A program made the position numbers and the translations under genes. Shown one piece after another: positions 1 through 38,566 of a stretch of 38,566 bases of DNA. The notes beneath the pieces were generated by a model, which worked only from the letters and a program-made list of their open reading frames with translations, did no database searches and was not told the origin of the DNA. Each line of letters opens with the position of its first letter. Position 1 is the first letter of the stretch. This DNA comes from Microcaldota archaeon (GTDB taxonomy: Archaea > Micrarchaeota > Micrarchaeia > Micrarchaeales > CABMGC01): positions 1-38,566 of the forward strand of contig JAJZRI010000006.1 in the NCBI GenBank assembly GCA_021802765.1, given 5' to 3'.

Positions 1-14
1 AGTATTCATGCAGA

Positions 15-629
15 TCACTGCTGGGCCTTCTTCTCCTTCTTCTTTACCTGCGTCTCATCTTCCTGGACGTCGACTATTCCAAGCGAGTCCTTTATCCATC
101 CCATGACTCCTGGTCTTGCAGGCATGGCTTCATCATATGCTTGCTGCTTTGCAGGCTGCACGGCAGCTTGCTTCTTGATCTGAACAGGCTGTTTGCGCTG
201 TACCTGCACTTCGTCTTTCTGCATCTTTATCTGCGGCATCTGCACCTCAGGAAGCTTGATCTTGAGTTGCATTCCCATTCCTTTTGCGAATGCGTTGACT
301 ATGGCATCTGCATCGTCAATGTTGCTATGCTTTATTATGACTGCGTTGACATCCTGCGACTTTGCCGCTCTTGCCTCATCTGCGTCATGGCAGACTGCCG
401 AAGTTATGCCTTCATATTTGTTGAGTGCAATGCTTGTCGCCACAGTATTGTCCACGACCACTATGGCGAAGTCATACCCCCCGCTTGAGAAGAGCGATGC
501 GGTGTACTTTGCCAATGTCCGCACGTCGCCATCCACTTCCTTGGAAACGACGGTTGCGCCGCCAAAGTCTATAGAATCAGTTATCCTGTCAGCCGCATCC
601 TGTATGTTGGTTATTATAAGGATCTTGAT
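15..629 (-). CDS. RpiB/LacA-fold protein with degenerate active site and charged tail
   Basis: The first ~125 residues follow the ribose-5-phosphate isomerase B (RpiB/LacA) fold. A starting beta strand (KILIITN) is followed by YDFAIVVVDNTVATSIALNK, then GITSAVCHDADEAR and DVNAVII. These align with the RpiB core 'ILICGTGIGMSIAANK...GIRAA..HD...A......ANVL'. The catalytic loop with its Cys and Gly residues (CGTG) is replaced by VDNT, so isomerase activity is unlikely. An ~80-residue tail rich in Gln, Lys and Val follows, with a short amphipathic segment (PGVMGWIKDSLGIVDVQ) before a basic end. The frame is open upstream to a TAG at about 650 with no ATG, GTG or TTG before GTG at 536, which would remove strand 1. 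I place the start at ATC 629, three bases after GGCGAT. Divergent from rps26e. Fold assignment fairly sure; function unknown. Confidence 0.6.
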   Translation of the reverse strand: MKILIITNIQDAADRITDSIDFGGATVVSKEVDGDVRTLAKYTASLFSSGGYDFAIVVVDNTVATSIALNKYEGITSAVCHDADEARAAKSQDVNAVIIKHSNIDDADAIVNAFAKGMGMQLKIKLPEVQMPQIKMQKDEVQVQRKQPVQIKKQAAVQPAKQQAYDEAMPARPGVMGWIKDSLGIVDVQEDETQVKKKEKKAQQ

Positions 630-632
630 AAT

Positions 633-638
633 ATCGCC
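633..638 (-). promoter_or_regulatory. ribosome binding site in front of a non-AUG start
   Basis: On the minus strand this reads GGCGAT, the same box that precedes rps26e on the other strand (711-716). The three-base spacer after it leads to ATC at 629-627, not to ATG, GTG or TTG. ATT at 632-630 directly abuts the box. It decides the proposed start of the RpiB-like gene. Confidence 0.4.
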
Positions 639-667
639 TGATATGCATTTACAATAATGCCACTAGC

Positions 668-680
668 ATATTTAAATATC
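668..680. promoter_or_regulatory. shared divergent TATA box (RpiB-like gene / rps26e)
   Basis: The element catatttaaatat is nearly palindromic and lies between two divergent genes. Its centre (about 673) is about 25 bp from an ATACTA initiator-like motif (693-698) on the plus strand, with rps26e at 720. On the minus strand the predicted start site is near 647, leaving a leader of about 18 nt before the ribosome binding site and ATC 629. No second TATA-like element is evident in the gap. Confidence 0.55.
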
Positions 681-692
681 TATACAAAAGAT

Positions 693-698
693 ATACTA
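693..698 (+). promoter_or_regulatory. ATACTA initiator-like element of rps26e
   Basis: ATACTA lies about 25 bp downstream of the TATA centre, where archaeal transcription begins. The extended context atatactatcgtaat recurs before rps19e as atatactaccgtaaa, and ATACTA recurs at the predicted 5' end of the SRP RNA (34301-34306). Confidence 0.4.
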
Positions 699-719
699 TC
701 GTAATTCACAGGCGATAAA

Positions 720-956
720 ATGAGAGGAAGCGAATCGTTAGTAAGATGCAACAACTGCGGAAGAACTGTATCAAGGGCCAAGGCAGTCATGGACGAAAGA
801 GTGATAAGGTACGGAATAGACATGAACAACAAGGATACTAAATTCATGACGACACGTAAGGTCTATTACTGCATAAGCTGCGCCAAGCACCAGGGGATCT
901 TCCAGAGGAAGGCGGAGCAGGCAGCAAGGCATGCGGCAAGATTTGGAAGAACGTGA
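720..956 (+). CDS. rps26e: 30S ribosomal protein S26e
   Basis: This 78-residue basic protein matches small-subunit protein S26e, which sits near the mRNA exit and the 3' end of 16S rRNA. The family hallmarks are present: LVRCNNCGR (C-x2-C, residues ~10-13), the following SRAKAV segment, and VYYCISCAKHQGI near residues 49-61, giving a four-cysteine zinc site. A basic C-terminus (QRKAEQAARHAARFGRT) follows. ATG at 720 is preceded by GGCGAT with a three-base spacer, and by a TATA box and ATACTA element. It shares a 23-bp gap with the downstream membrane protein and is divergent from the RpiB-like gene. In archaea S26e is best known from the TACK lineages, so its presence here is worth noting. 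Confidence 0.87.
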   Translation: MRGSESLVRCNNCGRTVSRAKAVMDERVIRYGIDMNNKDTKFMTTRKVYYCISCAKHQGIFQRKAEQAARHAARFGRT

Positions 957-979
957 TGTGCTGATGGGCTGGTGGGATA

Positions 980-1825
980 TTGGGCTCTGAAGACTTCTCA
1001 GATCTTTTGATCTTCAAGAGCAGAGGAATAAACATCCAGCAGAAGCAGAAAAAGGAGGCTCCCGAGCCAGAGGTTCCAAAGTCCGCATCGACGGTTGAAA
1101 AAAAGGAGGTAGAGCCGCAGCCAATTCAAGAGATCCCCAAGCCTGCCCAAAAGCCAGTTCAAAGCGCGCCAGCGCAGCCACCCAATATGCCCCCTAAGGA
1201 TGACCTACGCAACAAGACATGCATAAATCATCCATGGAGGGCGGCATACGGATACTGTGCCACCGATGGCCTTCCTTACTGCTTTGTCGATCTTGTGGAA
1301 TATAAGGGAAAGAGCTACTGTTTAAATGACATCGATGCTGCAATGAGGGTAGAAAATGAGGAGACTACCGAAGCGCCGAGAAACAACGCAATATCTGCGT
1401 TCTCCTCGGCACTTGTGCTGATAAATGCCGCTGTGCTCTTTTACTTCACACATAGTCAGACCCAGTTCATAGCACAGGTTGCGCTGCAGCACGGCATCGC
1501 AAACTTCATAGTAAACTTCAATGCACTCTATACCTTTCCTGTTGCGGACATAATAGTAATGGCCGTTGGTATAGCCAGCGCGATATCGTTGCTTAGGAAC
1601 TCGCTAGTTCTTTTCGCGATAGCCTTTGTTTCGACATTCGGCTCCGCCTTCCTTATGGCCTATCAGTACCTAAGCACAAGCATCACGTATCCTCTGATCT
1701 CAAGCGTCATACTCTTAATAGCTTCATCCACAATGGTATACAGCAGGATGAGTGCCTTCAGCACTACTACAACAGAAATTTATACCCCTACTGATATGGA
1801 GTGGCCCAAACCCGAGACGTTCTAA
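980..1825 (+). CDS. B-box-like zinc site membrane protein, four predicted helices
   Basis: The protein has 281 residues. After a polar Pro/Lys/Gln-rich linker (about residues 20-75) comes a compact cysteine/histidine cluster: C81, H84, C93, C101 and C114, with D96. It reads CINHPWRAAYGYCATDG and then YCFVDLVEYKGKSYCLND, resembling a B-box-type zinc site. About four membrane helices follow (roughly 138-157, 185-205, 207-227, 237-255), with a polar tail. The start must be TTG 980: an in-frame TGA stands at 962 and no other start codon lies between. GGTGGG precedes it with a three-base spacer. It probably shares the rps26e transcript. Similar zinc-plus-membrane proteins of unknown role occur in archaea; I cannot assign a function. 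Confidence 0.7.
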   Translation: MGSEDFSDLLIFKSRGINIQQKQKKEAPEPEVPKSASTVEKKEVEPQPIQEIPKPAQKPVQSAPAQPPNMPPKDDLRNKTCINHPWRAAYGYCATDGLPYCFVDLVEYKGKSYCLNDIDAAMRVENEETTEAPRNNAISAFSSALVLINAAVLFYFTHSQTQFIAQVALQHGIANFIVNFNALYTFPVADIIVMAVGIASAISLLRNSLVLFAIAFVSTFGSAFLMAYQYLSTSITYPLISSVILLIASSTMVYSRMSAFSTTTTEIYTPTDMEWPKPETF

Positions 1826-1868
1826 TCCGCATCAGCTTCTTTGGCGCATTGGGGAGGGTCTGCAAGAT

Positions 1869-2525
1869 TCATTTAAGTAGAAGTTCAAGTCCTCCGCCAA
1901 GAACGTTTATCATATTCTTCATATAATTCGAATTTTCTCTCCTATGCTTTGATGATATGCCGATGAATTCCAGCGGCACCGCGTAGTTAAGCGTGATCTC
2001 CGCATTCTCCAGTGATCCATCCACCACCTTTGCCTGCTCCCTAGTGAGGTTGAGGAGCATTCCCTTCATATCACTATCCTCCGCTGCTGCCAGCAGTTTT
2101 TCGAAGTTGCCGTTGCGCATATCTATTATGTATCTGTAATATGACATTTCCGTAAAGTGTATCTCTGTAACTTTAGGTATCCCGCGTATAAAAGTGTTGC
2201 CAGGGAGTTCGACTCCGTCTCCCCTAAGCTCTGCCATCACAAGTCTTCTTTCGGGAAACATCTCCAGTTCAACTATCTTGCTCGTTATGCGGTATATCCC
2301 TATCGGATCCTCGGACCTTATCGCGAGCTTGAGTGCATGCTCGAGGGTCCGCACGGCATCTGCCTTTTTCTCCCTAGTAGATGCGATATATCCGTACTTT
2401 CTTGCAGAATCGGCAAAGAGAAGCTTAGCAGTCTCCGCGCGACCCTGTTCGAGCTTCCTCTCAGCAAGTCCCATCTCGCACCTGGCAAGCATGTCAAGCA
2501 TCTTATTCTTTGTAATTACTTCCAT
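1869..2525 (-). CDS. Tandem paralog family member C, TPR-like N-terminus, unknown
   Basis: This is the third of three adjacent paralogs in transcription order. The start at ATG 2525 (MEVITKNKML) gives an N-terminus that lines up with both siblings (MDKLTKNRMT, MLMIIKNQML); an upstream in-frame extension to 2582 would break that alignment. About 90 N-terminal residues form four helices with TPR-like spacing (LAERKLEQGRAETAKLLF, then ALKLAIRSED and YRITSKIVEL). A more beta-like middle follows, then a conserved C-terminal block ISSKHRRENSNYMKNMINV. It has no signal peptide or membrane helix. It follows member B by 34 bp and is probably co-transcribed. No known family recognised. Confidence 0.7.
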   Translation of the reverse strand: MEVITKNKMLDMLARCEMGLAERKLEQGRAETAKLLFADSARKYGYIASTREKKADAVRTLEHALKLAIRSEDPIGIYRITSKIVELEMFPERRLVMAELRGDGVELPGNTFIRGIPKVTEIHFTEMSYYRYIIDMRNGNFEKLLAAAEDSDMKGMLLNLTREQAKVVDGSLENAEITLNYAVPLEFIGISSKHRRENSNYMKNMINVLGGGLELLLK

Positions 2526-2559
2526 TATGCATCCACTGACTAAGTTATTGTCCTCATAT

Positions 2560-3264
2560 TTAAGTTTTACTGAATTTTTCAAGCCTTTGCAGCGTATTCA
2601 ATCCAGAAACTATCCTGTCCATCGCTGTGCCGTAAACGTTGATGACATTCTCAACATACGTATGATGCTGCGCTGAATGTTTGGATGATATCTCTAGATA
2701 CCCGCTGTGGTTGTATTCAAATCTGATTATAACTCCCATGACCTGCTCATCAGTGACCTGCACTCCGCTATCTCCCAGGTATTTGCCTCTGGCATCGGCA
2801 ATCAGGGTGCCAAGTTCGCTGTCATCAAAGAGGACTGCTAGCCTGCCGAATCCATCTCTGTCCAACTCCACCCGGTATACATAGTAGCTTAAGCTGCCAT
2901 AAATCTCATTCGAATATGTCTTCATTATGGCGTTGCGAATCGGCTGCATGTTAACCTCGACAGGGCCTATCTCCACATATGTCATGCCCGAATCTGGATT
3001 CATAATGAGCCTTGATATGGTATTTAGCAGCCTATACGTCTTTACGTTGTCTCCAGAGCGACGTGCGAGTTTTAGCGCTTCATTTAGCATCGACATCCTC
3101 TCCTCCCCATCGTTTATGGAAGCCATATGCTCGTATTTGTTTATTGCGTTAGCAAAGAGCGGTTGCGCGCCGCGTGCGTCGCCTACATCAAGTCTCCTTC
3201 CAGCAACAACTCCCTCATAGTGCGCCAGAAGATATGTCATTCTATTTTTTGTGAGTTTATCCAT
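2560..3264 (-). CDS. Tandem paralog family member B, TPR-like N-terminus, unknown
   Basis: The 234-residue sibling of the genes on either side. The N-terminus (MDKLTKNRMTYLLAHYE) leads into the TPR-like helices VVAGRRLDVGDARGAQPLF and NEALKLARRSGD with YRLLNTISRL. The middle carries aromatic, strand-like stretches (LSYYVYRVELD, VIIRFEYNHSGYLEISSKH), and the shared C-terminal helix is HHTYVENVINVYGTAMDRI. A TATA-like element at 3297-3306 lies about 37 bp before ATG 3264, so B and C likely form a two-gene unit. The protein is cytosolic by composition. Function unknown; family conservation inside the window is the only support beyond a good reading frame. Confidence 0.72.
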   Translation of the reverse strand: MDKLTKNRMTYLLAHYEGVVAGRRLDVGDARGAQPLFANAINKYEHMASINDGEERMSMLNEALKLARRSGDNVKTYRLLNTISRLIMNPDSGMTYVEIGPVEVNMQPIRNAIMKTYSNEIYGSLSYYVYRVELDRDGFGRLAVLFDDSELGTLIADARGKYLGDSGVQVTDEQVMGVIIRFEYNHSGYLEISSKHSAQHHTYVENVINVYGTAMDRIVSGLNTLQRLEKFSKT

Positions 3265-3296
3265 TCGATTGCACTTGCTTGATAATGGGAAAACCT

Positions 3297-3306
3297 GTTT
3301 TTAAAA
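3297..3306 (-). promoter_or_regulatory. TATA box of paralog B
   Basis: The minus strand reads gttttaaaac between paralog A's stop and paralog B's start. Its centre is about 37 bp from ATG 3264, giving a predicted start site near 3275. It separates transcription of B and C from that of A. Confidence 0.4.
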
Positions 3307-3327
3307 CTTTTCTGCTATTATCCGGGG

Positions 3328-4005
3328 TCATCTCTTTAGATTCTGGAATATCCTATCGAGGCTTGCGCCGTAGATGTTTATTATGCTCTTCATATACTCG
3401 TGTCTCTCTTTTGGATGCGAGGAGAAGATCTTCAGATATCCTGCCTGCTTGTACTGAAAACCTACGTTAAGCAGGCCGCTCTCTGCGCTGTCGCGGATCC
3501 AGATCGTCTGTCTAGTGGATCCGACAAGAATGTCAGTAAGCACTCCTGGAGGGAAACTTCTTCTGAACTCGGCAAATTGATTTGTTGCCGGATTCCCAAA
3601 AGGTATCTTCACACTGTAAATGTACTTTGCACTGACAGAATCCTTCTCCATCAATTCATTGGTCTTGGGGCAGTCATTTACCTGTTCAGTACTTACTGTT
3701 CCTGGCCAAAGTTCCATGACTGGCAACTCGCCCTCTGGCGATATCATCACCGCAAGTATCTTGGACGATATCCTATACACTGCCCGGCTGTCTTCCGCAC
3801 GCCTTGCAATCTCACGTGAAAGATTGAGCAGGTTCATTCTAGAATCTCCCTTGAACTCTGCGGCTAGGTACTCATATTTGGCAGAGGCAAAGGACCAGAA
3901 CAGTTTGGCGCCTTGCATATCTCCGCTTGTCATAAGTCTATTTGCTATGATGTTCTCGTGGTCTGCCAGGGCGCGCAGCATCTGATTTTTGATTATCATA
4001 AGCAT
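3328..4005 (-). CDS. Tandem paralog family member A, TPR-like N-terminus, unknown
   Basis: The 225-residue first member. MLMIIKNQMLRALADHE begins the TPR-like region, followed by NRLMTSGDMQGAKLFWSFA, KYEYLAAEF, LSREIARRAEDSRAVYRI and SSKILAVM. The C-terminal block YLKIFSSHPKERHEYMKSI and INIYGASLDRI matches member B closely. The middle third, which includes VMELWPGTVST and VKIPFGNPATNQF, differs most among the three, suggesting a variable recognition region on a fixed scaffold. ATG 4005 aligns exactly with the sibling starts. No catalytic motif is visible. It lies between argS and the siblings, on the same strand. Confidence 0.7.
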   Translation of the reverse strand: MLMIIKNQMLRALADHENIIANRLMTSGDMQGAKLFWSFASAKYEYLAAEFKGDSRMNLLNLSREIARRAEDSRAVYRISSKILAVMISPEGELPVMELWPGTVSTEQVNDCPKTNELMEKDSVSAKYIYSVKIPFGNPATNQFAEFRRSFPPGVLTDILVGSTRQTIWIRDSAESGLLNVGFQYKQAGYLKIFSSHPKERHEYMKSIINIYGASLDRIFQNLKR

Positions 4006-4063
4006 CAGTCTGTAGAATTAAACCTGATAATACTTTCTTAATGTTTTTCTGCTACTCCTTGCT

Positions 4064-5968
4064 CTACATCTCGTCAACCGTACCTATGCCCAGCAGCGCA
4101 AGCATGTTTGAGAGCGTCGTCATGTAAATGTGTACAAGCTCCATGCGGTACTCCTTGGACTCGTCTCCAAGCACGTGCATGCTCTCATAGAATTTGCTAA
4201 ACGTAGATGTAAGGTCTATAACATAATCCGCAATTACGCTTGTGGTATACCCTGCTGCCGCCTTCTTCACCACCTCGCCCGCGCCGCCTATGAGCTTGAC
4301 GAGTTCGAAATCCTGGTCTCTTGTCGCAGACTTGTACATCAGATCGGAATCCTGCCGCTTAGCCATCCCAGAATATCCTCCCTTCTTTAGTATTCTGCCA
4401 GCTCTGGCGTAGGAGTACATGCAGTAGGGGCCGCTGTTTCCCTCGAAGTTCAGCGCACTGCTCCATGAGAAGACAACCGGTTTTTCAGGCGAGACCCTTA
4501 GGTACTCAAACTTTATTGCCGCCTTGCCTATTTCCTGGGATATGCTGCTTATCTTGCTGCTATCGTCTATCTTCTTGCTCTTCTCCGTGGCTTCAAGCGC
4601 CTTCTTCTGCGCCTCTTCAAGCAGTACGTCTGCGGTGTATGCCTTCTCCTCCCCCATCCAACCACCGCTTCTTCCGCTAAGCGATCCCGAATCCACGCTC
4701 ACCTCTCCATACGCCACGTGGACTATGCTTGCAGCCTTTTTGGGATATCCTGCCAGGCTCAGCATAGCTTTGAGTATGAGCTGCGGATACTTTTGCGCAG
4801 ATCCTATGACGTTTACAACAATGTCCGCCCTGCCAAAGTCCATCTCCTCTCCTTTACTTGCGGTTGAATAAAGCGGCTCGCCGTTGGCCTGCATTCCGAT
4901 GTTTGCATACCTGAAGTTTGCATCAAGTATGCCCAGCTTCCACATGTGGAAAGCCATGTCCTTTGCAACGTACGTCGCAGTGCCATCGCTTCTAACTATC
5001 ACCTTTTCATGCTCGTTAGGATTCTCGAAGGCCTTGCCGAACTCACGCGCCTTGTCAAGGTTCATGACAAGGCATCCGGCGTTCTTGCCTTGCGCGGGCC
5101 TTTCCAGTGCGCCAGAGTCAATACCTATCTTAAGCGCCTTATCCAGGAGCTTGGCATGCACGATGTCGCTCTCCCAGACCATTACATCATGATATATCCC
5201 ATAAGCCGCAGCAGTCTCATACTGTGCCCTCACGCACTTCATCGACATGTCGCGCGCCGCCACTGCCTCCAACGTTCCAGGCTCCTCCATCTTCTTAAGT
5301 ACCTCTGATATCTCTGCCTTGGCATTCCTCTCCTCCATTATCCTATTTACCTTGACGTACTGCTCCCCTAGCCACTGGTCGAATTTCTTGTTGACAGGCT
5401 CCCGCGGCATATTCCTGCTTCCCCAGACTATCTCGGCTATCTGAAGCCCGAGGTCATCTATGTAGTCTTCCCTCTCTACGTTATAGGAGCAGAAGTTCAG
5501 TATGCGCGATATCGAGTCCCCCAAAAGCGCGTTCCTTAGGTGGCCTATGTGCCAGGGCTTGTTAGGATTGACTGCGGGAAACTCTATGAGCACCGTGCGG
5601 CCATTCCCGTCATGGTTCGCGCCGTACTTTTTGCCCGCCGTATTTACTGCATCAAATACCATCTTTGAATATTTCTGTTCATCGAGCATCAGGTTTACGT
5701 ATCCTCCAGCTTCCAAGACTTCCTTGACAAGGCCTGTTCTCTCAAGCGCAGTGGATATCTCCGATGCGATCTCTCTCGGGCTCTTCTTCGCAATCTTCGA
5801 GAGCCTTATTGCAATGGAGCTGCTTAGGTCACCGAACTCCTTCTTTGGAACGGAGATTGAATTAAGCACCTGCATATTGTCTATGCCTGATCCTGGATAC
5901 TTCTTCTCTATCACTGCAGCTATAGCAGAGGCGAACCAGAGCTTTACGCTCTCGCTAGGAGACTCCAT
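4064..5968 (-). CDS. argS: Arginyl-tRNA synthetase
   Basis: Class I synthetase that charges tRNA-Arg. The N-terminal Add1-like domain contains FGDLSSSIAIRLSKIAKKSP. The catalytic motif NPNKPWHIGHLRNALLGD has HIGH at about residues 140-143. The C-terminal anticodon domain carries the typical LNFEGNSGPYCMYSYARAG. The second signature, KMSTRKG in archaeal relatives, is GSLSGRSGG here, so both lysines are missing. Many ArgRS enzymes compensate with a lysine just before HIGH, and K137 here is in that position. ATG 5968 is preferred over GTG 5977 because GAGTGAT lies four bases before it. It overlaps the end of the HD-domain gene by 14 bp, implying translational coupling. At 634 residues it is a usual length. 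Confidence 0.95.
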   Translation of the reverse strand: MESPSESVKLWFASAIAAVIEKKYPGSGIDNMQVLNSISVPKKEFGDLSSSIAIRLSKIAKKSPREIASEISTALERTGLVKEVLEAGGYVNLMLDEQKYSKMVFDAVNTAGKKYGANHDGNGRTVLIEFPAVNPNKPWHIGHLRNALLGDSISRILNFCSYNVEREDYIDDLGLQIAEIVWGSRNMPREPVNKKFDQWLGEQYVKVNRIMEERNAKAEISEVLKKMEEPGTLEAVAARDMSMKCVRAQYETAAAYGIYHDVMVWESDIVHAKLLDKALKIGIDSGALERPAQGKNAGCLVMNLDKAREFGKAFENPNEHEKVIVRSDGTATYVAKDMAFHMWKLGILDANFRYANIGMQANGEPLYSTASKGEEMDFGRADIVVNVIGSAQKYPQLILKAMLSLAGYPKKAASIVHVAYGEVSVDSGSLSGRSGGWMGEEKAYTADVLLEEAQKKALEATEKSKKIDDSSKISSISQEIGKAAIKFEYLRVSPEKPVVFSWSSALNFEGNSGPYCMYSYARAGRILKKGGYSGMAKRQDSDLMYKSATRDQDFELVKLIGGAGEVVKKAAAGYTTSVIADYVIDLTSTFSKFYESMHVLGDESKEYRMELVHIYMTTLSNMLALLGIGTVDEM

Positions 5969-7229
5969 CAGAATCACTCTTAAGAGCCGACACCGCCTTG
6001 GACAGCCTCACCTTGTACTTTGGGTGCGTATAGATCCTTGCATCGTAGAGCTTCTTCTTTCCTATCATCTGCATTACCAATCCGTTGCTCTTTAGTATGT
6101 TGCTGACCGATCCCCTGTCCCTTATGTATATCGGAGACTTGTCGTCTATTATGCCCAGCGGCCTGAGATAGACCGGGAAGATCCAGCCGGCGTCGTCTAT
6201 CCCCATTCGCGAGGAGAAATCCTTTATCCGTGCATCATTGTAGGTCATCTCCTTTATCATTTTGTTCTCTTCGGATGTGTCCTCTACGTCCTCTGGGAGG
6301 GGATTTATGTAAGCAACCGATATCGGCTTTCTAAGTAGGAACATTCGTATTAGCTCCTTTAGGAATGCGTTGGTTCCGCCGCTTAGGTAATTGTGCATAG
6401 ACGCGTATAGCATGTGGTCGTCATATGCGAGCAGGTCCATCTCGTTTCCGGATTCATAGAGGTCGTTTGGGTGCTTTATTCTTCCCTCCTGCACAAGCAG
6501 CTCGAATATGCGCTCTATCATAAGCTCGAAGGCTACGCTGGTCTTATGGTGATATACCGACCTAAACATGTGGTATCTGCCTAGTAGGAAGCTTTCTACG
6601 GCGGCCTCGTCCTTGTCGAATATTATCCTGCCCTTATCAAATGAGGCTATCCTTATCAGCCTCTGTATGCCAACATTCCCATATCCGACTCCGGTGTGGT
6701 AGGCATCCCTTAGTAGATAGTCTGCCTTGTCCGCATCGAAGGCAGACGAGAGCAGCATGCCCATGTCTCCTCCCTCTCCGCCACTTATGGTCTTGGTTAT
6801 CTCCTCCATGCCGTATCCAGAAAGCTCTTCGGAGAAGAACCTCTTTATCATCTGCTTGCCAAACTCCTCATGGCTCCTTCCGCCGAGTTTCTTCATTATA
6901 ACGTGCTCCGTCGTGTGAGATAGCGGATAATGGCCTATGTCGTGGAGCAGAGCAGCGAGCCGCATTCTCTGCACTATATCCTTGTCATCTACTATGCTGC
7001 CGTTCACGCGCACGTGCGAGAGAAACTGCTGCATCATGAACATTGTGCCGAGGCTGTGCTCCAGCCTGTTGTTGGTCGCTCCAGGGTAAACGAAATTGAC
7101 AGTGCCCAGGCAGGTTATGCTCTTTAGCCTCTGGAAGAGTGGGCTATTTATCACCTTCAGCTCCGTCTCCGTAAGGCCTATGTAGCCGTGCACGCTGTCG
7201 TATATCTGCTTCTTAATCTCAAGAGCCAT
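5955..7229 (-). CDS. HD-superfamily phosphohydrolase (SAMHD1/dGTPase-like)
   Basis: An HD-domain metal-dependent phosphohydrolase of the group that includes archaeal and bacterial dNTPase-like proteins and SAMHD1. Metal ligands are visible in order: NNRLEHSLG (His ~58), LLHDIGHYPLSH (HD ~96-97) and SAFDADKADYLLRDAYHTG (Asp ~165-167). The opening DSVHGYIGLTETELKVINSP and FQRLKSI is typical of this group. The likely substrate is a nucleoside triphosphate or another phosphate ester, but the sequence does not say which. ATG 7229 has GAGTGA upstream; GTG 7238, abutting the nnrD stop, is an alternative. It sits between nnrD and argS in one minus-strand run. At 424 residues it is of normal length. 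Confidence 0.85.
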   Translation of the reverse strand: MALEIKKQIYDSVHGYIGLTETELKVINSPLFQRLKSITCLGTVNFVYPGATNNRLEHSLGTMFMMQQFLSHVRVNGSIVDDKDIVQRMRLAALLHDIGHYPLSHTTEHVIMKKLGGRSHEEFGKQMIKRFFSEELSGYGMEEITKTISGGEGGDMGMLLSSAFDADKADYLLRDAYHTGVGYGNVGIQRLIRIASFDKGRIIFDKDEAAVESFLLGRYHMFRSVYHHKTSVAFELMIERIFELLVQEGRIKHPNDLYESGNEMDLLAYDDHMLYASMHNYLSGGTNAFLKELIRMFLLRKPISVAYINPLPEDVEDTSEENKMIKEMTYNDARIKDFSSRMGIDDAGWIFPVYLRPLGIIDDKSPIYIRDRGSVSNILKSNGLVMQMIGKKKLYDARIYTHPKYKVRLSKAVSALKSDSDGVS

Positions 7230-7238
7230 TGCACTCAC

Positions 7239-8111
7239 TCAATAACTCTTATCAAACTCTTTTATAGCTAGTGGTATTGCATCAACAAGATCGGTAGCTA
7301 TTACGTGCATACCCATCTTCTTTGCAAGTCTATCGCCTATGGCAGCATGCAGATAGACTCCTGCGCATGCAGCTTGGAAGGCCGTCGCTCCTTGAGCTGC
7401 GTACCCGCATATTATCCCTGAAAGCACATCCCCGGAGCCCATCGTAGCAAGCGCCGCGCTACTAGGCCTGCACACTCTCGTCCTCTCTCCGTCAGTAACT
7501 ATCGTCTTGTGGCCCTTTAATACGACTATGATGCCTTTTTTGGCTGCAAGAGATGCAGCGTCCTTTATCCGCGCCGAAAAGTCAGTCGACGGCCTTGCGC
7601 CTGTGATCATGCGAAACTCTCCGTCGTGAGGGGTTGCTATTATTGACCCATTGCGCGCAGAGAATCTGATATCACCCAGTGCCTTGAGCGCATCCGCATC
7701 AACCACGACTGTCTTTTTGTTTCCTATGCTGCTATCTATTATTCTCCTGGAGCAGGCCAGAGCAGAACTCCCAATCCCAATTCCCATCCCAACGGCAATA
7801 GCATTAGACCTTGCTATCTCCTTTTTTATCTCTCTATTGAAGCGTATCTGCCTTGTTCCAAGCGCTGCGACTATTATATTCGGGGAGAGCCTGCGCACAG
7901 GATCAACAACAGCCCCAGGCACAAACGTCTTTACGTATCCTGCGCCAGTGCGCAGCGCAGCAAGTGAAGCAAGTACCGGTGCGCCGTGGAACCTCGAGCT
8001 CCCGCCTACTATAAGCGCAGTACCTCGTTCGCGCTTGTCTGCATAAAGTCGCAGCGGCCTTGATGCTGCGTCAAGATCTCTCCTGCCAAGAAACTCGTAT
8101 TCGCCAGACAT
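7239..8111 (-). CDS. nnrD: ADP/ATP-dependent NAD(P)H-hydrate dehydratase
   Basis: Repairs hydrated NAD(P)H by nucleotide-dependent dehydration. It belongs to the YjeF C-terminal/ribokinase-like family. Visible motifs are LIVGGSSRFHGAPVLA, ALRTGAGYVKTFVP, VVVDADALKAL, IIATPHDGEF, VLKGHKTIVTDG and the anion-hole segment ATMGSGDVLSG. The epimerase (NnrE/YjeF_N) domain often fused in archaea is absent, so the partner must be elsewhere or missing. ATG 8111 lies about 24 bp from the centre of a TATA element at 8129-8140, so a leaderless start fits; GTG 8120 is the longer alternative. The stop codon directly abuts the next gene region. Confidence 0.9.
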   Translation of the reverse strand: MSGEYEFLGRRDLDAASRPLRLYADKRERGTALIVGGSSRFHGAPVLASLAALRTGAGYVKTFVPGAVVDPVRRLSPNIIVAALGTRQIRFNREIKKEIARSNAIAVGMGIGIGSSALACSRRIIDSSIGNKKTVVVDADALKALGDIRFSARNGSIIATPHDGEFRMITGARPSTDFSARIKDAASLAAKKGIIVVLKGHKTIVTDGERTRVCRPSSAALATMGSGDVLSGIICGYAAQGATAFQAACAGVYLHAAIGDRLAKKMGMHVIATDLVDAIPLAIKEFDKSY

Positions 8112-8128
8112 GTCCCGCACGCCAAATG

Positions 8129-8140
8129 CTTTTATAATTG
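8129..8140. promoter_or_regulatory. shared divergent TATA box (nnrD / AbrB-like gene)
   Basis: The sequence cttttataattg works as a TATA box on both strands. Its centre, about 8135, is about 24 bp from the nnrD ATG (8111) and predicts a plus-strand start near 8161. That would place transcription start just downstream of TTG 8157, favouring a later translation start for the AbrB-like gene. Confidence 0.5.
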
Positions 8141-8177
8141 CTATCCGTATATATTATTGCAAGGTTTAATACCTGCT

Positions 8178-8183
8178 GGTGTT
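8178..8183 (+). promoter_or_regulatory. ribosome binding site before a possible AUA start
   Basis: GGTGTT followed by three bases and then ATA (8187). The same hexamer, spacing and ATA occur at 29460-29449 on the minus strand. Confidence 0.4.
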
Positions 8184-8186
8184 TCT

Positions 8187-9059
8187 ATAGTAAAGGTATA
8201 CAAATCAAAGAACGGTAAGCTAGTCATATACCTGCCGCTCGACGTGATAAGTTCGCTCAAGATAAAGGACGGCGACGAGGTGGGCTTCTTCAAGGCAGAG
8301 AACAAGTCATTTCTCTTCCTAAAGAATTCCGACATAGTAAGCATGCTGCATGGGCAACCAAAACCTGAAGAGGCAATGCCTCCTGCCAGGCCGGCTGCAA
8401 GTTTCTCCCCAGCATTAGTTGAAGGCCAGTATCAACCTTCGCAGGAGGAGCTTAGCGTACTTAGGAAGCTCGACACAATCCGCTACGAGAACCGTACTCA
8501 GGAGAGCATACTTAAAATACTAAATGAATCCGAAAGGAAGGTCTTCCAGAAGCTGGTAGCCAACAGTGCGGTTGGCAGGTTCAAGGGAAAAGATGGAAAG
8601 GACCACTACAGCATACCAAAGAGCATATATGACCGCTTCCTGATGAGAAAGAGGCCTCCCGCAAAGGAGGAGCCCTACAACTTCGTCGTTCCAAAGGTAG
8701 CGCCGCAGTCAGGCCAGGATGACAGCATTGCAGACCTTCAGAAGAACGGATTCATCGTGCTCCAGACAGAGGCCGAGGCTAGCAAGGTCTCGTTGCTCCT
8801 TGAGCAGAGCATAAGGCACGGGCAGGTGCTTGGCACAAGGTCGTTTAGCAAGAACCGTGAGTTCTACATACTCTCAAGGACCTATTTCGACAAGTACGCC
8901 CAGAGCATACTAAAGAAGCTAAGGGAGAGGAGCTACAAGCTTGCTGACCTATCCAAGGAATTGGGCATGGATGAGGAGGGTGCCCGCGGGATACTCTGCA
9001 TACTCTCCGAGAGTGGCGACGTGATGGAGAGGAAGAAGGAGCTCTTCTCAATAGCCTAA
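8187..9059 (+). CDS. AbrB/SpoVT-like domain protein with C-terminal winged-helix-like region
   Basis: The N-terminus has the swapped-hairpin AbrB pattern: VKVYKSKNGKLVIYLPLDV, then SSLKIKDGDEVGFF, typical of archaeal transcription factors and antitoxin-like regulators. A Pro/Ala-rich linker follows. A central helical part contains LRKLDTIRYENRT and ILNESERKVFQKL, and a C-terminal helix-turn-helix-like part contains KLADLSKELGMDEEGARGIL. It probably binds DNA; targets are unknown. Candidate starts are TTG 8157 (an extra MQGLIPAGVS segment, no ribosome binding site) and ATA 8187, which has GGTGTT three bases upstream and begins the domain exactly. With ATA it has 290 residues, with TTG 300. It is divergent from nnrD. 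Confidence 0.7.
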   Translation: MVKVYKSKNGKLVIYLPLDVISSLKIKDGDEVGFFKAENKSFLFLKNSDIVSMLHGQPKPEEAMPPARPAASFSPALVEGQYQPSQEELSVLRKLDTIRYENRTQESILKILNESERKVFQKLVANSAVGRFKGKDGKDHYSIPKSIYDRFLMRKRPPAKEEPYNFVVPKVAPQSGQDDSIADLQKNGFIVLQTEAEASKVSLLLEQSIRHGQVLGTRSFSKNREFYILSRTYFDKYAQSILKKLRERSYKLADLSKELGMDEEGARGILCILSESGDVMERKKELFSIA

Positions 9060-9064
9060 AAGCG

Positions 9065-9220
9065 TCAGGCTATTGCTGCATGGTCAAGGACCAGCACAAG
9101 CACTATGAATATGATCACTACTGCGAGGAAGATCTTGACATTGAGCTGCGGTCCCCTTTCAGGCGCATCGTAGAAGCTAAGTACGCCTGCTTGCGACTGC
9201 GGAGTGTTCAATGATGCCAT
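9065..9220 (-). CDS. sec61b: Preprotein translocase subunit Sec61-beta (SecG family)
   Basis: A 51-residue tail-anchored protein with a polar N-terminus (MASLNTPQSQAGVLSFYDAP), a short basic/proline linker (ERGPQLN) and one C-terminal membrane helix (VKIFLAVVIIFIVLVLVL). This is the arrangement of archaeal Sec61-beta, the small accessory subunit of the SecYE channel; the PQLNVK step before the helix resembles the family's 'P.I..' motif. ATG 9220 is chosen because the longer upstream reading overlaps the divergent gene and its promoter. A TATA-like element at 9249-9260 is suitably placed. It converges on the AbrB-like gene with a 5-bp gap. Other Sec genes in this window (secD, secF, ftsY, SRP RNA) complement it. 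Confidence 0.82.
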   Translation of the reverse strand: MASLNTPQSQAGVLSFYDAPERGPQLNVKIFLAVVIIFIVLVLVLDHAAIA

Positions 9221-9248
9221 TTCAACCAAATCATTATCTGTGTCAAAA

Positions 9249-9260
9249 CATTTAAAACGT
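9249..9260 (-). promoter_or_regulatory. TATA box of sec61b
   Basis: The minus strand reads acgttttaaatg, centred about 34 bp before ATG 9220, predicting a short leader. Confidence 0.45.
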
Positions 9261-9285
9261 TTCCATTGCGCTGCATGCGCAAAAC

Positions 9286-9294
9286 CTTTTAATC
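9286..9294 (+). promoter_or_regulatory. TATA box of the 9315 membrane protein
   Basis: cttttaatc centred at about 9290 places the transcription start at or next to ATG 9315, consistent with a leaderless mRNA. Confidence 0.45.
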
Positions 9295-9314
9295 CTTGGA
9301 TATAAATTAGATTC

Positions 9315-9827
9315 ATGGCAAAGAATGTCTCCTCTGACTCCGAGGACGAAGAGGAGCACCCAAGAAAATCCGGAATGCAAGGAGACGTAAGGATATACGA
9401 GCCGATGTTCGTATGGATATTTCTGCTCTCGGTAGCCGTGGTGCTTAACATAATACTTGCGGATACTCCATTCATCGCGCAGGGCACCTTTACCTATACT
9501 CTCTCGGACAATTACATACGGTTCATACTCCAGTTCCCAGGCATGGTCGTTTTGCCGCTGATAATCGGTGCAATGATCGGGTCAGATGTCGGCAGGAAGT
9601 CGACATCGGCAAAGAGCGCCACTAAGGCAGGGCTTCTAAACGGCGTATATGCCTCGCTGGTATACCTGATAGCAATAATAGTAATCTACATGGTAGTAAG
9701 CTATCTCACGATGCAGTACGTCTCAAAGGAGGCGCTCGTCACCCAGGACATCATAGTCCCGATAATGGTATTTATTGCAACGCTTGAATCCTTTGCACTG
9801 CTCTCCTTCCTCAAGAAGGTCGGATAA
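9315..9827 (+). CDS. Four-helix membrane protein, unknown
   Basis: A 170-residue protein with an acidic N-terminus (SSDSEDEEEH) and four predicted membrane helices at about 32-54, 70-92, 106-130 and 145-166. The second loop contains GSDVGRKSTSAKSATKAG, a basic Ser/Thr-rich stretch likely facing the cytoplasm. No motif is recognised. The start ATG 9315 lies about 25 bp from a TATA box, so translation is probably leaderless. It is divergent from sec61b, with a separate TATA element, and convergent with the GTPase gene. It has the general look of small DPANN membrane proteins annotated as hypothetical. Confidence 0.75.
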   Translation: MAKNVSSDSEDEEEHPRKSGMQGDVRIYEPMFVWIFLLSVAVVLNIILADTPFIAQGTFTYTLSDNYIRFILQFPGMVVLPLIIGAMIGSDVGRKSTSAKSATKAGLLNGVYASLVYLIAIIVIYMVVSYLTMQYVSKEALVTQDIIVPIMVFIATLESFALLSFLKKVG

Positions 9828-9835
9828 ATTATTAA

Positions 9836-11005
9836 TCACTTAGCGGTGCTAATTATCCTTATGACGTCGCAGTCATGCAGCTCATACTCCTTTTGAACCC
9901 TGATCTTGCTCCTTGCGTCCACGGCGTACTTCATCCCCTTCCCTATGTCGCTATGCACCCTGAACGCAAGGTCCTGTGCCGTAGATCCTTTCTTCATGAG
10001 TATGGCATCGGGAAGCACGTTTCCGGAATGGTCCGAGTAGTGCGTCTCATCCTCCACAGGATAGACTACTATGTTGTCAAGAGCCCCAAACACGGCCGCA
10101 TTGACTAGATCCTGCACGCCGGTGCCCCCATTCCTCGCTACGTAACTCCTCATGTACTCAAGCGCCTTTCCCTGCTCCGCACTCGTCTCCTTGAGCACCT
10201 TGAAGTCCTTTGCGCCAGGGCTGTAATCAACTATTCCTATTTTTGCCGCCTTGACAAGCGCAAGCTCTATTGCAGCAGAGCATTTCACAACAATAACTCC
10301 ATCAAGTCTTGACTTCAGGGATTCGAATGCCGCATCGCTTGACTGATCTGCCTTGTTAGCAGCAATTATCAGCGGCTTATTCTCCCTCAGTAAAGCAAGC
10401 GAGAACTTCCTCGCAAGCTCCCTGTCCCAGTTCGTGTTGGAGAGAGCAACGAAGCACTTCTCGGCTGCTCTCCTTACCTGCTCAGGGCTCGTTTTAAATC
10501 CAGAGAGCAACTCGAAGACTGCGACATCCCCGTCGGGCCTCTTTATCAGCGTGTTTTTGTGCCTGAGTATGATCTCTGCGAGCCATTCAGCCATCTCGTC
10601 CTGTATCATCTTTACCTCATTTGAAGGATCGCAGTTTTCGCATGGAGCTCCTTCAGAGTCGGTGCGCCCGCTGAGATCTACAACCTGTATCAGAACATCG
10701 GCATTCACAAGGTCGTTGAGGAACTGGTTGCCCCTGCCCTTTCCAAGATGTGCTCCAGGGACAAGACCGGCAACGTCTACGAGGTTCGCTGGTATGTGTC
10801 GCACTCCATTAGAGCATGTGGAATTTCTTGGCGTGCACTTCACCTTCAATCCGACTTCTGCGCACTCATGATTTGCGTACGCCACTCCAAGGTTCGGCTT
10901 TATCGTTGTGAATGCGTAATCCGCAATGTCCACTTCAATAGAAGTGAGCGCCGAAAAGAGGGTGCTCTTGCCCTTGTTCGGAGCCCCGACTATTCCTATA
11001 AGCAA
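9836..11005 (-). CDS. Obg/YchF-family GTPase with TGS domain
   Basis: A 389-residue TRAFAC GTPase of the archaeal YchF/OLA1-like group. Motifs: G1 GAPNKGKST (residues 7-15), switch/G2 region FTTIKPNLGVAYA, G3 DVAGLVPGAHLGKGRGNQFL, G4 NKAD (~215) and a C-terminal TGS domain (~310-389) ending in YELHDCDVIRIIS. The NKAD motif implies GTP specificity, unlike bacterial YchF/OLA1, which carry a changed G4 and use ATP. Several cysteines between G2 and G3 (CAEVGLKVKCTPRNSTC) are typical of archaeal members. The family associates with ribosomes. TTG 11005 is the only plausible start; AGTGAT stands three bases before it. It shares an upstream TATA region with tRNA-Leu. Confidence 0.9.
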   Translation of the reverse strand: MLIGIVGAPNKGKSTLFSALTSIEVDIADYAFTTIKPNLGVAYANHECAEVGLKVKCTPRNSTCSNGVRHIPANLVDVAGLVPGAHLGKGRGNQFLNDLVNADVLIQVVDLSGRTDSEGAPCENCDPSNEVKMIQDEMAEWLAEIILRHKNTLIKRPDGDVAVFELLSGFKTSPEQVRRAAEKCFVALSNTNWDRELARKFSLALLRENKPLIIAANKADQSSDAAFESLKSRLDGVIVVKCSAAIELALVKAAKIGIVDYSPGAKDFKVLKETSAEQGKALEYMRSYVARNGGTGVQDLVNAAVFGALDNIVVYPVEDETHYSDHSGNVLPDAILMKKGSTAQDLAFRVHSDIGKGMKYAVDARSKIRVQKEYELHDCDVIRIISTAK

Positions 11006-11032
11006 AAAATCACTATTCTTAATAGGGCGTGA

Positions 11033-11041
11033 GCTTTAATA
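11033..11041. promoter_or_regulatory. shared divergent TATA box (GTPase / tRNA-Leu)
   Basis: gctttaata centred near 11037. Read on plus it predicts a start near 11063, seven bases before the tRNA. Read on minus (tattaaagc) it predicts a start near 11011, six bases before TTG 11005. Confidence 0.45.
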
Positions 11042-11069
11042 GCATTTCTAGGCAAATAGAATCTGCTGC

Positions 11070-11155
11070 GCGGGGGTGGCAGAGCTTGGCCAAATGCGAC
11101 AGGTTCAGGGCCTGTTTCCTTTGTGGATACGAGAGTTCAAATCTCTCCCCCCGCA
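11070..11155 (+). tRNA. tRNA-Leu (anticodon CAG)
   Basis: An 86-nt type II tRNA without an encoded CCA. Acceptor GCGGGGG pairs with CCCCCGC, with discriminator A. The D-arm contains AGCTTGGCCAAA. The anticodon stem ACAGG/CCTGT encloses TTCAGGG (anticodon CAG, reading CTG). The long variable arm TTCCTTTGTGGATAC and T-arm GAGAG-TTCAAAT-CTCTC are intact. No intron is visible. Confidence 0.95.
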
Positions 11156-11237
11156 TCATTGCCAGAAACCTGTCCCCTTCTTGACTCACTAAGGCAATCT
11201 GGCATATCCCTAAAATCAGAGAATCAGCATGAACTGT

Positions 11238-13913
11238 TTAGCTACCCTTCTTACTTTTTGATGCATACCTGTATCCTGTAGCGGCTAAGACTATCAGCAC
11301 TGCAGCAACCTCAATCTCTAGAGTGGTTGACGGGCTGCTTCCTGTGGCAAGTGCCTGGCCGGGTGAAGCTGTGCTGTTGTAAGTTGGTGATGTCAAGTTG
11401 CTCCCTCCTTTGCCCATGCTTGTATTATTTGACACGCTCCTGTTTGTTGTCTGATCCTGTGCTGCAACTGCATTATTTGGGGCAGTTGAAGTGTAATTGT
11501 GCATGGTCGTATTCTGCGACTTGTTGTCCGTGGTGCTGTTGGTCGCTGACATTATGTTAGAAACCTGCGTGGCGAGTACAACTGTGACCATGGGATTGTA
11601 GCTTCCAGGGGCGACACCGGTACCTCCGCTCCCTAATATCTGGATGCCGCTGCTCTGCTGTTGCTGATTCTGTACCGACCCGAATACTCCTACAATAGGA
11701 TCAGGTGATATCGAGAAAGTCATTGTATGCGATGTCGCATTCACATTGAAAGGTGTTATCTCCTTCCAGAATGTCCCGTTGAATATGTATGGAGCCGGAG
11801 AGGTGTAATCAGAAGGATAGCCTATTGTAACATTGATGCTGCCTACTGAGTTTGTTGCAGCTGATGAGACGCTTATGTTAAGCACAACTAGCTTTGAAAG
11901 TACAGATCCAGCAACTGGAGACGCGTTTGGCGCAGAAGTAATCTTCGCTGTGACGTTCTTGATAAGCACATTTGCAGTAATGCTGTTTGAGGTGTGCACG
12001 TTGATTGTGGTATTGGACTGCATGTAATTGAAGCTTGACACGGAATTTGCAGGAAGCAGTATGTTTATCCTGCTCATGTTGTTCCATGTGCCTACATTCA
12101 CCACGGCATTCTCGGAGTATGCAGTAATCATATCGCTGTCAGTCACTCTCCCCGTCACGCTGTAAGTTCCAGGCGACTTGAAGACTATGTTGCTGCCCGA
12201 TATCAGTGCTACTGCACTGGATGTAGCATTGCCATTTTGCGATACGGAATAGCTGACATTGTCATACCGTTCCGTGCCTCCAGTCACATTGCCTAAAAAT
12301 GATATGACCTGTCCCGTGCTTATTGTTGAGGAGAATGGCATTATCTCAATGCTTGGCGGCGGATTTATCAGTATATTGCCGCTTAAGCTACTTGCATTGC
12401 TAGGATAAGATGCGGAGTCAGTTATCACCACGCCAAATTGTTCCGGACTATTTGCAACATCAGAAGACGTGGGCGTGTATGTGAAATTACTGCTTGTTGC
12501 AGAATCGTTTGTTATGGGATAATTGTCAACTACCGCATTTGTTATCGGATTCAGTACTAGCCAATTATAGGTATATGGCGCCGTGCCTCCGGACGCGTTG
12601 ACGGTAAGTGATATCGGTGTTCCTTGGTCAACAGCGTTTGCAGAAGCTGTAAACGAGGCGATACTAAGGGACTGGGATATTTCAGTGCGTTGGTTTACAG
12701 AGTTGGCAGCTACTGGCACATATGCCGAATCAGTTATTATGACATTGGCATAAACAGATCCAACGTCTCCCAGTTGAGGCTGCCATTCGAAAGTATTGCT
12801 TGTTGAAGCGTTAAGATATAACGCATTAGCAATGAGTGAATCTGTTATACTGTTGTACACTGAAAAATTGTAAGTATATGGTGGACTGCCTCCAGACACC
12901 TCCGCGTTAATCATGTCGTTCTGACCAGCATCCAGTGCAGAGACAACATTGCCTAATGTAACTGAAGGCAATGGATTTACTGTTATGCTGCTTGCATTAG
13001 TTGCATTAATTCCATGCTTGTTATCCCTATCATCTCCAGAACCTTTGCCATCATTGTACCCTACACTCACGCAATAACTCGCGTTTGACGAAAGCAAACT
13101 TATATTTAAAGAACTTCCAGTCGCGTTCGTTATGGCAGCATTAGAGGCGCAGTCTGGCGATGAACCACTGTACCATTGATACGTGTAGTTTCCATCGCCA
13201 TTCAATACCTTCGTATTCAATTCAAGTGTTTGTCCCTGATCAATTGCTGGGTTTAGGGGCATGATAAGGACCGCCAGCGCATTTACTGTTATATTGGAAG
13301 AGGCTGATGCATGCATACCTGCGCTGTCTGTTGCATTTATAACAACCGTGTAAGTCCCACTTTTTAGAGCATTCATGGTTAGTTCGCACGACGCATGTTT
13401 GCAGCTGCCTTCGTGCGCTATAAAACCCTGCGGGATTATCCAATTAAATGAATACGGAGGAGTTCCATCGATTGCATTAGCGATAAAATTCACGTACTTT
13501 TGCCCTACATCCGAGCTGAGGGTTACCATTGGATCTGGATTTACCTTGACACGACCTATATCCTTGCAACTATTATTGGTAGAATTAGCAGGGTAGTCCA
13601 TTTCAACATAATATTTTTGTGATGAATTTGGCGATTCTATAAACTGGGTTGATGCCGAATTGGTAGTTATTGAATTAATTGGACCGACCTGAACTGACTC
13701 TTTGCTGCATGATTTGCCATAAAGAGTGACGTTATACGGTGCGGATCCGCCATTCCAGCTTACATTAATGGCTACCTGCTGGCCCATGTCTATCTTGGTC
13801 CTGTTTAGTGAACCTGGAATAACTATTGAGGCATTCACAGTCAATACGATCAGCATTATTGCCATGATTGCCGTATTTATGGCAAGCCTGCTGCAGGAAA
13901 TGCGATTGAACAT
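11238..13913 (-). CDS. Secreted Ig-like-repeat surface protein with C-terminal anchor
   Basis: An ~891-residue cell-surface protein. A signal peptide (LAINTAIMAIMLIVLTVNAS) is followed by about six Ig/PKD-like repeats. Each opens with D-x-G-Q-like residues and contains a GG-x-x-PY-x-Y-N core, for example GGSAPYNVTLYG, GTPPYSFNWI, GGSPPYTYNFSV and GGTAPYTYNWLV. Asn-x-Ser/Thr sequons are abundant throughout. A later domain (YIFNGTFWKEITPF then FSISPDPIVGVFG) resembles the last domain before the stalk in archaeal surface proteins. A Ser/Thr/Asn-rich stalk leads to one helix (IEVAAVLIVLAATGYRYA) and a basic end KSKKGS. This topology fits an S-layer-like or adhesive protein. ATG 13913 is preferred over TTG 13916. 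Repeat structure is seen directly; the role is inferred. Confidence 0.85.
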   Translation of the reverse strand: MFNRISCSRLAINTAIMAIMLIVLTVNASIVIPGSLNRTKIDMGQQVAINVSWNGGSAPYNVTLYGKSCSKESVQVGPINSITTNSASTQFIESPNSSQKYYVEMDYPANSTNNSCKDIGRVKVNPDPMVTLSSDVGQKYVNFIANAIDGTPPYSFNWIIPQGFIAHEGSCKHASCELTMNALKSGTYTVVINATDSAGMHASASSNITVNALAVLIMPLNPAIDQGQTLELNTKVLNGDGNYTYQWYSGSSPDCASNAAITNATGSSLNISLLSSNASYCVSVGYNDGKGSGDDRDNKHGINATNASSITVNPLPSVTLGNVVSALDAGQNDMINAEVSGGSPPYTYNFSVYNSITDSLIANALYLNASTSNTFEWQPQLGDVGSVYANVIITDSAYVPVAANSVNQRTEISQSLSIASFTASANAVDQGTPISLTVNASGGTAPYTYNWLVLNPITNAVVDNYPITNDSATSSNFTYTPTSSDVANSPEQFGVVITDSASYPSNASSLSGNILINPPPSIEIMPFSSTISTGQVISFLGNVTGGTERYDNVSYSVSQNGNATSSAVALISGSNIVFKSPGTYSVTGRVTDSDMITAYSENAVVNVGTWNNMSRINILLPANSVSSFNYMQSNTTINVHTSNSITANVLIKNVTAKITSAPNASPVAGSVLSKLVVLNISVSSAATNSVGSINVTIGYPSDYTSPAPYIFNGTFWKEITPFNVNATSHTMTFSISPDPIVGVFGSVQNQQQQSSGIQILGSGGTGVAPGSYNPMVTVVLATQVSNIMSATNSTTDNKSQNTTMHNYTSTAPNNAVAAQDQTTNRSVSNNTSMGKGGSNLTSPTYNSTASPGQALATGSSPSTTLEIEVAAVLIVLAATGYRYASKSKKGS

Positions 13914-13944
13914 CAAATCATATAGTGCATTATATCGGATTTCC

Positions 13945-13960
13945 TATATTTATATTTTAC
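13945..13960 (-). promoter_or_regulatory. TATA box of the surface protein gene
   Basis: An AT-rich element, read on minus as gtaaaatataaatata, centred about 39 bp before ATG 13913, predicting a short leader of about 13 nt. Confidence 0.4.
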
Positions 13961-14036
13961 CTCAAGTGATTTTTGCGCCAAATCAGGGCGCCCGAAAGAG
14001 TTAAAATATTTGATAATGTAAGCTATGGTGATACTG

Positions 14037-14321
14037 ATGCCTAATCAGCGAAAAGAGAGCACAATTGTCGTTGTAGACCCGAAGCTCGTCATGGAGCGCT
14101 ATCTTCAATATAGGGAGAACCACAAGGGATGGCATATCTTCCGCACGCTTTACTGGAGCATATACTTCCTAGTCATTGGCACGCTTCTTGTATACTACAA
14201 TTCCATATTCTCATCCGCAACTGCATTCCTCGGAACAGCCTCCCTGATCCTTGCAGTAATGTTGATACTATACGGACTCACCGAAGCGCTGCACCATCAG
14301 CTGATGAGAAAGTACAACTGA
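14037..14321 (+). CDS. Small two-helix membrane protein
   Basis: A 94-residue protein with a basic N-terminal cytoplasmic part (MPNQRKESTIVVVDPKLVMERYLQY) and two predicted membrane helices: TLYWSIYFLVIGTLLVYY at about 39-56 and ATAFLGTASLILAVMLILYG at about 62-81. A short basic tail (HHQLMRKYN) follows. ATG 14037 has GGTGAT four bases upstream; ATG 14025 overlaps that box and is less likely. It lies 22 bp before secF, and both are probably in one transcript. The link to protein export is by position only; no family recognised. Confidence 0.68.
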   Translation: MPNQRKESTIVVVDPKLVMERYLQYRENHKGWHIFRTLYWSIYFLVIGTLLVYYNSIFSSATAFLGTASLILAVMLILYGLTEALHHQLMRKYN

Positions 14322-14343
14322 AGGAAATACTGAACTGATATCG

Positions 14344-15498
14344 ATGGACTTTTCCATACCGAATATATATACCCACAAGAATCTCAAGTTCCTCATAGCC
14401 GTGCCTTTGCTGCTCATGATGCTTGGCATATATATGTCGCACAACATAATACTTGATTCGTCCCTAAGCGGCGGATCAAGCCTTACGCTTCAGGCAAACA
14501 CAAGCCTTTCTGCATCGCAGATAGCATCCGAGCTCTCAAGCAGGTTTAATGTCCCAGCCCCTGCGGTCCAGGTAAGTTCAGGTACTGTGCTAATAACCGT
14601 GCCATCAAACAAGAGCCTTGCAAATGCGGAGTCATACCTGCTGCTCCTTTATCAGGCGCACTCAAACTATTCGCAGTACGTGCTAAATGCTACCAATTAC
14701 GGCTTTGCCCTATCAAAGAGTCCGTCAAACCAGACAATACAAAGACTCTACGATCAGGCAGAGACCGGAAAGAACAGCTCACTTGCGCAGGTAAGGAATT
14801 ATTTTGTGCTAGAGCGCTCATCACTATCTCCCTTCCTGGTCAATGCAAGTACGAATACAACTTCGGCCGACTCCATGCTGGCAGCGGCGCAAGGTATCTA
14901 CAACAATGCGAGCGCAAAGTACCAGTCAAGCCTAATAAGCGCAGTCGGGCAGGTAGTGCCATTTAAGTCTTACTCCTATCAGGAAATAACCGTCCTGCAG
15001 AGTTCCTACTTCTTGCAGCAGCTCGAGACAATAATCATAGTGGCCTTCATACTGATATCCATAATAGTCTTCTTCATATTCAGGTCTGTTGTCCCTTCGT
15101 TCGCCGTTGTATTCGGCGCGGCAAATGACATGATAGTTGCAATAGGCGCAATGGCGCTTTTCAAGATACCGCTTGGCATAGCAAGCATAGGCGGCCTGCT
15201 CATGCTTCTTGGATATTCGATAGACACTGACGTGCTTACAGCAATAAGGATACTTAAGAGGCACGAGGGCACTCCGGAGCAGAGGGCGTACAGCTCCATG
15301 AAGACCGGGCTCACCATGACTTTCACAGCAATAGTCTCATTCGCAGTGCTATTTGCGGTCTCTTACATACTCTACGTTCCAACATACTTCGAGATATCCG
15401 GCGTGGTGCTCTTCGGCCTAATAGCCGATCTTGCAACTACCTGGCTTGGCAATGCCTCGATAATACTCATGCATGTGCATAGGAAGAATAAGGCGTGA
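14344..15498 (+). CDS. secF: Protein-export membrane protein SecF
   Basis: A 384-residue RND-type component of the SecDF complex, which uses the ion gradient to assist late translocation. One N-terminal helix (LKFLIAVPLLLMMLGIYM) is followed by an external P1-like region of about 180 residues, then five helices. The conserved SecF fourth-helix motif is GYSIDTDVLTAIRILKRH, with two aspartates. FIFRSVVPSFAVVFGAANDM and KTGLTMTFTAIVSF are also typical. The external region carries several Asn-x-Ser/Thr sequons (NATN, NQT, NASTNTT), consistent with exposure outside. The stop overlaps the secD region (GTGA), supporting coupling. Confidence 0.9.
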   Translation: MDFSIPNIYTHKNLKFLIAVPLLLMMLGIYMSHNIILDSSLSGGSSLTLQANTSLSASQIASELSSRFNVPAPAVQVSSGTVLITVPSNKSLANAESYLLLLYQAHSNYSQYVLNATNYGFALSKSPSNQTIQRLYDQAETGKNSSLAQVRNYFVLERSSLSPFLVNASTNTTSADSMLAAAQGIYNNASAKYQSSLISAVGQVVPFKSYSYQEITVLQSSYFLQQLETIIIVAFILISIIVFFIFRSVVPSFAVVFGAANDMIVAIGAMALFKIPLGIASIGGLLMLLGYSIDTDVLTAIRILKRHEGTPEQRAYSSMKTGLTMTFTAIVSFAVLFAVSYILYVPTYFEISGVVLFGLIADLATTWLGNASIILMHVHRKNKA

Positions 15499-15500
15499 AA

Positions 15501-17102
15501 ATGGCTCTGATGGATTACCTTAAGGACAAGCGGATTATTGGACTGGTCCTATTCGTAATCCTGCTTGCCGTCCTCGATTACAGGTACGGCTTGCATCTCG
15601 GAATCGAGTTTGCCGGAGGAACCCAGATACCGGTGACCTTGGAGCACAGCGTAAGTCCAAACCAGACAACGCAGATAATATCGATACTTCAGCAGAGGCT
15701 CTCTACATTTGGCCTCAAGCAGGTAAGCATAGAGGGAGTAGGCACAAGCGAGATCCTGATAGATACTCCCACCGTGAACCAGAGCGACATAGCAAGCACC
15801 ATTGACATAATCCAGAGCCAAGGTCAGTTCCAGGGGGTAGTAAATGGGAGGATTGCAATTGATGGAAGCGGAATACTTAGCGGGAGCGTAGGTGCAAGCC
15901 CTCCGCAGGTCCAGGGAGCAAACGTCTCCTGGTCTGTAAACTTCTACATAACGCAGCAAGCCGCCGTGCAGTTCTCCAAGGTGGCATTCGGCCAGGCAAA
16001 CAAACCGATATTCATGTATCTTGACAGGCCAAGCAGCGCAATAGTCCTGCTTAATTCATCCCTGCTCGGTACAACGATAGGCGGAACGCAGCAGCAGGAG
16101 TTAGCAAGCCTCCAGAATGCGGTTGCCCTGGGGAATAGGACCTTGCCAATAGAGCTACTCAATCCTGGTGCCAACAACTGGAATGTTCTCTACAAATTCT
16201 TCCAGTCCAATGCCGGAAAGTACAGGTCAGTCATAGTGCAGAACAACACCCCTGCATACATAGCGAGCAATCTCACCGCTCTTAATTATTCTCTGATAAA
16301 AGACTCCAAGGCCAATATGACTCCATCATTCCAGATTGCCACCAACGCATCGGGCCAGATAGTAGTGCTCAATTCATGGCCTGCAGTAGGCCTGCTCACA
16401 GCCCCAATACTAAATCCAAGCATAACCAATGGAAATCTCAGCCAGAGCTATACAATATCTGGTTTTGCGCCGCCTTCGCTTACTGCTTCGGAGCAGGTAG
16501 CATATGCGGATTCGCAGTCCAAGCTAATTCAGAGCATTCTTACCGGAGGCGCCCTGCCTGTGCAGGTGCTAGTTGGAACGCCTACAGTAACGCAGCCTAC
16601 CCTGGGAGCGCAGTTCGAGAGGATAAGCGTGATAGCTCTCGTGCTTGCAGTAGTGGCGGTGTCAATGGTAATCGCGATAAGGTATAGAAAGCTCTTCCTC
16701 ATAGCCCCGATATTACTTACGACCCTTGCAGAGCTCTTCATCATACTCTCGGTGATAGGCCTTATTGGTACAATCGACCTTGCCGCAATCGCCGGAATGA
16801 TAGCAGTCATAGGAACCGGGGTAGATGCGCAGATAATAATCTCAGATGAGATACTTAGCAAGGGTGTCGACGCGGCAATGAAGATACGATTGAGCAATGC
16901 CTTCTATGTGGTATATGCAGACGCATTCCTGCTCATAGTCGCAATGCTTCCACTCTTCTTCTCCACGTCCCTTGTCTCGGTGATAGGCTTCTCGGAGTCG
17001 ACCATAATCGGCGCCCTTCTTGGCGTATTTGTTACACGGCCTTCATATGCCGCAATACTAAGCAGGCATTACTCAAATGCGGGTGGTATAAGCAATGCCT
17101 AA
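15501..17102 (+). CDS. secD: Protein-export membrane protein SecD
   Basis: A 533-residue partner of SecF. The N-terminal helix precedes the signature HLGIEFAGGTQIPV. The large external domain includes QQRLSTFGLKQVSIEGVG (P1-like) and the region around GQFQGVVNGRIAIDGSG. The C-terminal RND core shows IAGMIAVIGTGVDAQIIISD with the conserved Asp and five membrane helices. ATG 15501 is chosen because GGCGTG lies three bases upstream; GTG 15495 and ATG 15510 are alternatives. The order secF-secD is common in archaea. The last 8 bases overlap nmd3. Confidence 0.9.
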   Translation: MALMDYLKDKRIIGLVLFVILLAVLDYRYGLHLGIEFAGGTQIPVTLEHSVSPNQTTQIISILQQRLSTFGLKQVSIEGVGTSEILIDTPTVNQSDIASTIDIIQSQGQFQGVVNGRIAIDGSGILSGSVGASPPQVQGANVSWSVNFYITQQAAVQFSKVAFGQANKPIFMYLDRPSSAIVLLNSSLLGTTIGGTQQQELASLQNAVALGNRTLPIELLNPGANNWNVLYKFFQSNAGKYRSVIVQNNTPAYIASNLTALNYSLIKDSKANMTPSFQIATNASGQIVVLNSWPAVGLLTAPILNPSITNGNLSQSYTISGFAPPSLTASEQVAYADSQSKLIQSILTGGALPVQVLVGTPTVTQPTLGAQFERISVIALVLAVVAVSMVIAIRYRKLFLIAPILLTTLAELFIILSVIGLIGTIDLAAIAGMIAVIGTGVDAQIIISDEILSKGVDAAMKIRLSNAFYVVYADAFLLIVAMLPLFFSTSLVSVIGFSESTIIGALLGVFVTRPSYAAILSRHYSNAGGISNA

Positions 17103-17733
17103 ATCCTGTCCAACGTGCGGCAATTCGGAGCCAAAGGTCAAGTTCTTCGGCAACTTCTGCGAAGACTGCTCAAAGGAAAAGTTCCTATCACGGCTTCCAA
17201 AGACCGTTCAGCTTCAGGTATGCAAGAGGTGCGGCAAGATAAAGGCCAACGGGTCTTTCGCGCCGCCGACTGGTAGCAACATAGAGATAGCAATAAAACC
17301 ACAGATAGGGCGGTACTCGATCCATCTGATAGACTTCACCGACTCATCCGCCAAGCTTGACGTAGCAGAGGAGACTGCAAACGGAAAACTTGCAGTAGAA
17401 CTTCCTGTAGTAATAGAGCAGAAACGTGTGCTGTGCGACATGTGCTACAAGAAGGCGTGCAATTATTACGAGGCGGTGATGCAGCTTCGCGGCAACAACT
17501 ACAAGATAGCAAGGTTCATAGAGCGCGTGACGAGGTTCTTCGACGTAAACAATGAGTTCGTTGGAGAGGTGGACTACAATAGCGACGGCGCAGACGTCTA
17601 CCTCAGCAATAAGCGCTTGGCGCAGGCCTACATCTCCAAGAATAAGATGCATTCGACAAATTCTTACACGCTTTCCGGAGTGAAGAACGGGAAGAGGATA
17701 TATAAGAATACCTATGCTCTAAGGCTGGAGTGA
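17095..17733 (+). CDS. nmd3: NMD3 family ribosome-biogenesis protein
   Basis: Archaeal homolog of the large-subunit adaptor NMD3. The 212-residue protein begins with paired zinc knuckles: CPTCG (5-9), FCEDC (22-26), VCKRCGKI (~43-50) and CDMCYKK (~114-120). Then comes the conserved MQLRGNNYKIARFIERVT and a C-terminal beta segment ending LSGVKNGKRIYKNTYALRLE. This architecture matches the NMD3 N-terminal domain found alone in archaea. ATG 17095 overlaps the secD stop by 8 bp, and the gene end overlaps or abuts the glycosyltransferase start, so the run secF-secD-nmd3-GT2 is probably one operon. Confidence 0.85.
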   Translation: MPKSCPTCGNSEPKVKFFGNFCEDCSKEKFLSRLPKTVQLQVCKRCGKIKANGSFAPPTGSNIEIAIKPQIGRYSIHLIDFTDSSAKLDVAEETANGKLAVELPVVIEQKRVLCDMCYKKACNYYEAVMQLRGNNYKIARFIERVTRFFDVNNEFVGEVDYNSDGADVYLSNKRLAQAYISKNKMHSTNSYTLSGVKNGKRIYKNTYALRLE

Positions 17734-17738
17734 TTTTA

Positions 17739-18425
17739 TTGCACCACATAAAAGAGAAGATATCCGTCGTCATACCAACACTTAACGAGTCAGGCAACAT
17801 ACGGAAGGTCATTGAGGAGGTAAAGGCGGTCCTTTCAGGAAACAGCTATGAAATAATAGTGGTAGACGGCCATTCCACCGATGACACTGTAAGGATTGCA
17901 AAGAAGCTCGGAGCCAAAGTAATATACGACAGCCTGGGCAAGGGATCGGCGCTGATAAAAGGGCTAAACGCCGCAAAAGGGGACATACTGATATCACTGG
18001 ATGCAGATCTGTCCACCGATCCCAGAGAGATGTGGCTGCTTATCGACGGTATAAGAGTAGGGTATGATGTGTGCATGGGATCGCGCTTTATGGCTGGCGG
18101 AAGTTCGGAGGACATATCCCTCCTTCGGAAATTCGGGAATCTTTCATTCGTCTTTTTGGTCAACCATCTCTTCGGTTCAAGATACAGCGACATGTGCTAT
18201 GGATACAGGTCATTTAGGAGGGGTACGATGAAGAAGCTTGGCCTAAAGGAGAGGGGATTTGGGATAGAGACCGAGATAAGCATAAAGTCGGTCAAGAGGG
18301 GACTCAAGGTCATCGAGGTTCCCAGCATAGAGAAGAAACGCGCAGTTGGAGAGGGGAAGCTAAGGACATTTAGCGATGGATACACCATCCTGCGCACTAT
18401 AATAAAGAACCTTGGAAAGGACTAG
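17739..18425 (+). CDS. GT2 glycosyltransferase, dolichol-phosphate mannosyltransferase-like
   Basis: A 228-residue GT-A fold enzyme of the DPM1/polyprenyl-phosphate glycosyltransferase type. Motifs: ISVVIPTLNESGNIRKVIEE, YEIIVVDGHSTDDT, LGKGSALIKGLNAAKGDI, the metal-binding DADLSTDP, and MGSRFMAGG. The C-terminus is short with no membrane helices, so it acts at the inner membrane face. It probably transfers a sugar to a lipid carrier for N-glycosylation, which fits the sequon-rich surface proteins nearby; substrate is not determined by sequence. TTG 17739 has GGAGTGAT four bases upstream; GTG 17730, overlapping the nmd3 stop, is the alternative. It abuts rpoL tail to tail. Confidence 0.85.
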   Translation: MHHIKEKISVVIPTLNESGNIRKVIEEVKAVLSGNSYEIIVVDGHSTDDTVRIAKKLGAKVIYDSLGKGSALIKGLNAAKGDILISLDADLSTDPREMWLLIDGIRVGYDVCMGSRFMAGGSSEDISLLRKFGNLSFVFLVNHLFGSRYSDMCYGYRSFRRGTMKKLGLKERGFGIETEISIKSVKRGLKVIEVPSIEKKRAVGEGKLRTFSDGYTILRTIIKNLGKD

Positions 18426-18692
18426 CTATTTCTTAGGGAGACTTGCAATGAGCGACTTCATGTCGTCTTCAAGCTCCTCAACCGCCTTGAGCACTAGCGT
18501 CCGTGCATTCTTGCTCGACTTGACTATCAGCCTTGGTTTTGCTATGTCCGGGTGCTCCTTTACAACCCCAACGAAGTCAACATCCTTGTTCTCAAGAAGC
18601 TTGCTCTTTATCATTTCTGGTATGCTCCTGTCCGCGTCCTCGAATTCCACTATGAGGCTCTTGGCCTCGTCATCTATAAAGTTCAGTTTCAT
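18426..18692 (-). CDS. rpoL: DNA-directed RNA polymerase subunit L (Rpb11-like)
   Basis: An 88-residue assembly subunit that pairs with subunit D, as eukaryotic Rpb11 pairs with Rpb3. The order of conserved pieces is right: SLIVEFEDADRSIPEMIKSK, then DVDFVGVVKEHPDIAKPRLI and the C-terminal helix KAVEELEDDMKSLIASL. The usual HT[L/F]xN segment reads DRSIPEM here, so this copy is fairly divergent. The HP...PRLIV segment is the clearest signature. GGTGTA lies upstream of ATG 18692. Convergent and abutting the glycosyltransferase gene, with no room for a separate terminator. Confidence 0.82.
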   Translation of the reverse strand: MKLNFIDDEAKSLIVEFEDADRSIPEMIKSKLLENKDVDFVGVVKEHPDIAKPRLIVKSSKNARTLVLKAVEELEDDMKSLIASLPKK

Positions 18693-18810
18693 TGAAATAC
18701 ACCAGTCCTGCGTCTAGCGGGCCTGAATAAGCACAATATCATTGAACAAAAAGGCTCATATACTTTGCCATTGGCATGGAAAATTGCCGTCTTCATGGCC
18801 ATAGCAATCA

Positions 18811-18840
18811 TTATAAATTTAACTAATGATATACTACCGT
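18811..18840 (+). promoter_or_regulatory. promoter of the S19e cluster (TATA and ATACTA element)
   Basis: ttataaattt at 18811-18820 followed by atactaccgt at 18831-18840. The initiator-like part matches the rps26e promoter (atactatcgt at 693-702). The predicted start is near 18836-18841, leaving a leader of about 30 nt before ATG 18871. Confidence 0.5.
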
Positions 18841-18870
18841 AAATTATACACATTCTAGAGGCGTTAATGT

Positions 18871-19287
18871 ATGGCAAATGTATTCGAAGTGGATGCGCAA
18901 AAGCTGATAACGCTAGCTTCATCAAAGCTAAAGGAGTCCGGCATTCAAAAGCCCGGATACGTGGCTTTCGTGAAGACCAGCGCAGGAAGGGAGAGGGTTC
19001 CGGCAAGCGAGGACTTCTTCTATTTCAGGTGTGCATCGATACTTAGGCAGGTGTACCTGAAGGGACCGATAGGGATATCAAAGCTCAGGACAAAGTACGG
19101 GTCAAAGAAGCAGCACGTAGTTCACAGGCATCACCATGCAAGAGCCGGCGGCAGCATAATAAAGGACGCTTTTGACGCGCTTGAAAAGAAGGGATACGTG
19201 AAGACCACAAAGCAGGGAAGAATGATCTCACCATCAGGCAAGTCTTTTCTTGACAAGCTATCAAACGACATAATCAAGGGCGCTTGA
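18871..19287 (+). CDS. rps19e: 30S ribosomal protein S19e
   Basis: A 138-residue small-subunit protein of the head region, required for subunit maturation. Family features: VFEVDAQKLITLASSKLKES, RVPASEDFFYFRCASILRQV, GPIGISKLRTKYGSKK with the following basic RHHHARAGGSIIKDAFDALEKKGYV, and the C-terminal ISPSGKSFLDKLSNDI. ATG 18871 has GGCGTT a few bases upstream and its own promoter. It heads the conserved archaeal cluster with PDCD5, L39e, L31e, aIF6, prefoldin alpha and ftsY. Confidence 0.95.
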   Translation: MANVFEVDAQKLITLASSKLKESGIQKPGYVAFVKTSAGRERVPASEDFFYFRCASILRQVYLKGPIGISKLRTKYGSKKQHVVHRHHHARAGGSIIKDAFDALEKKGYVKTTKQGRMISPSGKSFLDKLSNDIIKGA

Positions 19288-19288
19288 A

Positions 19289-19591
19289 TTGGCACAACCA
19301 GAGGATGCCGAAGCTGAAAGGCAGAAGGCCCTGCAGCAGAGGATGCGGGCCCTCCAGGCAGAGCAGCAGAAAAGGATGGCAATAAAGAAGTACCTCACCG
19401 TCGGCGCATATGAGCGCCTTATGAACGTGAGGGTAGCAAACTTTGAGCTGTATTCGCAGCTCGTCAACATGCTGCTCGCAACAGCCCAGAACCAGGGGAT
19501 ATCCGGACAGATAAACGAAGAGCAGCTAAAGCAGATACTTGGAAGGTTGACATACAAGAAGGAGTCGACCATTGAATTCAAGCACAAATGA
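19289..19591 (+). CDS. PDCD5-family DNA-binding protein
   Basis: A 100-residue helical protein of the PDCD5/TFAR19 family. The charged N-terminal helix (EDAEAERQKALQQRMRALQAEQQKR) precedes the triple-helix core with KKYLTVGAYERLMNVRVANF and a basic C-terminus. Archaeal members bind nucleic acid, and some interact with the chaperonin system. TTG 19289 follows the S19e stop by one base and is the only sensible start. Position between S19e and L39e is typical. Confidence 0.88.
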   Translation: MAQPEDAEAERQKALQQRMRALQAEQQKRMAIKKYLTVGAYERLMNVRVANFELYSQLVNMLLATAQNQGISGQINEEQLKQILGRLTYKKESTIEFKHK

Positions 19592-19604
19592 AAGGCGCAT
19601 GTAT

Positions 19605-19763
19605 ATGAGCAAAAAATCACAGAAGTTGAAGATGAGGCTTGCAAAGAAACGCAAGCAGAACAGGAGAATGCCAGTCATGGCAGTGGTCAAGACGCACAGG
19701 AGGATACAGTACAACAAGTTCCAGAGGGACTGGCGAAGGAGAAAGCTAAGATTAAAGGCATGA
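19605..19763 (+). CDS. rpl39e: 50S ribosomal protein L39e
   Basis: A 52-residue, strongly basic protein that lines the exit tunnel. The sequence MSKKSQKLKMRLAKKRKQNR leads into MPVMAVVKTHRRIQYNKFQRDWRRRKL. The KKxKQNR, RRIQYN and RDWRR parts are the family signature. Length and position after PDCD5 fit. ATG 19605 is chosen because the in-frame codons upstream overlap PDCD5; GGCGCA precedes it. The L31e start follows by four bases. Confidence 0.92.
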   Translation: MSKKSQKLKMRLAKKRKQNRRMPVMAVVKTHRRIQYNKFQRDWRRRKLRLKA

Positions 19764-19767
19764 TTTT

Positions 19768-20226
19768 ATGGTAACTACATTTACTATACGTTTCAAAGGA
19801 GTGCTGGCTGGGTTCAAAGAGACTAAGAAGAGGTATAAGGCGTCAGATCACCTCAGGGCCCACGTAGCAAGATTTAGCAAGTCCTCACCAGAGCTTGTCA
19901 GCATCGACCCTGCACTTAATGACTTCATGATGAGCAGGGTAGTGAAGGGAGGCAGCAAGGTCAAGATAGAGGTAACCAAGAACGGAGATATACTAAACGC
20001 AAAACTAGCGCCCGGGCAGATGGCCGCAAGGCAGGAAGTGCCAAAGGATGTTTCCGCAAGGCCTGCAGCCAAAGCCGCACAGAAGAAAGAGCAGCCTAAG
20101 GCAAAGTCGGCTGCAACTCCAAAGCCTGAGGCAAAGGAATCGGTTTCCAAGCCGGCCGAGAGGCCTAAGAAAGAGGCCAAGAAGCAAACACCTCAGGGCA
20201 ACCAGCAGCCAGGTCCGAGCCAGTAA
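19768..20226 (+). CDS. rpl31e: 50S ribosomal protein L31e with long charged tail
   Basis: The first ~80 residues are L31e, located at the polypeptide exit: FTIRFKGVLAGFKETKKRYK, HLRAHVARFSK, LVSIDPALNDFMMSRVVKGG and KVKIEVTKNGD. The usual protein ends there at 80-95 residues. Here ~70 more residues follow, rich in Lys, Ala, Pro, Gln and Ser (AAKAAQKKEQPKAKSAATPK and onward), with no fold expected. The tail could contact rRNA or the SRP/Sec machinery at the exit site; this is speculation. Start ATG 19768 with ATGATTTT just before it. Confidence 0.88.
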   Translation: MVTTFTIRFKGVLAGFKETKKRYKASDHLRAHVARFSKSSPELVSIDPALNDFMMSRVVKGGSKVKIEVTKNGDILNAKLAPGQMAARQEVPKDVSARPAAKAAQKKEQPKAKSAATPKPEAKESVSKPAERPKKEAKKQTPQGNQQPGPSQ

Positions 20227-20247
20227 AAGCGCCCAAGGTACTGCATA

Positions 20248-20913
20248 ATGGGAACAGCAAAAGCCACGATAGGAAACAACAGCTACATAGGTGCATTCGG
20301 AATTGCGACTGATTCTTTCATACTTATCACAAGTAATTCGACTCACACCGAGCGAAGCATAATTGAGGAGGCCCTCCAAGTCAAGAGTCACCAGATGTCA
20401 ATAGATGGCTCGGGGCTCATAGGTGTGTATGCGGTTGCAAACTCTAAGGGCATAATGCTCCCGGAGATGACTGATGCAAGGGAGATCTCACGGCTAAGGG
20501 AGGCATTCCCGGAGCTGACAGTGGATACGATGCACACAAGCCTCAACGCACTGAGGAACAATATACTAGCAAACGACAAGATTGCATTCGTCAACAAAGA
20601 ATTCAGCCACATAGAACAGGAGAGGATATCGGACGTGCTGGGCGTGGAGACCGTAAAGATGCAGATAGGCAATTTTGATACGGTAGGGGCAAACAATATC
20701 CTCACAAACAAGGGGATTGTGCTCAACAACACCGCCTCAGATGCAGATGTGGAATTTGTCAAGGGAAAAATCGCCAGCGTGTCCCAGTCAACCGCCAACA
20801 CCGGCTCATCAAGCATAGGACTGTGCGCAATAGCCAACTCAAAGGGAGTTGTCGTTGGAGGGCAGACAACCGGCTTTGAGCTTGTGAGGATAACCGATGG
20901 CCTTGACATATAA
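20248..20913 (+). CDS. eif6: Translation initiation factor aIF6
   Basis: A 221-residue anti-association factor that binds the 50S subunit near L14 and blocks joining. The pentein fold is seen as repeated units: IGNNSYIGAFGIATDSFIL, GSGLIGVYAVANSKGIMLP, NDKIAFVNKEFSHIE, GANNILTNKGIVLNNTAS and SIGLCAIANSKGVVVG. Length is normal. ATG 20248 lies 22 bp after L31e. In many archaea the next gene would be L18ae/LX; here it is prefoldin alpha after a 48-bp gap. Confidence 0.94.
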   Translation: MGTAKATIGNNSYIGAFGIATDSFILITSNSTHTERSIIEEALQVKSHQMSIDGSGLIGVYAVANSKGIMLPEMTDAREISRLREAFPELTVDTMHTSLNALRNNILANDKIAFVNKEFSHIEQERISDVLGVETVKMQIGNFDTVGANNILTNKGIVLNNTASDADVEFVKGKIASVSQSTANTGSSSIGLCAIANSKGVVVGGQTTGFELVRITDGLDI

Positions 20914-20920
20914 TCATACC

Positions 20921-20932
20921 ATTTTATATTAT
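20921..20932 (+). promoter_or_regulatory. possible internal promoter for pfdA-ftsY
   Basis: attttatattat between aIF6 and prefoldin predicts a start near 20952, about ten bases before ATG 20962. Weak, position-based support. Confidence 0.35.
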
Positions 20933-20961
20933 GCTAAATAGATATCGTATTGGTGCTTGAA

Positions 20962-21417
20962 ATGCCAGAACCGCAGCCTAAAAAGACGCAGGATCTCAAT
21001 GAGATCTTCATGCAGCTTAGGTACCTCCAGAACCTTTACGGCCAGCAGTACGAAAACCTCGAGAACAACATCGCAACTTATAATCTTGCAAATTCCTCGC
21101 TGCAAAGGAACATAGAGATGCTCGAGAGATCAAAGTCAATGGAGGGGTCCAACATAATGATAGGCGGAGAGGGCGGGGCATACATGTCAGCGAAGGTTGG
21201 CAAGGCAGACAGGATAATAACGTACATAGGCGGCGGTTATATGATCGAGAAGTCTGTCGAAGATGCGCTGACATTTCTTAGGGAGAACGAGAAGAGGGGC
21301 ATCGAGATGCTTAGCAAGCTCCAGGCGGAGAAGAAACAGGTAGAAAAGGAACTGCTCGACGTGCAGTACAAGATGAACTCGCTGCAGTATCAGCAGCAGG
21401 CAGCGGCGCAAGGGTAA
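20962..21417 (+). CDS. pfdA: Prefoldin subunit alpha
   Basis: A 151-residue subunit of the hexameric chaperone that hands unfolded proteins to the thermosome. Two long coiled-coil helices (LNEIFMQLRYLQNLYGQQYE at the N-terminus and KLQAEKKQVEKELLDVQYKM at the C-terminus) flank beta hairpins with SNIMIGGEGGAYMSAKVGKA and the family GGGYMIEKSVEDAL. ATG 20962 is preferred over TTG 20950 because GGTGCT stands four bases upstream. It is followed by ftsY after 12 bp, the usual archaeal order. Confidence 0.92.
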   Translation: MPEPQPKKTQDLNEIFMQLRYLQNLYGQQYENLENNIATYNLANSSLQRNIEMLERSKSMEGSNIMIGGEGGAYMSAKVGKADRIITYIGGGYMIEKSVEDALTFLRENEKRGIEMLSKLQAEKKQVEKELLDVQYKMNSLQYQQQAAAQG

Positions 21418-21429
21418 CGGGTAATCCTA

Positions 21430-22893
21430 ATGTTTGAAGGATTAAAAAAGAAGTTTTCTAGTTTTATAGATTCGCTCTCAAAAAAGGAGGAAGAGAAGCC
21501 GCTTGAGCCGGAGCAGCAGCAAGCGGCAAGTATCAATGTAGCTCAAGCCCCTAAGCCAGGTGCGAATAGCATATCCGAGCCAAAAGATACCACTGAGCGA
21601 ATACCTGCACAAGAGCCTTCACAACCTGTCCAGGAAATTCCAAAGGAAAAACCAATGGAAGAGCCACAGGCCCGGGTCCGCGAGCAGTCCAAGGTCCACG
21701 AAAAAAAAACGGAAGCCCCTATCAATATCAAAAACAATGAAGAAAAAATCCAAGCACACCAATCGGAAAAACACGCTATTCAAGATAAGAAGGATGGGAC
21801 TGAGCCTTCTCAAAAGTCAGAAGTAAGAACCGTTTCAAATGCGCCAAAGGCCAAGGTAGAAGAGCCTGTTTCGGTAAAAGTGACAGCGCCTTCTATGGCG
21901 CATGAAGATGTGCAAGCAGCTTCGCAGCCAAAAGAGCAGCATCAAGGGGCAAAGATAAGCGCTGCGCATGACCGGCGCGCGAGAGAGCCACAGGTATCTA
22001 CTTTTACAAAGATCAAGGGAATGTTTTTGGGCCATGTAAAGATAAGCGAGAAGGACGCCGATCCATTCATAGAGAGCCTCAAGATGGGCCTTTTGCAGTC
22101 TGATGTCAATTACGATGTAACGGAGAGGATAACCGACAACATACGAAGGAATCTTGTTGGACGGGAGGTGAGCTCAAGAAACATCTCTGCAGACATACGC
22201 GATGGGATACGGGAATCGATACTTGGCGTACTATCGAGTAGGTCGAAGATCCAGATAATAGACAAGGTCAAGGAGAAGGCTGCGGCAGGGCAATTGCCAT
22301 ACCGGATACTTTTCGTAGGGCCAAACGGCGCAGGAAAAACCACGACGATGGCAAAAGTGGCGAGCATGCTGCTATCAAATGGCATATCCTGCGTGCTATC
22401 TGCAAGCGACACGTTCAGGGCCGCAGCCATAGAGCAGACCGCGTATCATGCAGGCAAGCTAGGGATAAATGTGATAAAAGGGACTTACGGTGCGGATCCT
22501 GCCAGCGTGGCCTTCGACGCCATAGCGCATGCAAAGGCTCACAACATAATGGTGGTGCTAATAGACAGCGCAGGAAGGCAGGAAACAAACAAGAGCCTCA
22601 TAGAGGAGCTCAAGAAGATGGCCAGGGTGACTGCACCAGACATGAAGATATTCATAGGCGAGAGCATATCCGGCAATGCCCTTCTGGACCAGGTGAAGGC
22701 GATAAACGAGGCGGTCTCACTTGATGGCATAATACTGACAAAATTGGATGTGGATGCGAAAGGGGGCAACACGCTTTCAATACTCAGTGAGACTACGATA
22801 CCGATACTCTATTTCGGGACGGGCGAGAAGTACACGGACATAATGCCTTACGATCCCCAATTCATAGTGGACAACATACTCCCAAACAACTGA
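21430..22893 (+). CDS. ftsY: SRP receptor FtsY
   Basis: GTPase that docks the SRP-ribosome complex to the membrane and translocon. The N-terminal ~190 residues are a low-complexity Lys/Glu/Gln/Pro-rich A-region, starting MFEGLKKKFSSFIDSLSKKE. The NG domain follows: G1 GPNGAGKTTTMAKVASML (~297), DTFRAAAIEQ, G3 DSAGRQ (~378), G4 TKLDVDAKGG (~437) and the closing FGTGEKYTDI. Motifs are all intact. It sits downstream of prefoldin alpha as in many archaea and converges with the fumarase gene. SRP RNA is at about 34.3 kb. Confidence 0.95.
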   Translation: MFEGLKKKFSSFIDSLSKKEEEKPLEPEQQQAASINVAQAPKPGANSISEPKDTTERIPAQEPSQPVQEIPKEKPMEEPQARVREQSKVHEKKTEAPINIKNNEEKIQAHQSEKHAIQDKKDGTEPSQKSEVRTVSNAPKAKVEEPVSVKVTAPSMAHEDVQAASQPKEQHQGAKISAAHDRRAREPQVSTFTKIKGMFLGHVKISEKDADPFIESLKMGLLQSDVNYDVTERITDNIRRNLVGREVSSRNISADIRDGIRESILGVLSSRSKIQIIDKVKEKAAAGQLPYRILFVGPNGAGKTTTMAKVASMLLSNGISCVLSASDTFRAAAIEQTAYHAGKLGINVIKGTYGADPASVAFDAIAHAKAHNIMVVLIDSAGRQETNKSLIEELKKMARVTAPDMKIFIGESISGNALLDQVKAINEAVSLDGIILTKLDVDAKGGNTLSILSETTIPILYFGTGEKYTDIMPYDPQFIVDNILPNN

Positions 22894-24279
22894 TCATCTT
22901 CCGGCTTCTCTTTGCGGATCCAGTATCCGATCCAGCGTCTTTTTGTCAAGTATCTTCATCTCAATGCATACCTGCTTTATGCTCTTGTTCTCTCGAAACG
23001 CTTTTCTAGCCACTTCTGAGGCTTTTGCATATCCTATGTATGGGCTCAGCGCGGTTGAGAGCGAGAGATCCATCTCAAGCTTTTCAGAGATCACTGCCTT
23101 GTTTGCCTTTATCCCGCGCACGCACTTTTCCGTGAAGAGGTCCACGCCTCGCGAGAGTATCTTTATGGAGAATATCAAGTTATAGACTATTATTGGGGTG
23201 TAGACGTTTATCTCCAGTTGCGCTCCCTGAGCTGCTTCTGTGACTGTTGCGCAGTTCCCGATCACCTCCTGGCAGACCATATTCATCATCTCCGGCATGC
23301 TCGGATTTATCTTGCCAGGCATTATTGAAGAGCCAGGTATTACATCCGGCAATGCTATCTCGCCTATTGCGCTCCTAGGGCCGGAGGCTAGCAGCCTAAA
23401 ATCACTAGATATCTTGTTTATTGCGACCGCGACCTCCTTTAGCGCATCCGCCACTGCAAGCTCCTCAAGCCTTTGCTGCATAAGCGCAAACCTGCTCCTT
23501 GGAAGCCTAAATTCGGCCCCGGTTATTCTGCCAAGCTCCGCAACTGCATATCTTGCATATTTTTCACCGGCATTTATTCCGGTGCCAACTGCCGTCCCTC
23601 CTATTGGAATCTCGAGAAGCCTGTTCTGTGCGTCGATAAGCATTCCAGTTGTGCTCGTCACTGACCATCTGTATCCGGAGAATTCCTGGCCCAGGGTCAT
23701 CGGGACCGCATCCTGAAGATGTGTCCTGCCTATCTTTACCACCTTCTCGAACTCTTTTGCTTTTCTATCCAGCGTCTTCTCAAGGTTTCTTAGCGATGGG
23801 AGCAGAAGGTCACGCACTGCAATATACGTTGCTATGTGCGTAGTCGATGGCATAGTGTCGTTGGTTGACTGGGACATGTTCACATGGTCGTTCGGATTCA
23901 CCTTCCTGTAATCTCCCTTCCTTCCTCCAAGAAGCTCTATTGCCCGGTTTGCAATGACTTCATTTACATTCATGTTGGTGCAAGTGCCAGCGCCAGCCTG
24001 GAATATGTCTATGATAAACTGGTCGTCAAGCTTATGCGCGAGAACCTCGTTGCATGCCTTGATTATGGCAATCCCGATCTTTGTGTCAAGCTTTCCATCC
24101 TTCATGTTTGCACTGGCTGCCGCCTTCTTAAGCATCGCATAAGCGTAAATCACTTCAAGCGGAACCCTTACCCCCGATACGTCAAAATTGTTCAAGGTTC
24201 TTTGCGTCTCCGGGCCCCAGTATGCATCCTTTGGCACCCTCACCTCTCCGAGCACGTCTCTCTCCAAGCGGTATTGCAT
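22894..24279 (-). CDS. fumC: Class II fumarase / aspartase family, probably fumarate hydratase
   Basis: A ~461-residue member of the fumarase/aspartase superfamily, which adds or removes water or ammonia across fumarate. Motifs: AGAGTCTNMNVNEVIANRA, NDHVNMSQSTNDTMPS, GRTHLQDAVPMTLGQE and the catalytic-loop signature GSSIMPGKINPSMPE (~316-330). The C-terminal TALSPYIGYAKASEVARKA and DPQREAGR look like fumarase. Some segments (FIIDIFQAGAGT, GAQLEINVYTPI) look like aspartase, so the reaction is not settled by sequence. It follows sdhB closely, which favours fumarase in a TCA-cycle operon. ATG 24279 sits three bases after GATGAT; ATG 24282 is the alternative. Confidence 0.85.
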   Translation of the reverse strand: MQYRLERDVLGEVRVPKDAYWGPETQRTLNNFDVSGVRVPLEVIYAYAMLKKAAASANMKDGKLDTKIGIAIIKACNEVLAHKLDDQFIIDIFQAGAGTCTNMNVNEVIANRAIELLGGRKGDYRKVNPNDHVNMSQSTNDTMPSTTHIATYIAVRDLLLPSLRNLEKTLDRKAKEFEKVVKIGRTHLQDAVPMTLGQEFSGYRWSVTSTTGMLIDAQNRLLEIPIGGTAVGTGINAGEKYARYAVAELGRITGAEFRLPRSRFALMQQRLEELAVADALKEVAVAINKISSDFRLLASGPRSAIGEIALPDVIPGSSIMPGKINPSMPEMMNMVCQEVIGNCATVTEAAQGAQLEINVYTPIIVYNLIFSIKILSRGVDLFTEKCVRGIKANKAVISEKLEMDLSLSTALSPYIGYAKASEVARKAFRENKSIKQVCIEMKILDKKTLDRILDPQREAGR

Positions 24280-24287
24280 CATATCAT

Positions 24288-25271
24288 CTAGTTTTCAGGA
24301 AGGCTCGCCATGAGGTCTCCCTTAAGCAACTGTATTGCACCTGCCGGATCAACTCCCTTGGGGCAGGCCTTTGAGCATGAGCCTGAGAATTCGCATCCCC
24401 ACACGCCATCCATGCTGTCTACGTCGAAGAGTCTTTTCTTCCCCTTCTGGTCTCTTGAGTCTGCGTGGTATCTGTATGTCTGCGAAAGAGCCTGCGGGCC
24501 TATGAAGTTCGGATTTGAATTCACTACCGGGCAGGCGTCAAGGCAGAGTCCGCACATTATGCAGTATGAGTAAGGAAGGAACTTGTCAAGCTCCTCTTTG
24601 CTCTGCATATACTCCTTCTTCGCAGCGTACTTTTCCTTAGTGTCTTCCCTGTAAAGATGCGGTTCCACAGATTTATGCCTCTCGAAGAAGTCATCAAAGT
24701 CCGTAACCATGTCCTTGAGCAGCGGATGTCCGAGCATAGGCGAGATCTCCACCACCTCATCTTTCGCAGCATTCAATGCTCCAGTCTCGCATGCAAGGAC
24801 CGGTTTGCCGTTCACCACCATCCCGCACGAGCCGCAGACCCCCATCCTGCAGTTGCATCTCACGGAGATGGTATTATCCTGATAATCCTTTATCTCAAGC
24901 AGCGCGCCAAGCACTGTCGTCCTTTCCGTTGCTCTCACCTTGTATGTTGCGCTGTCAAGCGCTTTGGTGGAGTTGTTGAATCTTTTCAATACGAACGTGA
25001 TAATCTTCCCTCCAGTGTTTCTAGGCGCCACCTTGCTGGAGCTCTCAATCCCATCTTCCAGCCTGTTAGCGCTACCTTCATATCTGCGATGCGCAAATGT
25101 CTCGAAGAATCCTGTGACTGCAAAGACTGAGGCTGCAACGCCAAGTAGGGCTGGCAGCACCGTGTAAGCATAAGGATTGTTCTCAAGAAGCCCAACAACG
25201 GTCAGCATCATCAGCAGCGGCACGCCTATTATTGCGCCGTACATGAAAATAGTGTATCTAGATGCCCTCAT
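24288..25271 (-). CDS. sdhB: Succinate dehydrogenase iron-sulfur subunit fused to two N-terminal membrane helices
   Basis: A 327-residue SdhB carrying electrons from the flavin to quinone. The N-terminus has two predicted membrane helices (about 6-28 and 34-57) not found in standard SdhB. The ferredoxin domain (about 88-180) has C141, C146, C149 and C161 (CRMGVCGSCGMVVNG). The helical domain carries CIMCGLCLDACP (C237, 240, 243, 247) and CEFSGSCSKACPKGVDPAGA (C293, 299, 303), the 4Fe-4S and 3Fe-4S ligands. ATG 25271 overlaps the sdhC stop by four bases (ATGA); the upstream extension to 25313 lies inside sdhC. The fused helices probably provide part of the membrane anchor. Confidence 0.9.
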   Translation of the reverse strand: MRASRYTIFMYGAIIGVPLLMMLTVVGLLENNPYAYTVLPALLGVAASVFAVTGFFETFAHRRYEGSANRLEDGIESSSKVAPRNTGGKIITFVLKRFNNSTKALDSATYKVRATERTTVLGALLEIKDYQDNTISVRCNCRMGVCGSCGMVVNGKPVLACETGALNAAKDEVVEISPMLGHPLLKDMVTDFDDFFERHKSVEPHLYREDTKEKYAAKKEYMQSKEELDKFLPYSYCIMCGLCLDACPVVNSNPNFIGPQALSQTYRYHADSRDQKGKKRLFDVDSMDGVWGCEFSGSCSKACPKGVDPAGAIQLLKGDLMASLPEN

Positions 25272-25687
25272 ACAAACCACAATTTCACTAATCCGATTAA
25301 TCCCACTGCCCATACTGCAAGAACCACATATGGCAGTGCGTAGAGAAGTCCGTCAATGCTCGTATTCCTTTTTACTTGGGACATGAATGATGGATTGAGC
25401 TTTCCAAACACCACTCCTTTGCTTGCAATAAGCGACATTGCCTTTATTGTTTCAAAGAGCTGCGGCGTGAACATTATCCACAAAAGCAGCATAAGTACTC
25501 TGGTGGCGTTTATAAAAGGCGTCTGCACGTACTCCACACCTATTGCCATGCTTATGACCATGAGTGCCGCAATAACTATGGCTATCCTGTAGAAGACAAG
25601 GTGCACAAGCCCTTCGGTGTCAAAGCGCAGCAGCCTAAATAACTTTGACTGCCCGCCGCGCACGTCATAAATCTCCTTCTCCTGCAT
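25268..25687 (-). CDS. sdhC: Succinate dehydrogenase membrane anchor subunit
   Basis: A 139-residue membrane protein between sdhA and sdhB. Three predicted helices at about 30-51, 60-80 and 112-136 follow an N-terminal polar part (RGGQSKLFRLLRFDTEGLVH). One histidine (~29) precedes the first helix and could be a heme or quinone-site residue, but this is not shown. Sequence similarity to known SdhC/SdhD is weak; assignment rests on position and topology. No separate sdhD is present, and the two helices on SdhB may take its place. ATG 25687 has AGTGGT three bases upstream. It ends in a 4-bp overlap with sdhB. Confidence 0.72.
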   Translation of the reverse strand: MQEKEIYDVRGGQSKLFRLLRFDTEGLVHLVFYRIAIVIAALMVISMAIGVEYVQTPFINATRVLMLLLWIMFTPQLFETIKAMSLIASKGVVFGKLNPSFMSQVKRNTSIDGLLYALPYVVLAVWAVGLIGLVKLWFV

Positions 25688-25694
25688 CAAACCA

Positions 25695-27431
25695 CTAATA
25701 TTTCCTCTCTTCCGGCTGCCAGCCCTCCATCTTCACAGGTACATACTCGAAACGCACGCCTCCGATTGACTTCATAGCTATCGTGTGCTTTAGCCAGTTT
25801 TTGTCGTCTCTCTTGGGATACTCTGCCACAACATGCGCCCCCCTGCTCTCGTGCCTCCTAATAGCGCCCTCGGTTATAACCCATGCAAGGTCGAGCAGAT
25901 TTGCAATCTCAAAGGTCTCCCTGAGATTTGTGTTATACACGTTTCCCTTGTCCTTCACGTAGACATCCTTCATCCTCTTCCTAAGCGACGATATCCTCTT
26001 CTGTGCAAGCTTCATGCCCTTCATGTTCCTGTATACATAGAGATGTTCGTCCATCACGTTGTAAAGCGCATCCCTTATCTCATAGGGGCTCTGGCTGCCC
26101 TTTCCTTCGGCCAGTCCTATTATCCTCATCTCCTCCTGCTCGGCCATCCTCTCGAACTTCGCAGATGTGCGTCTTACCCTCTTTGCGTTCTGGGCGGCCT
26201 CCATTCCTGTTATCCTGCCCCAGACTGAGCACTGGCTAAGCGAATTGCTCCCAAGCCTGTTTGCACCATGGACGCTAACGCATGCGCACTCTCCGGCGGC
26301 CCAGACACCGTTCATAATCTCCCTGCTGCTCCTCATCACGTGTCCCTTTATGTCAGTATGTATGCCTCCCATTGTAAAGTGCGCGGCGGGCCTTATTGGT
26401 ATCGGAAGCTTGCTTGGGTCTATGTTTAACATCTTTATCGTTATCTCCTTTATCATCGGCAGCTTTTCGTCTATCTTCTTGCTGTCCAGGTGCCGTAGGT
26501 CAAGGTAGACATAATCCAGACCGGACTCCTTGTCCCTCATACCCCTGCCCTCCTTTATCTCGGTCATTATTGATCTTGATACGATGTCCCTAGGCGCAAG
26601 CTCCATCTTGCTCTTTGCATATCTTTCCATGAACCGATCCCCATTGGCATTGCGCAGGTATCCTCCTTCTCCTCTTGCCGCTTCGGTTATCAGTATCCCG
26701 CTAGGTATTAGCGCTGTGGGGTGGAACTGCACGAACTCCATGTCCTTGAGAGGTATGCCTGCCCTGAAAGCCATTGCAGTACCGTCTCCAGTGTTTGAGT
26801 ATGAATTTGTGGTGAAGCTAAAGACCCTCGAGGCTCCTCCGGTTGCTATTATTAGTGATTTTGACCTGAAGGCCTTTACATTCCTGGTCGCCATATCAAA
26901 TGCGACAAAGCCGTGCACTTCGTTCCCATCCCTTATCAGCGAAGTCGCAAAATGCTCATTGAATATCTCGACATTCTTCAGGCTCAGCAGTTCATCGTAG
27001 AGCGATCTCATCATGAAGAATCCGGTCTTGTCAGCGGCGAATGCGGTCCTTGGTATGCTCATGCCTCCAAAAGGCCTCTGCGATATGTGCCCGTTGTCGA
27101 GCCTGTTCCAGGGCACTCCTATGTGGTCAAGGAACTTTATCTCTTCAGGCGCCTTCTCCACAAGCACTTCAACTGCATCCTGGTCTGCAAGATAGTCGGA
27201 TCCCTTTATGGTGTCGTAGGCGTGCAGGTCCTTGCTGTCCTTGTTTGACTCAGGATATAATACTCCGGATATCCCTCCCTCAGCTGCTACCGAGTGACTT
27301 CTCATTACGTGCAGTTTTGAGACCAGTGCAACGCTAAGCGACTCCTTTGAACTTCTGCTTGCGTGTATGGCAGCTCCAAGACCAGCAATCCCGCTTCCCA
27401 GTACCACTACATCGAAATCGAGTAGTTCCAT
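25695..27431 (-). CDS. sdhA: Succinate dehydrogenase flavoprotein subunit
   Basis: A 578-residue FAD enzyme that oxidises succinate to fumarate. The dinucleotide motif VVVLGSGIAGLGAAIHA opens the protein. The flavinylation segment RSHSVAAEGGISGVL contains the His that binds FAD covalently in this family. HFTMGGIHTD, TEAARGEGGYLRN and HGANRLGSNSLSQCSVWGR are present; R-H active-site residues are intact. ATG 27431 lies about 24 bp from a TATA box, so it is probably leaderless and first of the sdhA-sdhC-sdhB-fumarase operon. Fumarate reductase cannot be excluded from sequence, since the two enzymes are homologous. Confidence 0.94.
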   Translation of the reverse strand: MELLDFDVVVLGSGIAGLGAAIHASRSSKESLSVALVSKLHVMRSHSVAAEGGISGVLYPESNKDSKDLHAYDTIKGSDYLADQDAVEVLVEKAPEEIKFLDHIGVPWNRLDNGHISQRPFGGMSIPRTAFAADKTGFFMMRSLYDELLSLKNVEIFNEHFATSLIRDGNEVHGFVAFDMATRNVKAFRSKSLIIATGGASRVFSFTTNSYSNTGDGTAMAFRAGIPLKDMEFVQFHPTALIPSGILITEAARGEGGYLRNANGDRFMERYAKSKMELAPRDIVSRSIMTEIKEGRGMRDKESGLDYVYLDLRHLDSKKIDEKLPMIKEITIKMLNIDPSKLPIPIRPAAHFTMGGIHTDIKGHVMRSSREIMNGVWAAGECACVSVHGANRLGSNSLSQCSVWGRITGMEAAQNAKRVRRTSAKFERMAEQEEMRIIGLAEGKGSQSPYEIRDALYNVMDEHLYVYRNMKGMKLAQKRISSLRKRMKDVYVKDKGNVYNTNLRETFEIANLLDLAWVITEGAIRRHESRGAHVVAEYPKRDDKNWLKHTIAMKSIGGVRFEYVPVKMEGWQPEERKY

Positions 27432-27446
27432 CAATAGTTTTTAGGC

Positions 27447-27461
27447 TTAAAATTTAATAAG
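27447..27461 (-). promoter_or_regulatory. TATA box of the sdh-fumarase operon
   Basis: The minus strand reads cttattaaattttaa, centred about 24 bp before ATG 27431. It predicts a leaderless sdhA transcript. Confidence 0.5.
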
Positions 27462-27474
27462 GGCTGCGGTCCTT

Positions 27475-28158
27475 TCATTTAACCGTAGTTCCCTTATGCT
27501 TCTTCCCGGCGATTGCGAGTTCGAGTTGGTCAAGGTCGTCGTTGACAAATCTCACCTCAATGTTGCCTCGTTTTGCAAGCTTTGCCGCCACAAGGTCGAA
27601 GACAAAATTAGATCCAGCAATCCGCGTATCCCTTATGGCCGCCACCTCTATCATCCTTTCGTGGCTCACAATCTCAAGCTTCTTCGCGCTCTTGTCCGTT
27701 GGCGGCCTGTCGTATATGTAGGCGTCCTCGCTTACGTTTATCAGCGTCTTGCTTCCTGCGACCTCGCACGTGAGCGTTGCAACAGCATCCGTTGATATTC
27801 CAGGAAGCAGTCCTCCCATGAAGACTATATCATTTGTCTTGTTGGCAACCTTGAGCTCCTGAAGATCCATAACCACGTTCGGATAGACGTCCATGTCCGA
27901 GAAGAGGTCCTTTACTATGAGCGCATTTATCCTCGTTATGGCTATTGCTATCTCATCAAGCACTGCCTCGTTCTTTATAATCTGCCTGGAAGAGCTTATG
28001 TAGAGCCTTGAGGCGTATCCTCCCCCTACGGTTATTATGAATCTGTACTTGCTTGAATATTTCCTGAGGACCTTCGCAAGCCTCCTTATGTAGGAAACAT
28101 TCACGCCGTTCTTCCTGGAGACCATGCTTCCTCCTAGAGACATGCATATTGTATTCAT
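27475..28158 (-). CDS. pyrH: UMP kinase, archaeal type
   Basis: A 227-residue amino-acid-kinase-fold enzyme that makes UDP from UMP. Motifs: MNTICMSLGGSM with the phosphate-binding Gly pair, RFIITVGGGYASRLYI, VFMGGLLPGISTDAVATLTC, and VSEDAYIYDRPPTDKSAKKL, all in the order seen in archaeal PyrH. ATG 28158 is chosen because GGTGTA lies three bases upstream and the longer reading overlaps argF. It follows argF by 10 bp and ends the S8e-led run. Confidence 0.9.
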   Translation of the reverse strand: MNTICMSLGGSMVSRKNGVNVSYIRRLAKVLRKYSSKYRFIITVGGGYASRLYISSSRQIIKNEAVLDEIAIAITRINALIVKDLFSDMDVYPNVVMDLQELKVANKTNDIVFMGGLLPGISTDAVATLTCEVAGSKTLINVSEDAYIYDRPPTDKSAKKLEIVSHERMIEVAAIRDTRIAGSNFVFDLVAAKLAKRGNIEVRFVNDDLDQLELAIAGKKHKGTTVK

Positions 28159-28168
28159 CAGTACACCA

Positions 28169-29071
28169 TTACCTTGCCGCATTCAATAAATATAATATTA
28201 TCGCTTTTTCGACCAGCATCTTGTTCGCTGCCTGCTGCCACACGATGCTTCTCTTTCCGTCCAGAAGATCCGAGGTTATCTCCTCCCCCCGATGCGCTGG
28301 AAGGCAGTGCATCACCTTAGCGCCCTTCCTTGCAAACTTCATAACCTCCTCGTTTAGCTGATACTTGGAAAAGAGCCTTCTCCTCTTATCCGCTTCGGCT
28401 TCCTGCCCCATGCTTATGAACGTGTCGGTGTATACCACATCACATCCCTTCAGCCCGTCCTGCATGTCATCAGTAGTCTCTATCGTCTCAAATTTGCTGG
28501 CCTGGAGCAGGTATTCGAAGTTTGCAGCATATCCGCGAGGTCCAACCAGAGATACTTCTGCTCCCATCTTGGCGGCGGTTATCATCAGCGAATTTGCCGT
28601 GTTTGCGGCTATGTCTCCAACGAATGCTATCCTAAGCCCTTTGACCCTACCAAACTCCTCTCTTATTGTATATACGTCGCTAAGAGCCTGGCACGGGTGT
28701 TCAAGGTCAGTAAGGGCATTGACAACAGGCACTGACGAATACTTGGCAAGCTCCTCTATGTCAGAATGCCTATACATCCTTGCCGCTATTATGTTAACGT
28801 AAGATGAGAGCACCCTGGACGTGTCTGCAAGGCTCTCCCCGCGCGATAGCTGCGAGGTCTTTGAATCTATGTATATCGAATGGCCGCCTAGCTGCAGCAT
28901 CGCAGACTCGAAGGATACTCTCGTCCTGGTTGATGATTTCTCAAAAAGAAGCGCTAGGATCGGCGAGAGCCTTTCCAGAGGCTTCTTTTTGGATTTTTTA
29001 AGAGAATCAGTAATATCAAATATTTTCTTCATCTGAGCCGGTGTTAGGTCATTGGAGCTCAGGAAGTTCAA
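28169..29071 (-). CDS. argF: Ornithine carbamoyltransferase
   Basis: A 300-residue enzyme that forms citrulline from ornithine and carbamoyl phosphate. The carbamoyl phosphate motif EKSSTRTRVSFE (STRTR 47-51) and HPCQALSD (125-132) are present. The ornithine-specific HCLPAHRGEEI (~255-265) and TDTFISMGQE separate it from aspartate carbamoyltransferase. TTG 29071 is the start; GGTAGA lies four bases upstream and the previous stop six bases away. It could serve arginine synthesis or, running backward, citrulline breakdown for energy; the window carries neither other arginine biosynthesis genes nor arginine deiminase, so the direction is open. Confidence 0.93.
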   Translation of the reverse strand: MNFLSSNDLTPAQMKKIFDITDSLKKSKKKPLERLSPILALLFEKSSTRTRVSFESAMLQLGGHSIYIDSKTSQLSRGESLADTSRVLSSYVNIIAARMYRHSDIEELAKYSSVPVVNALTDLEHPCQALSDVYTIREEFGRVKGLRIAFVGDIAANTANSLMITAAKMGAEVSLVGPRGYAANFEYLLQASKFETIETTDDMQDGLKGCDVVYTDTFISMGQEAEADKRRRLFSKYQLNEEVMKFARKGAKVMHCLPAHRGEEITSDLLDGKRSIVWQQAANKMLVEKAIILYLLNAAR

Positions 29072-29076
29072 GCGAT

Positions 29077-29451
29077 CTACCCAAATATCATTCCAAGTCC
29101 GCTCTCGCTCTGGTTTCTCTCCCTGTCCATCTCTCCAATTATCTTCATCTCTGTCTCGGGATCCGCTCTTGCTATGCTTGGTATACCTTCCTTGAGCTTT
29201 GGTTCTGCCTTGTCCAGAAATGCGTCAATTGCGCTTAAGACAAGATAGTATTTTTCACGATCGAGCCCTAATGTTATGCCGTCTTTTATCCAATAGTCCT
29301 GTCTTGCAAATATGATCATAGCATTCTCGTCCTTCTTCATCTCGGCAAGCTGCTCCGGGGTCTTAGACTTGTCAAGGAATGGATCGTAGCTCATGAGCTT
29401 CTTGAGCGTTTCTATGTCCTTCTGGTCGCATGCGTAGGCTCTTGCAGGTAT
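29077..29451 (-). CDS. Unrecognised small protein between S8e and argF
   Basis: A 124-residue acidic-basic soluble protein. Visible pieces include YACDQKDIETLKKLMSYDPF, AMIIFARQDYWIKDGITLG and a C-terminal EMDRERNQSESGLGMIFG. No family recognised. The reading frame is open from the S8e stop. The ATG at 29394 would give 105 residues with only a weak upstream box. The best ribosome binding site, GGTGTT at 29460-29455, points at ATA 29451, giving the extra MPARAYACDQKDIETLKKL. It lies between rps8e (9 bp) and argF (5 bp), so is probably co-transcribed. Confidence 0.6.
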   Translation of the reverse strand: MPARAYACDQKDIETLKKLMSYDPFLDKSKTPEQLAEMKKDENAMIIFARQDYWIKDGITLGLDREKYYLVLSAIDAFLDKAEPKLKEGIPSIARADPETEMKIIGEMDRERNQSESGLGMIFG

Positions 29452-29454
29452 TGT

Positions 29455-29460
29455 AACACC
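29455..29460 (-). promoter_or_regulatory. ribosome binding site before a possible AUA start
   Basis: GGTGTT immediately after the S8e stop, with ACA as spacer and ATA at 29451-29449. Same hexamer, spacing and codon as at 8178-8189. Confidence 0.4.
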
Positions 29461-29853
29461 TTATATCTTTACTGCGTTGATGAAGCCCTCCCTTCCTGGC
29501 CTGTTGGTCACCATCGCCTTTCCATCTTCAGTATCTATTATCGTTCCCTTAGTTATTATGTTGAGCCTTGCGAAGTTCCTGTTGTCCTTCGATTCCATTA
29601 TTGTCTTTATCTTGACCTTCTTATAGGCCTTCCCTACAAGCAGGTTTGCAAATCCGGCATACTGGAGCTTGTCCTTGTTATTCCCTCCGCGCGCCCTAAC
29701 CCTCTTCACTGCATTTGCATCGGCGAGCTTTGTGGAAGTGAAGTATCCTCCCATCTCGTGTCTCTTCTTGTCCCTGTTCTTTAGCCTTATCTTTCCGTTG
29801 CCCTTAAGCCTTCTGCCAGACTTTCCATGGAATTGCGATCCGAATTGGCTCAT
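29461..29853 (-). CDS. rps8e: 30S ribosomal protein S8e
   Basis: A 130-residue small-subunit protein. Hallmarks: GKSGRRLKGNGKIRLKNRDK, the following KRHEMGGYF, RVRARGGNNKDKL, YAGFANLLVG, and the C-terminal TDGK-like segment (IDTEDGKAMVTNRPGREGFINA). ATG 29853 has AGTGAT four bases upstream; the longer reading from GTG 29862 overlaps that box. It heads a minus-strand run with the unknown gene, argF and pyrH. Its promoter region is shared with cgi121. Confidence 0.95.
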   Translation of the reverse strand: MSQFGSQFHGKSGRRLKGNGKIRLKNRDKKRHEMGGYFTSTKLADANAVKRVRARGGNNKDKLQYAGFANLLVGKAYKKVKIKTIMESKDNRNFARLNIITKGTIIDTEDGKAMVTNRPGREGFINAVKI

Positions 29854-29904
29854 TTCTATCACTAAGCGTTGCTATAATCAACTACTTATACTTGCAACAA
29901 TAAG

Positions 29905-29916
29905 GATTTTAAATGG
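29905..29916. promoter_or_regulatory. shared divergent TATA box (rps8e / cgi121)
   Basis: gattttaaatgg, centred near 29911, fits a plus start near 29937 (cgi121 ATG at 29952) and a minus start near 29885 (rps8e ATG at 29853). A second minus-strand AT-rich stretch near 29888 is a weaker alternative for rps8e. Confidence 0.45.
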
Positions 29917-29951
29917 TACGGTAGAGATTAAACTGCTCCGGTGCAGGGCTT

Positions 29952-30392
29952 ATGTACGACCTTCCAAGATTGAGCAATGACTTATGCGCTGTTCTCGTGC
30001 GTTCAAGGCACGGAAACGCAAAACTCATCGAACAGGCTAAAAGGATGTCTGTGGGCAGCGAGTTCGTTGTCGTGCTAGAACCAATCAAAGGGATAGAAAA
30101 CAGGTTGCTGCCCGCGTACCTTGGTGCGGCAATAAGGCAATCGGAAGGCGTAATGCATTCAAGCTCCCTTTCAATGGAAATAATACTGTTTGCTGCCGGG
30201 ACTATGAACATAGGAAAGGCACTTGAGACTGCAGTTGCAAGAGGCGATGAGTTCGTGCTGTTTGCAAGCAGAACCAGGTACCTCAATTATCTAGAATCAA
30301 GATTCAATCTTGTCGTTGTGAAGAAGTACGATCTTTGCATATCTGAAGTCAGCGGTCAGGTTGCAATAACGGCAATCAGAGATGATAAATGA
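29952..30392 (+). CDS. cgi121: KEOPS complex subunit Cgi121
   Basis: A 146-residue protein of the Cgi121/TPRKB family, which helps KEOPS bind tRNA for t6A modification. The diagnostic part is SLSMEIILFAAGTMNIGKAL with following DEFVLFASR, matching the family's 'E.lL.laGtr.I..Ai' helix-strand. The frame begins with ATG 29952, with GGTGCA six bases upstream. Other KEOPS genes (Kae1, Bud32, Pcc1) are not in the window; the RIO kinase at 32657 is RIO1, not Bud32. Its 3' end overlaps the convergent phosphate transporter by 17 bp. Confidence 0.75.
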   Translation: MYDLPRLSNDLCAVLVRSRHGNAKLIEQAKRMSVGSEFVVVLEPIKGIENRLLPAYLGAAIRQSEGVMHSSSLSMEIILFAAGTMNIGKALETAVARGDEFVLFASRTRYLNYLESRFNLVVVKKYDLCISEVSGQVAITAIRDDK

Positions 30393-31308
30393 AGGCTGTG
30401 GCTGCGAATCCAAGTATAAGGCTCACCAGTGCCGTAAGCACCCACGCGATTATTATATCGAACATCGGCCTCTTCCTTATTAACCTGGTCTTATATCCAA
30501 GCCCCGCTCCGTAAAGGCTGGCAGTAAATACCTGCGTGTTCGATACGGGTATGCTAAAGACTGTCGCCATCTCAACTATTATAACGGATGCGCTCTGAGT
30601 TACAAGGGCATTTAGATATCTTACTGGTATTATGTCTGATCCTATCGTTCTTAGTTCTCCGCTGCTAAGCAGGAATCCGCCCAAAACCATTGCAATCAGG
30701 ACTATTATCTCCGAGTATAGTGAATTAGTTATTCCTTCCACAGCGACAAAGAGGAAGCCTATAGTGTTTGCTCCAAGCACGAATGCTGTAAGGAAGGAAG
30801 CTACCACCAGAAGCAACTTTATATTTCGTATTGATCGCCATATATTCGCTTTTATCAGCGAATCCCTCAGTATCCTCATTGATGCAAGCACTCCGAATAT
30901 CACAACAACGGTCGAGACCACCCAGAATCCGATCATATACGATACGAAATGCAGGTCGGATACGTCGCCGTATGCAAGGCTTATCCCTATTATGGCCATG
31001 GCAAAGGTTATGGAGAAGGACTGCGGAATCCTTACCAGGTGAGCGGCTATGAATACAATCAGCGCAACAACTAGCGCTATCACAACAAGAACCTCCGACT
31101 GAACCGGCATTAGCGCTATCAATCCTGTGCGCAGCAGGTTGCCTTCCAAAAGAAATCCGGCTATGTATCCTGCAACTGCAATGGTTATGCCCGTCTTCCT
31201 GTCCACCACGCCTCCAGATATTATTGCACCGCTGCATGCTGATAAGTTATTGCCGCATATCAATGCAACGAGTAAGAACAGAAGGGGGTATATCAGCGCA
31301 CCTATCAA
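30376..31308 (-). CDS. pit: PiT-family inorganic phosphate transporter
   Basis: A 310-residue membrane protein with about nine helices. The two PiT signatures are present in duplicated-fold order: CGNNLSACSGAIISGG near residue 18, and later FSIPVSNTQVFTASLYGAGLG near residue 258. AFVLGANTIGFLFVA marks the start of the second half. It imports phosphate with a cation. TTG 31308 has AGTGAT three bases upstream, just after the DUF47 stop. DUF47 and PiT side by side are a common pair in archaea and bacteria. Confidence 0.9.
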   Translation of the reverse strand: MIGALIYPLLFLLVALICGNNLSACSGAIISGGVVDRKTGITIAVAGYIAGFLLEGNLLRTGLIALMPVQSEVLVVIALVVALIVFIAAHLVRIPQSFSITFAMAIIGISLAYGDVSDLHFVSYMIGFWVVSTVVVIFGVLASMRILRDSLIKANIWRSIRNIKLLLVVASFLTAFVLGANTIGFLFVAVEGITNSLYSEIIVLIAMVLGGFLLSSGELRTIGSDIIPVRYLNALVTQSASVIIVEMATVFSIPVSNTQVFTASLYGAGLGYKTRLIRKRPMFDIIIAWVLTALVSLILGFAATAFIYHL

Positions 31309-31315
31309 GGCATCA

Positions 31316-31948
31316 CTATGTTATTATCGATCTAAGGATGCTTACGATCATGTCCGAGGCATCCTGGCATCCGTCAAGCACGTCGTCGGCCAGGTATGCT
31401 ACGTTCTGCATATGGTAGAAGAGCTTGAAGTCAACATCCACCTCGAATGCATGGTCAAGCATTGCATCCTTTATCTCATCACCCTTATTCTCTATTTCAT
31501 ATATCTTGTGCCTAAGCGTCCTTGCAGTTATGATGCTGTCTGACTTGTGCATCTCATAAAGAAGCACGAGCGCCGAGTTTATGAGGCCGGAGAGCTCCAA
31601 CAGGTTCTTCTTTATGTAGGGGTTGTTTTCCCTACCACGTCTGTACCTGACTATCGCCCTGGCAAGATTGTATATCGTATCAACTATGTCATCTTCCATG
31701 TCCACGAATCTTATCATATCATCTATGAGGTTTGGTGCTATTGCGCCTGCGGTTATGGAGTAGGTTATCTCGAAAACCTTCTTGTCGGCAACCCGCTCTA
31801 TCTCCCTTAGCTCGTCAAGGTCCTGTGAGCCATCTATTATCTTGACGAGTATCTTGTTTGCAGCCACGGCCTGGTCTATGACCTCCTTTCCCATGTCCAT
31901 TATATGCTTCTCCGTGCTCCCGTCAAGTATCCTGTCTAGTATTCCCAT
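31316..31948 (-). CDS. DUF47 (PhoU-like) phosphate transport accessory protein
   Basis: A 210-residue all-helical protein of the DUF47/PhoU-like family, often coupled to PiT. Two repeated helical units begin MGILDRILDGSTEKHIMDMG; the family motif-like pieces are ELREIERVADKKVFEIT, FVDMEDDIVDTIYNLARAIV, KIYEIENKGDEIKDAMLDHA and MQNVAYLADDVLDGCQDASD. It likely controls or folds with the transporter downstream, seven bases away. ATG 31948 is two bases after the nuclease stop. Confidence 0.88.
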   Translation of the reverse strand: MGILDRILDGSTEKHIMDMGKEVIDQAVAANKILVKIIDGSQDLDELREIERVADKKVFEITYSITAGAIAPNLIDDMIRFVDMEDDIVDTIYNLARAIVRYRRGRENNPYIKKNLLELSGLINSALVLLYEMHKSDSIITARTLRHKIYEIENKGDEIKDAMLDHAFEVDVDFKLFYHMQNVAYLADDVLDGCQDASDMIVSILRSIIT

Positions 31949-31950
31949 TG

Positions 31951-32598
31951 TTACTCATCTGGACTGAACTCCTTATTTATTATTCTGTAGATCGCCGCCG
32001 CTTTCTTCTTTCCCACCTTGTCCACCTCCATGAGCTGCTTCTCATCAGCATCTGCCACACCTTTCAATGTCCCGAAATGTTCTATAAGCCGATGTGCAAG
32101 ATTCGGGCCGACTCCGGGCAGTGAGCCAAGTATCAGAGTCTGCCACTGGTAGGTAGTATGGGCCTTCTTCCTACCCACTATCCTGGGTCTGTTATCTTCA
32201 ATATTCTGCTCTCTGTCTGCTAATTTTGAGAGCATTGTCGCAGTTTCTTCTGCACCTGAGGATCTTATCACCTGTACGTTGTGGTCTAGATAGATGCTCA
32301 ATATAGTCCCAAGGATCACATTCTTCGCGAGCCTGTGCTGCGCGTCGCTTCCCTCTATTATCAACAGCGGCTTTTCGAATCCGGAGCTTAGTCTTTCCAG
32401 TTGCTCAAAGAGCCGATTGTCAATTATAGAGTTTTCAAAGTCTGAGACCGTCTTCCTCTCAATGCACATCCTCTTCGAGATAATATAATCGCCTACCGGC
32501 AGCTGCGCAAAGCAAAGCTCCGTGCCCGACTTAGAGAGCGCATCTATTATGTCTGCATTGCGTTCCCGATTGTCAACTATTATCTTTAGCTGCTGCAT
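31951..32598 (-). CDS. XPF/ERCC4-type nuclease (no helicase domain)
   Basis: A 215-residue structure-specific nuclease that cuts 3'-flap or fork DNA in repair. The ERCC4 domain has VDNRER, GDYIISKRMCIERKTVSDF (GDY 37-39, ERK 47-49, Asp 53) and LLIIEG. The C-terminal helix-hairpin-helix pair includes LGSLPGVGPNLAHRLIEHFG and MEVDKVGKKKAAAIYRI. There is no helicase part, like crenarchaeal XPF and unlike euryarchaeal Hef; no clear PCNA-binding box is seen at the end. ATG 32598 is at about the transcription start predicted by the shared TATA box. It heads the DUF47-PiT run. Confidence 0.9.
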   Translation of the reverse strand: MQQLKIIVDNRERNADIIDALSKSGTELCFAQLPVGDYIISKRMCIERKTVSDFENSIIDNRLFEQLERLSSGFEKPLLIIEGSDAQHRLAKNVILGTILSIYLDHNVQVIRSSGAEETATMLSKLADREQNIEDNRPRIVGRKKAHTTYQWQTLILGSLPGVGPNLAHRLIEHFGTLKGVADADEKQLMEVDKVGKKKAAAIYRIINKEFSPDE

Positions 32599-32618
32599 GA
32601 TTGGTAGAATACTCTTCA

Positions 32619-32633
32619 CATATTTAATTATGC
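32619..32633. promoter_or_regulatory. shared divergent TATA box (XPF-type nuclease / RIO1)
   Basis: catatttaattatgc centred near 32626. It predicts starts near 32652 (RIO1 ATG 32657) and 32600 (nuclease ATG 32598), so both mRNAs would be nearly leaderless. Confidence 0.55.
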
Positions 32634-32656
32634 TCTCCTAATTATTTAGCGATCCA

Positions 32657-33421
32657 ATGTCAAGAAAGCTCAGTACGAGGAAGAGGCCCGAAAGGGACGA
32701 GCACATGATAAAGGAGCAGCTCAAGATAGAGGAGGGCGTATTCGACAACAGGACTATGATGGCTATATGGCGCATGTTTAACCACAATATAGTCTCACGC
32801 ATGGACCACATAATATCCAAAGGCAAGGAAGCGGACGTGTATCTTGCCGATTCGGGGAGCTCAATAGCTGGAAAGTACACTGTATTAAAAATATTCAGGA
32901 TGGAGACCTCCAGTTTCGATAAGCGTGTGGAATATATGTTCGGCGACCCGCGTTTTGACAAGATAAGGAAGAACAACCTGCGCGAGATTGTCGAGACCTG
33001 GTGCAAGAAGGAGTTCGGCAACCTGAAGATAGCGCAGATTGCAGAGGTGCATTCTCCAATACCTTACTATTTCAAGGACAATGTTCTTGCCATCGAGTTC
33101 ATAGGAACTGAGTCTACGCCTTCGCCAATCCTGAAGAATATCGAAGTGAGAGATCCGGAGAGGGTCCTTAGTTCAATAGTTGAGGACATACGAAAGCTCT
33201 ACAAGGCTGAGCTGGTCCACGGCGATATAAGCGAATACAACATCCTCATGAAGGGTGACAATCCTTATCTCATAGACTTCGGGCAGGCTGTTGTGCTAAG
33301 CCATCCCAATGCGGAGAGATTCTTGGAGCGGGATGTAAGTAACATAGCCTCATATTTCAGGAAGAGATATGGCATAAATAAAGATGCAGAAAAGCTACTT
33401 TTAGAGATAAGAAAAGGATAG
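32657..33421 (+). CDS. rio1: RIO1-type serine kinase/ATPase
   Basis: A 254-residue atypical kinase involved in small-subunit maturation. Features: the nucleotide loop ISKGKEADVYLA (53-64), the catalytic Lys in VLKIF (~78), the RIO1-specific YMFGDPRFDKIRK, hinge AIEFIG, the catalytic loop LVHGDISEYNILM (187-199), metal-binding LIDFGQAVVLSHPNA and RDVSNIASYF. The 'GDPRF' and 'FGQAV..HP.A' parts identify RIO1 instead of RIO2 or Bud32. Start ATG 32657 is about 30 bp from the TATA centre. It converges with aIF1A. Confidence 0.94.
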   Translation: MSRKLSTRKRPERDEHMIKEQLKIEEGVFDNRTMMAIWRMFNHNIVSRMDHIISKGKEADVYLADSGSSIAGKYTVLKIFRMETSSFDKRVEYMFGDPRFDKIRKNNLREIVETWCKKEFGNLKIAQIAEVHSPIPYYFKDNVLAIEFIGTESTPSPILKNIEVRDPERVLSSIVEDIRKLYKAELVHGDISEYNILMKGDNPYLIDFGQAVVLSHPNAERFLERDVSNIASYFRKRYGINKDAEKLLLEIRKG

Positions 33422-33428
33422 CCTAGAG

Positions 33429-33764
33429 CTAGACTGCCGGTATCTCGAAGCCCTTTGCCTTTAAAGACTCCTTGTCCATTATGCTGTATCTGTATACTAC
33501 GTCTCCTCTCTCATTTCCCTGCACTACCCATGGCTTTACGAGCACCATGTCGCCTTCCTTTATCCAGAACTGCCTTTTGAGCCTTCCAGGTATGGCGCAT
33601 ATTCTTTCGTTGTGGTCCGAGCACAAGACTCTGAACTTTGATGCACCCAGGGCATTTATGACCACTCCTATCAGTTCATTATCGCGCGGCAGCATTACGC
33701 GCCTTTCCTCAGTAGGCACTTCTCCACGCACACTGGGCCTTTTTCTAAAGGGTTTTCTCTGCAT
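33429..33764 (-). CDS. eif1A: Translation initiation factor aIF1A
   Basis: A 111-residue OB-fold factor that binds the A-site of the small subunit. The core is ELIGVVINALGASKFRVLCS, ERICAIPGRLKRQFWIKEGD and MVLVKPWVVQ, with a basic N-terminus. ATG 33764 follows TGATGAT by four bases, eight bases after the aIF2-beta stop. Both initiation factors likely come from one transcript. Confidence 0.95.
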   Translation of the reverse strand: MQRKPFRKRPSVRGEVPTEERRVMLPRDNELIGVVINALGASKFRVLCSDHNERICAIPGRLKRQFWIKEGDMVLVKPWVVQGNERGDVVYRYSIMDKESLKAKGFEIPAV

Positions 33765-33772
33765 TCAAATCA

Positions 33773-34180
33773 TCAAGAATTCTTTACTGTGTATTTTGCG
33801 CCGCACGCCTCGCAAACTATGGTCGTGTATCCGCGATCGGTCAAGAGCACATGTGTATCTGGCTTGTGGCATTCCTTGCATATTATGTAAAGCTCAAAGT
33901 ATCTCTTCACCTTCTCATTGAGTACGTTCTGCGATATCTTTGCAAGTATTGTCAGCTTCTGATCATCGTATGTTATGGGCGCCGCAAGCTCTTTTGTCAG
34001 ATACTTTGCTATCTCCGCCTTATCCCTCCTGGCAACATCCGCTATCTGCGATATGTTCTTTACGATGGTCTTGCTGCCCTGCACCAGCGAGTCCACTTCT
34101 GGAATCTTGAAGTCAACCTTCTCCTCTGAAAGCTCTGGGAGCTGCGTGAAAGCCTTTTCAAGTAGTTGTTCATAAGTCAT
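33773..34180 (-). CDS. Translation initiation factor aIF2 subunit beta
   Basis: A 135-residue subunit of the initiator-tRNA-carrying aIF2. The N-terminal helix (YEQLLEKAFTQLPE) is the gamma-binding part, followed by a helix-turn-helix core (IAKYLTKELAAPITYDDQKL) and a C-terminal zinc ribbon (CKECHKPDTHV, then CEACGAKYTV). Residue order and size are standard. ATG 34180 lies about 25 bp from a TATA element at 34201-34213, suggesting a leaderless start. aIF1A is next in the run. Confidence 0.94.
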   Translation of the reverse strand: MTYEQLLEKAFTQLPELSEEKVDFKIPEVDSLVQGSKTIVKNISQIADVARRDKAEIAKYLTKELAAPITYDDQKLTILAKISQNVLNEKVKRYFELYIICKECHKPDTHVLLTDRGYTTIVCEACGAKYTVKNS

Positions 34181-34200
34181 GATATCATCATGGTTTTCTA

Positions 34201-34213
34201 ATTATATATAGCT
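34201..34213 (-). promoter_or_regulatory. TATA box of aIF2-beta/aIF1A
   Basis: The minus strand reads agctatatataat, centred about 25 bp before ATG 34180. No other start signal is needed if the mRNA is leaderless. Confidence 0.5.
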
Positions 34214-34273
34214 ATCTAAGCCGGCGAATTAACGCTAATGTGCATAAAATCGCCAATTGTCTATTGAAGACCA

Positions 34274-34306
34274 ATTTATTTAAGCATTTGTAAGCGATGT
34301 ATACTA
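34274..34306 (+). promoter_or_regulatory. SRP RNA promoter with ATACTA initiator
   Basis: atttatttaag at about 34274-34284 followed by ATACTA at 34301-34306. The last A lies about 26 bp from the TATA centre, so it is the likely first base of the transcript. Confidence 0.5.
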
Positions 34307-34535
34307 ATGCAGCAGAAAGGCGGGAAGCTAGGGGTTTCCCATCCGCAAATCCCCTTCAGGCGGGCCATATGCTATAAGCGTACAATATTGGTATATCGGA
34401 CCCATGCCAAGGTGTTGACATTCTGCCTTTAGTGGTAGTCCCTTATATGAACCGGGCCAGGCCGGAAGGAGCAACCCTAAGTATAATGTGCTATGCTCTG
34501 AAGATACAGGATCGAGCGGAGGCTTGGTCAATCTT
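34306..34535 (+). ncRNA. ffs: Signal recognition particle RNA (7S type)
   Basis: A structured RNA of about 230 nt. The apical domain of helix 8 is unmistakable: CGGGCCAGGCCGGAAGGAGC with the AACCC that follows (about 34453-34476), containing the GGAA tetraloop and asymmetric loop bound by SRP54. The 5' part includes ACCCATGCCAAGGTGTTGAC, consistent with the Alu/helix 5 region, and the 3' side ends near GGAGGCTTGGTCAATC. Ends are estimated from the promoter and from the next TATA box, which begins at about 34533. It works with FtsY encoded at 21.4 kb. There is no real protein in this interval. Confidence 0.9.
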
Positions 34536-34542
34536 ATATACC
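34533..34542 (+). promoter_or_regulatory. TATA box of tRNA-Ser, at the SRP RNA 3' end
   Basis: cttatatacc centred near 34538 predicts a start around 34564, about ten bases before the tRNA. It overlaps or directly follows the 3' end of the SRP RNA. Confidence 0.45.
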
Positions 34543-34574
34543 TATATTGTGCAAAATAGCTTCTGCTGCACTGT

Positions 34575-34658
34575 GCCGGGTTCGCCTAGCGGTAGGGCGG
34601 CAGGTTGCTAACCTGTTTGGTCGTAAGGCCTTCACGAGTTCGATTCTCGTACCCGGCG
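34575..34658 (+). tRNA. tRNA-Ser (anticodon GCT)
   Basis: An 84-nt type II tRNA. Acceptor GCCGGGT pairs with ACCCGGC, discriminator G. D-arm CGCCTAGCGGTAGGGCG; anticodon stem GCAGG/CCTGT around TTGCTAA (anticodon GCT, reading AGC/AGT). Long variable arm TTGGTCGTAAGGCCTTC; T-arm ACGAG-TTCGATT-CTCGT. No intron and no encoded CCA. Confidence 0.96.
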
Positions 34659-34740
34659 TTTCTACTTAAATCTGACCTTCGGTAGCGCGCCAACAAATTG
34701 GAATATCCTATCTCATTCTCTCATTGCACTGATATTCGTG

Positions 34741-34751
34741 AATTTATATAA
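34741..34751 (+). promoter_or_regulatory. TATA box of the 34830 secreted protein
   Basis: aatttatataa centred near 34746, giving a predicted start near 34772 and a leader of about 58 nt to ATG 34830. Confidence 0.4.
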
Positions 34752-34829
34752 CCTATAAAATACTGGCACTCCGAAAATCTGAAGATGCATTTAAATAGGA
34801 GGCAATTCAAAACTAGTAATGTGATTAAG

Positions 34830-35462
34830 ATGATGCAGAACAAGTCTTCAAAAGTTGCCGCAGCTACGTTGGTTGCAGCGCTATCGGCCGGACCTATAGC
34901 AGGTATAGCAGGGGCGTCAACAAATCAGGTGTACAGACCTGAATTTACTGAATTAAAAAGGCCGGAGGTTCATAAGAATGCCACTACAACGATAACGATA
35001 CATGTGCTAAGAGGCGGCGGTGTATCCGGACCTGAATTCAACGTGCTAAAAAATGCCGTGCTATTACTATACAACGGCAATACTGAGAAGGTGAGGCTTA
35101 AGAACGGCGAAGTAACTGTTAAAAATATTGAATTGGGCAATCAGCATGGCGGATATGATATAAGCCTGTGGGGCATAAATAAATCCAATCCATTTGCGCA
35201 GACACCTCTAAATGGGTCATCACCAGCATGGTGGTATTCTATGCATATTTCCGTAAGGGGGCCAGGAATCTCCGTGCTGCATCAGGTGCTCAGGCAATAT
35301 CCTGTCTCAAGTCCATGGATAATAGTCAGAAGCGCCGCCAAGAATCAGTCCGTATACCTAATCGTCTCAAAAGCAACGGCTGCAAATGCCTCTGCTTCTG
35401 CTGGGGCATCTGGCGCAACAACTACTACAACTACGGCGCAGTCAACTCCTGCAACGCAGTAA
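34830..35462 (+). CDS. Secreted protein with signal peptide and Ala/Thr-rich tail
   Basis: A 210-residue exported protein. MMQNKSSKVAAATLVAALSA followed by GPIAGIAGAS is a typical signal peptide. The mature part has beta-rich stretches (TTTITIHVLRGGGVSGPEFN, GEVTVKNIEL, GGYDISLWGINKSNPF, VRGPGISVLHQVLRQYP) and ends in a low-complexity Ala/Ser/Thr/Gln tail with no anchor. A few Asn-x-Ser/Thr sequons occur. It may be soluble outside the cell or held by partners. No family recognised. ATG 34830 is chosen because GTGAT stands four bases upstream; ATG 34785 is a longer alternative that would put 15 polar residues before the signal. Confidence 0.72.
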   Translation: MMQNKSSKVAAATLVAALSAGPIAGIAGASTNQVYRPEFTELKRPEVHKNATTTITIHVLRGGGVSGPEFNVLKNAVLLLYNGNTEKVRLKNGEVTVKNIELGNQHGGYDISLWGINKSNPFAQTPLNGSSPAWWYSMHISVRGPGISVLHQVLRQYPVSSPWIIVRSAAKNQSVYLIVSKATAANASASAGASGATTTTTTAQSTPATQ

Positions 35463-35464
35463 AG

Positions 35465-36214
35465 TCAGCCACGCAGCGCCTTTAAATTTTCTGTAAGCGG
35501 CCTTTGCACTATTATGGTCTCTAGTTGCACGCTTACGAAATTTCTCTCTCCTTCATGCCTCTCTGACATTATTACAGACCATCCTGAGTTCCTGTACATC
35601 TCCAACAATTCCTGCTCGAACTGTAGCGGCGTAGCCTTGCGTTTGTCACTATTAGGAAACAACCTTAAAGGAAGCTTATCTGCAATCATCTGCCGATAAT
35701 CCAATAGTTCATCAACAAAGTTGTTTGGAAGCGACGTCGCAAAGGATATCATGTTTATTCCCCCAGGCTTTGTTGATGCCATCATCTTCTCAACGAAGGC
35801 TTTTTTGTCTGATGCTGGTATATATTCAATAACATTGTTTACAAAAATTAGCGAGTAATCTGCGCGCAGGTCTGCATTAATGAAATTTCCAACCTTGAAA
35901 TTCATATCGCAGCCACTAACAGATTCTGCATTCTTCTTGGCGCTATCTATTCCAACACGCGAAAGGTCTACGCCTTCTACCGAAGAGAAGATTCCTGTTC
36001 TGGCCATGAAAATTGCGTCGCTGCCGCATCCGCATCCAACATCTAGCGCGGCGCAACCTGCGGTCATACTGTCCTTTATTCTTGCAAGTCCTCGCACCAA
36101 AAAATCGCTAACTTTCCGTTTCGGCACCTGCCTTAGATATTCATTATCAAAATACCTTGCAAGTCGCTCCTCAACGTTCTTACCATCCTTAAAAGCATTT
36201 GGCATATGCAGCAC
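35465..36214 (-). CDS. Class I SAM-dependent methyltransferase
   Basis: A 249-residue (or 246 from ATG 36205) methyltransferase of the Rossmann type. The SAM motif is ALDVGCGCGSDAIFMAR (~57-73), with the acidic VEGVDLSRVGIDSAKKN as motif II, and DYSLIFVNNVIEYIP at the motif IV position. The substrate cannot be read; the VIEYI helix and following FVEKMMASTKPGG resemble small-molecule or lipid/quinone methyltransferases, but this is a weak hint. A TATA-like element at 36236-36249 puts the transcription start near 36216, so GTG 36214 would be leaderless. It ends two bases from the convergent secreted-protein gene. Confidence 0.85.
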   Translation of the reverse strand: MLHMPNAFKDGKNVEERLARYFDNEYLRQVPKRKVSDFLVRGLARIKDSMTAGCAALDVGCGCGSDAIFMARTGIFSSVEGVDLSRVGIDSAKKNAESVSGCDMNFKVGNFINADLRADYSLIFVNNVIEYIPASDKKAFVEKMMASTKPGGINMISFATSLPNNFVDELLDYRQMIADKLPLRLFPNSDKRKATPLQFEQELLEMYRNSGWSVIMSERHEGERNFVSVQLETIIVQRPLTENLKALRG

Positions 36215-36235
36215 AACGCTATTTTGTATAACTCG

Positions 36236-36249
36236 GTTATAAAAATATG
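36236..36249 (-). promoter_or_regulatory. TATA box of the methyltransferase gene
   Basis: The minus strand reads catatttttataac, centred about 28 bp before GTG 36214. Confidence 0.4.
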
Positions 36250-36273
36250 CCGTACAAAAAGCTGCAATGGTCC

Positions 36274-37275
36274 TTACTTCTTATGCATCTCTGCAGCAAC
36301 CTGCCTGACCTTGGCTAGCAGCGCCTCCTCTTTATTGTACATCTTGTCCACGAAGTATGGGGTGAACGGGCTGTACCTGTCGAATGGGAAGTAGAGGAAG
36401 ACCTTCTTGCCCACGCTGTGTGCATGCATCCTTTCGCTGTCCACTCCGCTAGAGTAGACTAGATTTGAAAGATGAACGACAACGATGTCTGACTGGTCTA
36501 TTAGGTGATAGTCTCGCCTTACCGTCTGGTTTGCTGCAGTCTGCATGATCTTGGAGTCATTCTTGTAGTTCTTGTAAGTGCTCAGGTCCACGCTCCTAGG
36601 ATCAAATACTATTGCTATTTTCTTGAGCCTTTTTAGGAATCTCTGCAAGTTCCTATACTTCACATCCTTGCTGCTCGTCATAGCAAAGCTTATGTACACC
36701 TTTATCATGTCGCGATTGTAAATGAGATTGTAGAGCGTCAGCGGGTCCTCGCCAAGTCCTATTAAATAATTTTCCTTTCCAAGCGTCTTGCTTATCAGAT
36801 CTGCGGTGTATATCTCGAGCTCAGACCATATCAGCAGCTCGTGCATGTCTATGCTCTCTCCTCTCCAATCTACCTTTCCAAATGTCTTTTCCAGCTCATT
36901 TGCAGTGGCTATTACTGTTATGAAAAAATCTGGCTTGAGCTCCTTGAAGTCGCTCATATCAAGCAGATTTATGGGTCCGTTCTTCCACCAGAAAGCCGTA
37001 TGCCCGTCTATTATATAATCTATTCCGGCATCTCTCTTTATCATGTCGTTTATCTTGTGCAAAGCATTGAGCTTTATCACATCAAGCACCTTCTTGTCAA
37101 GATGAAGCAAGGTCTTTGGAGTAAGCTCCTTATTGAGTCCCTTGGCGACCTCGAGCATCTGGTCGACCAGGTTTATTATTCGCAGCGTCTTTCCATGCGC
37201 TTTGGCAATCTCGGAAGCCCTGCTCTCTATTGAAATCCTATTAGATCCTGCAACAGAAGTGCTGAATATTATCAT
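36274..37275 (-). CDS. Adenylate-kinase-like domain fused to nucleoside deoxyribosyltransferase-like domain
   Basis: A 333-residue two-domain protein. Residues 1-190 follow archaeal adenylate kinase AdkA: RIINLVDQMLEVAKGLN, DVIKLNALHKINDMIK, IDYIIDGHTAFWWKNG (AdkA VDTHST region) and LKPDFFITVIATANELEKTF. The P-loop is degenerate: SVAGSNRISIE, with no GKT/GKS. Residues ~205-333 resemble the nucleoside 2-deoxyribosyltransferase/DUF4406 type: KVYISFAMTSSKDVKYRN, LIDQSDIVVVHLSNLVYSSG and DSERMHAHSVGKKVFLYFPF, including the S-G-x2-S-E helix with the likely catalytic Glu. ATG 37275 is 26 bp from TATA 37296-37306, leaderless. The domain calls are by pattern; the combined function is unknown. It lies between thrC and the methyltransferase. 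Confidence 0.6.
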   Translation of the reverse strand: MIIFSTSVAGSNRISIESRASEIAKAHGKTLRIINLVDQMLEVAKGLNKELTPKTLLHLDKKVLDVIKLNALHKINDMIKRDAGIDYIIDGHTAFWWKNGPINLLDMSDFKELKPDFFITVIATANELEKTFGKVDWRGESIDMHELLIWSELEIYTADLISKTLGKENYLIGLGEDPLTLYNLIYNRDMIKVYISFAMTSSKDVKYRNLQRFLKRLKKIAIVFDPRSVDLSTYKNYKNDSKIMQTAANQTVRRDYHLIDQSDIVVVHLSNLVYSSGVDSERMHAHSVGKKVFLYFPFDRYSPFTPYFVDKMYNKEEALLAKVRQVAAEMHKK

Positions 37276-37295
37276 GATTAGACTATTGCTCCCTA

Positions 37296-37306
37296 GCTTT
37301 ATAACT
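37296..37306 (-). promoter_or_regulatory. TATA box of the AdkA-like fusion gene
   Basis: The minus strand reads agttataaagc, centred 26 bp before ATG 37275; it predicts a leaderless mRNA. Confidence 0.5.
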
Positions 37307-37335
37307 ATATTCTGCAGAAGTCTAAGCGCAAGTTC

Positions 37336-38415
37336 TTAGTTATCTCCACTGATAATGACTACGGACTTCTTTCCAGAAAGTGTTCCATTCTCAAGCAGCC
37401 TAGTGTATCCTGCAAATCCCGCTGCGCCTCCCGGTTCAGAACTAATACCGATATCCTTAAGGTGTCTTACTGCATCACCTATCTGCTTATCGGATACGGA
37501 TATAGCAATGCCTCTGGTTGCCTTGAGTGCTCTGACGCCTTCAAATCCAAATGTCGGATATCCAACGGCTATTGCATCTGCAAACGTCCTAGGCACGACT
37601 CTTTTCACCTCCTGTCCAGACTTGTAAGCCCTTACCAGCGGATTGCATTGACTTGATTGTACTGCGACAATCCGCGGATACTTGTTTATAAGCCCAAAGT
37701 TCATGTACTCCTTTAGCGCTTTGTGAATCCCTGCAAGGAGCGTAGCGTTTCCTACGGCAATGAATATGAAATCCGGCGCAATTCCATCTAGCTGATCAAT
37801 TATTTCAAATGCAAGACTCTTCTGGCCTTCTTTCCTGAAGTGGTAATCGCCACAAACAAACGCCTTATTTTTTTTGGCGAAGGCCTCAGCTGCCCTCATG
37901 GAGTCATTAAAGTCGCCATCTACCTTGATCAGTCTGGCTCCGTACTCCTTTATCTTAGCCATCTTGTTTTTGTTGCCGCTCCTTTCCATGAATACCGTCG
38001 CCTGTATCCCTGCAACTTTTGCATATCTTGATATGGACATTCCCATATTTCCTGTAGAGGCGCAGCATACCTTGCGGAATCCAAACTCCAGCGCCTTCGA
38101 TATCTCGATGGAAGAGCCCCTATCCTTGAACGACTTTGTAGGGTTTTTTGTCTCAAGCTTTAGGAGTACTTCTGTTCCTTTGAACTTTTTCTTAACCAGC
38201 GCAGTTGCCCCCTCATCGCTCCTAACTAAATAATTATCTAACGGTAGAAATGGGAGATACTTCCTGCTGCTTATCCTCTTTTTCAGAAAGGACTTTTTAA
38301 TGCTTATTCCAGAGTAGTCCTCTACCACTTCAAGTATCGAATTACACCTGCTGCACCTAAATGCTGAGCCTTCCTCCTCATGACCACATGCAGTGCATAA
38401 AAGTCTATAACGCAT
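37336..38415 (-). CDS. thrC: Threonine synthase
   Basis: A 359-residue PLP enzyme that makes threonine from phosphohomoserine. An N-terminal zinc ribbon-like part has C7, C10, C21 and C24 (LLCTACGHEE, FRCSRCNS). The PLP lysine is in NPTKSFKDRG (Lys ~97). STGNMGMSISRYA (~120), FIAVGNATLLAG, and SEPGGAAGFAGYTRL are the cofactor and phosphate loops. The metal-ribbon version is usual in archaeal ThrC. No other threonine-pathway genes are in the window. ATG 38415 with GGCGTT five bases upstream. A related PLP lyase is possible but less likely. Confidence 0.9.
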   Translation of the reverse strand: MRYRLLCTACGHEEEGSAFRCSRCNSILEVVEDYSGISIKKSFLKKRISSRKYLPFLPLDNYLVRSDEGATALVKKKFKGTEVLLKLETKNPTKSFKDRGSSIEISKALEFGFRKVCCASTGNMGMSISRYAKVAGIQATVFMERSGNKNKMAKIKEYGARLIKVDGDFNDSMRAAEAFAKKNKAFVCGDYHFRKEGQKSLAFEIIDQLDGIAPDFIFIAVGNATLLAGIHKALKEYMNFGLINKYPRIVAVQSSQCNPLVRAYKSGQEVKRVVPRTFADAIAVGYPTFGFEGVRALKATRGIAISVSDKQIGDAVRHLKDIGISSEPGGAAGFAGYTRLLENGTLSGKKSVVIISGDN

Positions 38416-38450
38416 TAGTCAACGCCGTTACTAGCTATGGCATGCAAAGT

Positions 38451-38462
38451 CTAAATATATTA
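38451..38462 (-). promoter_or_regulatory. TATA box of thrC
   Basis: The minus strand reads taatatatttag, centred about 41 bp before ATG 38415; predicted leader about 16 nt. Confidence 0.4.
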
Positions 38463-38463
38463 T

Positions 38464-38507
38464 GTAAAAATAAAAAAGGAAAAGAATAACGTAAAAATAA
38501 AAAATAA
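38464..38507 (-). terminator. oligo-T terminator tracts for the gene at the right edge
   Basis: On the minus strand two T-runs (ttttttatttttac, each about 14 nt, at 38492-38506 and 38464-38478) lie a short distance after the stop of a gene that begins off the window. Archaeal termination favours such T-rich stretches. The two tracts are near-identical direct copies. Confidence 0.5.
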
Positions 38508-38539
38508 ATCCGTTTTGCTACCTTATTGGGTGTCGTTTC

Positions 38540-38566
38540 TTACTGTGGTTCTTCTTCGCTTGGAGC
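38540..38566 (-). CDS. C-terminal end of an off-window gene (frame uncertain)
   Basis: On the minus strand the last bases read APSEEEPQ then TAA at 38542-38540, followed by T-rich terminator tracts. The two other minus frames are also open to the edge and end with basic residues (LQAKKNHSKKRHPIR, ending at 38522-38520, and SKRRRTTVRNDTQ). I cannot tell which is translated. The terminator makes a minus-strand gene likely. Confidence 0.3.
   Translation of the reverse strand, partial: APSEEEPQ

Follow-up and report, generated by a model that had tools for sequence, protein, structure and literature searches.

The window, as we call the whole stretch of 38,566 nucleotides of archaeal DNA that was analyzed, carries on its minus strand a gene for a two-domain protein, in which an adenylate-kinase fold of the archaeal AdkA type, having lost its kinase active site, is followed by an N-glycosidase fold of the NDT/DNPH1 type. 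The fusion recurs among DPANN archaea and its genomic partner, judged from gene order and co-occurrence, is deoC. We propose that these proteins are deoxynucleotide N-glycosidases that would feed DeoC, and whose N-terminal domain would not act as a kinase, a joint reading toward which we lean with modest confidence. Both folds and the chemistry are already known and it is their combination that is new: the fusion, the rewritten kinase site and the coupling to deoC were not found in the databases and literature searched, and the surmise of the original prediction that the fusion is new agrees with the absence of the combination from every database searched. A survey of NDT-like (DRHyd) domains by Burroughs et al. 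2015, which lies outside that scope, may already mention such a fusion.

The gene and its two domains

36274..37275, minus strand: gene of the two-domain protein (P0001), 333 aa, stop included, ATG at 37275; from orthologs and the codon-position test
37299..37305, minus strand: TTATAAA, ~24-30 bases 5' of the ATG, a putative TATA box of archaeal type from which a leaderless transcript would arise; from the sequence
36715..37275, minus strand: first (N-terminal) domain, residues 1-187, an adenylate-kinase fold of the archaeal AdkA type lacking the kinase active site; from profile, Foldseek and active-site comparison
36277..36708, minus strand: second (C-terminal) domain, residues 190-333, an N-glycosidase fold of the NDT/DNPH1 type; from Foldseek and profile, with PF05014 sub-threshold

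The frame at 36274-37275, which had been pointed out earlier with no strand given, is a real one and lies on the minus strand; its product contains all the motifs then cited, namely SVAGSNRISIE, DGHTAFWW, LKPDFFITVIAT, YISFAM, QSDIVVVHLS and SSGVDSERMHAHSVGKKVF. The gene is carried by a genome of 872 kb, to which Candidatus Micrarchaeota MAGs are closely related. Orthologs of the fusion gene in the genus and order are 59-99% identical, and in those of 75-80% identity the substitutions are concentrated at third codon positions; against L003 they number 41/37/150 at codon positions 1/2/3. This third-position bias therefore marks a gene that is real and selected, and on such codon-level evidence the selection is purifying.

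Genes for a PALP protein and a methyltransferase adjoin the window gene, but the idea of a conserved operon was rejected as these neighbors recur within the genus only and the neighbors differ by clade. Elsewhere in the window a phosphate transporter PHO4 gene adjoins one for a DUF47/PhoU-like protein (30379-31948, minus strand). Another protein of the window (34785-35462), predicted to be exported and with a tail rich in Thr, Ser and Ala, is clearly divergent from its counterpart at L002:3317-3997 despite the fusion genes of the two genomes being 99% identical, which suggests fast evolution of the exported protein.

The full-length AlphaFold model of the fusion protein, built on a 20-sequence alignment, has a mean pLDDT of 85 and a pTM of 0.85. 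Its first half had been taken to be AdkA-like, and this holds: the Pfam AAA_17 model scores above cut-off in the window protein and is seen in 28 of the 29 family members, a profile of the fusion family matches the AdkA structure 6pjw with E = 1.1e-11, and in Foldseek searches of the PDB the first half retrieves archaeal adenylate kinases (6pjw, TM 0.86 by target length). With the NCBIfam AdkA model (NF003122/PRK04040), whose cut-off is 155, the window protein scores only 21 bits. The second half, earlier likened to NDT, retrieves the 2'-deoxyribosyltransferase 7o62 (TM 0.78 by target length) and then DNPH1 and BcmB, and the C-terminal domain modeled alone again retrieves 7o62 (E 1.6e-6), CtNDT, DNPH1 and BcmB. 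PF05014 scores 23.4 bits in the window protein, below its gathering score of 28.8, and reaches E <= 0.01 in 12 of the 29 members; as this threshold is the cut-off of a sequence model and does not define a structure, it is the fold that decides membership of the NDT/DNPH1 group. None of the NCBIfam and Pfam models spans the AdkA-NDT fusion. The comparison of the AlphaFold model with AdkA and NDT structures thus recovered both of the predicted domains, with a border near residue 188 and not at residue 200 where it had been drawn; neither a model devoid of the two folds nor a loss of the C-terminal Glu among orthologs was encountered.

The former AdkA active site

37234..37257, minus strand: degenerate P-loop SVAGSNRI, residues 7-14, against GxxxxGK[ST]; GK[ST] in 0/29 members
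36985..37002, minus strand: H92-W97 (HTAFWW), AdkA DTHxxxK site with an aromatic residue at the Lys position; F95 and W97 each in 28/29
36814..36828, minus strand: W150-E154 (WSELE); W150 in 28/29, E154 in 29/29, AdkA having Asn at the E154 position

We compared 29 aligned fusion members with 11 AdkA sequences, one of them the separate, normal AdkA of the organism itself (GTAGAGKST, G000:C10). The reference set shows R52 in 11/11, R56 in 9/11, K90 in 11/11 and R132 in 10/10 sequences. In the fusion family Arg is not among the common residues at the NMP-site R52 and R56 positions, the DTHxxxK lysine (K90) position is taken by an aromatic residue or Arg, the R132 position of the LID has become Trp in 25 of 29 members, and the P-loop glycines, the Lys-Thr pattern and the P97-G98 pair are lost; D90 and H92 of the DTH motif are mostly kept. 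AdkA as known (NF003122/PRK04040; 6pjw, 1ki9, 6ln3 and OdinAK, 7owe) has its fold and order of elements in common with residues 1-187, whereas the fusion has lost GK[ST], the arginines of the NMP site, the lysine of DTHxxxK, the PG pair and the majority of the LID arginines, and has an invariant set of its own, F95, W97, W150 and E154, which aligns with the old AdkA active-site segments.

The P-loop had been described as lacking GKT, which is correct inasmuch as GK[ST] is absent, but the Lys is not simply missing, for Arg stands there in the window protein (SVAGSNRI), and Arg or Lys occupies the position in 22 of the 29 members. This basic residue favors the notion of a nucleotide kinase with an unusual P-loop, and hence of a bifunctional enzyme, as does the AdkA of Methanococcus thermolithotrophicus (1ki9, GVPGVGGTT), which has Gly at the Lys position and indicates that the Lys is not absolutely required in AdkA. 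We accordingly discarded loss of the Lys as sole proof of a dead kinase and argue from the entire site, where the glycines and Thr of the P-loop, the two arginines of the NMP site, the lysine of DTHxxxK and the majority of the LID arginines have disappeared too; the organism also retains a normal AdkA elsewhere. A kinase of this kind is highly improbable. The N-terminal domain is AdkA-derived, and kinase activity is very unlikely from the residues lost, in agreement with the original suggestion that it may not phosphorylate.

As the AdkA residues holding both nucleotides are gone, classical ATP/AMP binding is not expected, though the conserved new pocket could bind another ligand. Most likely, as far as residue conservation can tell, the domain would serve as a regulator or lid, by ligand binding or by closure of the glycosidase site; through this the first domain may control the second. 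Alternatively, it could be a structural scaffold that fixes the assembly of the glycosidase and takes no ligand, which would be compatible with either reading of the C-terminal domain given below. The loss of all AdkA substrate residues from a fold that is itself kept (TM 0.86) fits such a scaffold, as does the trimeric state of archaeal AdkAs (PMC12548092), but an inert domain is not expected to keep F95, W97, W150 and E154 at the old active-site segments. Because these residues are conserved and align with the former active site, we prefer a new pocket or lid and consider the inert scaffold unlikely, if well worth keeping in mind.

Catalytic and phosphate-site residues of the C-terminal domain

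36694..36696, minus strand: Y194, Tyr of the catalytic triad (DNPH1 Y24), 29/29; equivalence by motif position
36598..36600, minus strand: P226, a Pro that follows strand 2 of the domain and may correspond to the transferase Pro, 29/29; equivalence putative
36511..36513, minus strand: D255, acid residue (DNPH1 D80), 29/29; Rcl and BcmB have their Asp at this alignment position
36433..36453, minus strand: SSGVDSE, residues 275-281, with S275 as the phosphate Ser and E281 as the nucleophile; from the Rcl/BcmB alignment
36364..36372, minus strand: S302-P303-F304 (SPF), P and F in 28/29; probably the region of DNPH1 S128' of the partner subunit

In DNPH1 the triad consists of Y24, D80 and E104, S98 binds the phosphate, and S128' comes from the partner subunit (PMC10603095); the phosphate-binding Ser is S87 in the rat protein (PMC3834327) and S97 in MilB (PMC4081090). 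In the deoxyribosyltransferase CtNDT, D82 faces the 5'-OH and E88 is the nucleophile (PMC10913048). In a profile alignment of the fusion family, D255, S275, G277 and E281 coincide with the corresponding residues of BcmB, a CMP N-glycosidase, and of rat Rcl, so that S275 is the equivalent of S98, S87 and S97 in DNPH1, the rat enzyme and MilB, and E281 that of DNPH1 E104. The Ser of the fusion, that of DNPH1 and MilB, and CtNDT D82 each stand six residues before the nucleophile. Position 275 is Ser in 27 and Thr in two of the 29 members, which means that the Asp/Asn contacting the 5'-OH in nucleoside transferases is replaced by Ser/Thr throughout; G277 is invariant. E281 is likewise found in all 29 relatives, bearing out the earlier remark that the catalytic Glu is kept. 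Ser/Thr275 gives the fusion family the signature of an enzyme acting on nucleotides rather than nucleosides, and from this residue and the invariant triad the C-terminal domain looks active and nucleotide-directed.

The domain shares with DNPH1/Rcl, MilB and BcmB the fold, the Tyr-Asp-Glu triad and the phosphate Ser six residues before the Glu, and differs from them in standing behind an AdkA domain and in sequence, with 13-20% identity in the Foldseek alignments. With the NDT proteins (PF05014; 7o62, CtNDT 8pqr, LlNDT 9ezk), which provide the closest fold matches, it shares the triad and the invariant Pro, and differs in having Ser/Thr275 where CtNDT has D82 facing the 5'-OH, and in falling below the Pfam cut-off. 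The region of the DNPH1 E55/H56 helix, which is concerned with water activation, reads FDPR in the fusion, by an approximate placement, with P226 invariant; DNPH1 probably has its water-activating E55 where the fusion has a Pro. A Pro that may be that of the transferases, where DNPH1 uses E55 for hydrolysis, counts against a simple hydrolase.

This raises the main rival to hydrolysis, namely that the domain is a nucleotide base-exchange enzyme, a phosphodeoxyribosyltransferase like the phage protein DmtZ, which would serve salvage by replacing the base of a dNMP with another one, with hydrolysis as a mere side reaction. The Pro, present in all 29 members, is reported to be conserved in all known transferases (PMC12884076), the nearest folds are those of 2'-deoxyribosyltransferases, and DmtZ itself joins a 5'-phosphate pocket to transferase features; Borrelia, which is also auxotrophic, is reported to salvage purines via a deoxyribosyltransferase. 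Against this, the match of P226 to the transferase Pro is a putative one by sequence position, and the DmtZ variant P57A retained both activities by HPLC, which makes the Pro weak evidence for a transferase. Taken with the deoC operons described below, we hold base exchange to be rather unlikely, the least remote of the competitors to hydrolysis. DmtZ and DmtZ-DutZ of Z-DNA phages (PMC12884076) are comparable to the fusion in that an NDT-like domain acting on dNMP is sometimes fused to another nucleotide enzyme domain; in DmtZ-DutZ, however, the partner is an active dUTPase-type domain and there is no AdkA, whereas the partner in the fusion is probably a dead kinase.

Distribution, the deoC link and a proposed pathway

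A scan of 84,980 genomes was carried out with two peptides specific to the close clade as query. Near-full-length relatives of the fusion occur in 14 of 301 Micrarchaeota genomes, along with fragments, and others are found in Parvarchaeota/Nanoarchaeota MAGs: in the phylum of one Parvarchaeota-type MAG, 29 of 371 genomes contain a matching sequence, with identities as low as 16% and with some few of the matches being fragments at contig edges. The survey of DPANN genomes suggested with the original prediction hence reveals a recurrent family. In a FastTree phylogeny, whose deep support is low, the Micrarchaeota clade has Parvarchaeota-type sequences as its neighbors, while L011, a Micrarchaeota copy of a second kind, clusters with another nanoarchaeal sequence; this suggests that the fusion gene may have been transferred among DPANN.

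In two genomes, G006 (L005:185-1254) and G053 (L011:776-1399), IS630-type transposase-like and TnpB-like frames, recognized by eye, flank the fusion gene, and such mobile-element-like flanks are consistent with horizontal movement. Decayed copies were seen in G003 (L012:1501-1740), where the first 80 codons only are followed by stops, and in G020 (L103, contig position 3139-3252), where a C-terminal remnant contains a stop; some relatives are thus in the course of losing the gene. A viral origin was rejected, as there are no relatives in IMG/VR (searched by peptide patterns) or phages, and a plasmid origin likewise, as there are none among plasmids; in both cases matches at E >= 1 are at chance level.

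The genomic context of the fusion gene includes deoC. In L078 the fusion start lies within the end of deoC (ATGA), whereas in L084 it is the fusion gene whose end runs into the start of deoC (ATGA). In L096, which comes from a Micrarchaeon and has a fusion protein sharing 59% identity with that of the window, the end of deoC again overlaps the fusion start (TGATG). These loci belong to three separate clades of the tree and represent both gene orders; three immediate neighbors among 24 pairs would seldom arise by chance (2e-5, assuming ~900 genes per genome). A deoC above the TIGR00126 cut-off is present in 14 of 29 fusion genomes and in nine of 342 others of one phylum (Fisher 5e-12); for the phylum to which the window belongs, the counts of genomes with deoC are seven of 15 against three of 286 (2e-8). 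Both p-values are inflated by shared descent. Within the genus of the window the association is not significant, and in Micrarchaeota outside this genus it is weak (p = 0.07). The genome of the window has its deoC on another contig (G000:C14), with the aldolase motifs FIKTS and GIKASGG. On this evidence deoC is the genomic partner of the fusion gene, and it supplies the substrate and pathway reading that was absent from the original prediction.

In other members the fusion gene has a gene for DHFR, thymidine kinase or cytidine deaminase nearby. The genome of the window has no PF00591 phosphorylase, which likewise favors the link to deoC. Against it, deoC is missing from roughly half of the genomes with a fusion, and the incompleteness of MAGs may not explain all of these; moreover, a PNP-family phosphorylase is present in 24 of the 28 genomes checked and might supply deoxyribose phosphate by a different route. 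A second NDT-like protein (YLAGSFF, GQGSSAEAGIA, recognized by eye; no Pfam match) is encoded beside a thymidine kinase and the fusion at L079:3318-4031, and in the genome of the window deoC adjoins a same-strand ORF which by eye resembles DNA-3-methyladenine glycosylase I (L095:3071-4499).

TIR/DRHyd domains are relatives of the NDT fold, and NDT-like (DRHyd) domains have been discussed in papers on conflict systems. An immune or signaling effector that destroys NAD or nucleotides and is switched by an AdkA-like sensor could thus be envisaged, and the patchy occurrence of the fusion and its decay in some genomes would agree with it. No PADLOC model matches any of the 29 members, on which ground a defense system was rejected; the neighbors are housekeeping or nucleotide-metabolism genes, and the deoC operons fit catabolism. 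We regard an effector as improbable. The same operons point to release of deoxyribose phosphate, which speaks against base exchange and for the glycosidase that we favor.

In the proposed reaction E281 would attack C1' of a (2'-deoxy)nucleoside 5'-monophosphate with the assistance of D255 and Y194, while S275 would hold the 5'-phosphate. The base would be released and the sugar-enzyme ester hydrolyzed to 2-deoxyribose 5-phosphate, which DeoC would split into acetaldehyde and glyceraldehyde 3-phosphate, and the former AdkA domain, no longer phosphorylating, would be a regulator or lid of the glycosidase. It is from residue conservation and gene context that we infer the substrate, hydrolysis as against base exchange, the cellular pathway and any role of the N-terminal domain. 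The deoxyribose catabolism of Thermococcus (PNP, phosphopentomutase and DERA; PMC11641776) likewise ends in deoxyribose 5-phosphate aldolase, but the route proposed here would differ in leading from dNMP to deoxyribose 5-phosphate in one step, with neither phosphorylase nor mutase. More tentatively, and short of what we would call probable, the rebuilt AdkA cleft may be a ligand sensor (F95/W97/W150 and E154) that gates the glycosidase, and together with DeoC it might give DPANN a route free of phosphorylase and mutase from dNMPs to bases, acetaldehyde and glyceraldehyde 3-phosphate.

According to Chen et al., Micrarchaeota and Parvarchaeota cannot make nucleotides de novo and presumably obtain them from a host or the environment, and Parvarchaeota may use acetaldehyde from deoxyribose-phosphate aldolase (PMC5864196). 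By the proposed pathway, scavenged DNA would yield both a salvageable base and fermentable carbon for the cell. In the fusion a whole kinase active site has been erased and rewritten, with the fold kept, ahead of a new enzyme. If the proposal is true, the family offers DPANN without de novo nucleotide synthesis a one-step source of the DeoC substrate, and the window encodes a protein of a tiny, symbiont-type archaeon that probably cuts the bases off DNA building blocks, leaving the sugar to be used for energy.
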